64,000 nt of DNA from Carnobacterium gallinarum DSM 4847 (GTDB lineage Bacteria > Bacillota > Bacilli > Lactobacillales > Carnobacteriaceae). Under the pieces are notes generated by a model, which had not been told where the DNA came from, searched no databases, and worked only from the letters and a program-made list of their open reading frames with translations. Below, in pieces: positions 1-64,000 of this stretch (its first letter is position 1; each line of letters begins with the position of its first letter). The translations under genes were made by a program, and so were the position numbers. Location: the NCBI RefSeq assembly GCF_000744375.1, contig NZ_JQLU01000005.1:2093496-2157495 (forward strand). Direction: 5' to 3'.

Positions 1-743
1 CTAATTGCTTTCACAGAATCAACAGCATTTCCCATCGCAATCGCATAATGAGCATATTCTAACATGGCTAAATCATTTTCATTATCTCCAATAGCCATGA
101 CATTTTCAGCAGGGATATTTAAACTTTTCGCTAAATCAGCAACAGCATTTCCTTTGTTGGCTTTCTTATTTAAGATTTCAAAGTAAAAATCAGTACTTTT
201 AATTAACGTATATTTGTCGTAATAACTAGGATCTATTTGAGCAATTCCATGATCTAAAATCTCAGGTTTATCAATCATCATCATTTTACTGATTTCCATT
301 GTCTGATCCATTTCTTCAACAGCCCGATATTTTAAAGGAATACTTACTAAAGTAGCTTCATGAACCGTATATTCACTAATATCTTTATTTGCAGTGTAAA
401 GGTGATCCATATCAAATGTTTGAAAATGAACGCCGATTTTACGACTTAAAGCTTCCAATTCTAAGAAATCTGAATAACCTAATGTATGATGGACAATCGC
501 ATGACCATCATGAGTACTTTGGACAAGGGCGCCATTATACGTGATACAGAAATCGCCTTCCTCTTGTAAGTTCAATTCTTCTAAAAATTTAGTTACCCCA
601 ACTAATGGGCGACCCGTGCATAAAACAATTTTAATGCCTTTTTCTTTAGCTTTTAATAACGTTTCCTTTACAAACGGGCTGATTTTACTTTCAGGTGTTA
701 ACAAGGTTCCATCCAAATCAATGGCAATTAATTCAATACTCAT
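1..743 (-). CDS. Cof-type HAD-IIB phosphatase (YidA-like), 3' end outside window
   Basis: The N-terminus MSIELIAIDLDGTLL carries the HAD nucleophile motif DxDGT. The motif CTGRP follows near residue 42 (motif II region), and the visible end has GDNENDLAMLEYA, the motif IV loop of Cof/YidA sugar-phosphate phosphatases. A Shine-Dalgarno AGGAGG lies just upstream and overlaps the stop of the preceding HD gene, so the two are probably translated together in one operon with lipL. The family dephosphorylates sugar phosphates or flavin nucleotides in the cytoplasm; the substrate cannot be read here. About 248 codons are visible and the last ones lie beyond base 1. Family sure, substrate unknown. Confidence 0.9.
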   Translation of the reverse strand, partial: MSIELIAIDLDGTLLTPESKISPFVKETLLKAKEKGIKIVLCTGRPLVGVTKFLEELNLQEEGDFCITYNGALVQSTHDGHAIVHHTLGYSDFLELEALSRKIGVHFQTFDMDHLYTANKDISEYTVHEATLVSIPLKYRAVEEMDQTMEISKMMMIDKPEILDHGIAQIDPSYYDKYTLIKSTDFYFEILNKKANKGNAVADLAKSLNIPAENVMAIGDNENDLAMLEYAHYAIAMGNAVDSVKAI

Positions 744-758
744 ACTGTCAAATTCCTC

Positions 759-2138
759 CTAGTTGTTTTTTGGCTCCGTAATGGCTCCATTATTAATATA
801 GTGCGTAAACTCTTCAAAAATAGATTCAAAGAGATTAACTTCTGTTTGTTGGGCAAGAGGGGCTAAAATTTCTTTTGGAAAATAAAAACGCTCATCGCCA
901 CGGGCTTTTCCTGTAATCGCAGCTACAATGTCACTAGCTTTGGAAAGTTCAATAAAACTACCATCAGCTTGAACAAGTTCAATTTGAGTTCTTGTATTGA
1001 CAGTTTTTGGTCGATAGAAGTCATATGGTAAATCATAACTATTATTTAACGCCGTGTAATAGTCTGTATCATAGCCAGCAGCTGTAATTAATGCCTTCAT
1101 TTTTTCAATAATTTCTAAATCAGTATCTAAATTAAAAGAAACCGACTTAAATGGATGTCGATCTAAGAAACGCCCCGCTAAATCACTTAAAACAGAATCA
1201 TTTTCTTCTCGCCATTTAGTGAAATAAGTAGTAAGCGTTCCATCATCAAGTTTTAGATAGTCTTTTAAAGTGACCTTATTTTCAAAGAAAGGAATTAACG
1301 AAGCTACCGAATGCTGAAACTTGTAATCAGGATCTAAATAAAGTTCCTTCGCCCGCTTTAGCAAATGGTTTAAAATAACTTCCATTCCACGAGATACTGG
1401 ATGAAAATAAACTTGCATATACATTTGATAGCGGCTGACAATGTAATCTTCCACTGCATGCATACCAGAGACTTGAAAAGAAATTCCTTCTTTGTAAGGA
1501 CGGATGACACGCAAAATTCGTGTTAAATCAAATGTTCCATAATTCACCCCGGTAAAATACGCATCGCGTAACAAATAATCCATTCGATCAGCATCAATTT
1601 GGCTAGAAATTAATTGCACAACTTGAGGATTGGGATACGTTTTTTGAATCACACTAGCAACTTTTTCTGGGAAATCATAGCTGACTTGACGTAAAATACG
1701 GTTTACCTCAGTCTCTTCAGAAGTAATAATTTCTGCAGTAAAGGCTTCATGATCGGTTTCAAAAATCCGTTCAAATGTATGAGAATAAGGTCCATGTCCC
1801 ATATCGTGAAGCAACGCTGCACATAAAACAACTAAGCGTTCACTATCATCCCATCCACCATCTCCAGGTGTGACTGTTGCAAAATTACGGGTAAACTTAT
1901 CACAGATGCGGCGAGCGATTTCATAAACACCAAGAGAATGAGTAAAGCGAGAATGCTCGGCTCCATGAAAGGTAAATAATGCTGTTCCTAGTTGCTTTAT
2001 CCGACGTAAGCGTTGGAATTCTCGGCTACCAATTAAATCAAGAATCACTTGATGTTGTACATGAATATAATCATGTACGGGGTCACGAAAAACTTTTTCA
2101 ACTGGTAATAACTGATCTTTGTAAGGGACCAAACTCAT
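759..2138 (-). CDS. HD-domain dNTP triphosphohydrolase-like protein (YwfO/EF1143 family)
   Basis: This 459-residue cytoplasmic protein starts with FRDPVHDYIHVQ and has QRLRRIKQLGTA, then HSRFTHSLGVYE and the metal-binding HD motif LLHDMGHGPYSHTFE. This is the arrangement of the YwfO/EF1143 branch of HD hydrolases, related to dGTPases. Characterised relatives hydrolyse dNTPs, so a role in nucleotide pool control is likely but inferred. The start ATG overlaps the stop of lipL by four bases (ATGA), which indicates translational coupling. The HAD phosphatase gene follows after 15 bases. Length is normal for the family and all metal ligands visible in the motif are present. Confidence 0.88.
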   Translation of the reverse strand: MSLVPYKDQLLPVEKVFRDPVHDYIHVQHQVILDLIGSREFQRLRRIKQLGTALFTFHGAEHSRFTHSLGVYEIARRICDKFTRNFATVTPGDGGWDDSERLVVLCAALLHDMGHGPYSHTFERIFETDHEAFTAEIITSEETEVNRILRQVSYDFPEKVASVIQKTYPNPQVVQLISSQIDADRMDYLLRDAYFTGVNYGTFDLTRILRVIRPYKEGISFQVSGMHAVEDYIVSRYQMYMQVYFHPVSRGMEVILNHLLKRAKELYLDPDYKFQHSVASLIPFFENKVTLKDYLKLDDGTLTTYFTKWREENDSVLSDLAGRFLDRHPFKSVSFNLDTDLEIIEKMKALITAAGYDTDYYTALNNSYDLPYDFYRPKTVNTRTQIELVQADGSFIELSKASDIVAAITGKARGDERFYFPKEILAPLAQQTEVNLFESIFEEFTHYINNGAITEPKNN

Positions 2139-3007
2139 TGTAACAACTCCTTATTTAAATTATCTTGTAACATTTGTTCATTTCGTTGAACCATTTTCGT
2201 AAAGGCAATCTGATAATCTGTTACTAATTCATCAGTATAGCTTCCAGTTGTAATTTGATTGCCAGCAGTTCGCAAGCTAGTCAAAATCAGTTCTTTAACT
2301 TGTTCAACGGTAAGAGTGGTTTCCAATAATTCATCAAGGTTAGCCATTACGTCAGGATCCACTGCTGGGAATTTCCATTTAGTTGCTTCGCCTTTTAAAC
2401 CAGCCGTATAGAAGCGCTGAATCATTTCTGAACGTTTTTTTTGGTTGCCATTTACACTCATATAAATCATGATGCCAACCCCATTACGCATACGACGTTG
2501 AGCAATTCCAGCGAATTTTTTGCCATCAATACTTAAATCAAAATCACCAGGGCAATAAGAATCCACAATTTCATAGGCTTCAATCTGCTTGCCGTAGTCT
2601 TTAAAGGCTTGTCGAATCAGCTGTAACATATACTCATAACCAGCATCAATACTGATTTTATGTCCAAGGGATTCAGGTAAAATTAAAGATAGATTTAAAA
2701 TTCCGCTATCGGCTACAACTGCTAATCCACCAGCATTCCGAACTAAATAATTTTTTTGTTCTTTTTCTAAAGTAGTCAAGCCGTCTTGGAAATAAGGCAA
2801 TTTTGTATCCATCATGCCTAAAATAACTAATTCCTCAGCTGTCCAAAAATGCAAAGCACCCTTTGCTTGATTCGCACCAACTTGTTTTAATAAGCTATCA
2901 CCTAAAGCAAAGTGGCTTAAAAATTGATTAGAAAAAGGCATCGATTTGCTATCAAAGAGTTCATACGGTTGTTCATATAAATAATTAACATTAGTCAATT
3001 CGGTCAT
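2135..3007 (-). CDS. lipL: octanoyl-[GcvH]:protein N-octanoyltransferase LipL-like
   Basis: The protein belongs to the lipoate-ligase/octanoyltransferase fold. RNAGGLAVVADSGILNLSLI matches the substrate-binding strand, and DSYCPGDFDL followed by GKKFAGIAQRRMRNG matches LipL, whose catalytic Cys is expected at residue 152 here. LipL moves octanoyl or lipoyl groups from GcvH to E2 subunits of 2-oxoacid dehydrogenases. I place the start at the ATG at 3007 because AAGGA lies 10 bases upstream; an in-frame ATG at 3040 has no such site. The gene heads a minus-strand operon with the HD hydrolase and is divergent from an E1-alpha/E1-beta pair, a functionally suggestive neighbour. Confidence 0.85.
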   Translation of the reverse strand: MTELTNVNYLYEQPYELFDSKSMPFSNQFLSHFALGDSLLKQVGANQAKGALHFWTAEELVILGMMDTKLPYFQDGLTTLEKEQKNYLVRNAGGLAVVADSGILNLSLILPESLGHKISIDAGYEYMLQLIRQAFKDYGKQIEAYEIVDSYCPGDFDLSIDGKKFAGIAQRRMRNGVGIMIYMSVNGNQKKRSEMIQRFYTAGLKGEATKWKFPAVDPDVMANLDELLETTLTVEQVKELILTSLRTAGNQITTGSYTDELVTDYQIAFTKMVQRNEQMLQDNLNKELLQ

Positions 3008-3148
3008 TCTATCGACGTCCTTCATAAGTGTATTGTACATATAACTTGCTAATTTAACATATTTCTAACCTTATTATAGCAAAAAATATACAGAGAAGTC
3101 CGGATAATAAATGATTTTAAAAAATTACTAAAAGTTTTGGCAGAATGA

Positions 3149-3178
3149 TTGACCTTTATTTGAGAAAAAGGCTATACT
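3149..3178 (+). promoter_or_regulatory. sigma-A-type promoter of the E1 dehydrogenase operon
   Basis: TTGACC (3149-3154) and TATACT (3173-3178) are separated by 18 bases, about 100 bases ahead of the E1-alpha start. The long leader also contains an unused AAAGGAGG near 3212. Read directly from the sequence; not tested. Confidence 0.55.
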
Positions 3179-3279
3179 GTTTACAATTGATTCTAGAGAG
3201 AACATATGTAAAAGGAGGTTATTTAAGATAGATAAAACGCAACGCTTATTTACTTATGAAGGGTGTTAGGAGGATTAAA

Positions 3280-4284
3280 ATGAAGCACATTGCAAATTTA
3301 GCTGGACTAACAGATGCAGACTTTAAACAGATTTATCAAAAAATGTGGGAGATTCGTTTTTTTGATGAAGAGGTAGAACGTCTATTCAAAGCTGGTGAGA
3401 TTCATGGAACAACACATTTATCTATTGGTCAAGAAGCTACTGCTGTAGGCTCTGGATATTTGTTAGAGAAAACGGATTGGATTACATCGACTCATCGAGG
3501 GCATGGACATACGATTGCTAAAGGAACAGATATGACTGCAATGATGGCAGAATTATTTGGTAAAAAAAGTGGAACGAATGGTGGTAAAGGTGGCAGTATG
3601 CATATTGCTGAATTAGCGACAGGAAATCTAGGTTCCAATGGAATTGTTGGAGCAGGTTATCCTATTGCCGTTGGCGCGGCTTTAAGCATGCAGATGCAAA
3701 ATAAAGATGCCATCACCATTTGTTATGCGGGAGATGGCTCTACTAATGAAGGTAGCTTTCATGAAGCCTTAAATCTAGCATCAATTTGGCATTTACCTGT
3801 GATTTTCTTTATTGAAAATAATCAATATGGCATGAGTAGTAAAATCGACAAAATGATTAATATTCCTGAGATTTCACTGCGAGCAGCTAGTTATGGATTT
3901 CCTGGTGTCACTATTGATGGCAATGATTTAGTCGCCGTTATCGATGCAACCTATACAGCTATTCAACGCGGGAAGTCTGGTGCTGGTCCTACTTTAATCG
4001 AAGCTTTAACTTATCGTTTTAAAGGGCACTCTAAGTCTGATCAACGACTGTATCGAAGTAAAACGGAGGAAGATGAGTGGCAAGAACAGCGAGACCCTTT
4101 AAAACTAACTAGCAAGTTGTTAATTGAATCTGGTGCGGCAACTAAAATAGAACTGATAGAAATTGAACAAAGTGCTTTAAAAAATGTTCAACAAGCCACT
4201 GCAACAGCTCGTAACAGCGAAGATGTTACCTTAGCCGATTTAACGACACATGTTTATGCGGATTCAAAGGAGGCTCATAGATGA
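3280..4284 (+). CDS. thiamine-diphosphate dehydrogenase E1 component, alpha subunit (AcoA/PdhA-like)
   Basis: The protein has the E1-alpha signature: [37 protein letters not shown], and the ThDP/Mg-binding motif [15 protein letters not shown] followed by [15 protein letters not shown]. It would decarboxylate a 2-oxoacid or cleave acetoin together with the beta subunit encoded next. The [11 protein letters not shown] stretch is most like acetoin dehydrogenase AcoA and the shorter PdhA types; substrate is not certain. AGGAGG six bases upstream supports the start at 3280, although the frame is open from an ATG at 3256. Its stop overlaps the beta-subunit start (ATGA). No E2 or E3 gene follows, which is unusual. 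Confidence 0.87.
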
Positions 4285-5279
4285 GAGAGATTACTTATAT
4301 TGAAGCAGTTAATGAAGCTTTAGATGAAGCATTGGCAGAAGATGAAGCTGTCTTTTTATTAGGAGAAGATATAGGTGTTTATGGAGGTGGATTTGGTGCG
4401 ACGAAAGGATTAGTTGAAAAATACGGTGAACAGCGAATTCGTTCTACACCAATTTCAGAAAGTGCCATTGCAGGAGCGGCAGTTGGGGCAGCAATTACTG
4501 GAATGCGTCCGATTATTGAATTACAATTTTCTGATTTTATTACAATAGCTATGGATCAGTTAGTCAATCAAGCAGCTAAAATTCATTATATGTATGGTGG
4601 AAAAGCGAAGGTCCCTATGGTGATGCGCACAGCTGGTGGTTCAGGAACCGGAGCGGCCGCTCAGCATTCCCAAAGCCTAGAAAATTGGACAGCCCATATT
4701 CCAGGTTTAAAAGTTGTTCAACCGGCAACTGCTTATGATGCAAAAGGTTTGCTTCATGCAGCGATTGAAGATGATAATCCAGTGATGTTTTACGAGCATA
4801 AATTATGTTATCAGACAACCTCAGAAGTTCCAATTGGTAAATACATTATTCCATTAGGTGTTGCGAACATTAAACAAGTAGGAACTGATTGTACCGTTGT
4901 AGCAACAGGAATTATGGTTCATAAAACAATGGAAGTTGCTAAAAAATTAGCTAAAGAAGGCATTTCAGTTGAAGTCATCGATCCTCGGACGTTGGTTCCA
5001 TTAGACAGTGAAACGATTATTCAATCTGTTAAAAAAACGGGACGTTTAGTCGTAGTTCATGAAGCGGTGAAGCGGAGTGGATTTGGTGGAGAAGTAGTAA
5101 GTTTAGTTGCTGAAAGTGACGCTTTTTATCATTTAAAAGCACCTATTAAGCGGTTAGGTGGAGTGGCGATTCCAATGCCTTATCAAAAAGAATTAGAAAA
5201 ACATGCAATTCCACAAGTTGAAGAAATTACCCAAGCAATCTATGAAGTAATGACTAGTAATGTAACTATAACTAAATAA
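4281..5279 (+). CDS. thiamine-diphosphate dehydrogenase E1 component, beta subunit (AcoB/PdhB-like)
   Basis: The 332-residue protein matches E1-beta throughout: [69 protein letters not shown], and a transketolase C-terminal domain with [16 protein letters not shown]. It pairs with the alpha subunit as an alpha2-beta2 heterotetramer that holds ThDP at the interface. Start overlaps the alpha stop by four bases with AAAGGAGG upstream, so the pair is translationally coupled. The next gene, 20 bases on, is a SorC-type regulator rather than the usual dihydrolipoyl acyltransferase. The E2 partner must be supplied from elsewhere, or the pair acts without one. Confidence 0.87.
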
Positions 5280-5299
5280 CTTTAAAAGGATTTGGATAC

Positions 5300-6250
5300 G
5301 TGAAATTTACAGAAGATCGACGTAAAATTTTAAAAGTAGCAACAATGTATTATACAGATGGATTAACTCAAGCTGAGATTGCTGAAAAAATTGGTATTTC
5401 AAGACCAGTGATTTCAAAACTATTGAGAGAAGCTAGGGAACTGGGGATTGTTGAAATTTATATAAAAGATGAAAATGCCTGCTCGATTTCATTGGCATTA
5501 AACATTGAGACGGATTTTGCTTTAAAAGATGTAATTGTTGTCCCGACTACAAAGGAATTTTCTAAAAGTGTGATAAAGAAAAGCGTGGCTCGTGCTGCGG
5601 CTTCTTACATTACAAATCAATTAACTAAGGTAGAAAATTTGGGCTTATCTTGGGGAACAACAATTGCTGAAGTAATTGATGAGATGCCGTATTTATCCTA
5701 TCCTAACTTGACAATCCATCCTTTAGTTGGTGGAGTAGCTAGCCGTCACTTATTCTTAGATGCCAATCATTTAGCCTTTCTATTATCTGAAAAATTATCG
5801 GCTAATTGCCGGTACTTATATGCACCAGCCTTAGCTGAAAGTTTAGCTTTAAAAAAGATTTTAGAAACATCAATCTTAACAACCAGTGTCCTTCAGCAAG
5901 CTAAAAATGTTGATTTAGCATTAATTGGTGTCGGCAACCCAACGAATTCCAGTACATGGGAAGATCTTGCTTACATTGATTCAAATGAGTTGGAAAAATT
6001 ACAGGCGTTACATGTTGTTGGGGATGCAGTTGCCTCCTTTTTTGATGAAAAAGGGCAGCCTCTTCAAACAGATTTGACGGAACGTTTAATGGGCGTTACT
6101 ATTGAAGAGTTAAAACAAGTCAAGAACGTTGTAGCAGTAGCCACAGGTAGTGAAAAATGTGGGAGTATTCGAGCATTATTATTAGCAGGAGTCATAGATA
6201 CCTTAGTGATAGATCAAGAGATTGCAGAAGGCTTATGCCGAGATAAGTAA
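5300..6250 (+). CDS. SorC/DeoR-family sugar-binding transcriptional regulator
   Basis: The N-terminus (about residues 8-55: ILKVATMYYTDGLTQAEIAEKIGISRPVISKLLREARELG) is the helix-turn-helix of the SorC family. The rest is the SorC effector domain, with LGLSWGTTIAEVIDEMP, HPLVGGVASR and VALIGVGNP-like LALIGVGNPTNSSTWED. Members sense phosphorylated sugars or deoxyribonucleosides and control adjacent catabolic genes. The start is GTG with AAAAGGA about 10 bases upstream. It lies 20 bases after the E1-beta gene in the same orientation, so it probably controls the dehydrogenase pair; its ligand is not deducible. Confidence 0.85.
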   Translation: MKFTEDRRKILKVATMYYTDGLTQAEIAEKIGISRPVISKLLREARELGIVEIYIKDENACSISLALNIETDFALKDVIVVPTTKEFSKSVIKKSVARAAASYITNQLTKVENLGLSWGTTIAEVIDEMPYLSYPNLTIHPLVGGVASRHLFLDANHLAFLLSEKLSANCRYLYAPALAESLALKKILETSILTTSVLQQAKNVDLALIGVGNPTNSSTWEDLAYIDSNELEKLQALHVVGDAVASFFDEKGQPLQTDLTERLMGVTIEELKQVKNVVAVATGSEKCGSIRALLLAGVIDTLVIDQEIAEGLCRDK

Positions 6251-6268
6251 TGGAAGAGGAGTGAAGAA

Positions 6269-6700
6269 ATGGATTTAAAAGCTGGGACAGATGTAAAAAT
6301 TCATCTGACAACGCAAGTAAGCCAATATGGAACCCCGGAACAACATGTTTTTGATGTGATGGGACAAATGGTGCAAATGGGATCAGGATTGTATTTGCGT
6401 TATATAGAAATTGAAGAGGGGCAAGAAATTCCAGTTACCATTAAAGTTGAAGCTGATGGAACGCTAACTTTAATTCGTGCAGGAGCAACCAGAACACGTT
6501 TAAGATTTGGGATGGGTGAACGTTATGTAACTAATTATACGACTCCACAAGGCGTAATTGCATTAGAAACAGTGACCCATAAAATGCAAGTTAGCCTAAA
6601 AGAGAAACCCTTTTCAGGTGAGATTGATATTAACTATGATTTATATTTAGGTGAAGAAAAATTAGGAGAATATAAATTACAATTGCTTTTTACTGCCTAA
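6269..6700 (+). CDS. DUF1934 family protein (YwiB-like)
   Basis: This 143-residue protein reads as a beta-rich calycin-like fold: VKIHLTTQVSQYG, YLRYIEIEEGQ.IPVTIKVE, RAGATRTRLRFGMGERYVTNYTTPQG and a final strand block ending LQLLFTA. This pattern is that of DUF1934, usually found beside rpoE or argS in Firmicutes. Function is unknown. It sits 18 bases after the SorC regulator and 44 bases before rpoE, with GAAGAGGAG as a ribosome site, so it may be read both from the upstream operon and with rpoE. Confidence 0.8.
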   Translation: MDLKAGTDVKIHLTTQVSQYGTPEQHVFDVMGQMVQMGSGLYLRYIEIEEGQEIPVTIKVEADGTLTLIRAGATRTRLRFGMGERYVTNYTTPQGVIALETVTHKMQVSLKEKPFSGEIDINYDLYLGEEKLGEYKLQLLFTA

Positions 6701-6744
6701 ATATTGTATGATAAAGAGTAGACTGTTGAAAGGACGTGGCAAAC

Positions 6745-7344
6745 GTGGAATTGAAACAATTTGACGGTATGAAAAAAGAAGAATTGTCAATGATTGAAGT
6801 AGCTCATGCCATTTTAGAAGAAAAAGGAGATGTCATGGAATTTTCTGATGTAACAACAGCCATTCAGAAATACTTAGGCATTACCGCTGGCAAAATGAAA
6901 AAAAATACACCCCAATTTTATACAGATTTAAATATTGATGGAAGCTTTATTTCTCTAGGTGAAAATCGCTGGGGTTTACGTTCATGGTTCCCAATTGATT
7001 CAATTGATGAAGAAGTATCTCACTCAAATGATGAAGAAGATGAGGTTCCACGTCGTAAGAAGCGTAAGAAAGTTAGTGCTTTTGTTCCCGATGGCGACGA
7101 TGTAATTGACTATAATGATGACGATCCAGAAGATGAGGATGTTGTTTTAGTTGATGAAGAAGGCGTTGTAATTGATGATGACGAAGAAGAAGTTGAACAA
7201 TATAAATCTGATTTAACTGAACTTGGTGCGGATGAAGATGAAGAAGATGACTTGCCAGACGGCATTGAAGGCTCATTAACCTTAATCGATGAAGATGATG
7301 ACGAAGATGATGATTACACTGAAGACGAAGATGAAACAATCTAA
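6745..7344 (+). CDS. rpoE: DNA-directed RNA polymerase delta subunit
   Basis: The N-terminal HARE-HTH domain ([30 protein letters not shown] ... [25 protein letters not shown]) is followed by a basic patch RRKKRKK and a C-terminal tail of about 90 residues dominated by Asp and Glu, the hallmark of Gram-positive delta. Delta binds RNA polymerase, displaces nucleic acids and speeds recycling. I choose GTG at 6745, since AAAGGA lies 10 bases upstream; a GTG at 6736 is too close to that site. The acidic tail is encoded by a GA-rich repeat-like stretch. The gene directly precedes pyrG, the classical Bacillus order. Confidence 0.95.
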
Positions 7345-7415
7345 TCTTTAATTTCAATCATATATCTATTTCTATCGTTATTTTATATGGAAATTAAAAG
7401 AAAAAAATAAATATC

Positions 7416-7444
7416 TTGACGAGTGCGTCATTAGATTGTATTAT
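7416..7444 (+). promoter_or_regulatory. pyrG promoter with GGG initiation site
   Basis: TTGACG (7416-7421), a 17-base spacer and TATTAT (7439-7444) are followed seven bases later by GGGCTCCC starting at 7452. Starting transcription at a GGGC run just before the first C is the arrangement known for pyrG in Bacillus subtilis, where scarce CTP causes repeated G addition. Confidence 0.8.
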
Positions 7445-7451
7445 CTTTATT

Positions 7452-7544
7452 GGGCTCCCTAAAGAGAAATCTTAAAGGACCGATAAGATAAAATGATATC
7501 TAAGCTCCCTATTCATTAGTGAATGGGGAGCTTTGTTTTGTTTT
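7452..7544 (+). promoter_or_regulatory. pyrG leader: CTP-sensitive reiterative-transcription attenuator
   Basis: The predicted transcript begins GGGCUCCC. At 7502-7533 a terminator hairpin forms, with arms AAGCTCCCTATTCA and TGAATGGGGAGCTT around TTAG, followed by TTTGTTTTGTTTTTTT. In the known B. subtilis mechanism extra Gs added at +1 under low CTP pair with the CU-rich 5' arm of this terminator and allow read-through. Every element needed is visible here; activity is inferred from the family. Confidence 0.78.
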
Positions 7545-7798
7545 TTTAGCAGATGAAACCCAGATAAACCAGCGGGGAATTAAAAAACATCTTAAAAATC
7601 AGATGTTGCTTTAAGTGCCAAACGAAATCTATCAGTAATTGTTATTTATTTTTAGATTGAGGAGCTTAAGTTTTTGATTACTTAAAAATTTAACGAAAAA
7701 GGGAGTGAAAGCAACAAGTTTGATACTGGTTTGTCAATAAACAATTAATTTATTGATTTTAATGAAACACAACACTAAAAAAGAAGGAGTTCGATTTA
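7545..7798 (+). other. pyrG 5' untranslated segment
   Basis: About 250 bases between the attenuator and the pyrG start hold no credible gene. The only clear signal is AGAAGGAG before the ATG at 7799. Confidence 0.6.
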
Positions 7799-9397
7799 AT
7801 GACCAAGTATATTTTTGTAACAGGCGGCGTTGTATCTTCAATAGGAAAGGGCATTGTGGCAGCTTCTTTAGGCCGATTGCTGAAAAATCGTGGATTAAAG
7901 GTAACCATTCAAAAATTTGATCCATACATTAACGTTGATCCAGGTACAATGAGTCCTTATCAACATGGGGAAGTTTTTGTAACCGATGATGGTGCGGAAA
8001 CTGATTTAGATTTAGGTCATTATGAACGTTTTATTGATATCAATTTAAATAAATATTCAAATGTAACCACAGGAAAAGTGTACTCTGAAGTGTTACGTAA
8101 AGAACGTAAAGGGGAGTATCTAGGCGCAACGGTTCAAGTTATTCCTCACATCACGAATGAAATCAAAGAAAAAATTATGCGTGCTGCCCAAACAACAGAT
8201 GCGGATATTATTATCACAGAAGTTGGTGGAACGGTTGGGGATATTGAATCATTGCCATTTTTAGAAGCATTGCGTCAAATGAAAGCTGATGTTGGTTCTG
8301 AAAATGTGATGTATATTCACACAACATTAATTCCATATTTAAAAGCCGCTGGTGAAATGAAAACTAAACCAACTCAACATAGCGTGAAAGAGCTACGTAG
8401 TTTGGGGATTCAACCAAATATTTTAGTAGTTCGTACTGAAAAACCAGTAGCACAAAATGTGAAAGACAAACTAGCTTCATTCTGTGATGTCAATCCTGAA
8501 GCAGTTATTGAGTCTCGTGATGTAGAAACACTTTATTCAATTCCATTGGCCCTACAAGCTCAAGGAATGGATCAAATCGTCTGCGATCATTTGAAAATAG
8601 ATGCCCCTGTTGCGGATATGACGGAATGGATTCAATTGGAAGAAAAAGTATTGAGCTTGAAGAAAACAACAAGAATTGCGTTAGTTGGGAAATACGTTGA
8701 GTTACCAGATGCGTATTTATCAGTAGTTGAAGCTTTGAAACATGCTGGATTTACCTATGATTCTGATATTGAGATTGACTGGGTGAATGCAGAACACGTG
8801 ACAACGGAAAACGTTGCTAGCTTATTAAAAACTGCAGATGGAATCTTAGTTCCAGGTGGATTTGGTGATCGAGGGTTAGAAGGAAAAATTGCAGCGATTC
8901 AATATGCCCGCGAAAGTAAAGTACCATTTTTAGGCATCTGTCTAGGAATGCAATTGGCTTGTGTTGAGTTTGCTCGTAATGTTGTTGGATTAGAAGATGC
9001 AGATTCTGCTGAAACGAAACCGGATTGCCAAAATAATATTATTGATTTAATGAGCGACCAAGAAAATGTTGAAAATCTTGGTGGAACGTTACGTTTAGGA
9101 TTGTATCCATGTCAATTAACTCCAGGCTCTGTTGCCGCAAAAGCCTATGATAATGCTGAAGTGGTTGAAGAACGTCATCGTCATCGCTACGAATTTAACA
9201 ATGATTACCGTCAACAATTAACAGATGCAGGGTTAGTATTCTCTGGTTTATCACCAGATGGTCGTTTAGTTGAGATTGTTGAACTTGAAGATCATCCATT
9301 TTATGTTGCGTGTCAATTCCATCCAGAATTAATTTCACGTCCAACACGTCCCCAAAAATTATTTAAAGCTTTTGTTGGTGCAACATTAGCTAAATAA
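7799..9397 (+). CDS. pyrG: CTP synthase
   Basis: The 532-residue enzyme aminates UTP to CTP with glutamine. The N-terminal synthetase domain begins [24 protein letters not shown] (P-loop) and has [40 protein letters not shown]. The C-terminal class I glutamine amidotransferase domain has GGFGDRG, the nucleophile elbow [11 protein letters not shown] and the His/Glu pair in CQFHPELIS. Length is normal. It is preceded by its own promoter and a CTP-sensing leader and followed by a strong hairpin terminator, so it is transcribed alone. Unlike Bacillus there is no fba gene between pyrG and murA. Confidence 0.97.
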
Positions 9398-9404
9398 AAT
9401 TAGT

Positions 9405-9462
9405 AAAAAGTTGTTTAGACTCAGAAAAACTCACTTTTTTGAATCTAAACACTTTTTATTTT
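9405..9462 (+). terminator. rho-independent terminator after pyrG
   Basis: Arms AAAAAGTTGTTTAGA and TCTAAACACTTTTT pair with a single bulged T, and a T-rich tail follows. Confidence 0.75.
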
Positions 9463-9713
9463 ACATAGAAGTCTTTGAAATAAAGTCAAATTGCATTATT
9501 AGAAGATTAAGTTTCTAAATGAGCTATTGTATTTTTCTGATTTCTTTTCTATTATGGTAGTAGGTTGAGTCTAATGAATTAAACTTAATTAAAAAACCCT
9601 AGTAAACTATTTAGTTTGCTAGTCGGTTAAAAAAGCCTAAAAATGAAAACGAAAGATGTTTCATTTTTACGATCTATCTTTTAAGTAGACTATATAAAGT
9701 GAGGGTTAAATAA
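9463..9713 (+). promoter_or_regulatory. murA leader with two hairpins
   Basis: No gene is seen. Two inverted repeats stand in tandem: CTAGTAAACT/AGTTTGCTAG (9599-9622, loop ATTT) and AAAAATGAAA/TTTCATTTTT (9639-9668, 10-base loop). The second ends in T5 and could be a weak terminator or attenuator in front of murA. The first is preceded by A6 and would look like a terminator on the minus strand, though no minus-strand gene is present. Confidence 0.4.
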
Positions 9714-10979
9714 ATGAAAAAGTTAATCGTTAACGGCGGTCGTCCGTTGTCTGGAGAGATTACCATCAGTGGCGCAAAAAATAGTACAGTGGCTTTAATA
9801 CCAGCAGCTATCTTAGCGAATTCGCCAGTTACTTTAGAAGGCGTACCAGATATTCAAGATGTACATTCTCTAATGGAAATACTAGAAATGATGAATGTAA
9901 AGGTTGATTTTGATGGTTCAACTTTAGTCATTGATCCAACAGAAATGGTTTCTATTCCAATGCCAAGTGGTAAAATTAAAAGTTTACGAGCTTCCTATTA
10001 TTTTATGGGTGCTTTATTAACAAAATATGGTCAAGGAGTCGTTGGTTTACCAGGGGGCTGTTTTTTAGGTCCACGTCCAATTGATCAACACATTAAAGGG
10101 TTTGAAGCATTAGGAGCAACAGTGGATAATGAGCTAGGTGCCATGTATTTACGAACAGATGAAAAGGGACTAAAAGGTGCACGAGTTTATTTAGATGTGG
10201 TTTCAATTGGAGCTACAATTAATTTAATGCTAGCCGCAGTTAAAGCACAGGGCAAAACAGTTATTGAAAATGCTGCTCGTGAACCAGAAATCATTGATGT
10301 AGCTACTTTATTAAATAATATGGGTGCTAAAGTTCGTGGTGCTGGAACGGATATTATTCGTATTGAAGGAGTCGAAGAGTTAACAGGCTGTCGTCATACT
10401 ATTATTCCAGATCGAATTGAAGCAGGAACCTATTTATCAATGGCAGCAGCAATGGGAACCGATATTGTTGTTAAAAATGTAATCTTTGAACATCTAGAAG
10501 GCTTAATTGCTAAAATGGAAGAAATGGGTGTGCCGATGGAAATTGGCGAAGATAGTATCCGTGTTTTAGAAGCGAAAGAATTGAAAATGGTCAGCATTAA
10601 AACCTTGCCTTATCCAGGATTTGCAACAGATCTACAACAGCCTCTTACACCGCTATTAATTAAAGCACAAGGAGAAGGGACTATTATTGATACTATTTAT
10701 CCTAAACGTGTGAAACATGTCCCAGAGCTAGCTAGAATGGGCGCTAAGATTCGTGTTGAAAGTGATATGATTTTAATCGAAGGTGCTTCTGAACTAACAG
10801 GTGTAGAAGTGGAAGCAAGTGATTTACGTGCGGGGGCTTGTTTAGTGACAGCTGGTTTGATGGCTAAAGGTACTACAACGATTACTGGAGTGGAAAATAT
10901 TTTACGTGGATACGACCATATTGTTGAAAAATTAACGGCTTTAGGAGCCGATATTCAAATGATTGAAGACGGCCAATAA
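9714..10979 (+). CDS. murA: UDP-N-acetylglucosamine 1-carboxyvinyltransferase (MurA/MurZ)
   Basis: The protein catalyses the first committed step of peptidoglycan synthesis, transferring enolpyruvate from PEP to UDP-GlcNAc. It has the family start ([27 protein letters not shown]), the catalytic loop [15 protein letters not shown] with the fosfomycin-target Cys at residue 116, and [18 protein letters not shown]. At 421 residues it is full length. Its place just before rho matches murZ (murAB) of Bacillus, so a second murA copy near the ATP synthase genes would be expected elsewhere. The rho ribosome site overlaps its stop. Confidence 0.95.
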
Positions 10980-10992
10980 AGGAGGTAGGATG

Positions 10993-12288
10993 ATGAAAGA
11001 TTTACTAACATTAGCAGATCTTGAGAAGAAGACGCTGAAAGAAATTTATACATTTGCTAAGGACTTTAAAATTCCCTATTATAGCCAAATGAATAAAAAA
11101 GAATTATCCTTAGCCGTTTTACGAGCACAAGAAGAAAAACAAGGTTTTTTTGTAGCCGAAGGCGTTCTTGATATTGTTTCACAGGAAGGTTTTGGTTTTT
11201 TACGTCCGATTAACTATACGCCTAGTCAGGAAGATATTTATATATCTGTTTCTCAGATTCGTCGTTTTGGTTTGCGAAATGGGGATAAAATCCAAGGAAA
11301 AGCTAGACCACCAAAACCATCTGAACGTTATTATGGTTTAATGCATGTCAACGCTGTGAATGGAAAAAATCCAGAAGAGGCTAAAGAGCGCTCTCATTTC
11401 CCAGCATTAACCGCTTTGTATCCAGATCGACAAATTAAACTAGAAACAGAACAAATAAAAATATCTAACCGTTTAATTGATATTTTAGCACCAGTAGGAT
11501 TTGGACAACGGGGATTAATCGTTGCTCCGCCTAAAGCAGGTAAAACAATTTTACTTAAAGAAATTGCCAATGGTATTACAAAGAATTATCCAGATGCAGA
11601 GTTAATTATGCTTTTAATTGATGAGCGTCCTGAAGAAGTGACCGATATCGAACGTAGTGTGAAGGGGGATGTTGTTTCCTCAACCTTCGATCAACAGCCA
11701 GAAAATCATGTACGAGTTACCGAATTAGTTCTAGAACGGGCAATGCGCTTAGTTGAGGATAAACGTGATGTGATTATTTTAATGGACAGCATTACTCGTT
11801 TAGCTCGAGCCTATAACTTAGTCGTTCCTCCAAGTGGACGCACATTAAGTGGTGGGATTGACCCAGCTGCCTTTTATCGTCCAAAACGTTTCTTTGGTGC
11901 TGCACGTAATATTGAAGAAGGCGGCAGTTTAACGATTTTAGCAACAGCATTGGTAGATACAGGTAGCCGAATGGATGATATTATTTACGAAGAATTTAAA
12001 GGAACTGGGAATTTAGAGTTACATCTTTCTAGAGAATTAGCTGAACGTCGCATTTTCCCAGCAATTGATATTAAGAAATCAAGTACACGTAAAGAAGAAT
12101 TATTGATGCCAGGCACTCGCTTGGAAGAAATATGGAAGTTACGTCGTTTGATGGTTGGAGATTCACTAGAGTTTACGGATAAATTTATTAAACTATTACG
12201 CAAATCAAAAAACAATGATGAATTTTTCTCTAGTTTTAGTGAAGAAGCTTTCGGGCGTGGTCGAGTGAATCGAGTACCTCGAAAATAA
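10993..12288 (+). CDS. rho: transcription termination factor Rho
   Basis: The N-terminal Rho_N helix region ([20 protein letters not shown]) is followed by the cold-shock-type RNA-binding domain (EGFGFLRP...[18 protein letters not shown]). The ATPase core has Walker [37 protein letters not shown] and [21 protein letters not shown]. Rho is a hexameric RNA helicase that ends transcription. I choose ATG 10993: AAGGAGG is seven bases upstream, while the adjacent ATG at 10990 is only four bases away and further in-frame starts lie inside murA. It is probably cotranscribed with murA. Confidence 0.96.
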
Positions 12289-12413
12289 ATATCTGCTAGA
12301 GTAGATAAAAGCATTGCAATCCCAATAAGAACATGATATTATTTTAATGTTGTCGTACAGACAAAAATAACTCTGTTTCAGCAAATGAATCAGGGCAAAG
12401 GAGCGAAAAGACT

Positions 12414-12677
12414 ATGAAACAAGGAATTCATCCAGAATACAATCCAGTAGTTTTCATGGATACAACAACAGGTTTTAAATTCTTATCTGGTTCTACTAAG
12501 TACTCAGAAGAAACTGTTGAATGGGAAGATGGTCAAACATACCCATTAATCCGTGTCGAAATTACATCTGATTCTCATCCATTCTATACTGGGCGTCAAA
12601 AATTCACCCAAGCAGATGGCCGTGTGGATCGTTTCAACAAAAAATACGGTATCAAAGACACAAACGCTGCAGAGTAA
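12414..12677 (+). CDS. rpmE2: 50S ribosomal protein L31 type B
   Basis: The 87-residue protein starts [20 protein letters not shown] and has [28 protein letters not shown], typical of L31B. It contains no cysteine, so it is the zinc-independent form, which in relatives substitutes for the zinc-binding L31 when zinc is scarce. Its position after rho is the usual one in Firmicutes. Its ribosome site is AAAGGAG, and a strong terminator follows. I see no Zur-type site directly upstream, so it is probably the constitutive L31 here. Confidence 0.96.
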
Positions 12678-12689
12678 TCTCAGCTTAAA

Positions 12690-12737
12690 AAAACACTTAA
12701 ATCATTGTGTAAACAATGGATTAAGTGTTTTTTTGTT
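12690..12737 (+). terminator. terminator after rpmE2
   Basis: AACACTTAA pairs with TTAAGTGTT and an inner ATTGT/ACAAT stem extends it; T7 follows directly. Confidence 0.85.
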
Positions 12738-12923
12738 TTGTATCGAAGAATAAAGTGACTAGCTTTCACTATAAACAGTACAGATATAGTTTATATTTGT
12801 TCAATTACAGGTTTAATGAATTAAATAAGACTACTAAATGGCGAGGAACAATTATCATGAAAGAATTATTTGAAATTCAATCATTTCCCTCTATATAACT
12901 AGACTTCAACTAACATAAGAATG

Positions 12924-12964
12924 AAAACTAATGATCTTAAAGTTAGGATAAAATCATTAGTTTT
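12924..12964 (-). terminator. probable terminator of the exonuclease-BRCT operon
   Basis: AAAACTAATGAT (12924-12935) and ATCATTAGTTTT (12953-12964) form a 12-bp stem with a 17-base loop just beyond the stop of the minus-strand gene. The remaining bases from 12738 to 12923 show no gene. Confidence 0.5.
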
Positions 12965-12972
12965 CCACTAGC

Positions 12973-13266
12973 CTAACTACTTTCTTCTAATCCATATTCA
13001 GCCAGTATTTTTTTTGAATAAGGTAATGAGTGCTTCTCAAGTAAAACTTGGAAAAAGTTTAGTTCTTGTTCAGTAGCAGGGATTTTCTCTAAAATATCTA
13101 TTTGTTTGGCTAATTTTAATTCTTGATTAAAGGTAAAGTTAGTTCCAGCAACATTTAAATGAACAAAGTTACCAGATAGAATTCCCTGAGCTAATTCATA
13201 ATCTTTACTTAAGTCTTGAAAAAGATAGGTGTTTTGATTTTTAGTTTTAATTTTAACTAATTCCAT
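12973..13266 (-). CDS. small protein of unknown function, coupled to the exonuclease-BRCT gene
   Basis: I do not recognise this 97-residue protein. It begins MELVKIKTKNQNTYLFQDLS, looks soluble and mixed alpha/beta, and has no Cys or obvious catalytic motif. Its ATG shares one base with the stop of the upstream exonuclease gene (ATAA), and AAGGAGATG inside the end of that gene serves as ribosome site, so the two are translationally coupled. The tight coupling suggests a partner or accessory role for the nuclease, which is inference only. Confidence 0.7.
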   Translation of the reverse strand: MELVKIKTKNQNTYLFQDLSKDYELAQGILSGNFVHLNVAGTNFTFNQELKLAKQIDILEKIPATEQELNFFQVLLEKHSLPYSKKILAEYGLEESS

Positions 13267-14228
13267 TATTTGAACATCTCCTTTAATTGTTTTTCAGTCA
13301 AAATATGAATATCTTTCCCTTTGGCAATTAGCTCACGAGCTTTTCTTTGTTTGCCACTTAATCCATCGTCACCAACAATTGATAAATCCTGTACACCTTC
13401 AACAACATAATCCGTTTTACCAGAGACAGCTGATTTTAAAATGCCACCTTTTTCCACAACTTGCTGCATTAATTGATCTTTATTACTTGTAAAATCACCA
13501 GTAAAAACAAATGATTTAGCTAAAAATAAAGGATTATCAATAAGCGTATTTTTCTCAAGAGCATTAATTTCTTTCAAGTTTGATGTCTGAAAACGTTTGA
13601 CCTTAGCAGAGGGATAACTAAAATATTTGCTCGTTTTAAGTTGATTGAAATCTTTCACATTGATACTAGTTGCATACATGGTTAAATAATCAACAATTGA
13701 AAGTTGGTGTAACTCTTTTGTACAGGCAATCAGAAGTGCTCCACAAGCAGTAGCATCAGAAAGTGCATCATGATGAGAATCTAAGGCTACATTGAATCGT
13801 TGACAGCGTTCCTTTAAACCATTGGGAATTCCTTCGCCAGCACAAGCTTTAGTACTGTATGGGATTGAGTCAAAATAAGCAAAATCAATTGATTCTATTT
13901 GATAGTGAGCTAAAGTTTCAGCTAAGACAGACATATCAAACTGCGCGTTATGAGCCGCAATATAGTGGCTTTCTTGAAGTAATCGTTTAATTTCAGGCCA
14001 AATCAGTGGGAAATCAGGGGATGTACTAGTATCTTGACTAGAAAGACCATGAATTTCAGTATTTTTAAGGGAATAGCGATTGTTAGGTGGCTGAATGAGC
14101 CAACTATAGCTAGCAACAATCTCAAGATCTTTAATCAAACACATTCCTAACGAACAAGCAGAGTAGTTATTATTCGTTGCCGTTTCAAAATCAATCGTAG
14201 CAACATCATATTTTTTATTAATAGACAT
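13266..14228 (-). CDS. DnaQ-like 3'-5' exonuclease with C-terminal BRCT domain
   Basis: The N-terminal half is a DEDDh exonuclease: VATIDFETATNNNYSACSLGMCL (motif I, D and E), HNAQFDMSVLAE (motif II) and HDALSDATACG (motif III, H and D). After a linker, residues about 230-320 (KSFVFTGDF...QQVVEKGGILKSAVSGKTDYVV..., GKQRKARELIAKGKDIHILTEKQL) form a BRCT domain like that of NAD-dependent DNA ligase. This fusion is common in Lactobacillales and is annotated as an epsilon-like exonuclease, but it is not the main Pol III proofreader. A role in DNA repair is inferred. The start ATG has GAGGTG upstream. Confidence 0.85.
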   Translation of the reverse strand: MSINKKYDVATIDFETATNNNYSACSLGMCLIKDLEIVASYSWLIQPPNNRYSLKNTEIHGLSSQDTSTSPDFPLIWPEIKRLLQESHYIAAHNAQFDMSVLAETLAHYQIESIDFAYFDSIPYSTKACAGEGIPNGLKERCQRFNVALDSHHDALSDATACGALLIACTKELHQLSIVDYLTMYATSINVKDFNQLKTSKYFSYPSAKVKRFQTSNLKEINALEKNTLIDNPLFLAKSFVFTGDFTSNKDQLMQQVVEKGGILKSAVSGKTDYVVEGVQDLSIVGDDGLSGKQRKARELIAKGKDIHILTEKQLKEMFK

Positions 14229-14436
14229 TTAGACACCTCATTTAGTTGAACGTTCATTTATCAAATAATAGAGAAAAAATAGCTGATAATCAACGTATTA
14301 ATACATCTATCATACCTTATCTAGGTGAAAAAGTTAACGAAATATTTTCCTTAACCGAAAACGGATCTAGTATATTAGTGGGAATCATTTTCCAAATTTG
14401 TTATGATAGCCTTAAATTAAGAGAGAAGGGATTAAG

Positions 14437-14706
14437 ATGATGTATAAAATAAAGTTTCATTTAAGCGATGGAAATGAAATTACGGTTGATGATATTGTAG
14501 CGAAAAATCCAGAAGAGGCTTGGCGTGAAGTTTGTCAAGAAGACGAAGCGGGTTATTTGATTAAGGTAGAAACTAAGGAAACGATTCATCGGGTATTTAA
14601 AGGGCATTTAGTTAGTATTGAAACGAAGGACAAAAGCGCATCCTCTAGAAAAAATACAGAAACAGCCATGACGGCGATTGATGCACTGTCTAATATGGGA
14701 TTGTAA
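14437..14706 (+). CDS. small hypothetical protein
   Basis: This 89-residue protein starts MMYKIKFHLSDGNEITVDDIVAKNPEEAWREVC and reads as a small beta-alpha domain followed by a polar tail. I cannot name the family. AGAAGGG six bases ahead of the ATG supports the start (a second ATG follows directly at 14440), and a strong terminator at 14766-14812 ends the unit. It stands alone between a minus-strand operon and the diguanylate cyclase gene. Confidence 0.65.
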   Translation: MMYKIKFHLSDGNEITVDDIVAKNPEEAWREVCQEDEAGYLIKVETKETIHRVFKGHLVSIETKDKSASSRKNTETAMTAIDALSNMGL

Positions 14707-14765
14707 GGTAATTCTTAGCCATTGATTTCAGTTAAAATGAAAATTAATTAAATAGTTGGTTAGGG

Positions 14766-14812
14766 CTATTCTAATGCCACTTAATAATAGGGGTGTTAGA
14801 ATAGTTTTTTTT
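14766..14812 (+). terminator. terminator after the small hypothetical gene
   Basis: CTATTCTAA (14766-14774) pairs with TTAGAATAG (14796-14804), followed by T8. The bases from here to about 14990 show no gene. Confidence 0.8.
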
Positions 14813-15006
14813 GTATTTTTTTCTAAAAAAAATGCAAGTAGATTCTTAATGAACTAACAGACAATCCTTATTTATATTGATAAACTAGAATTGAGCGTGT
14901 ATAGTAAATGATTGAGTTTAGTTATTTAATGAACTGTTGTTATAAAATGTAATGACTCCTTTTTTAAGAGAAATAGAGCCAAACAGTGTAGAAAGGAGCG
15001 ATATTT

Positions 15007-16095
15007 ATAGTTCAAGTATTTAAAGTTATCAGCTTTGTTTTTTCAAATATTTCAATCTTAGTATTTGGTTATTATTTATTATCAAAATTAACCAAAAGTA
15101 CCCTTGATTTTGACAGTCCTCTTAGACTTAAATTATTATACGGTGTTGCCGGAGGTCTTTTTAGTTTAATTTTAATGAATTTTTCTGTTTTAATTGATCA
15201 AATTGTGATTGTTGATTTAAGGTTAGTTCCAGTTATTATTAATAGTTTCTTTTTTGGTGGGTTGCCAGCCTTTATTACTGGAATAATTATTACCGTTGGT
15301 CGGTTAATTTTTGGCAATCGAACAGATGTCTATATTTATTCGTACCTCTATGCTGTTATTAGTATTAGTCAATTGCTTCTAATGCCCGTTCTAAAATATT
15401 ATAGTGGAACCAAACGATTGATAATTATTTTTCTTAGTGTCATTATTCCAACCGTATTTACTATTACATGTATTTTAGATAGTGTTTATTTTTTTGAGAC
15501 AATTGTGATTGTGATTTATATGATTTTGGGAACAATTATTTGCCATTATTTAATTTTAGAATTGCAGAGAAGTCAGAAAAATTTTATTTATTTTGAAAAA
15601 ATGTCTAAGATAGATTTTTTAACTGGACTTCCAAATCGTTTTTCTTATGATAAGAATAGTGAACGTTTATTCAAAAGCCTGGATCAGCCAGTTGTTTGGC
15701 TCTTTTTATTAGATATTAATCATTTTAAGCCAATTAATGATACCTATGGTCATGATATTGGGGATCTAACATTAAAGTTGTTTTCAGCAAAATTAAATCT
15801 GCAACCTTATATAAAGAACCATATTTATCGGCTAGGTGGCGATGAATTTGCAATCCTTCTAACGGACTATTCAAAAGAAGAGATTGTTCAAATTGCTGAA
15901 AATATTCGTAAAAAAATTCTAGAAATTGATATTCAAGTTGAAGGACAAAAAATTGATATTTCGGCTTCAATTGGAATTAGTAATTCTCAAAAAGTATCTT
16001 CACCAGTAGAGCTATATAAATTCGCAGATATTCAACTGTATGAAGATAAAGAAAAATATCGAACTGCATATTATAAGAACTCAACTTTGAACTAA
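15007..16095 (+). CDS. membrane diguanylate cyclase (5TMR-LYT plus GGDEF) with non-canonical start
   Basis: The N-terminal half is a polytopic 5TMR-LYT sensor domain (LLYGVAGGLFSLILM, VDLRLVPVIINSFFFGGLPAFITG). The C-terminal half is GGDEF: SKIDFLTGLPNRFSYDKN, LDINHFKPINDTYGHDIGDLTL, and the intact RLGGDEFAILL active site. No RxxD inhibitory site precedes it. It should make cyclic-di-GMP at the membrane. The first canonical start is ATG 15175, inside the sensor domain; no ATG, GTG or TTG occurs in frame upstream back to the stop at 14989. GAAAGGAG at 14991-14998 is correctly spaced from ATA at 15007 (ATA 15001 is too close). I therefore extend the gene to 15007 with a rare start; a mutated start is the alternative. 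Confidence 0.7.
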   Translation: MVQVFKVISFVFSNISILVFGYYLLSKLTKSTLDFDSPLRLKLLYGVAGGLFSLILMNFSVLIDQIVIVDLRLVPVIINSFFFGGLPAFITGIIITVGRLIFGNRTDVYIYSYLYAVISISQLLLMPVLKYYSGTKRLIIIFLSVIIPTVFTITCILDSVYFFETIVIVIYMILGTIICHYLILELQRSQKNFIYFEKMSKIDFLTGLPNRFSYDKNSERLFKSLDQPVVWLFLLDINHFKPINDTYGHDIGDLTLKLFSAKLNLQPYIKNHIYRLGGDEFAILLTDYSKEEIVQIAENIRKKILEIDIQVEGQKIDISASIGISNSQKVSSPVELYKFADIQLYEDKEKYRTAYYKNSTLN

Positions 16096-16112
16096 CGAAG
16101 TTGAGTTTTTTC
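16078..16112 (+). terminator. terminator overlapping the end of the diguanylate cyclase gene
   Basis: AACTCAACTT and AAGTTGAGTT form a 10-bp stem whose 5' arm lies inside the last codons; T6 follows. Confidence 0.8.
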
Positions 16113-16216
16113 TTATTTGTACAAAAATTTAAGGATCTTTAATTAGTTATTTTATGATAGATAAGCTAAAATAAAGAACATGATCGCATTCTCAAAAATA
16201 GAAAGGTTGAATTTAA

Positions 16217-17296
16217 ATGACGAAAAAAATTAATGTTGGAGTCGTATTTGGTGGAAAATCAACGGAATATGAGGTGTCTCTACAGTCAGCAAAAAACATT
16301 TTGGAAACACTAGATTCTGAAACCTATCAAGTTCATTTATTTGCTTTTTCCAATGAAGGTCAATTATTAAATTTGAAAGATTCAACTACCTTGCTTACAG
16401 AAGAAATTCAACCAAATGAGTCATTAAGTGGAGTTAGTTTAAGTCACTTAATTGATACAAAAGTTGCGTTAGATCAACAAGAAATTGATGTTTTTTTCCC
16501 AATTCTACATGGAAATCTTGGAGAAGATGGTAGCTTGCAAGGATTTTTTAGAATGCTGAACAAACCCTTTGTTGGCAGTAGTGTTTTAAGTTCAGCACTT
16601 TGTATGGACAAAGATTTTAGTAAACAAATTTTTAATTATAATGAATTTAAAACAGCTAAAAGTTTGACAGTGAGGCTAGAAGACAATCGTGAAGCCTTAG
16701 TTGAAAAAGTTGTTGCAACGCTTGGCTTTCCCGTTTTTATTAAACCAGCTAACCAGGGTTCTTCTATTGGAGTGAGCCGTGCAAAAGATCCAATAAGTTT
16801 TGAGGTAGGCATTGCTGAAGGATTTAAATTTGATAACAAATTAATTATTGAAGAAGAGATTGTTGGAAAAGAAGTAGAATGTGCGGTTTTAGGAAACGAA
16901 AAACCTATTGCTTCGGGGCTTGGTAGTATTGCGACAGATAACTCTAAGTTTTATACTTATGAAGAAAAATATCTTGATGAAAGTGGAGCAATTTTGGAGA
17001 TCCCAGCTAAAATATCTGACTCTTTAACTAAAGAAATTCAAAAACAAGCCTTAGCAGCATATCAACTTATGGAATGTAAAGGATTGGCTCGGGTTGATTT
17101 TTTTCTAACAGCAGACAACCAAATTTATTTAAATGAAATCAATACGTTACCTGGTTTTACAAATATTAGTATGTATCCTCAACTGTGGAAAAATGCAGGA
17201 CTTGCATATAGCGAACTAATTGAAACCTTATTAACTTTAGCGATAGAAGAATTTCAACGAGAAGAAAAACTTCAACGAAAAGTTAATTTGGAGTAG
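16217..17296 (+). CDS. ddl: D-alanine--D-alanine ligase
   Basis: This ATP-grasp enzyme joins two D-Ala for peptidoglycan precursors. Visible motifs are VVFGGKSTEYEVSLQSAKNI, PILHGNLGEDGSLQG, FIKPANQGSSIGVSRA and the C-terminal ARVDFFLT / YLNEINTLPGFTNISMYPQLW. In the omega loop the motif EEKY (residues 249-252) keeps the Tyr of D-Ala-D-Ala ligases rather than the Phe of D-Ala-D-Lac types, which suggests a normal, vancomycin-binding stem peptide. The 359-residue length is normal. A TPR protein gene follows ten bases downstream. Usual partner murF is not adjacent within the window. Confidence 0.95.
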   Translation: MTKKINVGVVFGGKSTEYEVSLQSAKNILETLDSETYQVHLFAFSNEGQLLNLKDSTTLLTEEIQPNESLSGVSLSHLIDTKVALDQQEIDVFFPILHGNLGEDGSLQGFFRMLNKPFVGSSVLSSALCMDKDFSKQIFNYNEFKTAKSLTVRLEDNREALVEKVVATLGFPVFIKPANQGSSIGVSRAKDPISFEVGIAEGFKFDNKLIIEEEIVGKEVECAVLGNEKPIASGLGSIATDNSKFYTYEEKYLDESGAILEIPAKISDSLTKEIQKQALAAYQLMECKGLARVDFFLTADNQIYLNEINTLPGFTNISMYPQLWKNAGLAYSELIETLLTLAIEEFQREEKLQRKVNLE

Positions 17297-17306
17297 GAAC
17301 AATCAG

Positions 17307-17792
17307 ATGGAAAATGAATTAAGAAAAGCAATTGACTTACGTAAGAATGGAGATAACCAAAGACCCATTGACCAATTAAAACAGTTAGCTCAGCTCTATC
17401 TTGAACATGCTGAAATTCAGTATCAATGTGCTTGGAATCATGATGTTATAGCTTTAGAAAAAGAGGCTATCCCATTTTATGAGAAGGCTATTCAACTAAA
17501 AGGGTTGACCAGGATAGATTTACAAGGTGCTTACTTAGGCTTGGGGAGTACCTATCGAACAATTGGAGCCTATGAAGAATCAGAAGCCTTATTGTTACTG
17601 GCGATTACTGAATTTCCTGAAAACAAAGTGTATTCAGTTTTTCTAGCAATGACTTACTATAATTTAGGGAAACATTTCAAAGCAATGGAAGGGTTATTAA
17701 CAATTATTAGCCAAACAATCAATGGTCCAAATCTTCAAGAATATCAGACGGCTATTGCTTTTTATACAGATAAATTAGATCACGTTTGGTAA
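17307..17792 (+). CDS. tetratricopeptide-repeat protein
   Basis: The 161-residue protein shows TPR helices: IQYQCAWNHDVIALEKEAIPFYEKAIQLKG, LQGAYLGLGSTYRTIGAYEESEALLLLAITEFP and SVFLAMTYYNLGKHFKAMEGLLTIISQ. It resembles the TPR_5 type found as single-domain cytoplasmic proteins in Firmicutes. No signal peptide or catalytic motif is visible. It lies ten bases after ddl with GGAGTAGGA as ribosome site and is probably cotranscribed. Function unknown; scaffolding is a guess. Confidence 0.8.
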   Translation: MENELRKAIDLRKNGDNQRPIDQLKQLAQLYLEHAEIQYQCAWNHDVIALEKEAIPFYEKAIQLKGLTRIDLQGAYLGLGSTYRTIGAYEESEALLLLAITEFPENKVYSVFLAMTYYNLGKHFKAMEGLLTIISQTINGPNLQEYQTAIAFYTDKLDHVW

Positions 17793-17798
17793 TGTAAA

Positions 17799-17848
17799 CT
17801 AAAAAGTTCTTAATTTCTATCAAGTTCTTTGGAATTAAGAATTTTTTA
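17799..17848 (+). terminator. terminator of the ddl operon
   Basis: TTCTTAATTTC pairs with GAATTAAGAA; flanking A5 and T6 tracts extend the stem and make it bidirectional in appearance. Confidence 0.75.
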
Positions 17849-18011
17849 GCTTGTCAGAAATTTTTTTAACGATTAAAATTAACCTAATACTAGATTTAAA
17901 GAAAGTTGTTGGCAATTAAACTCTTTATTAAGTTTTTAAATAGTAGACCAATAAACCTGTTTATAATGACCGAATAACCTATTTCAATTCAAACGAAAGG
18001 AATGATGAAGG

Positions 18012-18932
18012 ATGTTAAAAATCGAGCGTATGTTTGCAATTTTAATTCGATTGTTACATAAAAAAATCATTACAGCGGAGGAGTTAGCACTAGAATTTAA
18101 TGTTAGTAAACGAACAATCTATCGTGATATGGATTCATTGTCATTTGCTGGAATTCCTGTCGTATCATTACCAGGAAACAAAGGTGGTTTTACCTTGATG
18201 GAGAATTACCAATTAACTCATTTTACTTTTACGGAAGCTGAAAAAATGAGCTTGCTAACGGGATTGAAAATGCAAGAAGAATTGCTTTATGGATTGCATT
18301 TATCTGATTTAATGCAAAAAGTAACCTTACTAACAACGGAAGATGCAGTTAATTATGTTCCAATTTCACTATCTGCAGCATCACAACATCCACCAGAAAT
18401 CGATGCTTTTGTTAAAGCTAATTTAGAAATCATTTTAAAAGCGTTAGATAGTCAAAGCAATCTATTCATAAAATACATTTCTGGGGCTGGGGATATATCA
18501 GAACGCAAAATTCAACCACAAGAAGTACGTTTTATTAATGGCAGTTGGTATGTAGACGCTCACTGTTATTTACGAGGTGCAGAGCGCCAATTTAAAATAA
18601 CACGAATGCTGGCTTTAGAACTTAGCCATTCAAAGAAACAGGCAAAGGAAATCGAGAAAAAATCGACGAAACCCAAAACAATACGAACAAAAGAAAAATC
18701 AGTTCTGATTTTTCAAGGAAAGGCATTAGGGCGCTTAGTTGATTATTTTGTTGAAGAAGAATGGCAGGAGTTAGAGGATGGACGAATTCAAGTTGATTTT
18801 TTTATAGAACCTCCTTATAATTATATTCCTTTTCTTTTAATGTTTGGTCAAGAGGTTGAAATCATTGAACCTCAATGGTTGTATGATCAGTGGTTAAATG
18901 AAGTTCAAGCGATGTTTCATTCAAAAAGATGA
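18012..18932 (+). CDS. WYL-domain (YafY-type) transcriptional regulator
   Basis: An N-terminal DeoR-like winged helix (MFAILIRLLHKKIITAEELALEFNVSKRTIYRDMDSLSFAGIPVVSLPGNKGGFTL) is followed by a WYL domain (YISGAGDISERKIQPQEVRFINGSWYVDAHCYLRGAERQFKITRML) and a C-terminal WCX-like segment. Such proteins bind DNA and sense small ligands through the WYL pocket. Three small genes follow in the same direction (GyrI-like, YjbR-like, VOC); the regulator probably controls them. Normal length at 306 residues. Confidence 0.88.
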   Translation: MLKIERMFAILIRLLHKKIITAEELALEFNVSKRTIYRDMDSLSFAGIPVVSLPGNKGGFTLMENYQLTHFTFTEAEKMSLLTGLKMQEELLYGLHLSDLMQKVTLLTTEDAVNYVPISLSAASQHPPEIDAFVKANLEIILKALDSQSNLFIKYISGAGDISERKIQPQEVRFINGSWYVDAHCYLRGAERQFKITRMLALELSHSKKQAKEIEKKSTKPKTIRTKEKSVLIFQGKALGRLVDYFVEEEWQELEDGRIQVDFFIEPPYNYIPFLLMFGQEVEIIEPQWLYDQWLNEVQAMFHSKR

Positions 18933-18989
18933 CAGACAGTTGTCAACTTCCTTTTGGTAAAGTAAAACTAACAAAAGGAGGCAAACACA

Positions 18990-19376
18990 ATGACAAACTA
19001 TTTAAATGAACTAAAATTATATGGACTTAAAGGACGAGCGAATAATACAAATCCCGTTCCAATTGGTATTCTATGGCAAAAATTTGTGCAAGTAAAACCA
19101 GCAGGTGAATGTTATGGAATCTATACTAATTATGAAAGTGATTACACAGGCGATTATGATTTTATTCTGGCGACTCCAACTGAGTTTACAGATGCAGAAG
19201 AAGTAAATTTACCTGCAGGAAATTATCTGGTATTCGATGTAGAAGATGGTCAAGAAGGCGTGCTTAAGGTCTGGCAAGAAATTTGGCAGATGTCTCTAAA
19301 TCGAGTCTATACAAGTGATTTTGAACATTATCAAGCCGACGGACAAGTGAAAATCTATATCGCAGTAAAAGATTAG
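18990..19376 (+). CDS. GyrI-like / AraC effector-binding domain protein
   Basis: The 128-residue protein consists only of an effector-binding fold: GILWQKFVQ, ECYGIYTNYESDYTGDYDFILATP, LPAGNYLVFDVEDGQ and KVWQEIWQM...FEHYQADGQVKIYIAVKD. Single-domain members (Cass2/SbmC type) bind cationic drugs or other small molecules. AAAGGAGG sits at the right distance. It follows the WYL regulator by 57 bases, so the cluster may be a small xenobiotic or stress response unit. Ligand unknown. Confidence 0.8.
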   Translation: MTNYLNELKLYGLKGRANNTNPVPIGILWQKFVQVKPAGECYGIYTNYESDYTGDYDFILATPTEFTDAEEVNLPAGNYLVFDVEDGQEGVLKVWQEIWQMSLNRVYTSDFEHYQADGQVKIYIAVKD

Positions 19377-19440
19377 ACGTAAGCTAAAACTATGGTAAAA
19401 TGAGTGGAAGAAGCTGATTACTAGGGGGGCGTTAATCAAA

Positions 19441-19821
19441 ATGGCAGAAAAGTATCTATGGATGAATCAAGCAATTAAGGATTTGCCAGGAGCAAAACGT
19501 TATTATAAAACTGAATGGGATACTGATGTTTTTGCAGTAGCGAATAAAATTTTTGGAATGTTGGGTCAGCCCAAAGGAGAAATGAAGCTACTAACTGTTA
19601 AAGGCGAACCAAGTAAGAACGAAGAGCTTAGGGAAATCTATGCCGATATTATTCCCGGTTATCATACAAATAAAACCCATTGGATTTCAATCCGAATTGA
19701 GAGTCCAGAAATTACTCAACTCCTTATGGAAAAAACGTTACAGAATGCTTATCATCTTGTTTTTAATAAATTACCTAAAAAAACACAGCAAGCAATTATG
19801 GAACAGGAGGAAGAACAATGA
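19441..19821 (+). CDS. MmcQ/YjbR family protein
   Basis: The sequence KYLWMNQAIKDLPGAKRYYKTEWDTDVFAVANKIFGMLG, then GYHTNKTHWISIRIES and LMEKTLQNAYHLVFNKLPKKTQ, follows the MmcQ/YjbR double-wing fold, a family with suggested but unproven DNA binding. It is 126 residues long. GGGGGG precedes the ATG, and its stop overlaps the start of the VOC gene by four bases, so the two are coupled. Biological role unknown. Confidence 0.8.
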   Translation: MAEKYLWMNQAIKDLPGAKRYYKTEWDTDVFAVANKIFGMLGQPKGEMKLLTVKGEPSKNEELREIYADIIPGYHTNKTHWISIRIESPEITQLLMEKTLQNAYHLVFNKLPKKTQQAIMEQEEEQ

Positions 19822-20198
19822 AATTAGATATGGTAGGAATTATTGTAGCAGATATGCAGAAATCCTTAGATTTTTATCGAGTTTTAGGTTTTGACTTTCC
19901 TTTATCAGCGAATCAAGAAGACTATGTGGAACTAAATCAAGGGGGAATTCGTTTATCTTTTAATACTGAGAAAATGGTAACTCCAATCTTTGGTACACAA
20001 GAAACGCCGCAAGGACAACGAATCGAATTAGCTTTTCTATGTGAAAGTGTCGATGAATTAAATCAACTACATGAAAAGAGTGTCAGTAAAGGATATAAAA
20101 GTATCAAAGCGCCATGGGATGCTTTTTGGGGACAACGTTATTGTATTTTAGAAGACTGTGATGGAAATCTAATTAGTTTATTCTATCCTTTAAATTAA
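19818..20198 (+). CDS. VOC (glyoxalase/bleomycin-resistance fold) protein
   Basis: The 126-residue protein has the paired beta-alpha-beta-beta-beta modules of the VOC superfamily: MVGIIVADMQKSLDFYRVLGFDFP, YVELNQGGIRLSF, then LAFLCESVDELNQLHEKSVSKGYKSIKAPWDAFWGQRYCILEDCDGNLISLFYPL. The ending CDGNLISLF is the usual site of the last metal ligand region, but Glu is replaced by Ser-Leu, so it may bind rather than turn over a ligand. Overlaps the YjbR-like gene by ATGA. Substrate unknown. Confidence 0.82.
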   Translation: MKLDMVGIIVADMQKSLDFYRVLGFDFPLSANQEDYVELNQGGIRLSFNTEKMVTPIFGTQETPQGQRIELAFLCESVDELNQLHEKSVSKGYKSIKAPWDAFWGQRYCILEDCDGNLISLFYPLN

Positions 20199-20203
20199 CA
20201 GCG

Positions 20204-20231
20204 AAAGGGCTAAGTAATTAGCTCTTTTTAT
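20204..20231 (+). terminator. terminator of the WYL-regulator cluster
   Basis: AAAGGGCTAA and TTAGCTCTTT pair (one G-T) around GTAA, followed by T-rich sequence. Confidence 0.7.
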
Positions 20232-20377
20232 TTTAGTTTCGTGTAATTTGTAACAATCTCTTTAAAAAAATTCATTCACTTTTTAGCCTTAATAGAAAAT
20301 TCTTCAAACCGATAAATTTACTTTTTATAAAACTTTCTTTATACTAAGAATAGAATTTGAGTTGGAGGGTTAATAAA

Positions 20378-21730
20378 ATGACAAAACATTATGATTATAT
20401 TGCCATTGGTGGCGGTAGTGGTGGGATTGCTTCAATCAACCGTGCAGCTAGCTATGGATTTAAATGCGCTTTAATTGAACCAAAAGAACTAGGCGGAACG
20501 TGTGTCAATGTTGGCTGTGTTCCTAAAAAAGTTATGTGGTATGGTTCACAAGTAGCAGAAGCAATGAAATTATATGCACCTGATTATGGTTATACAGTTG
20601 ATGTAAAAGAATTTAATTTTAAAAAATTAATTGAAAGTCGTGAAGCTTATATTGATCGGATTCATCAGTCTTATGATCGTGGTTTAGCGAATAATAAAGT
20701 CGATGTCATCAAAGCATATGCAACTTTTGTTGATGAAAAGACACTTGAAGTCAACGGCGAAAAAATTACTGCGGATCATATTTTAATTGCTACAGGTGGT
20801 AAGCCAACTTTTCCATCTATTCCAGGAGCAGAATATGGGATTGATTCAGATGGCTTCTTCGCTTTAACAGAATTGCCAAAACGAGTTGCTGTAGTTGGAG
20901 CAGGTTATATTGCAGTTGAAGTTGCAGGAGTTTTACATGGATTAGGGAGCGAAACACATCTATTTGTTCGTCGTGATAAACCATTGCGTACCTTCGATCC
21001 ATATGTGGTTGAAGGTTTAGTTGAATCGATGGCAAAAGATGGTCCAACCTTGCATACAGAGTCGGTTCCTAAAGAAGTCATTAAAAATGTTGATGGCAGC
21101 CTAACATTGCAATTGGAAAATGGAACAAGTCAAACGGTTGACACGGTTATTTGGGCAATTGGTCGAACACCTGTAACAGAAACATTAAAATTAGAAAATA
21201 CAGCTGTGGCTTTAAACGAAAAAGGCTATATTACAGTTGATAAATATCAAAATACAACAGTTGCTGGAATTTATGCAGTTGGAGATATTACTGGACAGCT
21301 TGAATTAACCCCAGTAGCAGTGGCGGCAGGTCGTCGTTTGTCTGAACGTTTATTTAATCATAAAAAAGAGGAACATTTAGATTATAACAATATTGCTACC
21401 GTTGTATTTAGTCATCCACCAATTGGAACAGTTGGATTAACCGAACCCGCTGCTATTGAAAAATATGGCGCAGATCAAATTAAGGTGTATCAATCCTCAT
21501 TTACATCAATGTACACAGCAGTCACAGAACATCGTCAGCTATGTCGTATGAAGCTAGTTTGCGCTGGTCCAGAAGAAAAAGTTGTTGGTCTTCATGGAAT
21601 TGGGTATGGAGTAGATGAAATGATTCAAGGATTTGCAGTAGCAATTAAAATGGGAGCAACAAAAGCTGATTTTGATAATACTGTAGCCATTCATCCAACA
21701 GGCGCTGAGGAATTTGTAACTATGCGTTAA
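20378..21730 (+). CDS. gor: glutathione-disulfide reductase
   Basis: This class I flavoprotein disulfide reductase has the FAD motif [18 protein letters not shown], the redox-active disulfide [17 protein letters not shown], the NADPH-binding [51 protein letters not shown] and the C-terminal catalytic [22 protein letters not shown] and the HPTGAEEF end favour glutathione reductase over mercuric or lipoamide reductases. The NADPH-type arginines are suggested by [15 protein letters not shown] 20378 has GGAGGG eight bases upstream; the frame is open from a TTG at 20357, which lies before that site. It stands as a single-gene unit. Confidence 0.92.
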
Positions 21731-21737
21731 AGCAATT

Positions 21738-21790
21738 AAAACAACTGGCCGTACAGATAGTCTATTTTTCTGGATAGCTAGTTGTTTTTT
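21738..21790 (+). terminator. terminator after gor
   Basis: AAAACAACT (21738-21746) pairs with AGTTGTTTT (21780-21788), followed by more T. The bases 21791-22006 hold no gene that I can support. Confidence 0.6.
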
Positions 21791-22006
21791 GTAAAGAAAT
21801 GGAAATTACTGATAAAATATTCACTATTTTTTCATAGAGGATTGATTATTTGTGTTGATGTTTTTAATTTTTTTCTGATATCTATGTAAAAAGAAATAAA
21901 TATCACCCTTAAATTCATAGTATAATAAATTTATCATTTCAGTCAGAAGTGATCCAACTTATTATTTTATTGTTGTAGAGTTTTTGCTACATTTAGTCGA
22001 AACTCT

Positions 22007-22061
22007 AAAAAAAACTACTCGTTATTAAGGCCCCTCTGCCTTTTTTTCGAGTAGTTTTTTT
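22007..22061 (-). terminator. terminator of the LOG-family gene, bidirectional in form
   Basis: AAAACTACTCG and CGAGTAGTTTT enclose a 26-base loop; on the minus strand the stem ends in T8 right after the stop codon of the gene. Confidence 0.7.
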
Positions 22062-22626
22062 ATGAATATGTTTTGATAGTTGGAGCTTGATAGTTCTCAA
22101 AATACTGAATAATTTCAGCAGGAGTAGTTCCAATGATCATGCCCTTACGACTCTGTTTAGTCATAAAACCAGTGTGTACCATTGTATCAAAATGCTGACT
22201 TAAATGAGCATAAAAGCCATTACTATTGAAAATTCCACATGGTTTTTGATGAAGTCCGATTTGTCCCCATGTGAAAGCTTCAAAAAGTTCTTCTAAAGTG
22301 CCAGGACCGCCTGGTAACGCAATAAATCCATCTGCAAGTTCCATCATTTTTTCTTTCCGTTGATGCATATTTTCAACAACAATTAATTCAGTTAATTGTT
22401 CATGAGCAATTTCCCGATTTTTAAGTAAGACAGGCATTACGCCGATAACGGATCCACCATTTTTTAAAACGGCATCTGCAACAATTCCCATTAATCCTAC
22501 TTTTGAGCCACCATAAACAAGTTCAATTTCATTTTCAGCAAGATATGCCCCTAAATCTGCTGCATCCTTGGCAAAAATTTCTTGATTTCCACTATTTGAC
22601 CCACAATAAACGGCAATACGTTTCAT
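22060..22626 (-). CDS. LOG-family (TIGR00730) nucleotide 5'-monophosphate phosphoribohydrolase
   Basis: The 188-residue Rossmann-fold protein starts MKRIAVYCGSNSG and carries the family motif PGGPGTLEELFEAFTWGQIG, preceded by VENMHQRKEKMMELADGFIALPGG. LOG enzymes split cytokinin or purine nucleoside monophosphates into base and ribose-5-phosphate; in bacteria they are often mislabelled lysine decarboxylases. AAGGAGG precedes the ATG. It is a single-gene unit on the minus strand between gor and the LacI regulator. Real substrate in this organism unknown. Confidence 0.88.
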   Translation of the reverse strand: MKRIAVYCGSNSGNQEIFAKDAADLGAYLAENEIELVYGGSKVGLMGIVADAVLKNGGSVIGVMPVLLKNREIAHEQLTELIVVENMHQRKEKMMELADGFIALPGGPGTLEELFEAFTWGQIGLHQKPCGIFNSNGFYAHLSQHFDTMVHTGFMTKQSRKGMIIGTTPAEIIQYFENYQAPTIKTYS

Positions 22627-22724
22627 TTTTTAGCCTCCTTATAATCTCTAAAATAGTATAGCAGAAACTTCTTTGTTTTTTTAGCAATAATTGTGACAAA
22701 AAAAGAAAAAACATTTAAGCCAGC

Positions 22725-22872
22725 CAGGAGTATAATAAACATATGGTAGTGCTTCTACCAAAACACTCTTAATTATCTTAAGCTATACGTTTTTTAGGGG
22801 AAATCGGTACTTAGAGATAAAATTAGTTGATAGAAACTTACAAAGTGAATTCTTTGTAAGTTTCTATTTATT
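22725..22872 (+). promoter_or_regulatory. structured leader or small RNA candidate before the LacI-type gene
   Basis: A TATAAT-like box near 22732 is followed by a small hairpin GGTAG-TGCTT-CTACC (22745-22759). A perfect 15-bp inverted repeat follows (TAGAAACTTACAAAG at 22831-22845, CTTTGTAAGTTTCTA at 22852-22866, loop TGAATT). The second ends in TTTATT and could be a terminator. No gene is seen between 22627 and 22972, so this may be a leader attenuator or a short RNA. Confidence 0.35.
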
Positions 22873-22972
22873 GTCGAGGAATAGAGTACAGATTCATAAA
22901 AATGTGTTAAACTAATTTTGCATTCTATAAAATAAAGTAGGCGTTTATTCAAGAGATTGGGGGATGGAATAG

Positions 22973-23995
22973 ATGAAGATGACTATTAAAGATATTGCAC
23001 GATTATCAGGTGTTTCGATTACAACAGTGTCCCAAATTTTGAATCATAAAGGAGAACGATTTAGTGCCAAAACACGAGAAAAGGTTTTGACAATAGTTGC
23101 TGAAAATGATTACAAGGCAGACTATTTTGCTAAAAACATGGTTCATAAACAAACTAAAACAATTGGAATGGTTGTGCCAGATATTACAGATTTATTTTTT
23201 TCAAAGTTAATTGAAGGTGTTGAACATTATTTAAATGAATTAGGATTTATGATTTTGTTGTGTAATTCTAATCATAGTAGTGAAAAAGAAACTATTTATA
23301 TTGATGAACTGCTTCATCGTTCAGTAGATGGGATCATATTAGCAAGCCCAAATCCTATTCATTTAGCTAAATTAATTAATGAAGAGGGAGAGAAAAAAAT
23401 TCCTTATTTTTTAATTGATAGAGGGATCAATCAACGAGATGAAGGCAAATTGTTAATTAATGAATTTGCTGGGGCGTATCAAGCGATTGAATTTTTGATT
23501 AAAGAAGGGCATCAAAAAATTGGTATGTTAGGTAATGAAAGCGGATATTATGAAACTACGGACCGTTTTTCAGGATATCAAAAATGCTTAGAAGATTATG
23601 GGTTAGAACAATCTTCTAGTTGGATTGCAAATGAGCCTTTAACGATTAAAGGTGGCTACGAAGGTGCTCAAAAAGTTTTAAAACAAAAAGAAATTACGGC
23701 TTTATTTTGTGGAAATGATCAGATGGCAATCGGTGCCTATCGAGGGATTCAAGAGTTGGGACTAAAGATTCCAGATGATATTTCTGTAATAGGTTACGAT
23801 GGTTTAGAAATTACGGACTATCTTGTACCGGCCTTAACAACTGTTCAGCAACCAATCTATGATATAGGTTATACAGCTGCTAAATTTTTATTAGAAAACA
23901 TTGGCAATCCTCAAGAAAAAATTCCAAACCAATGCTTTGATACTCAACTATTGAAAAAGAGTAGCACAAAAAAACTTGCGCCAGTAGATAAATAA
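22973..23995 (+). CDS. LacI-family transcriptional regulator
   Basis: The N-terminal LacI headpiece (MTIKDIARLSGVSITTVSQILNHKGERFSAKTREKVLTIVAENDYKADYFAKNM) precedes a periplasmic-binding-like core (TIGMVVPDITDLFFSKLIEGVEHYL, DGIILASP, KIGMLGNESGYYETTDRFSGY, ALFCGNDQMAIGAYRGIQE, DDISVIGYDGLEITDYLVPALTTV). The core is closest in style to RbsR/pentose or nucleoside sensors. It lies 118 bases before pdp, whose upstream region has a LacI-type palindrome GTAAAACGTTTTAC, so it may regulate pdp. Effector unknown. Confidence 0.9.
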   Translation: MKMTIKDIARLSGVSITTVSQILNHKGERFSAKTREKVLTIVAENDYKADYFAKNMVHKQTKTIGMVVPDITDLFFSKLIEGVEHYLNELGFMILLCNSNHSSEKETIYIDELLHRSVDGIILASPNPIHLAKLINEEGEKKIPYFLIDRGINQRDEGKLLINEFAGAYQAIEFLIKEGHQKIGMLGNESGYYETTDRFSGYQKCLEDYGLEQSSSWIANEPLTIKGGYEGAQKVLKQKEITALFCGNDQMAIGAYRGIQELGLKIPDDISVIGYDGLEITDYLVPALTTVQQPIYDIGYTAAKFLLENIGNPQEKIPNQCFDTQLLKKSSTKKLAPVDK

Positions 23996-24066
23996 TGCTA
24001 CGCTTTCTTTGTGAACTTTAGTTTTAAGTTGTTAAAAGAGATGTAATTTTGTTTAGATACAGATAA

Positions 24067-24080
24067 GTAAAACGTTTTAC
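24067..24080 (+). promoter_or_regulatory. LacI-family operator upstream of pdp
   Basis: GTAAAACGTTTTAC is a perfect 14-bp palindrome with the central CG typical of LacI-family operators, 33 bases before the pdp start. Confidence 0.6.
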
Positions 24081-24113
24081 CTAGATAAAATGAATTCAAG
24101 GAGTGATAAGCAG

Positions 24114-25415
24114 ATGAGAATGGTGGACCTAATTGAGAAAAAACGTGACGGGCATGAACTCACGAATACAGAAATTAACTTTATTGTAACAGGATATACA
24201 AATGGGGAAATTCCAGATTACCAGATGAGTGCTTTAGCAATGGCTATTTTCTTTCAAGATATGACAAATGAAGAAATTGCTAACTTAACCTTAGCAATGG
24301 CTAATTCAGGTGAAATAATTGATTTATCAGCTATTCATGGTATTAAAGTAGATAAACATTCAACTGGTGGAGTTGGTGATACAACAACGATTGTATTAGC
24401 TCCATTGGTAGCAGCTGTGGGTGTACCCGTTGCTAAGATGTCTGGTCGAGGCTTAGGTCACACAGGTGGCACAATTGATAAACTTGAAGCCATTCCTGGT
24501 TTTAATGTTGAAATTTCAAATGAAGAGTTTATTGAATTTGTCAATCGCGATAAGGTTGCAGTTATTGGACAATCAGGTGATTTAGCTCCAGCTGATAAAA
24601 AATTATATGCTTTGCGTGACGTTACAGGAACTGTCGATTCAATTCCTTTGATAGCTAGCTCTATTATGAGTAAAAAAATTGCAGCGGGGGCAGATGCTAT
24701 CGTTTTAGATGTAACTACTGGCGATGGTGCCTTCATGAAAAATCAAAAAGATGCTGAACGTTTAGCAAAAACAATGGTGCAAATTGGTAAGTTAGCCAAT
24801 CGTCAAACAATGGCTATTATTTCGGATATGTCTCAACCACTAGGCTTAGCCATTGGAAATTCATTAGAAATCAAAGAAGCAATTGATGCATTAAATGGGA
24901 ATGGTCCAGCAGATTTAATGGAGATGGTCTATGTTTTAGGCAGTCAAATGGTTGTCTTAGCTAAAAAAGCTGAAAATTTAGCAGATGCTCGTACTATGTT
25001 AGAAGAAGCGATTGTTTCTGGTGCGGCCATTCAAAAATTTAAAGAAATGGTTCAAAATCAAGGTGGCGACAGCACGGTGATTGATCATCCTGAAAAACTG
25101 CCACAAGCGGAATATCAGATTGTATTGCCAGCAAAAGAAGCTGGAGTAATCTCAAAAATGGTTGCCGATCAATTAGGAATAGCAGCAATGTTGCTAGGAG
25201 CAGGCCGTCGAACAAAAGAAGATCAAATTGATTTTTCAGTAGGTTTGATGTTGCATAAAAAAGTTGGAGACAAGGTTGCTATTGGTGAACCATTAGTGAC
25301 GGTTTATGCGAATTCAGAAGAGATAGAAGAAGTAAAAAATAAAATTTATGCAAGTATCACAGTGGCTGAAAATGCAGAGGAGCCAATTTTAATTCATCAG
25401 ATTATTACAGAATAA
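24114..25415 (+). CDS. pdp: pyrimidine-nucleoside phosphorylase
   Basis: The enzyme phosphorolyses uridine and thymidine to base and (deoxy)ribose-1-phosphate. It begins [47 protein letters not shown] and has the phosphorylase signature [46 protein letters not shown] and [31 protein letters not shown] lies nine bases before ATG 24114; an ATG at 24090 lies upstream of it. Length 433 is normal. It stands alone, without the deo genes (deoC, nupC) that often accompany it, and behind a LacI-type operator. Confidence 0.95.
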
Positions 25416-25465
25416 ATAAAAAGGCGTAAGTTCGTGTGAGGCGAAGAACTTACGCTATTTATTTT
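25413..25465 (+). terminator. terminator after pdp
   Basis: GCGTAAGTTC (25424-25433) pairs with GAACTTACGC (25446-25455), flanked by AAATAAAAA and TATTTATTTT. Confidence 0.85.
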
Positions 25466-25795
25466 GCTAAAATAGACAATCAATACCTAATTTCTTTAAG
25501 AAATTAATCAGGTGATATTTCTAGAAAACATAAATATTGTTAAAATAGTGTTAATATAGTATGATATTAATTATTAAATGTTATCTATATGATTTTAAGG
25601 ATGTGAGGCAATTTCACGAGGGGTTAGCAGCTGTTTTAATAGTTGTAAAAAAGTATAAGTATTCATTTGTATTAAAAATAATCAATAGATGAGGAAGAAT
25701 CCGAGCGTTTATTTTAGGGGTAGAATAAGATAGAAAATCCAATTTGGAGAATCTTGTTTAGGGATTATAAAAATTACTTATGTATATAACTAAAT
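25466..25795. other. intergenic region without a supported gene
   Basis: About 330 AT-rich bases between the pdp terminator and the terminator of the peptide gene. A 28-codon frame from GTG 25603 has its ribosome-site-like AAGGA only one base away and is not supported. Confidence 0.5.
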
Positions 25796-25830
25796 AAAAA
25801 AGCTGAAAATATGCTTCATACTTCCAGCTT
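25796..25830 (-). terminator. terminator of the peptide gene
   Basis: Read on the minus strand, AAGCTG and CAGCTT with an inner TATG/CATA stem are followed by T5, thirteen bases after the stop of the short peptide gene. It shows that the peptide gene is a complete transcription unit. Confidence 0.7.
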
Positions 25831-25842
25831 AATAAAAATGAT

Positions 25843-25914
25843 TTAACCAAAATCAAGGTTGCCGTAAGGTGTAATTGGTGATAATTGAGTAATAATAATT
25901 TCTTCAATAGTCAT
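25843..25914 (-). CDS. 23-residue peptide, putative signal for the adjacent RRNPP regulator
   Basis: This short frame starts MTIEEIIITQ and ends ITPYGNLDFG. Support for it being real comes from AAAAAAGGAGGAG with ideal spacing to the ATG, a hairpin terminator right after the stop, and a divergent position to a PlcR-like regulator with a shared inverted repeat in between. It has no signal peptide and no Cys; the middle is hydrophobic, the C-terminus Pro/Tyr/Gly rich. Known RRNPP systems use short peptides encoded beside the receptor, some of them leaderless, so a pheromone role is likely. A small target peptide of other function is the alternative. I do not recognise the sequence. Confidence 0.6.
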   Translation of the reverse strand: MTIEEIIITQLSPITPYGNLDFG

Positions 25915-25957
25915 GGGAACTCCTCCTTTTTTAACAGTGTAATTTTAAAATACACCA

Positions 25958-25996
25958 TTAATATTTTGTATTTAATATTTAATACAACTCTATAAT
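25958..25996. promoter_or_regulatory. inverted repeat between the divergent peptide and regulator promoters
   Basis: Arms TTGTATT (25966-25972) and AATACAA (25981-25987) flank eight AT bases; the whole 22-base stretch is palindromic except for two positions. TATAAT at 25991-25996 is a likely -10 of the regulator. On the minus strand TTGTAT (25982-25987) and TATTAA (25958-25963), 18 bases apart, fit a promoter for the peptide gene. The repeat therefore overlaps both promoters and is a good regulator operator. Confidence 0.55.
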
Positions 25997-26056
25997 ATAA
26001 CATTAAGGTACTATTATGCAAGTATATAAACAATATAATTGAAAGGATATGATTAA

Positions 26057-26947
26057 ATGGGACATTTGGGAGGAAAAATAAAAGAAATTCGTTTGATAAA
26101 AGGAATTACACAAAGAGAGCTTGCTGAGGGAATTTGTACACAAGCCACTATTAGTAATTTAGAAAATGAAACGAGTTTACCATCGTTATCGATTTTACTA
26201 TCGATTGCCGATCGCTTGAATATTGATTTTAGTGAAATTTATGAATATATCGCAATTAATGGGAACAGCTATTCTGAAATATTTAAACGAGTTCGTGTGA
26301 TGTGTGGACAAAGAAAACATAAAGAAGCCTATGATTTAATTAAAGAAAAAATTGAGTTTGACAAACTTGGAACACCATATGAGTTAAAACAATACTACTA
26401 CTATATTGGTATTACAAACTTAATTGGTTTCAAAAACTATTCAGATGCTCACTATTATTTTAATTTAGCTTTGTCGACAGTCGTTGGAAAGAACCTAGAC
26501 TTCTTAGATGTACTGGCAACGAACGGAATAGGTGTTGCTTATTTAATGGATAATGAACTAGAAAAAGCCCGAACTTACTTTGAAAAATCATTGGTTCAGC
26601 TAAATGAAATCATCGGGACAAGTAATAGTCTTCAAGATAGTCTTGAAATAACTAAAATTTACTACAATACTGCAAAATTCTATTCAAGTGTTGAAGATTA
26701 CGAAAAAGCAATTCAACTGTCAACATTGGGAATTGACTTATTGCACCGTGAAAATTTATCTTACTATTTAGATTTTCTTTTATATGAAAAAGGTTTTAAT
26801 CTAATGAAATTAGGTGAAAAAACAGAAGCTAGTGAATATTATTTCTACGCGGCAGCAATGGCAAAATTAAACAATAATGAACATGCGATTGAGGGCATTA
26901 AAGCGGATATGAAAAAATATAAAATTCCAAGCTACAAATATTCATAA
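26057..26947 (+). CDS. PlcR-like RRNPP transcriptional regulator (HTH_XRE plus TPR)
   Basis: The N-terminus (IKEIRLIKGITQRELAEGICTQATISNLENETSLPSLSILLSIADRL) is an XRE-type helix-turn-helix with the GICTQATIS motif typical of PlcR/PrgX/Rgg-like regulators. The rest is a series of TPR helices (YYYYIGITNLIGFKNYSDAHYYFNLAL, NGIGVAYLMDNELEKARTYFEKSLVQL, YYNTAKFYSSVEDYEKAIQLS, YLDFLLYEKGFNLMKLGEKTEASEYYFYAA). These proteins bind imported peptides in the TPR concave surface. AAAGGA precedes the ATG. A peptide gene is divergent 142 bases away, and a paralogue lies at 32488-33369. Length is 296 residues, normal for the family. Confidence 0.9.
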   Translation: MGHLGGKIKEIRLIKGITQRELAEGICTQATISNLENETSLPSLSILLSIADRLNIDFSEIYEYIAINGNSYSEIFKRVRVMCGQRKHKEAYDLIKEKIEFDKLGTPYELKQYYYYIGITNLIGFKNYSDAHYYFNLALSTVVGKNLDFLDVLATNGIGVAYLMDNELEKARTYFEKSLVQLNEIIGTSNSLQDSLEITKIYYNTAKFYSSVEDYEKAIQLSTLGIDLLHRENLSYYLDFLLYEKGFNLMKLGEKTEASEYYFYAAAMAKLNNNEHAIEGIKADMKKYKIPSYKYS

Positions 26948-26953
26948 ACTAAT

Positions 26954-26998
26954 AAAATACATCACTGACAAGGATACTTTCAGTGGTGTATTTTATTT
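26954..26998 (+). terminator. terminator after the RRNPP regulator
   Basis: AAAATACATCACTGA and TCAGTGGTGTATTTT form a 15-bp stem with an 11-base loop and T-rich tail. Confidence 0.85.
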
Positions 26999-27089
26999 TA
27001 AAATAACACCTAGTAGGAAATTAATAGAAGCCTGATTAAGAATTGTAATTTATTGACTGATGTAATTAGATTTAAATTCGTTAAACTAG

Positions 27090-27118
27090 CCTATCTACTT
27101 GAAATAGAGGTAGATAGG
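27090..27118. repeat. 9-bp inverted repeat of unknown role
   Basis: CCTATCTAC (27090-27098) and GTAGATAGG (27110-27118) are perfect inverted copies with an 11-base spacer and no T tract. No gene is seen between 26999 and 27155. Confidence 0.4.
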
Positions 27119-27155
27119 ACTTACGATGACTCCAGAAGGAAATTAAAGTTAATTT

Positions 27156-27198
27156 AAAAATCCCTGTAAGCTCATTTTATTGAGTTTACAGGGATTTT
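27156..27198 (-). terminator. terminator of the MBL-fold gene
   Basis: AAAATCCCTGTAAGCTCA and TGAGTTTACAGGGATTTT pair with one mismatch around TTTTAT, next to the stop codon of the minus-strand gene; symmetric A and T tracts make it bidirectional. Confidence 0.8.
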
Positions 27199-27199
27199 G

Positions 27200-27814
27200 T
27201 TAATTGAAATGCGGATTAGTAGTTTTTTCAATACCAATCGTTGTATCGTCGCCATGACCAGGATAAACAACCAAGTTATCTGGCAAAGTGAATAGTTCTG
27301 TGTTGATAGATTCGATTAATTGTTGAAAACTAGCATTTGGTAAATCTGTTCGTCCAATACTGCCTTTAAATAAAGCATCGCCAACAACTACAAAATCATC
27401 AAAAATAAAACTAACACTACCAATAGAATGGCCAGGAGTTGGGACAACTTTAAATTGAATTCCTTCCAAGTCGTATTTTTGATAGGCTAAATCAAATTCA
27501 GCAGGATTGGCAATAACCGATTGACCAAAACGTTCAGATAGATTTAACTCTGGTGAACCTAACCAAGATTGTTCAGCTGGATCAATATAAACAGGAATCT
27601 TAAAATGGTTGCGAATGTCTTCAAGGGCACCAATGTGGTCAAAATGTGCATGTGTAAGTAAAATAGCTACAGGAGTAACAGCCAAAGTTGCAATCGTAGC
27701 AATGATTTTATCCGCATCATTACCTGGATCAACAACGATACAATTTTTTTGATTTGAGAGGATATAACAATTTTCTTCAATAGTACCAGTCTTAATTCGT
27801 ATTACCTTCAACAT
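27200..27814 (-). CDS. MBL-fold metallohydrolase (glyoxalase II-like)
   Basis: The 204-residue protein has CIVVDPGNDADKI, the metal-binding motif LLTHAHFDHIGALEDI, PTPGHSIGSVSF, VVVGDALFKGSIGRTDLP and VYPGHGDDTTIGIE, the standard zinc ligands of glyoxalase II-like hydrolases (YqgX/GloB2 type). It would hydrolyse a thioester such as S-lactoyl-thiol. ATG 27814 is chosen because GAAGGTGG lies eight bases upstream; the frame is open to 27892. Single-gene unit with its own terminator. Confidence 0.88.
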   Translation of the reverse strand: MLKVIRIKTGTIEENCYILSNQKNCIVVDPGNDADKIIATIATLAVTPVAILLTHAHFDHIGALEDIRNHFKIPVYIDPAEQSWLGSPELNLSERFGQSVIANPAEFDLAYQKYDLEGIQFKVVPTPGHSIGSVSFIFDDFVVVGDALFKGSIGRTDLPNASFQQLIESINTELFTLPDNLVVYPGHGDDTTIGIEKTTNPHFN

Positions 27815-27892
27815 AAATGAATCCACCTTCTTTAATAAGATAAGTAAAGTATAACGGAAAAAGCCTTTTTTGAAAATGGGAAAGACTTCCAC

Positions 27893-28473
27893 TAGATATA
27901 AAGTATTTTTAGTTATGATAATAGTATATTTCTAAAAAATTGTTACTTTATGCTAGAAAAAAAGAAATAAACAGGAAAAAAAACCGATATATTTGTGTAG
28001 TTATTTAAAAAAAACAATTAAAATGAACAAATTGTGAACAAATGTTTTGACTTTTTTTAGTTTTTTAATTTTATGTAGTCTAAATTAGAGTTGCTATAAA
28101 GTAAGAGAAACTCTAGTTTAAAAGGGATTGATGTTTCTTTACCTAAAACCTAATAAAAAAAGAAAGCTAGTTATTTTAAATTATTTACTGTTTTTCTTTT
28201 ATTTCCTAAATAAAGGAAAAAAATTCAAGAAAAAAAGAGAATTTTATTTTTTTGTCTTTCGATAATAGGGTATTATAGTTGTATCATCCAGTTTTAGTTA
28301 TATATTCTAATGACAAGTAAACAAGTATGTTTTTAGGATGAAAGAAAAATATATATGGAAATGTTTGATTTTAATATAGTGGTATTCGTTATTTTAATTA
28401 ATTATGATTCATAACTAAAAAATAGTTATTTAGTAATAATACATATAATTATCGAAATTTTGGGAGGAAGAGT
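27893..28473. other. AT-rich intergenic region with one weak small frame
   Basis: No conserved gene is recognised in these 580 bases. A 44-codon frame at 28131-28265 (start MFLYLKPNKKRKLVILNYLL) has AAAGGG four bases before its ATG and a TTGACT box near 28050. It is a run of Lys, Phe and Leu codons expected by chance in such AT-rich DNA, and I do not call it. Confidence 0.4.
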
Positions 28474-28833
28474 ATGTTTTCAATTATGGATAAAGTTAAA
28501 CAAAATTTAGTAATTCTTAGAAATCATCTAACGATACATAACTCTAATGATGTATTTGTTACAGCAGGAGGAAGTTTTCAATTAGATCAGGAATTAAATA
28601 ATGGAACAATTGCTTACATTTGTGCTGAAAAGCCACAGGGCAGCGTCTATTATTCACGTACAATAGAAAATGTTTATCATTGTCAAGATTGCAATGGGAA
28701 ATTAATTAGACAGTATAATCAAGGAGAATATAGCTTAACTAAAAAAGGCAACTATTATAGATGTACGAAGTGTGAGAAATTACATTCACCATTGGTTATT
28801 GAAAAAACTAAAAACAATGAAATATTGAATTAA
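28474..28833 (+). CDS. hypothetical protein with zinc-ribbon-like cysteine pairs
   Basis: I do not recognise this 119-residue protein. Its C-terminal half has two CxxC pairs, YHCQDCNGKL and YRCTKCEKLH, 31 residues apart, which would make a zinc ribbon. The N-terminal half is polar (MDKVKQNLVILRNHLTIHNSNDVF). GGGAGGAAGAG precedes the ATG, so it is probably expressed. The ACT-domain gene follows 29 bases later in the same direction. No hydrophobic segment is seen, so it should be cytoplasmic. Function unknown; nucleic acid or protein binding through the ribbon is a guess. Confidence 0.65.
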   Translation: MFSIMDKVKQNLVILRNHLTIHNSNDVFVTAGGSFQLDQELNNGTIAYICAEKPQGSVYYSRTIENVYHCQDCNGKLIRQYNQGEYSLTKKGNYYRCTKCEKLHSPLVIEKTKNNEILN

Positions 28834-28862
28834 TAAACTAGAATAAGAAATGAGGACCTTCA

Positions 28863-29246
28863 ATGAAAATTTTAATTGACGAAACTAGTTATACTGTTGC
28901 AAAATATTCACCTAAGGCTCAAACACCAGATTTAGCAAGCTGTAGGGGATTTAAAAGTGTGACCTACACAGATGAAGAGTGTTCTGTTATTGCTGCAACA
29001 GCAGATTTGGATTTAACTGAAGCCTTAGAAAGTGAAAGTGAATGGTTTATACTAAAAATTGATGGAATTCTTGATTTTTCACTAACTGGAATTTTAGCTA
29101 AGTTGGCGTTACCTTTAGCAGAGAATAAAATTAGTATTTTTGCCATGTCTACGTACAATACAGATTATATTTTATTAAAAGAAGCAGATAAGATATTGGC
29201 TATTCAAGTATTAGAAGCTGAAGGCCATGAACTAGTAAAGCGTTAA
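28863..29246 (+). CDS. ACT-domain protein (ACT_7/CASTOR-like)
   Basis: The 127-residue protein shows the ACT_7 pattern: YTVAKYSP, a strand-turn FKSVTYTDEECSVIAA, WFILKIDGILDFSLTGILAKLALPLAENKISIFAMSTYNTDYILLKEADKILAIQVLEAEGH. FSLTGILAKLALPLAENKISIFAMSTYNTDYIL is diagnostic for this small amino-acid-binding family. It may sense an amino acid; no enzyme domain is attached. Its ribosome site is GAGGA. It precedes a decayed gene and an insertion sequence. Confidence 0.85.
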   Translation: MKILIDETSYTVAKYSPKAQTPDLASCRGFKSVTYTDEECSVIAATADLDLTEALESESEWFILKIDGILDFSLTGILAKLALPLAENKISIFAMSTYNTDYILLKEADKILAIQVLEAEGHELVKR

Positions 29247-29282
29247 ATTTATTTGATTAAGTGAAGTTAGGCGAAAATCAGA

Positions 29283-29800
29283 ATGAATCAAGAATTGCTT
29301 ACTATTTTTCCAAAAGCATATTATTAATAATTGAAGGAGATAGTCAACAACTTGCTCTGTCTTTGGAGTTAGCGGCGACTTGAATGATTTGGGGCTATGG
29401 TTATTTTCCTAGAACGAACAGCTATCCTTTAAATCAAAATACGCAACCGTTACTTTTGTTAACATAAGTGAATTTTGCTGAACTATCAAACGTTAGAAGA
29501 TTATCCAAAATAGGGAATTCTCGCTTTGTATAGTGATGAGTATGACGACTTATTAGTAAAAATCCTATTGATCAAAATGGCTGTGCTGTATTCTATTTTA
29601 CAGAGATTGATGGTAGTGCTAGCTAGTCAAAATAGAGTCAAGTTACGTTATTATCGCAACTATTTTAGTTGAAGACTGTTATTCAACGGTAGAAAGGGCG
29701 TATCAGCTTAAAGAAAATCTTAAATCAGCAAGTTATTGTTTAGGCATCTGTTGAATTTGAAGCAGTTTATGGAGAAATCTAGTACACACTTTTTTGTATA
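29283..29800 (+). pseudogene. decayed DUF1963 (YwqG-like) gene
   Basis: Reading across frames gives pieces in the order of a DUF1963 protein: MNQELLTIFPKAYY (from ATG 29283), then EGDSQQLALSLELAAT, GYGYFPRTNSYPLNQNTQP, LLLLT-stop-VNFAELS, then after a frameshift YQTLEDYPK-stop-GILALYSDEYD, and after another shift NPIDQNGCAVFYFTEIDG. The family consensus has a GG-yxP-yP-pLxLLaQxNFaEl-P-GiLqfy order, so the stop after LLLLT is a CAA-to-TAA change. At least three stops and two frameshifts make it non-functional. The IS3 element lies about 50 bases downstream. Confidence 0.65.
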
Positions 29801-29879
29801 ATAGGGAATTGTTACTAAAAAGTGCAAAATAAAAAAAGCTAGTCATCTTGTAGTGACCCCCAAAAGTTAGACTTTTTTA

Positions 29880-29908
29880 CAGAGTAGATTTTCTACTCTG
29901 TTTTTTTA
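29880..29908 (+). terminator. terminator inside the left end of the IS, facing incoming transcripts
   Basis: CAGAGTAGA and TCTACTCTG pair around TTT and are followed by T7 on the plus strand. It would stop transcription entering from the left and prevent antisense RNA over the transposase. Confidence 0.7.
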
Positions 29909-30841
29909 CGCAGTTAAACTCATTTTCTTTCTAAATTGAACTGGGCTTAGCCAGTCTAATTTTTCTTTTATTCGAGAATGATTATAGTACTCTATATAGT
30001 GTTCAATCGCTTGTTTTAATTCTTGGTAGCTTTTGTAGATAACGCCATGGTAAAGTTCTTGTTTGAGAATACTAAAGAAATTCTCCATAGGAGAATTATC
30101 TAAGCAGTTTCCCTTACGAGACATACTTTGAAAAATATGATGCTTTTTTAATTCATGGCTATAGGCTTTCATTTGGTATCCCCATCCTTGGTCGGAATGG
30201 AACGTTCGGCGATAGAGGCAATCATTCGTTTTCACAATAGCTCCATTTAATGCATCCATAATCGCTTTTGCTGTAGGTTTCTCTGAAATTGAGTAAGAGA
30301 CAATCTCGCTATTATACATATCCATGAACGGGTTTAGATAGAGTTTCTTAATACGCAAACTACCCGAGTGATCTTTTTCATAATACTTAAATTCTGTTGT
30401 ATCTGTTGTCATTTTTTGATGAACAATACTTGTATAAAAATGACGATGAATCCGATTTTTTGCCACTCTCCCAACAGTTCCTTTATAGGAATTGTATTTC
30501 CGTGATTTCCGTGTGAATGAGCGTACCAAGATTCCTAATTTTTTCATTAAACGTTGCACTTTCTTTTTATTCACAAGGATACCACGGTTTCTAAGTTCTT
30601 GATTCATCCGACGATAGCCATAATCCTTATGTTCGTGATGAATTTTTTCCATTTCTTGTTCAATTGGTTTATCTGGATTTTCACGGTTAAAGCGTTTTTG
30701 CCAATACATATAGGTTGACCTAGGAAACCCTAGGGTTTCAAGAATGTCGATTAATCTGAATTTCCCTCGGAGGCTATGAATGATTCGTGCTTGTTTTTCT
30801 GTTGCTGTTCCATCAAACGCAACCTCCTTAATTCTTTTAAA
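29906..30841 (-). CDS. IS3-family transposase OrfB (rve integrase core), made by -1 frameshift
   Basis: The protein has an HTH_21 region (EMEKIHHEHKDYGYRRMNQELRNRGILVNKKKVQRLMKKLGI) and the DDE integrase core: TTDTTEFKYY (first D), HSDQGWGYQ (second D) and CLDNSPMENFFSILKQELYHG (E). A plain ATG occurs at 30709, but the frame continues upstream through EKQARIIHSLRGKFRLIDILETLGFPRSTY to the heptamer T TTA AAA at 30835-30841. There orfA can slip -1 into this frame to give the OrfAB transposase. The reading frame is intact to its stop. Confidence 0.88.
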   Translation of the reverse strand, partial: FKRIKEVAFDGTATEKQARIIHSLRGKFRLIDILETLGFPRSTYMYWQKRFNRENPDKPIEQEMEKIHHEHKDYGYRRMNQELRNRGILVNKKKVQRLMKKLGILVRSFTRKSRKYNSYKGTVGRVAKNRIHRHFYTSIVHQKMTTDTTEFKYYEKDHSGSLRIKKLYLNPFMDMYNSEIVSYSISEKPTAKAIMDALNGAIVKTNDCLYRRTFHSDQGWGYQMKAYSHELKKHHIFQSMSRKGNCLDNSPMENFFSILKQELYHGVIYKSYQELKQAIEHYIEYYNHSRIKEKLDWLSPVQFRKKMSLTA

Positions 30842-31311
30842 TAGGCAAGTTCAATTTTTAACTGTAGATTTTCTTTCTCTAGCGCTTCTAAATAGGTTAA
30901 CTCTTTTTTTGAAGAATCAATAGCTGGTAATTTATTCTTTTTTTTAGGCATTTTAGATGGACGTCCTTTCGGTTGTGAGAGCCCATCTACTCCATTTTCT
31001 TGGTAAGCTTTACGCCAATTGGCAATCATAGAAAAATTGGTCATTCCAAACTGATTGGCAACTTCTCGATAGGACATCTCTGTTGTTAGATATAACTCTA
31101 TCGCATCTAACTTGAATTGAACAGAATAAGTTTTATTTTGGCGACTACGAAGTAGACCTTCCTCACCAAATTCTTTGTACGTATTTATCCAAATTTGTAC
31201 TTGAGAGATTCCTTTAATGCCATATTTTTTAGCTAAATACTTCATTCCACCTTCTCCATTTAAATAGTTTTGTACAACGTTCATCTTAAATTCTGTGCTA
31301 TATTTTGCCAT
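30751..31311 (-). CDS. IS3-family transposase OrfA
   Basis: The 186-residue protein starts MAKYSTEFKMNVVQNYLNGEGGMKYLAKKYGIKGISQVQIWINTYKEFGEEGL, an HTH of the IS3 OrfA type. A second HTH follows (FKLDAIELYLTTEMSYREVANQFGMTNFSMIANWRKAYQENGVDGL), then a leucine-zipper-like end (LEALEKENLQLKIELAYLKELRRL). Double HTH is typical of the IS150 group. ATG 31311 is the family start; the frame is open to 31368 across the terminal repeat. The T TTA AAA slippery site lies within the coiled-coil codons. Confidence 0.88.
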   Translation of the reverse strand: MAKYSTEFKMNVVQNYLNGEGGMKYLAKKYGIKGISQVQIWINTYKEFGEEGLLRSRQNKTYSVQFKLDAIELYLTTEMSYREVANQFGMTNFSMIANWRKAYQENGVDGLSQPKGRPSKMPKKKNKLPAIDSSKKELTYLEALEKENLQLKIELAYLKELRRLRLMEQQQKNKHESFIASEGNSD

Positions 31312-31320
31312 ACAAAAAGA

Positions 31321-31360
31321 CCCCCAAAAGTTAGATTTTTTAGGTCTAACTTTTGGGGGG
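31321..31360. repeat. perfect hairpin at the right end of the IS
   Basis: CCCCCAAAAGTTAGA and TCTAACTTTTGGGGG form a 15-bp perfect stem around TTTTTTAGG. It combines the terminal repeat with a nearby inverted copy immediately upstream of orfA. In a transcript that reads in from outside it would fold just before the orfA start and limit its translation. Confidence 0.75.
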
Positions 31361-31421
31361 CGGTACATCTAAGAGTTATTTTTTCTTAGTTTGACTAGTT
31401 TTTTTGCTATCCATAGAGCGT

Positions 31422-31811
31422 TTAAAATAAATGTGTTTGGTAATCTGAATAGAGTAACCCTTCAATACTGGTAAAATGAACAATTTGGTATTCTTTTTGA
31501 CTAAGTAATAACGTTCCATTAGACAAGTGGATTTGATTCTCTGGAATAACTCTTAGCAAACCTTTTAGTGTAACTTTTTTATAAATGGTTGGATTATAGA
31601 AACTGAAGCTGGAATTGGTTGTAACAATAAGGTTGCGTAATGTTAGAGAATCATGTCTTGTGTAAAAATAATAGTTTTTAGCCGTGTCTTTATATATTGG
31701 CGTATCAATGATTTCAGTATAAGGAAATCCTCCAGAATCAATAGTATTAATTAAGAAAGTGGTACAGTTCGTATATAGTAGATTTGCAATTTCTTCATGT
31801 GATAGTTGCAC
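31422..31811 (-). CDS. pyridoxamine 5'-phosphate oxidase-like (FMN-binding split barrel) protein
   Basis: The pattern CTTFLINTIDSGGFPYTEIIDTPIY, YYFYTRHDSLTLRNLIVTTNSSFSFYNPTIYKKVTLKGLLRVI is that of small general-stress/PNPOx-like split-barrel proteins. GTG 31811 is chosen because GGAGGG lies six bases upstream, giving about 129 residues; the frame is open from an ATG at 31844. Its upstream region contains repeated TTGTAT motifs like those near the peptide/RRNPP promoter. Cofactor and substrate are unknown. It lies just beyond the IS, which did not break it. Confidence 0.75.
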   Translation of the reverse strand: MQLSHEEIANLLYTNCTTFLINTIDSGGFPYTEIIDTPIYKDTAKNYYFYTRHDSLTLRNLIVTTNSSFSFYNPTIYKKVTLKGLLRVIPENQIHLSNGTLLLSQKEYQIVHFTSIEGLLYSDYQTHLF

Positions 31812-32487
31812 ACTCAACCCTCCAATACAATGTGTTTGATACAATATATTTTATTTATAATCCAATTGTATTATATCATTAATAGAAATATTATGTAAAC
31901 CTTTATCCTCTGAAATAGATGTATTTTTAATAAAAAACAAGATATAATGGGATGAACTGAGTATCTTTAATTCAGTTTCTTAAACCTAACCTTATGCTAA
32001 AGTATGTTTATAAGTGTTTATTGCTGATGTTATTTAACTAATGTTGGTTGAAGTTTATTTTATGGAGCAAGTAATGTTTAGAAATGGGAATGGCTCTTTA
32101 CACGAATAGAAGTCGATTACATTTTGAATTTACTGTGGGGTTAACGTGTTAAAATTAGCTAAAATAGTTGATTTTAAATAAATAAAAAATTTGCTTACTC
32201 ATGTAAAATAGTTGAAAAAGTTATTCAAAATTTGAAATGAATAAGCTTTAATTCATGCATCTAACTGTTGTAAAAATATCAAGAATGACAGTGACCTAAT
32301 CTAAATAAGCCTAATCGTAGTATCTATTTTTCGCCGGTGCTTCTTTAAACGTGTTCTCCAAATAATAGAAAATTCCAAATTAGCTTAAATGAAAACGAAG
32401 TAGTAAAAAGTTTTATCTTTATAGTTGGACAAACCTCATATAGAAAGTTACGATAATATTGTTTTCAGGGAGTTGTTGATTAAATTG
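31812..32487. other. intergenic region before the second RRNPP regulator
   Basis: No conserved gene is seen. A 22-codon frame at 32041-32109 contains an internal ATG at 32074 preceded by GGAG at six bases, encoding MFRNGNGSLHE. It is the only frame here with acceptable spacing, but the site is weak. Near 31835-31885 TTGTAT-like motifs occur upstream of the PNPOx-like gene. Confidence 0.4.
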
Positions 32488-33369
32488 ATGATTTTAGGTG
32501 ACAAAGTAAAAAAAGCTCGTAAAGCAAAAGGTCTTTCACAAAAAGAAGTTGCCCATGGAATTTGTACTCAAGCAACCATTAGTCAGATGGAAAATCATAA
32601 TAAAGTTCCAACGATGTCAATTTTTGTGAAAATATGTAATCGGTTAGAAGTCTCGCAGGCAGATATTACATCTGAGAACGATTCTGAGATGAATTATCTT
32701 GCATTTTATGAGATTGATCAATTATGTAAGAAGAGGAAGTATCAAGAGGCGTACACGATTTTAACTGAATCAATCGATGAAAAAAAACTAAAAAATGATA
32801 GCGACCAAAAGAAATACTATTACTTTTTAGGGATCATTAACCTATTCAGTTTAAAAAATGGTGAAGAGGCTCTTTTTTATTTTAATCTGGCTCTGACATT
32901 AGATAGTGCTAAAGAGCTGGCAGAGCTAGATATTTTGTTAACAAATAATATTGGTATAGTTTATGAATTAAAACAAGATGTTCAAAAAGCCAAAGTCTAT
33001 TATGATAAATCATTAGAAGATATTCATAAAATAAAAGATAAACTAAACGATAATTTTGATGAAATCACGGGAATTTACTTTAATGTAGCAAAATTTTATT
33101 CTAAATGCCATGAGTATCACAAAGCTATTCGTTTAATTGAAACAGGCATGGACATCTCGATTCATTCAGCGAACTATCATTTATTGGACTCTTTATTATA
33201 TGAAAAGGGTCTTAACCGCTATAAGCTAGAGAAGTCTGTATCTGAAGAAATTAGCAAGGACTATACGTTGTCTTATGCACTCGGTTTGATGAATGCCAAT
33301 CAAGAATTAACTCAGGTTATTGAGCAAGATGCTCTGGAGTTTGGAATCAATTCATTTAACTTTTTTTAA
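32488..33369 (+). CDS. second PlcR-like RRNPP regulator (HTH_XRE plus TPR), paralogue
   Basis: The protein begins MILGDKVKKARKAKGLSQKEVAHGICTQATISQMENHNKVPTMSIFVKICNRLEV and aligns over its length with the regulator at 26057, sharing GICTQATIS and the TPR blocks (YYYFLGIINLFSLKNGEEALFYFNLALTL, NNIGIVYELKQDVQKAKVYYDKSLEDI, YFNVAKFYSKCHEYHKAIRLIETGMDI, LLDSLLYEKGLNRYKLE). ATG 32488 is chosen by alignment with that paralogue; AGGGAG is 15 bases away, so initiation may be weak or use the adjacent TTG. No clear peptide gene is next to it. It ends in FNFF. Confidence 0.85.
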   Translation: MILGDKVKKARKAKGLSQKEVAHGICTQATISQMENHNKVPTMSIFVKICNRLEVSQADITSENDSEMNYLAFYEIDQLCKKRKYQEAYTILTESIDEKKLKNDSDQKKYYYFLGIINLFSLKNGEEALFYFNLALTLDSAKELAELDILLTNNIGIVYELKQDVQKAKVYYDKSLEDIHKIKDKLNDNFDEITGIYFNVAKFYSKCHEYHKAIRLIETGMDISIHSANYHLLDSLLYEKGLNRYKLEKSVSEEISKDYTLSYALGLMNANQELTQVIEQDALEFGINSFNFF

Positions 33370-33511
33370 TTATTACCTAGTAATCCATCATGTAACAATC
33401 TAAATAATCATACTTAAAAGCAAAGGCAATTGGTTAAAGATAAAAATAGTAAGTAATTATCCGTTAAAAGATAGTTAGTTGCTATTTTTAACCCTCTCAT
33501 ACATAGTAAAA

Positions 33512-33543
33512 AGAAAAAAACAACTCATATAGTTATGAATTGT
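33512..33543 (-). terminator. terminator of the first XRE gene
   Basis: On the minus strand ACAATTCATA and TATGAGTTGT pair around ACTA and are followed by T6. The bases 33370-33511 hold no gene; a loose AAAAATAG/CTATTTTT pair may end the RRNPP gene. Confidence 0.7.
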
Positions 33544-33559
33544 CTTTTCATCGAATCAT

Positions 33560-33931
33560 TTATTTTTTGTAAATATCTTCTAATAAATTAAAATCTTTTT
33601 TAATCATTAGTTTTAAAAGCTCAGCAGTTTCCTCAGAAACATCCCCATTACGAATATATTCATAACTTTCTTCATAAATAACTTCATCTAAAATACTTTG
33701 AAATGTACGTTCTAAAGCAGAGACTTTAGTGGAACGATCAATATCCAATAAATAATCTGAAGTGACATTAAAAGTTGCTGCAAGCAATCGAACAATTTCA
33801 AGTGGAGGTTGGTTGACACCTTTTTCATAAGCACTGATAGCATTTTGTTTAAGAAAAAGTTGTTCAGCTAATTGCTTTTGAGTTAAGCCACTCTTTTCAC
33901 GCAGCATTTTTATCTTTTCGCCAATCGTCAT
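33560..33931 (-). CDS. XRE-family transcriptional regulator
   Basis: The HTH_XRE domain covers about residues 1-65 (IGEKIKMLREKSGLTQKQLAEQLFLKQNAISAYEKGVNQPPLEIVRLLAATFNVTSDYLLDID). A 55-residue acidic helical tail follows, without a recognised domain. AAGGAGG precedes the ATG. It is similar in length and layout to the gene at 34131, suggesting duplication. It resembles small phage- or stress-type repressors, but no phage genes are nearby. Repeated CATAAAA-N-TGCT motifs in front of it are probable operators. Confidence 0.88.
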   Translation of the reverse strand: MTIGEKIKMLREKSGLTQKQLAEQLFLKQNAISAYEKGVNQPPLEIVRLLAATFNVTSDYLLDIDRSTKVSALERTFQSILDEVIYEESYEYIRNGDVSEETAELLKLMIKKDFNLLEDIYKK

Positions 33932-34005
33932 ATTAACTAGCCTCCTTACTTAATAATTTATCTATCACTAATAGTATCATTTATAGCGATTTTTTATTAT
34001 TAAAA

Positions 34006-34079
34006 AGCATAAAATGTGCTTTATTTGTTTGGTATATCATAAAAGGTGCTTTTTTTTGCAGTAAAATCGTAAATGGCTA
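34006..34079. promoter_or_regulatory. repeated operator-like motifs between the two XRE genes
   Basis: Three similar units stand in about 75 bases: AGCATAAAATGTGCTTT (34006-34022), ATCATAAAAGGTGCTTTT (from 34036) and ATCGTAAATGGCTAT (34065-34079). A fourth, ATCATAAAATATGCTAT, lies at 34572-34588 upstream of the second XRE gene. The first is palindromic at its ends (AGCA/TGCT). They are likely binding sites for one or both XRE proteins. Confidence 0.5.
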
Positions 34080-34082
34080 TAC

Positions 34083-34118
34083 AAAAATAAACCTTCTGAA
34101 AACAAAAGAAGGTTTATT
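34083..34118 (-). terminator. terminator of the second XRE gene
   Basis: On the minus strand AATAAACCTTCT and AGAAGGTTTATT pair around TTTGTTTT and end in TTT, twelve bases after the stop codon. Confidence 0.8.
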
Positions 34119-34130
34119 AAAACATATCAT

Positions 34131-34463
34131 CTAACATTTGTCGTCTTTTTTTATCCCATGTGCTTGATTAATGAACCAATGCTTTAAATATTCAGCTTGC
34201 TCTTCAATCGTTTTACCGGGTTGAATATAATTCTTAGTATCCGCCAATTCCTCATAAATATTCTCATGGTTATTCCCAACCAAGTAATCAACAGAAACGC
34301 CAAAAAAACGTGCCATGTCAGTGATTGTTTTAATTGAAGGCTGGCTAATTCCTCTTTCATAGGAACTAATCGTTGTTTGCTCCAAATGGAAAATTTTCCC
34401 GAAATCTTCTTGCTTTAAATATTTTTTTTCACGTAACATCCGAATGCGTTCACCTAGATTCAC
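34131..34463 (-). CDS. XRE-family transcriptional regulator, paralogue
   Basis: The 110-residue protein has an N-terminal HTH_XRE (LGERIRMLREKKYLKQEDFGKIFHLEQTTISSYERGISQPSIKTITDMARFFGVSVDYLVGNN) and a short helical tail ending in KKDDKC. The start is GTG with GGGAGG ten bases upstream. It lies 200 bases upstream of the similar gene at 33560 in the same direction; each has its own terminator. ATCATAAAATATGCTAT at 34572-34588 lies in its probable promoter region. Target genes unknown; autoregulation is inferred from the motifs. Confidence 0.87.
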   Translation of the reverse strand: MNLGERIRMLREKKYLKQEDFGKIFHLEQTTISSYERGISQPSIKTITDMARFFGVSVDYLVGNNHENIYEELADTKNYIQPGKTIEEQAEYLKHWFINQAHGIKKDDKC

Positions 34464-34588
34464 TACTTACCATCCTCCCAATTGTCGCAATATGTATCTT
34501 TTTATCAAAAAATTATAAAATAATCTTTATAAATAAATAATAGCATCAAAGTAAGTATTTTGTTGTCTAAAATCATAAAATATGCTAT

Positions 34589-34936
34589 ATTAAGATTATT
34601 ATCACGAAACATGATGGAATAAGTGCTAAAATCGTTTTTCGTGCTTAATATTAATGTAAGAGTGTTCTTATTTTGCCATAGATTTAAGAACAGTAGAACT
34701 GTAGCGATCATTAGTTTGCCTTTAATCAAATACATCGTGCCGATCAGGTTGAAGGTATCTAATGGTTTCTATCTCTACTAACTCTGCTAAACAGTAAAAG
34801 AGAACTAGGATTTAACTGTTAATTAACAGAATCATCAAGCAAACAATCAGATTCAATCCTTAAAAATCCTCATCAGTTGAATTAGCAATATAAATAAACT
34901 ATTCAATAGACGGTATATTTAGTGGAGGTGTCAGTC
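34589..34936. other. intergenic region without a supported gene
   Basis: A 76-codon minus-strand frame at 34505-34735 has no ribosome site and looks like chance. AGTGCTAAAATCG near 34622 resembles the XRE motif. Nothing else is recognised. Confidence 0.45.
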
Positions 34937-35254
34937 TTGGAAAGAGAGCTAAATGAGCAAGCAATGAAGATAATTCTTCATGTTGGAGATGCTAGACAAT
35001 CTATTGCAGAAGCATCAAAGAGTATTAGTCAACAACAATACAACCTAGCCCAAGAGGAATTACTTTTAGCAAAAAAAGAGTTACAGATTGCGAATCATTC
35101 ACAAATGAAAATTTTACAAAAAGAGCGAAATGGAGAGAAACTTCCATATTCTTATTTGTTTAATCATGCCCAAGCCTTACTAATATCAATTACAAGTGAA
35201 TGGAATATTACTAATCAACTTATTAAAATAATGACAAATTTGAATAGATTATAA
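34937..35254 (+). CDS. orphan PTS EIIA component, lactose/cellobiose type
   Basis: The 105-residue protein follows the EIIA(Lac/Cel) three-helix pattern: NEQAMKIILHVGDARQSIAEASKSISQQQYNLAQEELLLAKKELQIANHSQ and YLFNHAQALLISITSEWNITNQLI, where NHAQ holds the phosphorylated His. TTG 34937 is chosen since GGAGG lies eight bases upstream; a GTG at 34922 lies ahead of that site. No EIIB or EIIC gene is adjacent, so it either serves a distant transporter or has a regulatory role. It precedes the galactose operon by 170 bases. Confidence 0.82.
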   Translation: MERELNEQAMKIILHVGDARQSIAEASKSISQQQYNLAQEELLLAKKELQIANHSQMKILQKERNGEKLPYSYLFNHAQALLISITSEWNITNQLIKIMTNLNRL

Positions 35255-35350
35255 TGAGTGAATTAAATAGTTCACTTTACCGCTTATGAATTTCTTTAGC
35301 TGATTTAGCAAAGAGATTCGTAGGTGTTTTTTATTTAGTAGTTAATTAAA

Positions 35351-35401
35351 TTAGTAAAAAAGTTTGTGTTTTAGTAAAATTAATTGTATAATTTAGTAAA
35401 A
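35351..35401 (+). promoter_or_regulatory. galK promoter with three direct TTAGTAAAA repeats
   Basis: TTAGTAAAA occurs at 35351, 35371 and 35393, about two helical turns apart; the second and third are parts of TTTTAGTAAAA-like near-palindromes. TTGTGT (35364-35369) and TATAAT (35387-35392) with 17 bases between form the promoter, so the repeats lie over and around it. They are probable GalR operators. Confidence 0.6.
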
Positions 35402-35424
35402 TAAATTAAAAAAAGGAGAAAATA

Positions 35425-36597
35425 ATGAAAATTAATGAACTTATTCAAAAATTTGAAACCGTTTTTAAAGAAAAAAATCCTCAAGAATTTTTTGCCCCAG
35501 GAAGAATTAATTTAATTGGTGAACATACAGATTACAACGGCGGATATGTATTTCCATGTGCGATTACAATTGGCACATATGGGTTAGCGACTAAACGACA
35601 AGATACACTAGTAAATCTTTACTCAGAAAACTTTTCTGAGTTAGGTGTGATTTCATTTGATTTAGCTGAGTTAGATTATCGAAAAACAGATAATTGGACT
35701 AACTACCCTAAAGGAATGATCCGCTATTTGCAAGAAAGTGGGCATGTCATTAACCGTGGTATGAATATTCTCTTTTATGGAACGATTCCTAATGGGGCAG
35801 GACTTTCGTCATCAGCGTCGATTGAATTGCTAACTGGCGTGATTTTACAAAATTTATTTGATTTGCACTTGGCTGAGCTAGAACTAATTTTTACAGGTAA
35901 ACGAGTTGAGAATGAATTTATAGGCGTTAACTCTGGTATCATGGATCAATTTGCTATTGGAAAGGGTCAGAAAGATAAAGCTATTTTACTTGATTGTGAT
36001 ACGTTAGCCTATGAAATGGTTCCCGTTGTTTTAGGGGATCACAAAATTGTGATTATGAATACGAACAAACGTAGAGAACTGGCGGATTCTAAATATAATG
36101 AACGTCGTAGTCAATGTGAGTCAGCTTTGAGTCAGCTTCAAACAAAATTAACAATTGATTCTTTAGGACAACTAGACGAAGAAACCTTTTTTGGCAATCA
36201 ATCCTTAATTGATGATCCGATTTTACTCAAACGAGCAAAACACGCTGTTACAGAAAACCAACGAACAATTAAAGCAGCAACTGCTTTAAAATCTGGGAAG
36301 TTAGAAGAATTTGGCCAATTAATGAATGCCTCTCATCGTTCGTTACGAGATGATTATGAAGTATCAGGAATTGAATTGGATACATTAGTAGAAGTCGCTT
36401 GGGAACAACCAGGAGTGATTGGAGCTAGAATGACAGGTGCTGGTTTTGGAGGCTGTGGTATTGCGATTGTAGCAGTAGATAAAATTGATGAATTTATTCA
36501 AAACGTAGGAGCCAGCTATCAAGCTAAAATTGGTTATCCAGCTGATTTTTATCTAGCAAGTATTAGTGATGGGGCAAAGTATTTAGGAGTAAAATAA
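35425..36597 (+). CDS. galK: galactokinase
   Basis: This GHMP kinase phosphorylates galactose to galactose-1-phosphate. It has the galactokinase signature FFAPGRINLIGEHTDYNGGYVFPCAI, the ATP loop GTIPNGAGLSSSASIELL, catalytic-region GVNSGIMDQFAIGKG and C-terminal GARMTGAGFGGCGIAIV. The 390-residue length is normal. AAAGGAG precedes the ATG. It heads the Leloir operon galK-galT-galM-galR; galE is absent from the window. Confidence 0.97.
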   Translation: MKINELIQKFETVFKEKNPQEFFAPGRINLIGEHTDYNGGYVFPCAITIGTYGLATKRQDTLVNLYSENFSELGVISFDLAELDYRKTDNWTNYPKGMIRYLQESGHVINRGMNILFYGTIPNGAGLSSSASIELLTGVILQNLFDLHLAELELIFTGKRVENEFIGVNSGIMDQFAIGKGQKDKAILLDCDTLAYEMVPVVLGDHKIVIMNTNKRRELADSKYNERRSQCESALSQLQTKLTIDSLGQLDEETFFGNQSLIDDPILLKRAKHAVTENQRTIKAATALKSGKLEEFGQLMNASHRSLRDDYEVSGIELDTLVEVAWEQPGVIGARMTGAGFGGCGIAIVAVDKIDEFIQNVGASYQAKIGYPADFYLASISDGAKYLGVK

Positions 36598-36626
36598 ATA
36601 AAAGTAAGAGAAGGAGCGAAAACCAA

Positions 36627-38114
36627 ATGATTGACCAACAAATAATTGATTTTATTGAAATTGGAATTATCCAAAAAGAAATTGCCTCAATAGATCGTAT
36701 TTATTTAACCAATCTACTTGCTGAATTAATTGGCAAAAAAGAATTGAAGCTAGATTTAAAAGCTTCATCTATTATACAGCCTCGCTTAACCATCATGGAT
36801 CAACTGGTAAACTATGCAATTGAACAGCAAGTGATTAGTTTAGTTGAAAGAGAGATGCTTGAGGCACAAATTATGGATTTAATTACACCGATGCCTTCAG
36901 CTATTAATCACGAATTTCAGAAAAAATATCAAGAAAACCCAATCACGGCTACTGATTATTTTTACCAAATAAGTCAAAATAATAATTATATTAAAACACG
37001 AGAAATTGCAAAAAATGATTTATTCACTGTTGAAACGAAGTTTGGTTTATTAGAAATTACCATTAACTTATCTAAGCCAGAAAAAGATCCTAAGCAAATT
37101 GCGTTAGAAAAATTAACTCCTGCTGTTGATTACCCTAAATGTTTATTGTGTATAGAAAATGAAGGGTATGCAGGAAGAGTAAATCATCCTGCTCGAACAC
37201 AACATCGAATTATTCGGTTAGAATTAAATCAAGAAGCATGGGGATTCCAATATTCGCCCTATGCGTACTATGAAGAACACTGTATTTTCTTAGCAGCAGA
37301 GCATCGTCCAATGAAAATTGAAGCAGCAACTTTTCGTAAGTTATTTGGACTAGTTCAACAGTTTCCACATTATTTTGTTGGTTCCAATGCAGATTTGCCA
37401 ATTGTTGGTGGATCAATTTTATCTCACGATCACTATCAAGGGGGACGCCATATTTTTGGGATGGCTAAAGCATTGTTAATCAGTCATTTTAAGCTACCAG
37501 ATTTTCCAACGGTATCTGCGGGTATTGTAAAATGGCCAATGTCAGTAATCCGTCTAAGTGGTGAAAATCAGCATGAATTAGAATTGGCAGCTGTTTATAT
37601 TTTGGAGAAATGGCGAGGATATTCAGATAATGCAGTCGCTATTCAAGCAGTTTCTGCTGATGGAACACCGCATAATACGGTTACACCAATTGTACGGAAA
37701 AATGGCATTTATTTTGAATTGGATTTAGTTTTACGAAATAATCGGACAACAGCTGATTATCCAGATGGAATTTTTCATCCCCATAAAGAAAGTCAACATA
37801 TCAAAAAAGAAAATATCGGATTAATTGAAGTGATGGGATTAGCGATATTGCCACCACGTTTGAAAGAAGAGCTACAAGTAGTAAGACGCTATTTGTTGAA
37901 TCAAGCCGAAGAAGTTGCACCCTATCATCAGATTTGGGCAGCTCAATTAAAACAAGCCCACTCACTTATCACAGTGGATAATGTAACAAGAATTATTGAG
38001 GAAGCCGTTGGAATGGTTTTCTTAAAAGTCTTAGAAGATGCAGGGGTCTTTAAACAAACAGAAATAGGCTTAGCTGCATTTAATCGGTTTATTTTAGCAT
38101 TAAAAACAAAATAA
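36627..38114 (+). CDS. galT: UDP-glucose--hexose-1-phosphate uridylyltransferase, class II
   Basis: The 495-residue enzyme is the long Firmicutes form of GalT. It has PKCLLCIENEGYAGRVNHPARTQHRII, YSPYAYYEEHCIFL, the catalytic-region motif GGSILSHDHYQGGRHIF with the nucleophilic His, and NTVTPIVRKNGIYFELDLVLRNN. It exchanges galactose-1-phosphate for glucose-1-phosphate on UDP. GGAG precedes the ATG, 29 bases after galK. Part of the same operon; no defects seen. Confidence 0.96.
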   Translation: MIDQQIIDFIEIGIIQKEIASIDRIYLTNLLAELIGKKELKLDLKASSIIQPRLTIMDQLVNYAIEQQVISLVEREMLEAQIMDLITPMPSAINHEFQKKYQENPITATDYFYQISQNNNYIKTREIAKNDLFTVETKFGLLEITINLSKPEKDPKQIALEKLTPAVDYPKCLLCIENEGYAGRVNHPARTQHRIIRLELNQEAWGFQYSPYAYYEEHCIFLAAEHRPMKIEAATFRKLFGLVQQFPHYFVGSNADLPIVGGSILSHDHYQGGRHIFGMAKALLISHFKLPDFPTVSAGIVKWPMSVIRLSGENQHELELAAVYILEKWRGYSDNAVAIQAVSADGTPHNTVTPIVRKNGIYFELDLVLRNNRTTADYPDGIFHPHKESQHIKKENIGLIEVMGLAILPPRLKEELQVVRRYLLNQAEEVAPYHQIWAAQLKQAHSLITVDNVTRIIEEAVGMVFLKVLEDAGVFKQTEIGLAAFNRFILALKTK

Positions 38115-38135
38115 ATTCACTTAAGGAGCTAAAAA

Positions 38136-39182
38136 ATGATTATTTTTGAAAAAAAATTTGGAGTTGTTGGTGACGATCAAATTACAGAATATACATTGGA
38201 AAATAGCCAAGGTATGCAAGTTTCAGCCATCAATTATGGTGGAACAGTCACTAAAATTAGCGTTCCAGATCGTTATGGTAAACGAGAGAATGTTGTATTA
38301 GGATTTGACTCAGTAGCAGAGTATCAACAACAAACTGCTTTTTTAGGTGCTACAGTTGGTCGTGTTGCAGGTAGAATTGCGTTAGGTAAATTTACATTAG
38401 ATGGAAAAAACTACCAAATAAGTCAAAATGAAGGCGAAAATCAGCTTCATGGAGGTGGTGGTTTTAACCAGAAAGTCTGGCAAGCTAAGACGTATCAAAC
38501 AGAGTCAGAAGCTGGTGTGATATTTACTACTGTTAGTCCAGACGGTGAATTTGGTTATCCTGGAAATTTAAAGGTGGAAGTGACCTTTAGTTTAAATGAA
38601 TTCAATCAATGGAAGGTGCATTATTTAGGTGAAACAGATCAGAGTACCTTATTTAATCCAACGAATCATGTTTATTTTAATTTAACTGGTAATCCAAAGC
38701 AGTCTATTTTAGACCATCAGCTAATGCTGGTTAGTGACCGATTTGTTGCGTTACAATCTGATTTAATTCCAACTGGCGAGTTGCTAGAGGTTAGTGGGAC
38801 AGCCTTTGATTTTCAACGACCAGAAGTGCTTAGACGTGGTATATCTAGCCAGCACGCTCAAAATAAATTAGCACAGGGATACGATCATGCATTTGTATTT
38901 AAAGCGAATCAGGAGCAGCAAGTTAAAGCAAGTTTAGTTGAGCCAATGAGTGGACGCCGTGTGCAGATGTATACCGACTGTCCTTCTGTAGTTGTATATT
39001 CTGGAAATCAATTTAATGGTGAATTTGAGTTGGCTGACGCACCTGTACAGCAGTATGCAGGAATCACGTTGGAAACTCAAGGACTACCAGATGCAGTGAA
39101 TCAACAAGGCTTTGGTTCGATTCAATTGAATGCTGACAAAAAATTTGAATCTGAAACGATTTACCAGTTTGATGTGATTTAA
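38136..39182 (+). CDS. galM: aldose 1-epimerase (galactose mutarotase)
   Basis: GalM converts beta-D-galactose to the alpha form used by GalK. Visible motifs are INYGGTVTKISVPDRYGKRENVVLGFD, ATVGRVAGRIALGKFTLDGKNYQISQNEGENQLHGG with the conserved Arg and His, NPTNHVYFNLTG (second His) and the C-terminal GITLETQGLPDAVNQ with the catalytic Glu. At 348 residues it is normal. AAGGAG precedes the ATG, 21 bases after galT. Confidence 0.95.
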   Translation: MIIFEKKFGVVGDDQITEYTLENSQGMQVSAINYGGTVTKISVPDRYGKRENVVLGFDSVAEYQQQTAFLGATVGRVAGRIALGKFTLDGKNYQISQNEGENQLHGGGGFNQKVWQAKTYQTESEAGVIFTTVSPDGEFGYPGNLKVEVTFSLNEFNQWKVHYLGETDQSTLFNPTNHVYFNLTGNPKQSILDHQLMLVSDRFVALQSDLIPTGELLEVSGTAFDFQRPEVLRRGISSQHAQNKLAQGYDHAFVFKANQEQQVKASLVEPMSGRRVQMYTDCPSVVVYSGNQFNGEFELADAPVQQYAGITLETQGLPDAVNQQGFGSIQLNADKKFESETIYQFDVI

Positions 39183-39258
39183 ATCCTTTTTAAGGAGATG
39201 GATTGTTTTAACTAAGAAAATTTGCTAGTATCTTAATAGATACAAGAAAAAAAGATAG

Positions 39259-40272
<1,014 letters not shown>

Positions 40273-40273
40273 T

Positions 40274-40317
40274 AAAAAACGTTTTAAACAAGTGATTCCT
40301 TGTTTAAAACGTTTTTT
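40274..40317. terminator. bidirectional terminator between galR and the CsbD-like gene
   Basis: A perfect 19-bp stem (arms starting AAAAAACGTTTTAAAC and ending GTTTAAAACGTTTTTT) with loop TGATTC serves the two convergent genes. Confidence 0.9.
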
Positions 40318-40338
40318 AGTATCTTAGTTAGAATAAAT

Positions 40339-40503
40339 TTATTTTTTTAAATCGCCGACTTTTTTCTCAACGGCACCTTTTAGTTTTTGAGCTTTACCTT
40401 CTGCTTCTTTTTCAGCGTTGTTGGTTACTTTACCAAAAGCTTCTTTTGCTTCACCCGCAACTTGATCCTTTAAACCTTTTGCTTTATCTTTAAAATCAGT
40501 CAT
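40339..40503 (-). CDS. CsbD-family stress protein, 54 residues
   Basis: This short gene encodes MTDFKDKAKGLKDQVAGEAK, then FGKVTNNAEKEAEGKAQKLKG and an end KVGDLKK. The Lys/Ala/Glu/Gly-rich repeats and the G-x-A-K-x-x-x-G-K-V pattern are those of CsbD proteins, abundant small hydrophilic proteins of the general stress response. TTTAGGAGGAATGTACG gives a strong ribosome site at the right distance. It is convergent with galR and shares its terminator. The molecular function of the family is unknown. Confidence 0.85.
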   Translation of the reverse strand: MTDFKDKAKGLKDQVAGEAKEAFGKVTNNAEKEAEGKAQKLKGAVEKKVGDLKK

Positions 40504-41526
40504 CGTACATTCCTCCTAAATTTTATTTAGCTATCAAGTACTGTTCTATTATGAGATTAGCGAATTTGTTCCAAAGTGACGAGAAATAAATATGTCTAAA
40601 ATGTGAACGGTTTAGAATAACTAAAGTTTACTAGTTTTAGAAAACAAAATCAACTAATATGCATTTATCTAGTCATTAAAAAATCTAACTCCTGTTTTAT
40701 TAGTAATTAAATTTTTTATGAAAGGGTAACTGGTTAGTCTTTTTTTATTAATTTTATGATATAAAAAATACGATTACAGATTTGATACAACTAAAATTCG
40801 ATAATATCACCCAATACATTGGCAATTAAATCCATACTATCAAAAATTCTACTACCCACATAAAAATAATTCATCATTAATTGTAAAAAATTTATAGAAA
40901 GAGAAAATAAAAATGAAGCAACCATTATTTGTTTGCTTGTCTAGATTTTTTTGAATAGTAAGGGGAAAAGAAGTCAGAAGGGACTCATAAGAGGATAGTA
41001 CTGATGACTGTTATAGGTAAAATAATAAGAAAAGATAGTTAATATTTTGAAAGGCTCTATTTCAACTAGATAATTAGTTCCATAACTTGAGATTTAAGCA
41101 AGACTATTTTTATCAACTAAAAAAGAACTACATCACATTTTTGAACCAAGTAATTTTTTGCTTTTTAATCAGTCACCCTAGCAAGAATAGAAAAAATAGA
41201 GTGAAAATTGGAATGAATAATAAATAAGCATGTAATATTGTCGTTTATTTCATGGTTTTATTATAATTTTTTTTACTTATCTTTTTATTTGGTTAAAAAG
41301 AACTGTAGGTGTGTTTGTTAGAAGGGATAATCAAAAAAATAATATTTTTAAGTTATTTTAATTTCTTTTTTTTCTTATTAAAGCATAATTAATCGCTGTT
41401 TTTTTGGGTTTTTTAGCTGTGGAAAAATATTTTTTTGTTATTTTAATGCATTTTTTTCAAAGGAGTTCTGTGTTATACTTTTTAAATGATAAGCTAATCA
41501 TATAGTTGAATTAAAGGAGTGGTTTA
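40504..41526. other. 1-kb AT-rich region without a supported gene
   Basis: Both strands were read. A 28-codon minus frame at 40791-40877 (MMNYFYVGSRIFD..., ending LGDIIEF) lacks a ribosome site. Plus-strand frames MKQPLFVCLSRFF (from about 40914) and MTVIGKIIRKDS (from about 41003) have weak sites. None is called. The segment before 41527 carries the promoter of the membrane protein gene. Confidence 0.5.
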
Positions 41527-42840
41527 GTGAGTAAGCTGAAGGTTAAACCGCAATATTTTGCTTGGCTAATTGTATTTAGTCTAGTGGTATTGTATCATTT
41601 TCGATTTCAAATGTCCCCAGGTAGTGACGATGAATGGTTTGCTAATTTTCATAAGCAAGCTTCATTTTTAACTTATTTAAATTCTCGTTTTAACGTTTGG
41701 TCTGCAAGGATAGTGCCAGACGCTATTTTATTTTATATATTTTTAGTGCCGCTTACAGTATGGCGAATTCTTAACAGCTTTTTCTTAGTGTTATTGTGTC
41801 GTTCAATAGTGCGTCTATTTTCACCTAAAGCATCTATTCTTTCAACACTTTCTGTAATGTGCATCATTGGTTTTGTTTCCTCATCTGTTATCAATGAAGG
41901 TTTTTTTTGGATTACCGGATCAATTAATTATTTATGGCCTCTTGCGATGGGAATTTATGTTTTAGTTCCACTTGCAGATTATTTTTACAGAGAGACAGAT
42001 ATGACATTCTCTTTTCAAAACTGGATTCGATTGTTTGTGACTTTCATTGTTTCATTTACAAATGAGCAAGTGTTAATTTGTGTGATTGGTGTATTTTTAG
42101 CAACAATTATAGCGCTTTTGGTAAAAAAAAGAACGATTCCACTCTATCTCTATTTAAGCGTTACTATTTTGATAATCGGTTTTTTGATTATGTATTTCTC
42201 TCCTGGAAATGCTCTCAGGATGCAGAGTGAAGTGGCTCGTTGGTTTCCAAATTTTTATGAATTAAGTGTTTTGAGCCGTTTGAGTATTGGATTTAGCTGG
42301 CTTTATGGACAAGTTATAGCGTATATGTTATGGATTCTAATGTTGATTAGTGGAATGACTTGTTATTTATTGCCATCGTCATGGTTAAAGAAGACTTTGA
42401 TTTCATCTAGTATTTTTTTACTTGCAGCCAATATATTCAAAAATGTTCGTTTCTTCGATTTTGAGCGAATTAAACTGATTTCTAAAGAATCTTATTTTAA
42501 TTTTAGCTTCTTAACTAATAAAGCTTTCTATGCAAGTGCATTTCCATATGTTATTTGGACTTTATTTATAGGTTTATTGATTTATGCATCTGTAAAAGCT
42601 AGTGGTAAACAAATTTTAGTTTCACTTTGTTATTTAGCAGGGATTTTATCGTCTATGTTGATGTTTTTAAGTCCTACCATATATGCTTCTGGTACAAGGG
42701 TTTTTAATGTACTTGGCGTGACTCTTGCCATTATAGCCTATATACTCTTAATCAAAATACAAGAACGAATTTCAAATAAAAATAGAGTGTTTGAAGTTAT
42801 TTTATTAGCCATTATACCAATTATTCAATTTATACTTTAA
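41527..42840 (+). CDS. polytopic membrane protein, DUF6056-like
   Basis: The 437-residue protein has about ten hydrophobic segments, starting with WLIVFSLVVLYHF, and conserved-looking extracytoplasmic residues SPGSDDEWFANFHK and NEGFFWITGSINYLWPLAMG. This layout recalls DUF6056 and related GT-C-like membrane glycosyltransferases, where an acidic pair after the first helix is catalytic; here it is DDE. The start is GTG with AAAGGAG upstream. It is a single-gene unit between the long non-coding region and tsaB. A role in surface glycan modification is possible but inferred. Confidence 0.65.
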   Translation: MSKLKVKPQYFAWLIVFSLVVLYHFRFQMSPGSDDEWFANFHKQASFLTYLNSRFNVWSARIVPDAILFYIFLVPLTVWRILNSFFLVLLCRSIVRLFSPKASILSTLSVMCIIGFVSSSVINEGFFWITGSINYLWPLAMGIYVLVPLADYFYRETDMTFSFQNWIRLFVTFIVSFTNEQVLICVIGVFLATIIALLVKKRTIPLYLYLSVTILIIGFLIMYFSPGNALRMQSEVARWFPNFYELSVLSRLSIGFSWLYGQVIAYMLWILMLISGMTCYLLPSSWLKKTLISSSIFLLAANIFKNVRFFDFERIKLISKESYFNFSFLTNKAFYASAFPYVIWTLFIGLLIYASVKASGKQILVSLCYLAGILSSMLMFLSPTIYASGTRVFNVLGVTLAIIAYILLIKIQERISNKNRVFEVILLAIIPIIQFIL

Positions 42841-42892
42841 AAAATAAACAGGAAATTTCAAATTATAATTGAAATTTTCTGTTTTTATTTTC
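42841..42892 (+). terminator. terminator after the membrane protein gene
   Basis: Arms AAAATAAACAGGAAATTTCAA-type and its near-complement ending TTTCTGTTTTTATTTT pair around ATTATAA. Confidence 0.75.
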
Positions 42893-43040
42893 TAAGGGTT
42901 AAATTGAGACTTAGCTTAGTTCTACAAATCAAGTAAGTCAAATGAAATTATTCTAAAAAATGTCTTTGGCTTCTTTACTTAATCTTTACACGGTTTTATG
43001 CTAAAATATAAGGAAGTGAATCAATTAAAGGAGCTCAATT

Positions 43041-43769
43041 ATGAAAATTTTAGCAATCGATACGTCTAACCAAGTGATGAGTGTAGCGGTTATCGAAAAT
43101 CAAGTTATTATCGGTGAAATTACAACAAATATAAAAGGCAATCATAGTGAGCGCTTGATGCCGGCAATTGATCAATTAATGAAAGAAGTTCATTGGCAAC
43201 CTAACCAATTAGATCGAATCGCAGTAGCCAAAGGACCGGGTTCTTATACAGGATTACGAATTGGTGTGACAATAGCGAAAACATTAGCATGGACATTAAA
43301 TAAAGAGTTAACTGGAATTTCTAGCTTAAAAGTTTTAGCAGGAAATTGCCAAGAATCAACAGATTTAATCGTTCCATTAATGGATGCAAGACGTGGTAAT
43401 ATTTATACAGGTTTGTATCAATGGCAAGGAACAGAACTACAGCAAATTGAACCAGATACACATATTTCAGCAAGTGAGTGGGCGAAGTTTTTGGCTAGTC
43501 GTTTTAAAACAGAAACTATTCAATTAGTTGGTAGTGATTGGAGTTTGCACGAAGCTACTTTTAGAGCCGAATTTGGTGAACGAGTAAGAATCGCTTCAGC
43601 TCAAAATCAATTGCCTAGAGGGAGTGTTTTGGGATTATTAGCAACAACCGCAGAGCCTGTTGATCCCCATACTTTTATTCCTGATTATTTAAAATTAGCC
43701 GAAGCTGAAGAAAACTGGCGGTTAGCTCATCCGGATCAATTGGAGGAAAGCTATGTTGAAAAAATTTAG
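43041..43769 (+). CDS. tsaB: tRNA t6A biosynthesis protein TsaB
   Basis: The 242-residue ASKHA-fold protein starts MKILAIDTSNQVMSVAVIENQVIIGE and has NHSERLMPAIDQLM, VAKGPGSYTGLRIGVTIAKTLAW and PLMDARRGNIYTGLYQW, all TsaB hallmarks. TsaB is the scaffold that pairs with TsaD and TsaE to make threonylcarbamoyl-A37 in ANN-reading tRNAs. AAAGGAG precedes the ATG. The next gene, rimI, starts inside its last codons. Confidence 0.95.
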   Translation: MKILAIDTSNQVMSVAVIENQVIIGEITTNIKGNHSERLMPAIDQLMKEVHWQPNQLDRIAVAKGPGSYTGLRIGVTIAKTLAWTLNKELTGISSLKVLAGNCQESTDLIVPLMDARRGNIYTGLYQWQGTELQQIEPDTHISASEWAKFLASRFKTETIQLVGSDWSLHEATFRAEFGERVRIASAQNQLPRGSVLGLLATTAEPVDPHTFIPDYLKLAEAEENWRLAHPDQLEESYVEKI

Positions 43770-44352
43770 AAATTGGTTAACGATTAGTTCAAATGAAAAA
43801 GAAGCAACAGAGCAAAGGTGGCGCTGGGAGCGTTTGACAGAACGAGTAAGTCTGACTAAAACAGAGTTTCCCATGAATGCCAATGAAAATGCGATTTTGT
43901 CAATTGGAACAGTTGCAGATATTCCAGAATTATTGGAGATTGAGCGCTTAAGTTATCATGGAGAAATGCCATGGAGTCAAAAAGCATTTGAACATGAGAT
44001 GAAAAATAACCGCAATGCTTTGTATTTAATTCTAAAAGTCTATGATAAAGCTGTAGCATTTATTGGTTCATGGTTTGTCGAAGGGGAAGCGCATATTACC
44101 AATATTGCTGTGATTCCTAATTATCGTCGGTTAGGTTTGGCAACAGTTCTAATCCAGCAAATGGAGCAATTAGCGATTATGGATCAGAATAAATTGTTTA
44201 GCTTGGAAGTTCGAGTATCCAACCAAAGTGGACAGAATTTATATCGTAAGTTAGGATTCCAAGATGGTAAAATCAAAAAAGGCTACTATACTGAAAACCG
44301 TGAAGATGCATTAGAAATGTACAAAGCGCTAAAAGGAAAGAATGACAAATGA
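43753..44352 (+). CDS. rimI: RimI-type N-acetyltransferase with N-terminal extension
   Basis: A GNAT domain occupies about residues 50-195: ILSIGTVADIPELLEIERLSYHGEMPWSQKAFEHEM, ITNIAVIPNYRRLGLATVLIQQM (acetyl-CoA loop, here RRLGLA), LEVRVSNQSGQNLYRKLGFQ and GYYTENREDALEM. This is RimI, which acetylates the N-terminus of ribosomal protein S18. The first 45 residues (KKFRNWLTISSNEKEATEQRWRW) are an extension absent from E. coli RimI. It overlaps tsaB by 17 bases with GGAGGAAAGCT as ribosome site. Confidence 0.85.
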   Translation: MLKKFRNWLTISSNEKEATEQRWRWERLTERVSLTKTEFPMNANENAILSIGTVADIPELLEIERLSYHGEMPWSQKAFEHEMKNNRNALYLILKVYDKAVAFIGSWFVEGEAHITNIAVIPNYRRLGLATVLIQQMEQLAIMDQNKLFSLEVRVSNQSGQNLYRKLGFQDGKIKKGYYTENREDALEMYKALKGKNDK

Positions 44353-44822
44353 TAGAAAAATTAGACAAAAATCAGATTAGGTTTATTGAAATAAAAGAGA
44401 CCCGTTATACTGGAGTGGATCTGTTTGAAGTAGCTGAAAAAAGCTACGATCATGAATCTCCTTGGAGTGCAGAAACTTTTAATAAAGATCTAAAACAGCC
44501 TTATGTTCAGTATTTTATGGCCTTAGAGGAACATAAAATAATCGGGTTTGTTGGCTATCGCCAGATTTTTGAAGAAGTTGAAATTACGAATATTGTTGTA
44601 GCAGCCGAATTGAAAGATCAAGGAATTGGAACGGAATTACTAAACCAATGGTTAGATTATTTGCGTACCTCAGAGGCAGGCGTTGTTCATCTAGAAGTGC
44701 GAAAAAGTAATAAATTGGCAATTCATGTCTATAAAAAATTAGGCTTCCAATTAGTGAATATTCGGCAAGATTATTATGATTATCCCGTTGAAGATGCAAT
44801 AATTATGAAACTAGCATTATAA
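44349..44822 (+). CDS. rimI: second RimI-type N-acetyltransferase
   Basis: The 157-residue GNAT protein has FEVAEKSYDHESPWSAETFNKDL, EVEITNIVVAAELKDQGIGTELLNQWLDYL (Q/RxxGxG/A acetyl-CoA loop), HLEVRKSNKLAIHVYKKLGFQLVNIRQDYYDYPVEDAIIMKL. This matches canonical RimI in size and in the ITNIVV and EVRKSN motifs better than the upstream copy. It overlaps that gene by ATGA. Tandem rimI genes between tsaB and tsaD are a feature of Lactobacillales; the two may have different substrates. Confidence 0.87.
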   Translation: MIEKLDKNQIRFIEIKETRYTGVDLFEVAEKSYDHESPWSAETFNKDLKQPYVQYFMALEEHKIIGFVGYRQIFEEVEITNIVVAAELKDQGIGTELLNQWLDYLRTSEAGVVHLEVRKSNKLAIHVYKKLGFQLVNIRQDYYDYPVEDAIIMKLAL

Positions 44823-44847
44823 ATGACTGGTAGAAAGAGTGAATAAA

Positions 44848-45873
44848 ATGTCAAATGAACGAAACTTAATTTTAGCAATTGAAACAAGCTGTGACGAAAC
44901 AAGTGCGGCAATAATTGAAAATGGCATTCATATTCGCTCCAACATTGTCGCCTCACAAATTAAAAGTCATATGCGATTTGGTGGAGTTGTCCCTGAAATT
45001 GCTAGTCGACATCATGTGGAGCAGATTACTCAATGTATTGAAGAAGCGTTAAATGAAGCTGAAGTTGGTTATGAAGAGTTGAACGCAATTGCTGTTACAG
45101 AAGGACCAGGCTTAGTTGGAGCCTTATTAATTGGTGTAAATGCAGCGAAAGCGTTGGCTTATGCTCATAATTTGCCACTCATTCCAGTCAATCATATGGC
45201 AGGACACATTTATGCAAATCGTTTAATCCAACCGTTGTTATTCCCACTGTTGGCTTTAGTTGTTAGTGGTGGTCATACAGAATTAGTTTTCATGGAAGAA
45301 GATGGACAGTATCAAATTATTGGTGAAACACGAGATGATGCTGCTGGAGAAGCTTACGATAAAGTCGGTCGTGTCCTAGGATTAACCTATCCTGGTGGGA
45401 AACGTATTGATGAAATGGCTCACGTTGGAACGGATACATTCAATTTTCCCCGAGGAATGATTCGTGAAGAAAATTATGATTTTAGTTTTAGTGGTTTGAA
45501 GAGTTCCTTTATTAATACAGTTCATAATGCTGAACAAAAAGGTGAAGAGCTAGATAAAAATGATTTAGCTGCAAGTTTTCAAGCAAGTGTTGTCGACGTC
45601 TTGGTGACGAAGACATTAAAAGCAGTTGAAGAATTACAAGTAAAGCAGTTAGTATTAGCTGGTGGCGTTGCTGCAAATCGTGGTTTACGTGAGACTTTAA
45701 CTAAAAAAATGGCAGAAGTATTTCCTAATGTAGAGCTAGTAATTCCACCTTTAAACCTATGTGGAGATAATGCAGCTATGATTGGAGCTGCTGCGTATAT
45801 CTCTTATCAACGATCTGAATTTGCTACCTATGATTTAAATGCACAGCCTGGCTTGTCATTTGATACTATTTAA
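44848..45873 (+). CDS. tsaD: tRNA N6-adenosine threonylcarbamoyltransferase TsaD
   Basis: The catalytic t6A enzyme starts [21 protein letters not shown] and has the metal motif HHVEQ, the HxxxH motif [56 protein letters not shown] and [16 protein letters not shown] 44848 is supported by AGAAAGAG upstream; a GTG at 44839 overlaps that site. It closes the tsaB-rimI-rimI-tsaD operon and is followed by a strong terminator. Confidence 0.96.
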
Positions 45874-45934
45874 AAAAGAGTGAGAGAGACAAAAAACTAC
45901 TATTTTGAATAACAATCAGTCAATTTAAAAAATA

Positions 45935-45984
45935 AAAACTGCAAGAAATCAACATTTGTAAAAATGGATTTCTTGCAGTTTTTT
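45935..45984. terminator. bidirectional terminator between tsaD and the ABC-F gene
   Basis: AAAACTGCAAGAAATC and GATTTCTTGCAGTTTT form a 16-bp stem with A- and T-rich flanks. Confidence 0.88.
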
Positions 45985-46020
45985 ATTTTTTAGAACGTAG
46001 GTTACAGTTTTTTTATTTCT

Positions 46021-47991
46021 TTAAATGTTACCTAATTCTTCTAAGGCCATACTCTGCTCTTCCCATTCATTCAAGCAACGTTCATTCTTAGCATGTAATT
46101 CTTGTAATGTCTGATTGATTTCTTGAACTTTCACATGGTCCCCAAAAACTTCTGGTAAGGTTAGTTGCGTTTCTAAATGTGTAATCGTTTCCTCTAGTGT
46201 AGCCATTTCAGCTTCTAAAGCTTCAATTCGTCTTGTTAGCTGACGGACAATCTTTTGGGTTTCTTTGCTAACTTGATAGTTGGCTTTTGTTCCAGATTTT
46301 TGTTCCAAAGCAGTCGTCACAGTTTGTGGTTGATTTTTCATCCGTTCTTCTTCAGCCAATAAACGCAATTCCTCTTCTTCAGCTTTTTTTTCAAGATAAT
46401 AATCATAGTCACCTAAATAAAGTGTACTACCTGTTTCTGATAATTCTACAACAGTTGTCGCAATTCGATTAATAAAGTAACGGTCATGAGAAACAAAAAG
46501 TAAGGTTCCTGGAAATTCAATTAAAGCTTCTTCTAAAACCTCTTTACTATCAATGTCTAAATGGTTGGTAGGTTCATCTAAAATCAAAAAATTATCTTGT
46601 TCCATTGAAAGTTTGGCTAACGCTAGTCGAGCTTTTTCACCACCACTTAAGCTAGAAACCGATTTTTCAACATCTTCGCCTGAAAATAAAAAGCTTCCTA
46701 AAATACTACGAATATCTTTTTCAGGAGTAGAAGGATGTTCATCCCATAATTCTAAAAGAACTGTTTTAGTTGAATTAAGATTTGCCTGTTCTTGGTCATA
46801 ATATCCAATCGAGACATTAGCACCAAAGCGTTTTTCTCCTTGAATTAAAGGGAGGTCATCAACTAAGGATTTTAAAAGTGTTGATTTACCAATTCCGTTT
46901 GGTCCAACTAGAGCAATAGCATCTAGTTTACGAACATCTAGGTGAATTGGAGTCGATATAATTTCGCCATCGTATCCAACAGCTCCATCATTTAATGTTA
47001 ATACAACATTGCCACTTTCTTTGGCAGGACGGAATTTAAAGCGGGCGGATTTTTCATCACCTAAGGGTTTGTCCAGCCGGTCCATTTTTTCTAATTGCTT
47101 TCGACGACTTTGTGCGCGTTTTGTCGTAGTTGCTCGAACTAAATTACGAGCAACAAAATCTTCAAGTTTTGCAATTTCAGTTTGCTGTTTTTCAAATTCT
47201 TTCCATTCACGTTCTAAATTCGCTGCTTTTTGATCTAAATATTTTGTATAATTGCCTTTATAATGATGCATCTTTTGACGACTTAGTTCATAGACTTCAT
47301 TGACAACTTTATCTAAGAAATAGCGATCATGGGATACAATTAATAAGGCACCCTTGTAGGTTTGTAAATAGTCCTCTAACCAATTTAAAGTAGCAATATC
47401 TAAATGATTCGTTGGTTCATCCAGTACTAATAAATCGCGTTTTTCCAATAATAAACGAGCTAGAGCTAGACGGGTTTTTTGTCCACCAGATAGTTGATCT
47501 ATATGCTTACTGTAGTCTTCTTCAAAAAAACGAAAACCATGTAACACGGAACGAATTTCTGCTTCAAAACCAAAGCCATTCGCCAAATTAAAATCATGTT
47601 GCAATTGATCGTAATCATCTAAGATTTTTTGATACAATTCAGGATTTTCTAATAAATCAGGATCACCAATTTGAACTTCTAACTGACGCATACGCTGTTC
47701 CATCTGAATAACGGGTTCAAAGACAGTTAACATCTCATCCCAGATAGTTCGAGTGGAATCTAATCCTGAATGCTGGGCTAAATACCCAACTGTTACAGAT
47801 TTGCCTTTAGCAATTTTACCGGCATCAGGTTCTTCTTGTCCTACAATCATTTTTAATAAGGTTGTTTTCCCCGCACCATTGCGACCAACTAAAGCAATGC
47901 GAGAAGTATCTTGAATTTCTAAGTGAATATTTTCAAAAAGCACATCGGCACCAAAGTACCGTGCTACTTGTTGCGTTTGTAGTAAAATCAT
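46021..47991 (-). CDS. ABC-F family ATPase (YdiF-like)
   Basis: Two ABC domains lie in one chain without membrane segments. The first has Walker A GRNGAGKTTLLK, signature LSGGQKTRLALARLLL and Walker B LLVLDEPTNHLD; the second has GPNGIGKSTLLK, LSGGEKARLALAKLS and FLILDEPTNHLD. A charged linker between them (KAANLEREWKEFEKQQTEIAKLEDFVARNLVRATTTKRAQSRRKQLEKM) is the P-site tRNA-interaction motif. A coiled-coil tail ends the protein. ABC-F proteins act on the ribosome. The place between tsaD and rex matches ydiF, a housekeeping member, so antibiotic resistance is not implied. Confidence 0.92.
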   Translation of the reverse strand: MILLQTQQVARYFGADVLFENIHLEIQDTSRIALVGRNGAGKTTLLKMIVGQEEPDAGKIAKGKSVTVGYLAQHSGLDSTRTIWDEMLTVFEPVIQMEQRMRQLEVQIGDPDLLENPELYQKILDDYDQLQHDFNLANGFGFEAEIRSVLHGFRFFEEDYSKHIDQLSGGQKTRLALARLLLEKRDLLVLDEPTNHLDIATLNWLEDYLQTYKGALLIVSHDRYFLDKVVNEVYELSRQKMHHYKGNYTKYLDQKAANLEREWKEFEKQQTEIAKLEDFVARNLVRATTTKRAQSRRKQLEKMDRLDKPLGDEKSARFKFRPAKESGNVVLTLNDGAVGYDGEIISTPIHLDVRKLDAIALVGPNGIGKSTLLKSLVDDLPLIQGEKRFGANVSIGYYDQEQANLNSTKTVLLELWDEHPSTPEKDIRSILGSFLFSGEDVEKSVSSLSGGEKARLALAKLSMEQDNFLILDEPTNHLDIDSKEVLEEALIEFPGTLLFVSHDRYFINRIATTVVELSETGSTLYLGDYDYYLEKKAEEEELRLLAEEERMKNQPQTVTTALEQKSGTKANYQVSKETQKIVRQLTRRIEALEAEMATLEETITHLETQLTLPEVFGDHVKVQEINQTLQELHAKNERCLNEWEEQSMALEELGNI

Positions 47992-48096
47992 TTCAGTATC
48001 CTTTCTTAATGCTTGCTTTTCTTAGTGTAGCACAGAATTTAAAAAGATAGAATTGAAAACAAATCTTTTTCTATAGAAGTTTTGCACAAGAAGGAC

Positions 48097-48118
48097 TTCA
48101 CAAGTGAGCTCTTGTGAA
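48097..48118. repeat. inverted repeat upstream of the ABC-F gene
   Basis: TTCACAAG and CTTGTGAA flank TGAGCT about 105 bases before the ABC-F start. The half-site resembles a Rex half-site but is everted; it may be a hairpin in the ABC-F leader. Confidence 0.4.
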
Positions 48119-48190
48119 TTATTCTCTAATTTGAGAAAATAAAAAATCAAAATGTTTAAGCAGATAACTGGTAATATGCTTAAATCATGC

Positions 48191-48268
48191 TATAATTAGT
48201 TTGTTCAATGTGTAATATGTAATTGTGAAAAGACATACGAATCCATTGATATTGTGAATTTCACACAA
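48191..48268 (+). promoter_or_regulatory. rex promoter and Rex-like half-sites
   Basis: TATAAT at 48191-48196 is preceded by TG one base away (extended -10). Downstream, TTGTGAA occurs near 48222 and again at 48252, where TTGTGAATTTCACACAA is close to the Rex consensus TTGTGAA-N4-TTCACAA but one base short. Autoregulation by Rex is plausible. Confidence 0.45.
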
Positions 48269-48315
48269 AAAGGTTCAACAAATAAATTAGTAAAAAAGTA
48301 AGTGGAGGGAAGAAA

Positions 48316-48969
48316 ATGCCAAATCAAAAAATACCAAAGGCAACAGCAAAACGCTTGCCTATCTATTATCGCTATTTACGTTTTTTAAATGACGCAGGAA
48401 AAGATCGTGTCTCTTCAACGGAACTTAGTGATGCTGTAAAAGTTGACAGCGCAACTATCCGAAGAGATTTTTCTTACTTTGGGGCGCTTGGAAAACGTGG
48501 TTATGGATACGATGTTGAAGATTTATTGAACTTTTTCAGTAAAACATTAAATCAAGATCGTTTAACAAATGTTGCATTAATCGGAGTCGGAAATCTTGGT
48601 CATGCCTTATTAAATTATAATTTCCACCAAAGCAATAATACACGAATTAGTGCGGCTTTTGATATTGATGAGAATCTAGTAGGAACTATCGCTAGTGGTG
48701 TTCCAGTTTATCCAATGAGTGAAATGGTTGAGCAATTAAAATTACAACAGATTGAAGTTGTGATCTTAACTGTACCAGCACCAGTAGCCCAAGAAACAGT
48801 AAACCAATTGGTTGATGCAAATGTTAAAGGAATCATGAATTTTACACCATTAAGAATTTCAGTTCCAGATGATATTCGAGTACAAAATGTTGATTTAACG
48901 AATGAATTGCAAACGCTGATTTATTTCTTAGATCACTATACTGCGAATGAACCAATGGAAGAAGTTTAA
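48316..48969 (+). CDS. rex: redox-sensing transcriptional repressor Rex
   Basis: The N-terminal winged helix ([61 protein letters not shown]) and the NAD(H)-binding Rossmann domain ([61 protein letters not shown]) are complete. Rex senses the NADH/NAD ratio and represses fermentation and redox genes. At 217 residues it is normal. GTGGAGG precedes the ATG. Position between the ABC-F gene and ydiK/ydiL-like genes agrees with Bacillus. Confidence 0.96.
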
Positions 48970-49020
48970 ATCAAAAAAGAGAGAAAACAGTAAAAATCTG
49001 TTTTCTCTCTTTTTTGATTT
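48968..49020. terminator. long terminator after rex
   Basis: AAAAAAGAGAGAAAACAG and CTGTTTTCTCTCTTTTTT are the inner parts of a perfect 23-bp stem with loop TAAAAAT. Confidence 0.9.
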
Positions 49021-49050
49021 AGAAATGGGTTTTATCACTAGTTCATTTTT

Positions 49051-49257
49051 TTAATTAGATTTGTTGTTTTTACTAATTTGAATAAAAATTTGCAACATTT
49101 TTGTTCCACGAACAAAATCATTTGTTGCGATCAAGACACATAAAATTGTGAAAAATCCCCAACCAGAAGTTGATACAAAATCAATCGCAAACCAAATAAA
49201 TATGGCTGCTAAAAGATAGTTGAAAATAATTTGGCTTAAAAATCCATTTTTGCTCAT
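49051..49257 (-). CDS. small membrane protein, YdiK-like (DUF4305)
   Basis: The 68-residue protein has two hydrophobic helices (FNYLLAAIFIWFAIDFV and GWGFFTILCVLIATNDFVRG) and a polar end. In Bacillus, rex is followed by ydiK (DUF4305) and the CPBP gene ydiL before groES; the same order of small membrane protein, CPBP protein and groES is present here, which supports the assignment. AAAGGA precedes the ATG. Function unknown. It follows the CPBP gene by 76 bases and may be cotranscribed with it. Confidence 0.75.
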   Translation of the reverse strand: MSKNGFLSQIIFNYLLAAIFIWFAIDFVSTSGWGFFTILCVLIATNDFVRGTKMLQIFIQISKNNKSN

Positions 49258-49333
49258 TTAACTAAAAAATCCTTTCTGTGGCTATAACTAACATAACTTT
49301 TTTTAAGTAACAGCCTTATCCGTATTTTTTACA

Positions 49334-49990
49334 CTAATTGAAGAATAAACTAGCTAAAACGGCAGTGCTATTCATTAATATATGGGCAATCATCGGTGTT
49401 GCAATATTTTTTGTCTTTGTGTAAAGATAACAAAAAACAAATCCCATTGCTGAGTAGAGTAAAATATGACCATCCATATGAATAAAAGCAAAGAGTAATG
49501 AGCTAATGACGGCTGCTCCAATTGCCCCTGTTAAGTCATAAAAGAATCCGAAGATTACTTTACGAAAAACAAATTCTTCCATTATTGGTCCAAAAATAGA
49601 TGTAGCAACTAAATACAAAGGATATTTACGAATAATAGTTAAAATTCCAATTGTATTTTGAGAGTTAGTTGAGAAATTAAATAAATTGACCTCAATCATC
49701 ATTGCCACTTGTTGAGCAAAAATTGCTAAGAAAAACCCTGCAATTCCCCAAATAATTACTTTAGAAACTGGAATTGATTCTTGTAAAGTCAAACTATTGC
49801 GGATAGTTGATTTACGATTTAATAGTAGCATAATAATTGCTCCTAAAGCAAAGCAAATTAAACTACCATATATTGAAAACTCAGCTCGTAAGTTTTTGGG
49901 TGCCATTAAAGCAATAAATATTGGAACAAATTGAGCCGCTAAATAAGTGATTAAAATCATAAGCGAAGTATGAACTGTTATTTTTTTCAC
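49334..49990 (-). CDS. CPBP-family intramembrane protease (YdiL-like)
   Basis: About seven hydrophobic segments surround the CPBP (Abi) motifs: IMEEFVFRKVIFG (EExxxR), SSLLFAFIHMDG (FxxxH) and MIAHILMNSTAV (HxxxN/B). These form the metal-dependent active site of Rce1-like prenyl-protease relatives. The start is placed at GTG 49990, since AGAAGG lies eight bases upstream; the frame is open to 50056. In Bacillus the homologue stands just before groES, as here. Substrate unknown. Confidence 0.85.
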   Translation of the reverse strand: MKKITVHTSLMILITYLAAQFVPIFIALMAPKNLRAEFSIYGSLICFALGAIIMLLLNRKSTIRNSLTLQESIPVSKVIIWGIAGFFLAIFAQQVAMMIEVNLFNFSTNSQNTIGILTIIRKYPLYLVATSIFGPIMEEFVFRKVIFGFFYDLTGAIGAAVISSLLFAFIHMDGHILLYSAMGFVFCYLYTKTKNIATPMIAHILMNSTAVLASLFFN

Positions 49991-50187
49991 GGGCATAACC
50001 TTCTTTATCCATAAAATTTTACTTAAATAAAAGTAGTTTGTTTTACAGTATAACACACTATCTCGTTAGATGGTTTAAAAAATCAGTCCTTTTAATTAAT
50101 TTCAAAGTTAGAATAATTAAAATCAAAATTAAAGGGATTTTTTCAAAAAAAGAAGTAAAATTTTTAATAAAAAAGACAACAAATTAC

Positions 50188-50216
50188 TTGCAATCTGGTT
50201 TGAATTTGATTATAGT
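50188..50216 (+). promoter_or_regulatory. groESL promoter
   Basis: TTGCAA (50188-50193) and TATAGT (50211-50216) are separated by 17 bases, just upstream of CIRCE. Confidence 0.7.
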
Positions 50217-50227
50217 AAAAGAGTAGA

Positions 50228-50254
50228 TTAGCACTCAACTATAAGGAGTGCTAA
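50228..50254 (+). promoter_or_regulatory. CIRCE element (HrcA operator)
   Basis: TTAGCACTC-N9-GAGTGCTAA is a perfect match to the CIRCE consensus. It places groESL under the heat-shock repressor HrcA. Confidence 0.97.
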
Positions 50255-50296
50255 ATCAAGAAAAAGCAAAATTGCAGAAAGATGGAGGGATTTTAC

Positions 50297-50581
50297 GTGT
50301 TAAAACCATTAGGAGATCGTGTCATAATTGAAGTTGCCAAGGAACAAGAGAAAACAGTAGGTGGAATTGTGTTAACAAGCTCTGCACAAGAAAAGCCCCA
50401 AACTGGAACGGTTATTGCTGTCGGTGAAGGTCGTGTGCTGGAGAATGGAAACAAAGTTGAACTAGCTGTTAAAGTTGGCGAAACAGTTTTATTTGAAAAG
50501 TATTCAGGCACAGAAGTTAAATATGAAGGTAAAGAATATTTAGTTGTTAAAGAACATGACTTAGTTGCAATTGTCGACTAA
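50297..50581 (+). CDS. groES: co-chaperonin GroES
   Basis: The 94-residue protein starts [47 protein letters not shown] (mobile loop included) and ends [11 protein letters not shown], complete for GroES. It caps the GroEL cavity. I place the start at GTG 50297: GGAGGG lies seven bases upstream, and the ATG at 50282 would include the ribosome site in the coding sequence. CIRCE lies 43 bases upstream; groEL follows after 48 bases. Confidence 0.97.
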
Positions 50582-50617
50582 TTTAAACAAACTTAAAATA
50601 AAACTAATTAATTATGA

Positions 50618-52255
<1,638 letters not shown>

Positions 52256-52271
52256 GGTAAGTAAATAAAAA

Positions 52272-52307
52272 TAAGGACTATCTCATTGAGTTGAGATAGT
52301 CTTTTTT
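52272..52307 (+). terminator. terminator of groESL
   Basis: GACTATCTCA and TGAGATAGTC pair around TTGAGT, followed by T6. Confidence 0.85.
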
Positions 52308-52322
52308 AGTGGGGGAAAATGA

Positions 52323-53021
52323 TTAATGGTACAACATATCATGAATGATTTCTTTTTTATTCAGAGTACTTGGAAAAAAGGTTGGCCAATTTTTCATTTC
52401 CGATAAAAGAACATCCTGGTTTTCATTTCCTAAATAAATATGGAAATGTGAGCTTTTTTGAGGTTCAATAATATGATCACTAAATTGAACATATTTTGGA
52501 GCTAGCATGTTTGTTGTCGTGGCTGTAAACAAATAGCGGACACCTTTTTTACCAGATTCATACGTTAGAATTTTATAGCCAGAATAGTCATACTGAGCTT
52601 CCTGCCACTTTCCATCAATTCGATAAGAAATAGTATTTTTCACAATATCAATTGCTTCAATTTCAGTTTGATAACCTTTTTCATAATATTCTTTGTATTC
52701 TTCAAAGCTTTTTTCTCCATCTTTGGCTTTTTCTTTAAAGACTTCATCAAGAGAGCCGTCGACTAAGTATGGATAAACAGATTGCCATGATCCTTCCCAA
52801 TCAGATAATAGACGATCTTGAACAGCACTATCCTCAAATATCCCTTGGCTTGCAGATGTTTTTTCATGACTATGGAAATGCTCCTTTTCTACATGTTCAC
52901 TAACCAGACTTGCTGAATTTTCTTTGGTTTGAGATTCGCTAGCTATAGATTTTCCAGTCTGTTGACAACCTGTTCCGAGAGATAACCCCACCAGTAGTAC
53001 ACTTATTAAAAATAATTTCAT
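52323..53021 (-). CDS. ZinT-like zinc-binding lipoprotein
   Basis: A lipoprotein signal (LISVLLVGLSLGTGCQQ, lipobox Cys at residue 19) is followed by a His-rich stretch EHVEKEHFHSHEK. Then comes a ZinT/YodA domain: LSDWEGSWQSVYPYL, YKEYYEKGYQTEIEAIDI, ISYRIDGKW, YDYSGYKILTYESGKKGVRYLFTA, and PKYVQFSDHIIEPQKSSHFHIYLGN with the metal-binding His pair. ZinT captures zinc outside the membrane and passes it to the Znu/Adc importer; in many Lactobacillales the domain is fused to AdcA, here it is separate. A perfect Zur-type palindrome precedes the gene. Confidence 0.88.
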   Translation of the reverse strand: MKLFLISVLLVGLSLGTGCQQTGKSIASESQTKENSASLVSEHVEKEHFHSHEKTSASQGIFEDSAVQDRLLSDWEGSWQSVYPYLVDGSLDEVFKEKAKDGEKSFEEYKEYYEKGYQTEIEAIDIVKNTISYRIDGKWQEAQYDYSGYKILTYESGKKGVRYLFTATTTNMLAPKYVQFSDHIIEPQKSSHFHIYLGNENQDVLLSEMKNWPTFFPSTLNKKEIIHDMLYH

Positions 53022-53042
53022 TATTATTTCCTCCTTTTTTGT

Positions 53043-53063
53043 AAAACGTAATTATTACGTTTT
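53043..53063. promoter_or_regulatory. Zur-type operator of the ZinT-like gene
   Basis: AAAACGTAAT and ATTACGTTTT stand around a single T, a perfect 21-bp palindrome containing the CGTAAT-N-ATTACG core of Gram-positive Zur boxes. It lies 22 bases upstream of the gene. The AdcR consensus (TTAACYRGTTAA) does not fit, so Zur is the likely regulator. Confidence 0.8.
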
Positions 53064-53349
53064 AATATTCTCATACTCATTTAAACTTGTCAATAACTAT
53101 TTCGTTTTATTGATAATAGATAAATACTTATAGTTAGATAGAGACAAGCAAAGAAAATATATATTTGGCGCCGAATTTATGATAATATTATATGTGGTAT
53201 TTAAACAGTGTAACATTGATTAATCAACCAAATTTAAATAAGTAAAAAGCTGAGGAAAGTAATTTGGAGACTATTCATTTGATTATTATAGAACTTTTAG
53301 AACTCTGACTAAAAAGCGATTATTTTAATTATGAGAGGGGAACGACTAA
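53064..53349. other. intergenic region without a supported gene
   Basis: AT-rich bases between the Zur box and the YcxB-like gene; only GAGAGGGGA before the ATG at 53350 stands out. Confidence 0.5.
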
Positions 53350-53943
53350 ATGTCAGAAATAATCTTTAAATCATTGTTAACAAAGCAAGATTTTTCAGAA
53401 TTCAATCGAATTTATGGACGGATTATAGCTAAAAAACGTTTAAGAATACGACTCATTCTAGGCATAATTACGACAATTTTTAGTTTAAGCGAATTCATTT
53501 CAATAATTCGCTATATAGTAAAGTATCAAACATTTTTTGAACAACGAGGTTACCTTACTATCTTAAGCTACCAAAAAGAGAATCTATTCATTTCTTTTAT
53601 TTATGCAGTAATAGCAATACTAATGTTTGTTAGTTACGCTAAAGGAAATAATAGGCAAATCAAAAAAACAATGAATGATCCAGAGAACCAATTATTTTTT
53701 AGTGAAAAAGAAGTGACAGTTAATGATGAATTCATACTAATTAAAAATATGGATAGCCTATCTAAGTTTAGCTGGAGTGGAATAAAAAAAGTAATTGAAA
53801 GTAAAAAATTTATAGCTATTTTTACTTCCAGTTCCAATTGTTTAATCCTTAATAAAGGAGAGCTACAAGAATCAGAATTAATTGCTTTGAGAGAAAAACT
53901 GAAAACTAATTTTAATGGTGAAATTCGGTTGGTTGATAAATAA
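53350..53943 (+). CDS. membrane protein with YcxB-like C-terminal domain
   Basis: The 197-residue protein starts MSEIIFKSLLTKQDFSEFNRIYG, has two membrane helices (RLILGIITTIFSLSEFISIIRYIV and LFISFIYAVIAILMFVSYA) and ends in a soluble domain (ENQLFFSEKEVTVNDEFILIKNMDSLSKFSWSGIKKVIESKKFIAIFTSSSNCLILNKGELQESE). This strand order, with SWSGIKKVIESKKFIAIFTS, is that of YcxB-like proteins. Function unknown. GAGAGGGGA precedes the ATG. It is a single-gene unit. Confidence 0.8.
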   Translation: MSEIIFKSLLTKQDFSEFNRIYGRIIAKKRLRIRLILGIITTIFSLSEFISIIRYIVKYQTFFEQRGYLTILSYQKENLFISFIYAVIAILMFVSYAKGNNRQIKKTMNDPENQLFFSEKEVTVNDEFILIKNMDSLSKFSWSGIKKVIESKKFIAIFTSSSNCLILNKGELQESELIALREKLKTNFNGEIRLVDK

Positions 53944-54036
53944 ACGGTCAAAAATAATAGTTTTATGAATAGTAAAGAGTGTACTTAAATCAACAGTAAA
54001 TTGGCTTTAATCAAATTAATGAATAAAAAGAAGGCT

Positions 54037-54095
54037 ATGAATCATATTTTAGACTTTTAATCTTTAACTAAGCAGGAATTTTCTGAAGTGAAGTG
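54037..54095 (+). pseudogene. possible remnant of a second YcxB-like gene
   Basis: After an ATG at 54037 the frame reads MNHILDF, stop, SLTKQEFSEVK, which resembles the neighbour's start (FKSLLTKQDFSEF). Only this fragment is visible in the 350-base gap, so it may be chance. Confidence 0.25.
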
Positions 54096-54149
54096 TATCC
54101 AAATAAGAGTAGGCTAAATTTTATGATGACATAAAATTGATAGGTAGAT

Positions 54150-54186
54150 AAGTTAGAAAAAATCAGTTTTTTTCTAACTTATTTAT
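54150..54186. terminator. bidirectional hairpin downstream of the YcxB-like gene
   Basis: AAGTTAGAAAAAA and TTTTTTCTAACTT pair around a five-base loop, with T-rich sequence after. Confidence 0.65.
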
Positions 54187-54296
54187 TAAATTGCAATAGA
54201 AGTTTTAGATTAATTGGCTAGAGTATTGTATCTAAAACAGTTATTTGCTAAAATTAAGTAAGTAAAGCTGTGACAAAAAAAACAATAGGAGGTGTC

Positions 54297-54794
54297 ATGG
54301 AATTGGAAGATGTATTAGTAATTATTGATTTACAGAATGGACTTCAGACAGAAGAAAAGCACTTACACAAAATAGAAAACGTTTTAATGGGCGTAAATCA
54401 ACGGATTGCTGCTTATCGTCAAGTAGAGAAACCAATAATTTTTGTGCAACATAGTGATGAAGAATTGGTACCACATACAAAACCTTGGGAATTGATGCCA
54501 GAGTTGGATAAAAAAGAAACCGATTACTATATTGGAAAAACCTATCCAAATGCTTTTTTTAAAACAGATTTACAAGAACTATTAACCAAATTAGCAGTGA
54601 AAAATATTGAAATTTGTGGTGCTCAAACAGAATTTTGTGTAGATACTACGATTCGTTTTGCTCATGGACTTGGCTATTCATTATCAATGGTCAAAGGCTT
54701 GAATACAACGTTAGACACTAATTTAATTAAAGCAGAAACAATCATTGCCCATCATGAAAGTATCTGGGATCGACGATTTTTAACATTTATTTAA
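54297..54794 (+). CDS. isochorismatase-family cysteine hydrolase
   Basis: The 165-residue protein has the catalytic Asp in VLVIIDLQNGL, a Lys region GKTYPNAFF and the nucleophile motif EICGAQTEFCVDTTIRFAHGLGYSL, the Asp-Lys-Cys triad of the isochorismatase-like superfamily. GAQTEFCVDTTIR is close to bacterial nicotinamidase-related and YcaC/PncA-like hydrolases; the substrate is unclear. ATG 54297 is preceded by AGGAGG at four bases; upstream in-frame starts to 54270 lie ahead of this site. The DUF1827-like gene follows 46 bases on. Confidence 0.85.
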   Translation: MELEDVLVIIDLQNGLQTEEKHLHKIENVLMGVNQRIAAYRQVEKPIIFVQHSDEELVPHTKPWELMPELDKKETDYYIGKTYPNAFFKTDLQELLTKLAVKNIEICGAQTEFCVDTTIRFAHGLGYSLSMVKGLNTTLDTNLIKAETIIAHHESIWDRRFLTFI

Positions 54795-54840
54795 AATAAG
54801 AACAAAATTTACTTAAAGAAAAAAGAAAAGGTGGTTTTAT

Positions 54841-55191
54841 ATGAAACTAATTGAAAACCCAATCCAAGCAAATACTGATTTAGCAAGAATGTATCCTAAT
54901 GTTGCTGACTTTTTATTTAACAAAACAGCCATTAAATATTTTAAAAAATATACATTAGGCACAACTACAGTCGTTTATATTGATGCATTTGATAAAATTG
55001 ATATCGTCTTTTTAAATTTAAAAAAACGTATTACAGACAGAGAAATTGACTATGTTGTTCAACAACTTTTAGAGATTCCTCTTTCAGAAGTAAATGTAAT
55101 CAAAGAATGTAAGCAAAAAATTGAAGCCAAAAGACAAGTGACGATTGAACCTAAGGATATTGTCGTGATAGAACATAAGGTTGTTGCTTAA
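54841..55191 (+). CDS. DUF1827-like protein
   Basis: The 116-residue protein has a central block YFKKYTLGTTTVVYIDAFDKIDIVFLNLKKRITDREIDYVVQQLL, similar in layout to DUF1827, a small family of Lactobacillales often placed next to an isochorismatase-like hydrolase. No catalytic motif or membrane segment is visible. AAAGGTGG precedes the ATG. The family assignment is from memory of the pattern and is moderate. A terminator follows at once. Confidence 0.6.
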   Translation: MKLIENPIQANTDLARMYPNVADFLFNKTAIKYFKKYTLGTTTVVYIDAFDKIDIVFLNLKKRITDREIDYVVQQLLEIPLSEVNVIKECKQKIEAKRQVTIEPKDIVVIEHKVVA

Positions 55192-55200
55192 ATTAAGCTC

Positions 55201-55237
55201 AAAAAACTATCTCATATTTTATGAGGTAGTTTTTTGT
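55201..55237. terminator. terminator after the DUF1827-like gene
   Basis: AAAAAACTATCTCAT and ATGAGGTAGTTTTTT pair (one T-G) around a short AT loop. Confidence 0.85.
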
Positions 55238-55239
55238 GT

Positions 55240-55707
55240 GGTCTGACATGCCAGTACGATTCGTCGTTTGAAACTTATTAGCAATCCAATTTTTATATTT
55301 TTTTAAGGTTTTACACTTGTTTTCATTTCAGATGAAACCTGATATGGAACGTCAACGAGTAAGGTTTGAAAATCTGGGGAAATCTTCTGTTTAAAGGTAT
55401 AAACGAACTCTTGGTAGTACAGATAGGTTGCGTTTAATTCGGCATCTAGCGTGAGTAAATAATCGATGATTTTAGTTAGTGAAATCAAGCATTTAAAGAG
55501 AGTGCGATAGGAATAGTATATGAAATTTAATGTATTAGAATCCTTTAAAAATAAGCATCAATAACGTTTTAGTTTTGTGTAATCTTTTTGATTGTACGTA
55601 CTAGAATGGTTAAATTTTTTCATGTTTTGAATTCGAGTTTGACTCAAAGAACGAGGTAATAATTGAACAATATAATAAGTAGAAAATATCATTAGATATA
55701 GGAGCAT
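55240..55707 (-). pseudogene. ISL3-family transposase remnant
   Basis: On the minus strand one frame reads YYIVQLLPRSLSQTRIQNMKKF, then YTKLKRY, TGA, CLFLKDSNTLNF, LTLDAELNATYLYYQE and SSEMKTSVK. After a one-base shift it continues LKKYKNWIANKF. ISL3 transposases have LPRSLSQTRIQ, LKRYWKLLLK and a late MKTxxxTLKKY block in this order. The TGA at 55558-55560 replaces the conserved Trp (TGG). Only the C-terminal half survives, and the part with EGxNNxIK is missing. It lies directly before the autolysin gene. Confidence 0.75.
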
Positions 55708-55970
55708 TTGCTATGGTTAATGCTATTTTTTAATAGATGGAATTAATGAAAGAAGTTGATTTAGATAATGAAAACAGGAGAATAAAAAGTTAGAAGTGAC
55801 TATATTTTTTGTTTTTTTATATGAATACAGTAAGACTTAAGTTTAAATGTGTACAAATAATGAATTTGTAAAATAACTAATAATTTATAATGAAATTAGA
55901 ATTAGTATAGGTTATAATGTAATGGATTACCTATGGGTACTCAAATTTAACGAAGGAGGTAATTTTTTTG
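55708..55970. other. upstream region of the autolysin gene
   Basis: No gene is seen. The strong ribosome site GAAGGAGG at 55952-55959 belongs to the autolysin. A promoter is expected near 55905 (GGTTATAATG, extended -10-like TATAAT). Confidence 0.45.
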
Positions 55971-58900
55971 ATGAGCAAGAAAAAAAAGAATAGAAAAGGA
56001 CGTGTAATCATTTTAAATTCTTTTTTTAAGAAGATAGCTTTGTTAACAGTTGTTATTTTAACTGTGAATTCATCTTTTGTACCATTACTAAATACAATCG
56101 TTTTTGCAGAAGAAAATAATAAAAATAGTTTAAATGATAGTTCTTTTGAAAATGCAGCATCTACCGAAATGACCAATGAATCGATTAATTCAGAACTAAG
56201 TTCTAATTCTAATGTGCAAGAATCGGCAATAACTTCGTCCACTGATTCTGTGGACAGTTCGATTTCTGATTCTACTGAGCCTATTCCTAATCAGGAAAAA
56301 TCTGAACCGCATACTGAATCGGATTCTATTATTTCTGAAGAAAAGATTGATAATAGTGATATTTCTACAAAGAATTACGATGCTGTTATGTCAGATGTAC
56401 TTAAAAGGTCTCCAGAAGTTTCAACATTTATTAATGATATTTCTGGTAATGCTACAAAGTTGGCACAAGGCAATGATTTGTACGCATCTGTAATGATTGC
56501 TCAAGCTGTCTTAGAATCTAGTTATGGAACAAGCCAGTTAGGTCAAGTTCCAGTTCACAACTTATTTGGAATTAAAGGAAAGTATAATGGACAAAGTATT
56601 GTCAAAGAAAGCTTAGAAGAACTGCCAAATGGAACAATTGTTTCAAGAAAATCTGAGTTTAGAAAATATGGTTCAAGAGAGCAATCTCAAGCAGACTATG
56701 TTGAAAAGATAAAAAAAGGTCCAAATACGAATGCCGGTGATTCAAGTTGGAGTCCAACGTACTATTCTGGCGCTTGGAAGAGCCATACTAATTCTTATAA
56801 AGATGCAACAGCTGCATTAACAGGGAAATATGCAACGGATAGCTCATATGGACAAAAACTGAATTCAGTTATCGAAGTATATAATTTACAAAAATTTGAT
56901 TTGCCAATTCAAATGATGCTAGATGCACCATTAGATTCTGAAAAAGTTAATGGCAATCAAGTTGTGGTTCAAGGTTGGGCTTTAGCTGGAACTAGCGTAA
57001 AAGAAGTAAATATTTCTGTAAATGGTCAAGCAGTTGGAAAGGCCACTTACGGATTAGAGCGTAGTGACGTTAATCAAGCCTATTCTCAGTATCAAAATAT
57101 GAATTCTGGCTACACATATACATTTAATAAAAGTATACTAAACGCTGGAAGTAACACATTAAATGTTCAAGTAGTATCTGCAAATAATGAAACAAAAACG
57201 ATTGAAAGAAAGATTAACAATCCAGTTTTAACAAATCGAATTTATGTTGAGCGACCTGTAGCTAATGAAATTGTCGACAAAACATTAACAATTCGAGGTT
57301 GGGCATTATCACCTAATAAGGTATCAAAAATAGAAGTTCTTATTGATGGAGTCAGCAAATTAAGTTTTGCTCCTAATGTAGCACGTCCAGATGTTACAGC
57401 AGCCTTTTCAGAGTATCCAACTCAAACACCTGGCTTTTTATCAACAGTTGATACTTCTGGTTTAACTGCTGGAAGTCACAAAGTTGTCGTAAAAATGTAC
57501 GATACTGCTGGTAGTGTTTCTGAACAAGCTATTGGAATTACGAAACAAGCTACTGCAACAGCGCCTATTATTAATATGATAGACACTTTGAGCAATGGAA
57601 AACAAGTATCTGGAAACTATCAGATACGAGGTTGGGCTCTAGCTGGTGGCGGTATAAAAAATGTAGAAATTCAAGTAGATGGAAAAGTTCAAGGAAATGC
57701 AACTTACGGAACTGAACGTTTAGATGTTTATACTAAATTTCCACAATATGCAAATAAAAATTCTGGTTATAGTTATGTTTTAGATGCAAGTAAATTAACT
57801 ACTGGAAACCATACAATTAAAGTTACTGCAGTTGCAAACTCTGGGAAAATAGAAAGTCAAAGCTTTTCTGTTGTAAAACCAGATATGCCAATTAAAGTGT
57901 ATGTCGATGCTCCTGTTGAGAAAGCTACAGTTATTAATGCTGTAACTGTTCGAGGTTGGGCATTAGCAGAATCAGGCGTATCAGCTGTAAACATTTTAGT
58001 CGATGGTAAAGTACAAGGAAAAGCGACTTTAGGTACAAGCAGACCAGACGTTGCTACTGCTTTTCCACAGTATAAAGAAAGTAAAGCAGGGTATTCATAT
58101 CAGCTCAATACAAGCACTCTAAGTGTAGGTAGTCATAAATTAACCGTTCAAGTTATAGATAAAAATGGAACGATTAAAAATAGTGAGTCCACAATTGTAA
58201 AACCCAAAGCTGATGTTATCAATATGATAGATACATTAAGTGAAGGTCAAATAGTTTCTGGTAAAAAGACTATCCGAGGTTGGGCATTAGCTGGTGAAAA
58301 ACTGAAGAATATAGAAATTTACGTAGATGGTAAACTTCAAGGAAATGCAGTCTATGGAATTGAACGTTTAGATGTCTATAATAAATTCCCACAATATAAC
58401 AATAAAAATTCTGGCTATAATTTTACTTTAGATGTTGATGCACTAACTTACGGCAAACATAAAGTAGATGTCAAAGTTGTTTTGGCTAATGGGGATTCTG
58501 ATACTACATCTGTTAATGTTGAAAAATCAAGATTAGAAACCCGTTATACGTTAGAAAATCCTAAAGATTTAGCTTTAGTTACGGATAGTGTGATGATCAG
58601 TGGCTGGGTACTATCAAGTACGAAAGTTAAAACTATTGACGTATATGTAGACAATAATAAGGTAGGTAATGCAAATATTGGGGGGGCGCGTCCAGATGTT
58701 GCGAATGTGTTTCCAGAATATTTAGAAAAGAATGCTGGTTTTAATTACGTACTAACTACTAAAAATTTAGCAAATGGAAAACATTCGGTAAAATTAGTTG
58801 TCACGTTTGAAGATAAGACAACAACAACTTTTGGTAAAGAAATCTATAAAGCAAGTTTAGCAACTGTCGGTTCTATTGATTCACCAAGTCCAAATCAATT

Positions 58901-59813
58901 AGTTGGTGCAAGTCAAACAGTTCGTGGTTGGATATTGTCAGAAGAAGGAATCAACAGTATTCGACTTTTAGTAGATGGTGTTCAAAAAGGAATGGCTACT
59001 ACTAATCTTGCGCGTCCAGATGTTGCAGCAGCTTTTCCAGATTATAAGGAAAAAAATGCTGGATATTTGGGAACAATCAGTACAGCAGGATTAACAAACG
59101 GCACGCATACAGTAACTGTTATTGGTACGACAAACGGTGGTAGAGTTCACACAATGACCCAAAAAATTGTTGTTGGCGAACTTTCTGGCAAAACAGTATT
59201 TGTTGATGCGGGACATGGTGGAAAAGACCCAGGAGCAATTGCTGGTGGAGTGAATGAAAAAGACTTGAATTTGAGTGTGGCTTTAAAAGTAAAAGCTAAC
59301 CTTGAGCAAAAAGGTGCAACAGTTGTAATGTCTAGATCAACTGATGTATTTTTAGAATTGCGAGAAATTGCAGCTAAAGCTAACAATTCTAAGGCTGATA
59401 TTTTTATTAGCTTGCATCATAATTCATCATCAATCACGTCTGTTTCAGGAATTGAAACGTATTCTTATGACGGCAGTGGAACAAGAAGTTACAGTGCACC
59501 TATTTACAGACAAGATAGTTTTTATTCGGATATAACACCAAATGTAGCTAATAATGATATCGGTCGTATATATGAAAGTCAGCAGCTAGCAATTAAGGTT
59601 CAAGCAGGCTTAATTAGAAATACTGGAGCTGTCGATAGAGAAGCTAAGAAAACAGATTTTCATGTTATTAGAGAAACAAATATGCCCGCAATTTTAACTG
59701 AACTTGGATTCATTACTAGTCCGGCAGAACGAGCTAAATTAGTAAATGGAAATTACCAAAATCAGTTGGCTAAAGGGATATCTGACGGAGCTGCAGACTA
59801 TTTAAGAAAATAA
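55971..59813 (+). CDS. bifunctional autolysin: glucosaminidase, seven repeats, N-acetylmuramoyl-L-alanine amidase
   Basis: The precursor of 1280 residues has a signal peptide (cleavage likely after residue 46, VFA), a Ser/Glu-rich linker and a glucosaminidase domain (about 135-305: ASVMIAQAVLESSYGTSQLG, HNLFGIKGKYNG). Seven repeats of about 108 residues follow (311-1066), each with a RGWALA-like motif, a VDG-x-x-x-G-x-A strand and RPDV/RLDV..FPQY. It ends with an Amidase_3 domain (about 1072-1280: VDAGHGGKDPGA, NEKDLNLSVA, SLHHNS, LTELGFI) with the zinc ligands and catalytic Glu. It should cut glycan and stem peptide during cell separation. No LPXTG, GW or LysM is seen, so the repeats may anchor it. 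ATG follows a TTG that could also start. Confidence 0.9.
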   Translation: MSKKKKNRKGRVIILNSFFKKIALLTVVILTVNSSFVPLLNTIVFAEENNKNSLNDSSFENAASTEMTNESINSELSSNSNVQESAITSSTDSVDSSISDSTEPIPNQEKSEPHTESDSIISEEKIDNSDISTKNYDAVMSDVLKRSPEVSTFINDISGNATKLAQGNDLYASVMIAQAVLESSYGTSQLGQVPVHNLFGIKGKYNGQSIVKESLEELPNGTIVSRKSEFRKYGSREQSQADYVEKIKKGPNTNAGDSSWSPTYYSGAWKSHTNSYKDATAALTGKYATDSSYGQKLNSVIEVYNLQKFDLPIQMMLDAPLDSEKVNGNQVVVQGWALAGTSVKEVNISVNGQAVGKATYGLERSDVNQAYSQYQNMNSGYTYTFNKSILNAGSNTLNVQVVSANNETKTIERKINNPVLTNRIYVERPVANEIVDKTLTIRGWALSPNKVSKIEVLIDGVSKLSFAPNVARPDVTAAFSEYPTQTPGFLSTVDTSGLTAGSHKVVVKMYDTAGSVSEQAIGITKQATATAPIINMIDTLSNGKQVSGNYQIRGWALAGGGIKNVEIQVDGKVQGNATYGTERLDVYTKFPQYANKNSGYSYVLDASKLTTGNHTIKVTAVANSGKIESQSFSVVKPDMPIKVYVDAPVEKATVINAVTVRGWALAESGVSAVNILVDGKVQGKATLGTSRPDVATAFPQYKESKAGYSYQLNTSTLSVGSHKLTVQVIDKNGTIKNSESTIVKPKADVINMIDTLSEGQIVSGKKTIRGWALAGEKLKNIEIYVDGKLQGNAVYGIERLDVYNKFPQYNNKNSGYNFTLDVDALTYGKHKVDVKVVLANGDSDTTSVNVEKSRLETRYTLENPKDLALVTDSVMISGWVLSSTKVKTIDVYVDNNKVGNANIGGARPDVANVFPEYLEKNAGFNYVLTTKNLANGKHSVKLVVTFEDKTTTTFGKEIYKASLATVGSIDSPSPNQLVGASQTVRGWILSEEGINSIRLLVDGVQKGMATTNLARPDVAAAFPDYKEKNAGYLGTISTAGLTNGTHTVTVIGTTNGGRVHTMTQKIVVGELSGKTVFVDAGHGGKDPGAIAGGVNEKDLNLSVALKVKANLEQKGATVVMSRSTDVFLELREIAAKANNSKADIFISLHHNSSSITSVSGIETYSYDGSGTRSYSAPIYRQDSFYSDITPNVANNDIGRIYESQQLAIKVQAGLIRNTGAVDREAKKTDFHVIRETNMPAILTELGFITSPAERAKLVNGNYQNQLAKGISDGAADYLRK
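56908..59176 (+). repeat. seven tandem ~108-residue modules in the autolysin
   Basis: Units begin near IQMMLDAPL, RIYVERPVA, INMIDTLSNG, KVYVDAPVE, INMIDTLSEG, YTLENPKD and VGSIDSPSP. Units 3 and 5 are near copies at DNA and protein level (both with INMIDTLS, RGWALAG, GNA.YG.ERLDVY.KFPQY and NKNSGY), which points to recent duplication of a two-unit block. They resemble bacterial Ig-like wall-binding domains. Confidence 0.85.
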
Positions 59814-59865
59814 AAAGTTTGTTGATAAAGTCAGGCTATCCAAAAAATAATTAAATAGAGTGACT

Positions 59866-59896
59866 AGACAGGTGAGATTTCTCATCTGTCTTTACT
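59866..59896 (+). terminator. terminator after the autolysin
   Basis: AGACAGGTGAGA and TCTCATCTGTCT pair (one G-T) with T-rich sequence after. From here to 60211 no gene is seen. Confidence 0.75.
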
Positions 59897-60211
59897 TTGA
59901 AAAAATCAGCTGAATCTAGTGCAATTGATCAGTTAGTTTTAGGGTGTCTTTCTTGTAGCATAATTTAAAATGATGAAAGAAATTTATTTTTATACATATT
60001 GGAAGTTAGATGAATTAATTTAGTGAAATGAATAATTGGGAGATAACAATAATACAATAAGTTAACAAATTATTAAATTTGGTCATTTAATGAAGATTTT
60101 AAAGTTGAATTATGATATTCTTTTAGAGGTAGACTTTTTTGGATAGGAGTTTTATACAGAAAAGTGAATGATTCATCTAGTTATATAATAAAGAGAATAA
60201 AAGGAGTCGCT

Positions 60212-62050
60212 ATGCTAAACAAAAAAAATAAATACAATTTAATCTTAGGTGGAATCATTTTAATTTTTCCTATTATTTTTTTGTGGATCATTGAATTTTA
60301 TCATCATTTACTTAATTGGCAAGAAACTACTTCTTTTTTTAGCCAACATTTTAGTTATTCTTTATTTAGTTATTTAGTTATTTTAGTACTTACATTATTT
60401 GTTATTTCTTTAATTGGAGATGTTATTATTGGGGAATCAATATCAGCTATTCTGATTATTGGAATCTCCTTTGCCAGTTCGCAAAAGATGATTGCTAGAA
60501 ATACACCTTTATACCCGGAAGAAATCACAATGATTTCTGAACTTAAATTATTAATAACAATGATTGATTTTAATTCATTTATTTTGTTAGTTGGTGTAAT
60601 TATTTTGATATTAGGGGTATCTATTGCAGTCTCAATTTTTATTAAAAAAAAGCTGAAATTAGAGAAGAACAGAAAAGTATCATGGTCCATTCGATTGGTT
60701 ACTTTATTAGTGTCTAGTCTACTATTGTATGGATTTTCTTTTTCTGGTAATAGCACTAGTACAGCAGCAAAATTTGGTGGATTATTTGATATTAATATGG
60801 CTGGCAGTGAGTGGAATCAACTAGCTTTTTATAACGAATATGGGTTTGTTATTGGTTTTTTATATAATTTCACATCAGATGCAATGAAACAGCCAGATGG
60901 CTATTCACAAGCTGAGGTTACACGTATTATTGATAAATATACAAAACTTGCTGAAATAGAAAATGCCACAAGAACACCTATAGAAGATGTAAACATCATT
61001 TATATAATGAATGAATCTTTTACGAATCCAATAAAATTACAAGATGTTTATCCTTTAAGCGAAGATCCAATCCCCTATACAAATCAATTGTTAGGCGAGT
61101 ATACATCGGGGCAAACTCTTGTGCCAGACTATGGTGGTGGTACAGCTAATATGGAATTTGAAGCTTTAACGGGTTTTAGTAATTATTATTTATCTGTGAT
61201 TCCATATCAATTTATTATTCCCAAAATGAATGAATACCCATCAATTGTTTCGTATTTAAATAATCAAGGCTATGAGACTACGGCAATTCACCCTTATGAT
61301 GGTCGCATGTATAAGAGAGAAACGGTTTATGATCGACTTGGTTTTAAAACATTTATTGATGAAACTACGTTACATTATCGTCACGCCTACGGAAGTAGTG
61401 GGTATTCAGATGTGACTGCATACAATGAAGCTTACGATCAATTAGTTAGTTCAAATCAAAATTAATTTATCCATCTAGTTACTATGCAAAATCATCAACC
61501 ATACGGACCACAATATCCAGATAATGAAATTGAAGTTGTGCGAGATGATATGGATGCAGAGAAGAAACAAGAAATGGAAACTTATCTGCAAGGTTTGAGA
61601 TATTCAGATGGAGCAATGAAGGAATTAATTGAGAAACTAGATAGTTTAGATAAAAAAGTGATGGTTGTTTTTTGGGGTGATCATTACCCAGGTAGTGGTA
61701 TTTATACAGATATGTATAAAGGCAATGAGGTTGAACTTCACAAAACTCCGTTATTAATGTATAACAATTTTGGTTTGGAACGTGAAGAATTAGGTACAAA
61801 ATCTTTAAATTTTGTACAGACAGATGTATTAAATTCTATTGGGGAAAAGATTAGTCCATTCCAGAAACTATTAACTCAAGTGAATGGAAAATTATCAACT
61901 TTGAGTAAGATAGAGTTATTTGATAATAATCAAAATAAACAAACTAAAAAAGAAATAGCAACAATTGAAGAACTAAAAGATTACCGTATGATAGAATATG
62001 ATGTAAATGCTGGAAAAAGATATAGTTTAAAAACTGATTTTTACAAATAA
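60212..62050 (+). pseudogene. LTA-synthase-like sulfatase-fold membrane enzyme interrupted by one in-frame TAA
   Basis: Four to five membrane helices (YNLILGGIILIFPIIFLWIIEF onward) precede a sulfatase-type domain. It has IYIMNESFTNP, the nucleophile Thr region NMEFEALTGFSNYYL, YDGRMYKRETVYDRLGF and, after the stop, FIHLVTMQNHQPYGP, VVFWGDHYPG and TPLLMYNN. The reading frame is identical on both sides of TAA at 61463-61465; SSNQN-stop-FIHLVTMQNHQPY lacks only one residue, probably Lys (AAA to TAA). The enzyme class transfers glycerol-phosphate to glycolipid or wall polymers. The second part has its own ATG at 61484 but no ribosome site. Start 60212 follows AAAGGAG; pseudogene, read-through or sequence error are all possible. 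Confidence 0.8.
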
Positions 62051-62079
62051 TATAAAAACAGAAAGAAAAAGGTGTTTAA

Positions 62080-63015
62080 ATGAAAACTGTTGCTATACTG
62101 TTATCTGCATACAATGGTACAGACTATATCACAAAACAAATTGAGTCTATTCAAGGACAAAATTATCAAAATTGGCAATTATTTGTTAGAGATGATGGAT
62201 CTTCAGATACAACTAAAGAAATTGTTAGAAATATGGGACAATCGGATAATCGAATTCAATTATATGAAGATGAGTTAGGAAATCTTAGAGTAATTAAAAG
62301 TTTTTTAGAGTTATTAAAAAACGTAGAAGCTGATTATTATATGTTTTGTGATCAAGATGATTTTTGGAAAGCAGATAAAGTCGAAAGAACTTTAGTAAGA
62401 ATGGAACAACTTGAAGCTAAGAAACAGAATCCCTATCTAGTCCATACAGATCTAGTGGTAGTTGATAATGATTTAGAAGTTATTAGCGAATCAATGTTTG
62501 GACTACAAAAAATGTCTTTTGAAAAGACAAGTTTAAATCATCTTTTAGTACAGAATAATATCACAGGCTGTACGACGATGATTAACAATGATTTAAAGGA
62601 CTTAGTTGTCTATCATCAAGACATAGTTATGCATGACTGGTGGCTAGGATTGATTGCATCAAGTTTTGGTGAAATTTCCTTTTTGCAAGAGACGACTATC
62701 TTGTACCGTCAGCATGGAAATAATACAGTTGGTGCTAAAAAATATGGACTTTCTTATTTCTATAGTCGTTATTTAGAAAAAGCGAAAACAAAACAAATTC
62801 AAAGAAATTCATTTAAACAGGCACAAGCTTTCTATGAGATTTATGGTGCTAGATTATCAGATAAAGATAATGAAGTTGTTAAAAATTATGGTGAATTTCT
62901 TGAAGGCTCCATTCTTAAACGTGGAAATGTATTTTTTAAATACAAATATTTTAAAAATACAACTCTTAGAAATACTATTTTTTTACCAATGTTGCTTTTT
63001 TTAAAAGCAAAATAA
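62080..63015 (+). CDS. family 2 glycosyltransferase (RgpB-like rhamnosyltransferase)
   Basis: The GT-A domain begins TVAILLSAYNGTDYITKQIESIQGQNYQNWQLFVRDDGSSDTTKEIV and has the DxD-type motif YYMFCDQDDFWKADKVERTL, then HTDLVVVDNDLEVI and a C-terminal MHDWWLGLIASSFGEISFLQETTILYRQHGNNTVG. CDQDDFW and HDWWL with YRQHGNN are typical of RgpB-like rhamnosyltransferases of wall rhamnans. AAAAAGGTG precedes the ATG. It follows the interrupted LTA-synthase-like gene by 29 bases, at the start of a surface-polysaccharide locus. Acceptor unknown. Confidence 0.87.
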   Translation: MKTVAILLSAYNGTDYITKQIESIQGQNYQNWQLFVRDDGSSDTTKEIVRNMGQSDNRIQLYEDELGNLRVIKSFLELLKNVEADYYMFCDQDDFWKADKVERTLVRMEQLEAKKQNPYLVHTDLVVVDNDLEVISESMFGLQKMSFEKTSLNHLLVQNNITGCTTMINNDLKDLVVYHQDIVMHDWWLGLIASSFGEISFLQETTILYRQHGNNTVGAKKYGLSYFYSRYLEKAKTKQIQRNSFKQAQAFYEIYGARLSDKDNEVVKNYGEFLEGSILKRGNVFFKYKYFKNTTLRNTIFLPMLLFLKAK

Positions 63016-63085
63016 TAGTATAATACTAAATAAGAGTCTTGGACAAGAGATTACTAAATTAAAGTGCGAGGAATGAAAATATAAA

Positions 63086-63868
63086 ATGGATTTCAAAGTA
63101 GCCGTAAGTATTGTTACGTACAATAGTGAAAAAATTTTTCAAGTCTTAGATAATATTAGAACAGAATTTTCTGGCGATAATCGGTTTAAATTTTTAATAT
63201 TTGATAATAACTCTGAGGAAGACTATAAAAATAAGTTACGTAAATATGAAGATATCGTTGAAATTAATTTTTATCATGAAAATAATGGATTTGGTTTTGG
63301 TCACAATGCTAATCTATTAAATAGAATGGAAAAATATTTTTTGGTTTTTAACCCAGATATTATATTGAAAAAAGATTCCTTACTAAAATTAGTTGAGATC
63401 ATGGAACAATCATCAACTATTGGCTTAACGGTACCTAAAGTTTTAAATGCTGATGGAAGTATTCAGTATCTAGTCCGTGATCAAGTATCAGTTTTTGATT
63501 ACGCATTAAGATTTATTCCATTTAAGTTCGTAAAAAAAATGTTTAATAAACGTTTAGCTAAGTTTGAATGTCGTGATTTATCGGATACTGAAAATACTGA
63601 AATTCGTATTGGCTCAGGCTGTTTTATGCTGTTACGAGATGAAGCATTCAAAGCAATAAAAGGTTTTGATGATCGCTATTTTATGTATTTTGAAGACTAT
63701 GATCTATGTTTAGAGTTACATGAAAAAAATTATAAAATTATCTACAACCCGTTTTCTGAAGTCATTCATTTTTATGAAAAAGGCGCTCATAAAAATAGAC
63801 AATTATTTAAAATTTTTATGCAATCAATGCGCTTATTTTTTAATAAATGGGGTTGGAAATTTTTTTAA
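63086..63868 (+). CDS. family 2 glycosyltransferase (rhamnosyltransferase-like)
   Basis: The 260-residue protein starts KVAVSIVTYNSEKIFQVLDNI and has FLIFDNNSEEDY, NNGFGFGHNANLL, FLVFNPDIILKKDSL, VPKVLNADGSIQYLVRD, RIGSGCFMLLRDEAFKAIKGFDDRYFMYFEDYDLCLEL and VIHFYEKGAHKN. This is the WbbL/RgpF-adjacent type of GT2, with the GxGCFMLxR and FMYFEDxDLC blocks near the active site. It probably adds rhamnose or another 6-deoxyhexose to the repeat unit. CGAGGAATG precedes the start. Same direction and probably same operon as the previous gene. Confidence 0.87.
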   Translation: MDFKVAVSIVTYNSEKIFQVLDNIRTEFSGDNRFKFLIFDNNSEEDYKNKLRKYEDIVEINFYHENNGFGFGHNANLLNRMEKYFLVFNPDIILKKDSLLKLVEIMEQSSTIGLTVPKVLNADGSIQYLVRDQVSVFDYALRFIPFKFVKKMFNKRLAKFECRDLSDTENTEIRIGSGCFMLLRDEAFKAIKGFDDRYFMYFEDYDLCLELHEKNYKIIYNPFSEVIHFYEKGAHKNRQLFKIFMQSMRLFFNKWGWKFF

Positions 63869-63902
63869 TAGAGTAAAAATTAAATAGGAGAGTGGATTGT
63901 AG

Positions 63903-64000
63903 ATGGAATTTAATATTATTAGAGAAACACAAATTATTTTGAAACGTTACTGGTGGATTATTTTGTTAGTTACTGTGTTAGGCGGTGTGGGAAGCATTTT
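63903..64000 (+). CDS. chain-length regulator Wzz/CpsC-like, 3' end outside window
   Basis: Only 32 codons are visible: MEFNIIRETQIILKRYWWIILLVTVLGGVGS. The short amphipathic start followed by KRYWWIILLVTVLGG is the N-terminal part of Wzz/YveK/CpsC proteins, which control polysaccharide chain length and activate a partner tyrosine kinase. GGAGAG precedes the ATG. Its presence confirms that a capsule or exopolysaccharide cluster continues beyond base 64000. Confidence 0.7.
   Translation, partial: MEFNIIRETQIILKRYWWIILLVTVLGGVGSI

Follow-up and report, generated by a model that had tools for sequence, protein, structure and literature searches.

We analyzed a 64,000-nucleotide stretch of the Carnobacterium gallinarum DSM 4847 genome (hereafter, the window), in which a short candidate peptide gene lies divergently from the gene of a predicted HTH-TPR regulator. 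The features considered here, in window coordinates, are as follows.

25800-25830, minus strand: terminator-like hairpin and T run, 3' of the peptide gene (computed scan)
25843-25914, minus strand: peptide gene of 23 codons, candidate leaderless pheromone precursor, MTIEEIIITQLSPITPYGNLDFG
25922-25927, minus strand: AGGAGG ribosome-binding site, 7 bases 5' of the peptide ATG
25966-25987, strand not applicable: 22-base inverted repeat, 10/11 pairs; possible operator, weak
25994-26021, minus strand: possible peptide promoter, TTGCAT (26021-26016), 16 bases, TATATT (25999-25994) (by eye)
26057-26947, plus strand: PlcR-type HTH-TPR regulator, 296 aa, probable receptor (domains, PDB, fold)
26955-26994, strand not applicable: A/T-flanked hairpin 3' of the regulator, probable terminator (by eye)
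32494-33363, plus strand: second PlcR-type regulator, 41% identical to the first, 6 kb away (homology search)

An earlier, sequence-only reading of this DNA had described a frame of 23 codons that has an AGGAGG site and its own terminator and lies 142 bases from a divergent HTH-TPR regulator, and the sequence confirms each of these elements. An AGGAGG placed 5-9 nt from a start codon occurs at 13 sites in the 64-kb window, and nine of the 13 belong to open frames longer than 100 aa. The hairpin behind the peptide gene is one of two found by the computed scan in 25400-27200, where 0.4 were expected; the one behind the regulator has an 11-base loop, which exceeds the limit of that scan, and is absent from its output. 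The peptide C-terminus (...TPYGNLDFG) contains a motif that recurs in the family described below.

The regulator carries HTH_3 (E 1.3e-12) and TPR_2 (E 2.3e-9) domains, both above cut-offs, and at 296 aa it has the layout of RRNPP(A) receptors, that is, an N-terminal HTH plus TPR within about 250-500 aa. Among RRNPP proteins in the PDB, PlcR alone is matched at near full length, with E 1.9e-18 for the single sequence and E 3.8e-26 using an 18-row profile. The predicted model is all-helical (pLDDT 88), and the top five Foldseek chains are all PlcR, at a query TM of 0.60-0.65 and an rmsd of 8-10 A; ComR and Rgg2 come after them at E about 2e-5. At the sequence level, matches to Rgg and ComR are confined to the N-terminal HTH-bearing part (positions 2-100 for the Rgg2 profile match), and no RopB or Rgg name occurs among the PDB matches to E 1 (single sequence) or the 13 NCBIfam matches to E 1. 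Judged by sequence and predicted fold, the regulator is PlcR-type; the earlier description of it as PlcR-like is borne out, since both its closest solved relative and its five best Foldseek chains are PlcR.

A residue that may contact the ligand can also be traced. Residue N204 of the regulator aligns with PlcR Asn201, in a column that holds Asn in 16 of 18 aligned rows, Thr in the paralogue R6 and His in the paralogue R10 (labels below); N156 is kept in all 18. An Asn that anchors the peptide backbone has been described in RNPP proteins for RapF (Asn227; PMC3601957) and PlcRa (N205; PMC3519770), and PlcR N201 and regulator N204 would be the equivalent residues. R6 is peptide-bearing yet lacks the conserved Asn.

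We searched the 4.04-Mb assembly of the same genome (5 contigs) for further regulators of this kind and obtained 17 matches, 11 of which were counted as close paralogues (R1-R11, R1 being the window's regulator). The six matches not counted comprise one broken copy and five distant ones, and four of the six were inspected for peptide frames. Identity to R1 ranges from 38 to 60% among R2-R11. Six of the 11 (R1, R4, R5, R6, R7 and R8) have a leaderless frame running divergently from them, which encodes 17-24 aa, has AGGAGG 7-8 nt from its start and begins 88-142 nt from the regulator start; the C-termini found in the genome are TPYGNLDFG, SPFGNIGHS, KPFGDIPYG, SPFGNAPWG, STYTSIGFI and STYGSIGFI. 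Because similar frames recur at these six paralogues, the window's predicted gene is not a chance frame. The unit in the window is probably a functional signalling pair. The sequence-only reading had named loss of the frame in relatives that keep the regulator as a point against such a pair, and here the outcome is mixed: six paralogues keep the frame, but none was found beside R2, R3, R9, R10 or R11 (5/11), and R2 and R3 are the closest paralogues (60% and 56% identity). R10 is identical to a regulator on the C. maltaromaticum plasmid pL21581-2 (L030, L138).

No peptide gene was found beside the second regulator of the window (32494-33363). Between the two PlcR-type regulators, at window positions 29906-31368, lie two frames that resemble an IS3-type transposase pair by eye.

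Outside the genome, where one genome per species was compared, we found no orthologue of the window's pair; the best regulators elsewhere reach 53% identity (on a plasmid, nearest to R4) and 48% identity. Related peptide frames are nevertheless found in several groups. Four of six loci in two genus relatives (G001 and G002) carry STYGNISYI or STYGDTPFG, and a divergent peptide frame is present at 17 of 24 loci from the order (L032-L055). Among 80 named loci (L056-L135), the frame occurs at 10 of 13 from Enterococcus and at none of 67 from Lactobacillaceae, the latter count comes from scanning no more than 260 bases for frames preceded by a ribosome-binding site, and three of these loci (L102, L116, L130) end early upstream. 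The frame is also present on the C. maltaromaticum plasmids pL21581-3 and LMA_pa (two of three loci examined, from four such records found) and on the E. faecalis plasmids ES-109, pMP8-1 and pEK4S (all three examined, from 11 such records found). A regulator scan of genome contigs with one sequence gave 80 pattern matches, none of them a relative. The 19 distinct peptides are 17-27 aa long and share a C-terminal motif of about [ST][PT][YF]GNx[GP][HFYW]x, with the final position mostly [VGI]; none of the 19 has Lys or Arg before its last nine residues, and the longest hydrophobic run is at most 5.

The enterococcal copies are numerous enough to compare the two parts of the peptide. Across 16 distinct copies, mean pN/pS is 0.061 for the last seven codons (14-20) and 0.575 for codons 2-13, a count that leaves out eight copies (L058-L065) identical to ones already included; 13 of the 16 end in exactly YGNTGHV. 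The enterococcal C-terminus thus appears to be under strong protein-level constraint while the front part drifts, and it is this contrast (0.06 versus 0.58) that leads us to read the C-terminus as the putative pheromone. The same constraint may extend to the window's peptide.

Two further comparisons tie the peptides to the receptors. When 295 genomes of the order were searched with a peptide profile, 12 of them yielded a total of 17 matches at E<=0.001. All 17 adjoin these regulators, but many of the 17 had gone into the profile, so that the result is partly circular. With a profile from which the peptides of the own genome were left out, the window's and R4's peptides rank second and third in the six-frame genome with weak scores (E 0.75 and E 0.97); none of the remaining four reached E<=10. 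Secondly, a tree of 63 regulators places every one of the 37 peptide-bearing rows in one clade of 51, and the 12 rows outside it are without peptide; several branches are long, so that the order inside the peptide clade is unsure. The tree includes 10 of the 67 Lactobacillaceae loci and omits L050 and L051, whose frames are reported to be interrupted by a stop; where two receptors flank one plasmid peptide (three cases), each receptor was counted as peptide-bearing. By comparison, the window's predicted peptide is a member of a conserved family of coding genes linked to a clade of PlcR-type receptors. The proposal that the peptide or a C-terminal fragment of it is the ligand fits this picture, in which a conserved coding family appears to travel with PlcR-type receptors and its C-terminus to be selected.

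The top match of the leave-out profile (E 0.016) is an orphan frame, SPYGNIPYG, in the same genome (G000:C5:1292523-1292567, minus strand; about 3024-3068 of L160), with no stop after the motif. It adjoins transposase-like sequence (by eye) and is probably a relic of another pair.

The earlier reading had also described the 22-base inverted repeat as overlapping both predicted promoters. As an operator it is unsupported. The repeat is marginally beyond chance, with 168 of 5000 dinucleotide shuffles reaching 10/11 pairs in a stretch of 21% GC, and the genome holds no second copy with up to three mismatches allowed; on these two grounds we reject it as a proven operator. The sister pairs examined do not have it as such, a scan of 16 upstream regions gave no common palindrome, and the upstream regions of enterococcal peptide and LPMO genes share only short, AT-rich words. 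The overlap with both promoters holds for one of them: by eye, the repeat overlaps TTGTAT, a weak -35-like element of the regulator with a 19-base spacer to its TATAAT. With respect to the peptide gene, the repeat sits a short way downstream of TATATT, the best -10, close to where the transcript is expected to start. A consensus promoter scan found none wholly inside the 142-base gap.

Other upstream repeats were seen by eye. R4 and R5 have TACA-N6-TGTA in common, within the supposed -35/-10 spacer. Upstream of the peptide gene in the genus relative G001 (L023) is a strong inverted repeat, AGAGATAGTAAAAC...GTTTTGCTATCTCT, placed just behind the supposed peptide -10; the copy in the sister genome G002 is less perfect.

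How the pair relates to known peptide-receptor systems can be judged from both partners. As in RRNPP(A) systems, a small peptide gene adjoins the receptor gene, with coding-type conservation in enterococcal relatives and predicted translation. The closest likeness is to PlcR-PapR and PlcRa-PapRa, which share the HTH and TPR receptor, the near full-length match, the best fold and the Asn column. The mature peptides PapR7 (ADLPFEF) and PapRa7 (CSIPYEY; both PMC3519770) have P-[FY] in common with the ...TPYGN and ...SPFGN of this family, which we regard as a lead. However, papR is located 3' of plcR and encodes a product exported by Sec (PMC9765709), and PapRa has 93 aa (PMC3519770), whereas the family gene is divergent, encodes 17-27 leaderless residues (23 in the window, with no downstream propeptide gene bearing a Sec signal peptide) and ends in another motif.

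SHP and ComS precursors, of about 20 residues, are similar in length to the window's 23-residue peptide. They too lack a Sec leader and carry a C-terminal signal, and they are exported by PptAB; SHPs start with a Lys near the N-terminus, which the window's family lacks, and the receptors belong to another group, matches to Rgg and ComR being limited to the N-terminal part. PhrA of Streptococcus carries a Sec leader, unlike the window's peptide; its receptor TprA, likened here by description only, is PlcR-related and likewise from Lactobacillales. TprA has been grouped with PlcR (PMC10075063, PMC12700828).

Leaderless communication peptides (LCPs) resemble the family in having a ribosome-binding site, in often being divergent and in their link to type VII secretion (T7SS), an LCP of E. 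malodoratus inducing a T7SS effector pair (PMC10518010), which recalls the sister pairs at LXG cassettes described below. Most LCPs are 8-10 aa long and highly hydrophobic and act with RopB-clan receptors, a few being longer (PMC10518010), whereas here the precursors have 17-27 aa, a constrained C-terminus and a PlcR-type receptor. We rejected assignment to the RopB-clan LCPs on precursor length and on receptor type, the latter as judged from Rgg2 matches and match names. The absence of a signal peptide had been called unusual, which is overstated: Sec export is not predicted for SHP or PrgQ (PMC10075063), and LCPs are leaderless (PMC10518010). It is unusual in combination with a PlcR-type receptor.

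That combination fits neither of two recent accounts: a 2022 survey reports no evidence of PlcR systems in Lactobacillales (PMC9765709), and in a structural phylogeny from 2025 peptides that are leaderless or non-Sec are associated with the PrgX-TraA-ComR-Rgg branch (PMC12700828). Our literature search found no description of the peptide-receptor family and no match to six of the peptide strings, although the supplementary tables of the RRNPP surveys may list members; we also found no literature on RRNPP systems in Carnobacterium. Surveys that require a Sec leader may miss a family that pairs a PlcR-type receptor with a leaderless peptide.

A likeness to PrgX-PrgQ and TraA-iPD1 is that some of the homologous pairs are carried by E. 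faecalis plasmids, next to repA. In classical pheromone plasmids prgX and prgQ adjoin repA, so the pairs occupy a like place; they differ in having two PlcR-type receptors around one leaderless peptide gene. On ES-109, pMP8-1 and pEK4S (L139, L140, L141), at about 6900-8900, two divergent PlcR-type regulators flank a single peptide gene next to repA, and the peptides end in ...TYGNLPHV or ...SPYGNLPHV. A gene annotated prgN lies within about 4 kb of the pair in two of the three plasmids (ES-109 and pEK4S). No prgX or prgQ label occurs among the pEK4S features seen, which reflects annotation only, from an incomplete gene table.

Taken together, we consider it likely that the locus is a self-contained peptide-signalling pair, with a leaderless precursor, a C-terminal pheromone and a PlcR-type receptor. 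The divergent gene would produce a 23-residue precursor without a Sec leader, which would leave the cell by a non-Sec route (PptAB/Ecs-like, or that of leaderless peptides) and be trimmed to its C-terminal 7-9 residues, about PYGNLDFG. An Opp permease would import the trimmed peptide, and the regulator, binding it in its TPR groove, would then switch targets that perhaps include the adjacent divergent peptide promoter itself. The genome encodes EcsB, a TIGR00054 (Eep-like) protease and seven OppA-like binding proteins, which is permissive only.

The peptide might instead bind the regulator inside the producer without export, in self-sensing, timing or as a co-regulator, rather than between cells. 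The lack of a Sec-like start, the lack of basic residues before the last nine in 19/19 peptides and the lack of an obvious transporter gene beside the pair (by eye) all suit such a role. We nonetheless think it unlikely: leaderless peptides serve as intercellular signals with RopB-clan receptors (PMC10518010), the C-terminal constraint resembles that of a trimmed pheromone, and the EcsB, protease and OppA-like proteins just listed are at hand. It is very unlikely that the small gene is a regulator-controlled effector, bacteriocin-like or toxin-like, rather than the ligand. Its own terminator would suit an effector, and divergent regulator-target layouts are common; yet the last seven residues are nearly invariant in the 16 enterococcal copies, as in a ligand, the motif follows the receptor clade, as a ligand should, and no immunity or export gene is seen at the window's pair by eye. 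That the frame is a chance or leader frame 5' of the regulator, or belongs to a small RNA, is strongly disfavoured and scarcely credible, for although it is short, AT-rich and missing at the two closest paralogues, it has an AGGAGG site and a terminator, it recurs, and its enterococcal members vary in the manner of coding sequence.

For the signalling pair, the genes next to its relatives suggest what may be controlled. The enterococcal YGNTGHV pairs (L034-L048, L066) precede predicted genes for an LPMO and a GH18 chitinase, located at about 850-2330 counted from the start of the regulator: the LPMO-type marker HGY[VI] follows the regulator at 16/16 loci and a GH18-type marker (GYWHNW-like) at 15/16, with both domains confirmed by Pfam at one locus (L046). 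In the own genome, T7SS LXG-toxin cassettes (PF04740) lie downstream of R4, R7 and R8 (L153, L156, L157) at a distance of 0.5-0.8 kb. R6 adjoins an M60 peptidase, beyond which there is an LXG gene, R5 adjoins a MucBP surface protein, and a full EssC is encoded in the genome. Because sister pairs lie upstream of LXG-toxin cassettes or LPMO-chitinase genes, control of secreted antagonism or digestion seems the likeliest output of the family. At the window's pair there is no such adjacent target, the neighbours being pyrimidine-nucleoside phosphorylase-like and metallo-hydrolase-like genes (by eye).

A broader proposal, which we advance tentatively as possible rather than probable, is that [ST][PT][YF]GN... 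leaderless pheromones and their own PlcR-type receptors form a general signalling kit in Carnobacterium and Enterococcus. In this view the kit would control type VII toxins and the digestion of chitin, and on certain E. faecalis plasmids it would operate a two-receptor/one-peptide switch with a possible role in governing transfer. The family can be tested with short synthetic peptides, the likely outputs being chitinolysis, LXG toxins and plasmid functions. Separately, we noted by eye that the enterococcal LPMO promoters also have a CcpA-like site, for instance TTGTAAGCGCTACAA.
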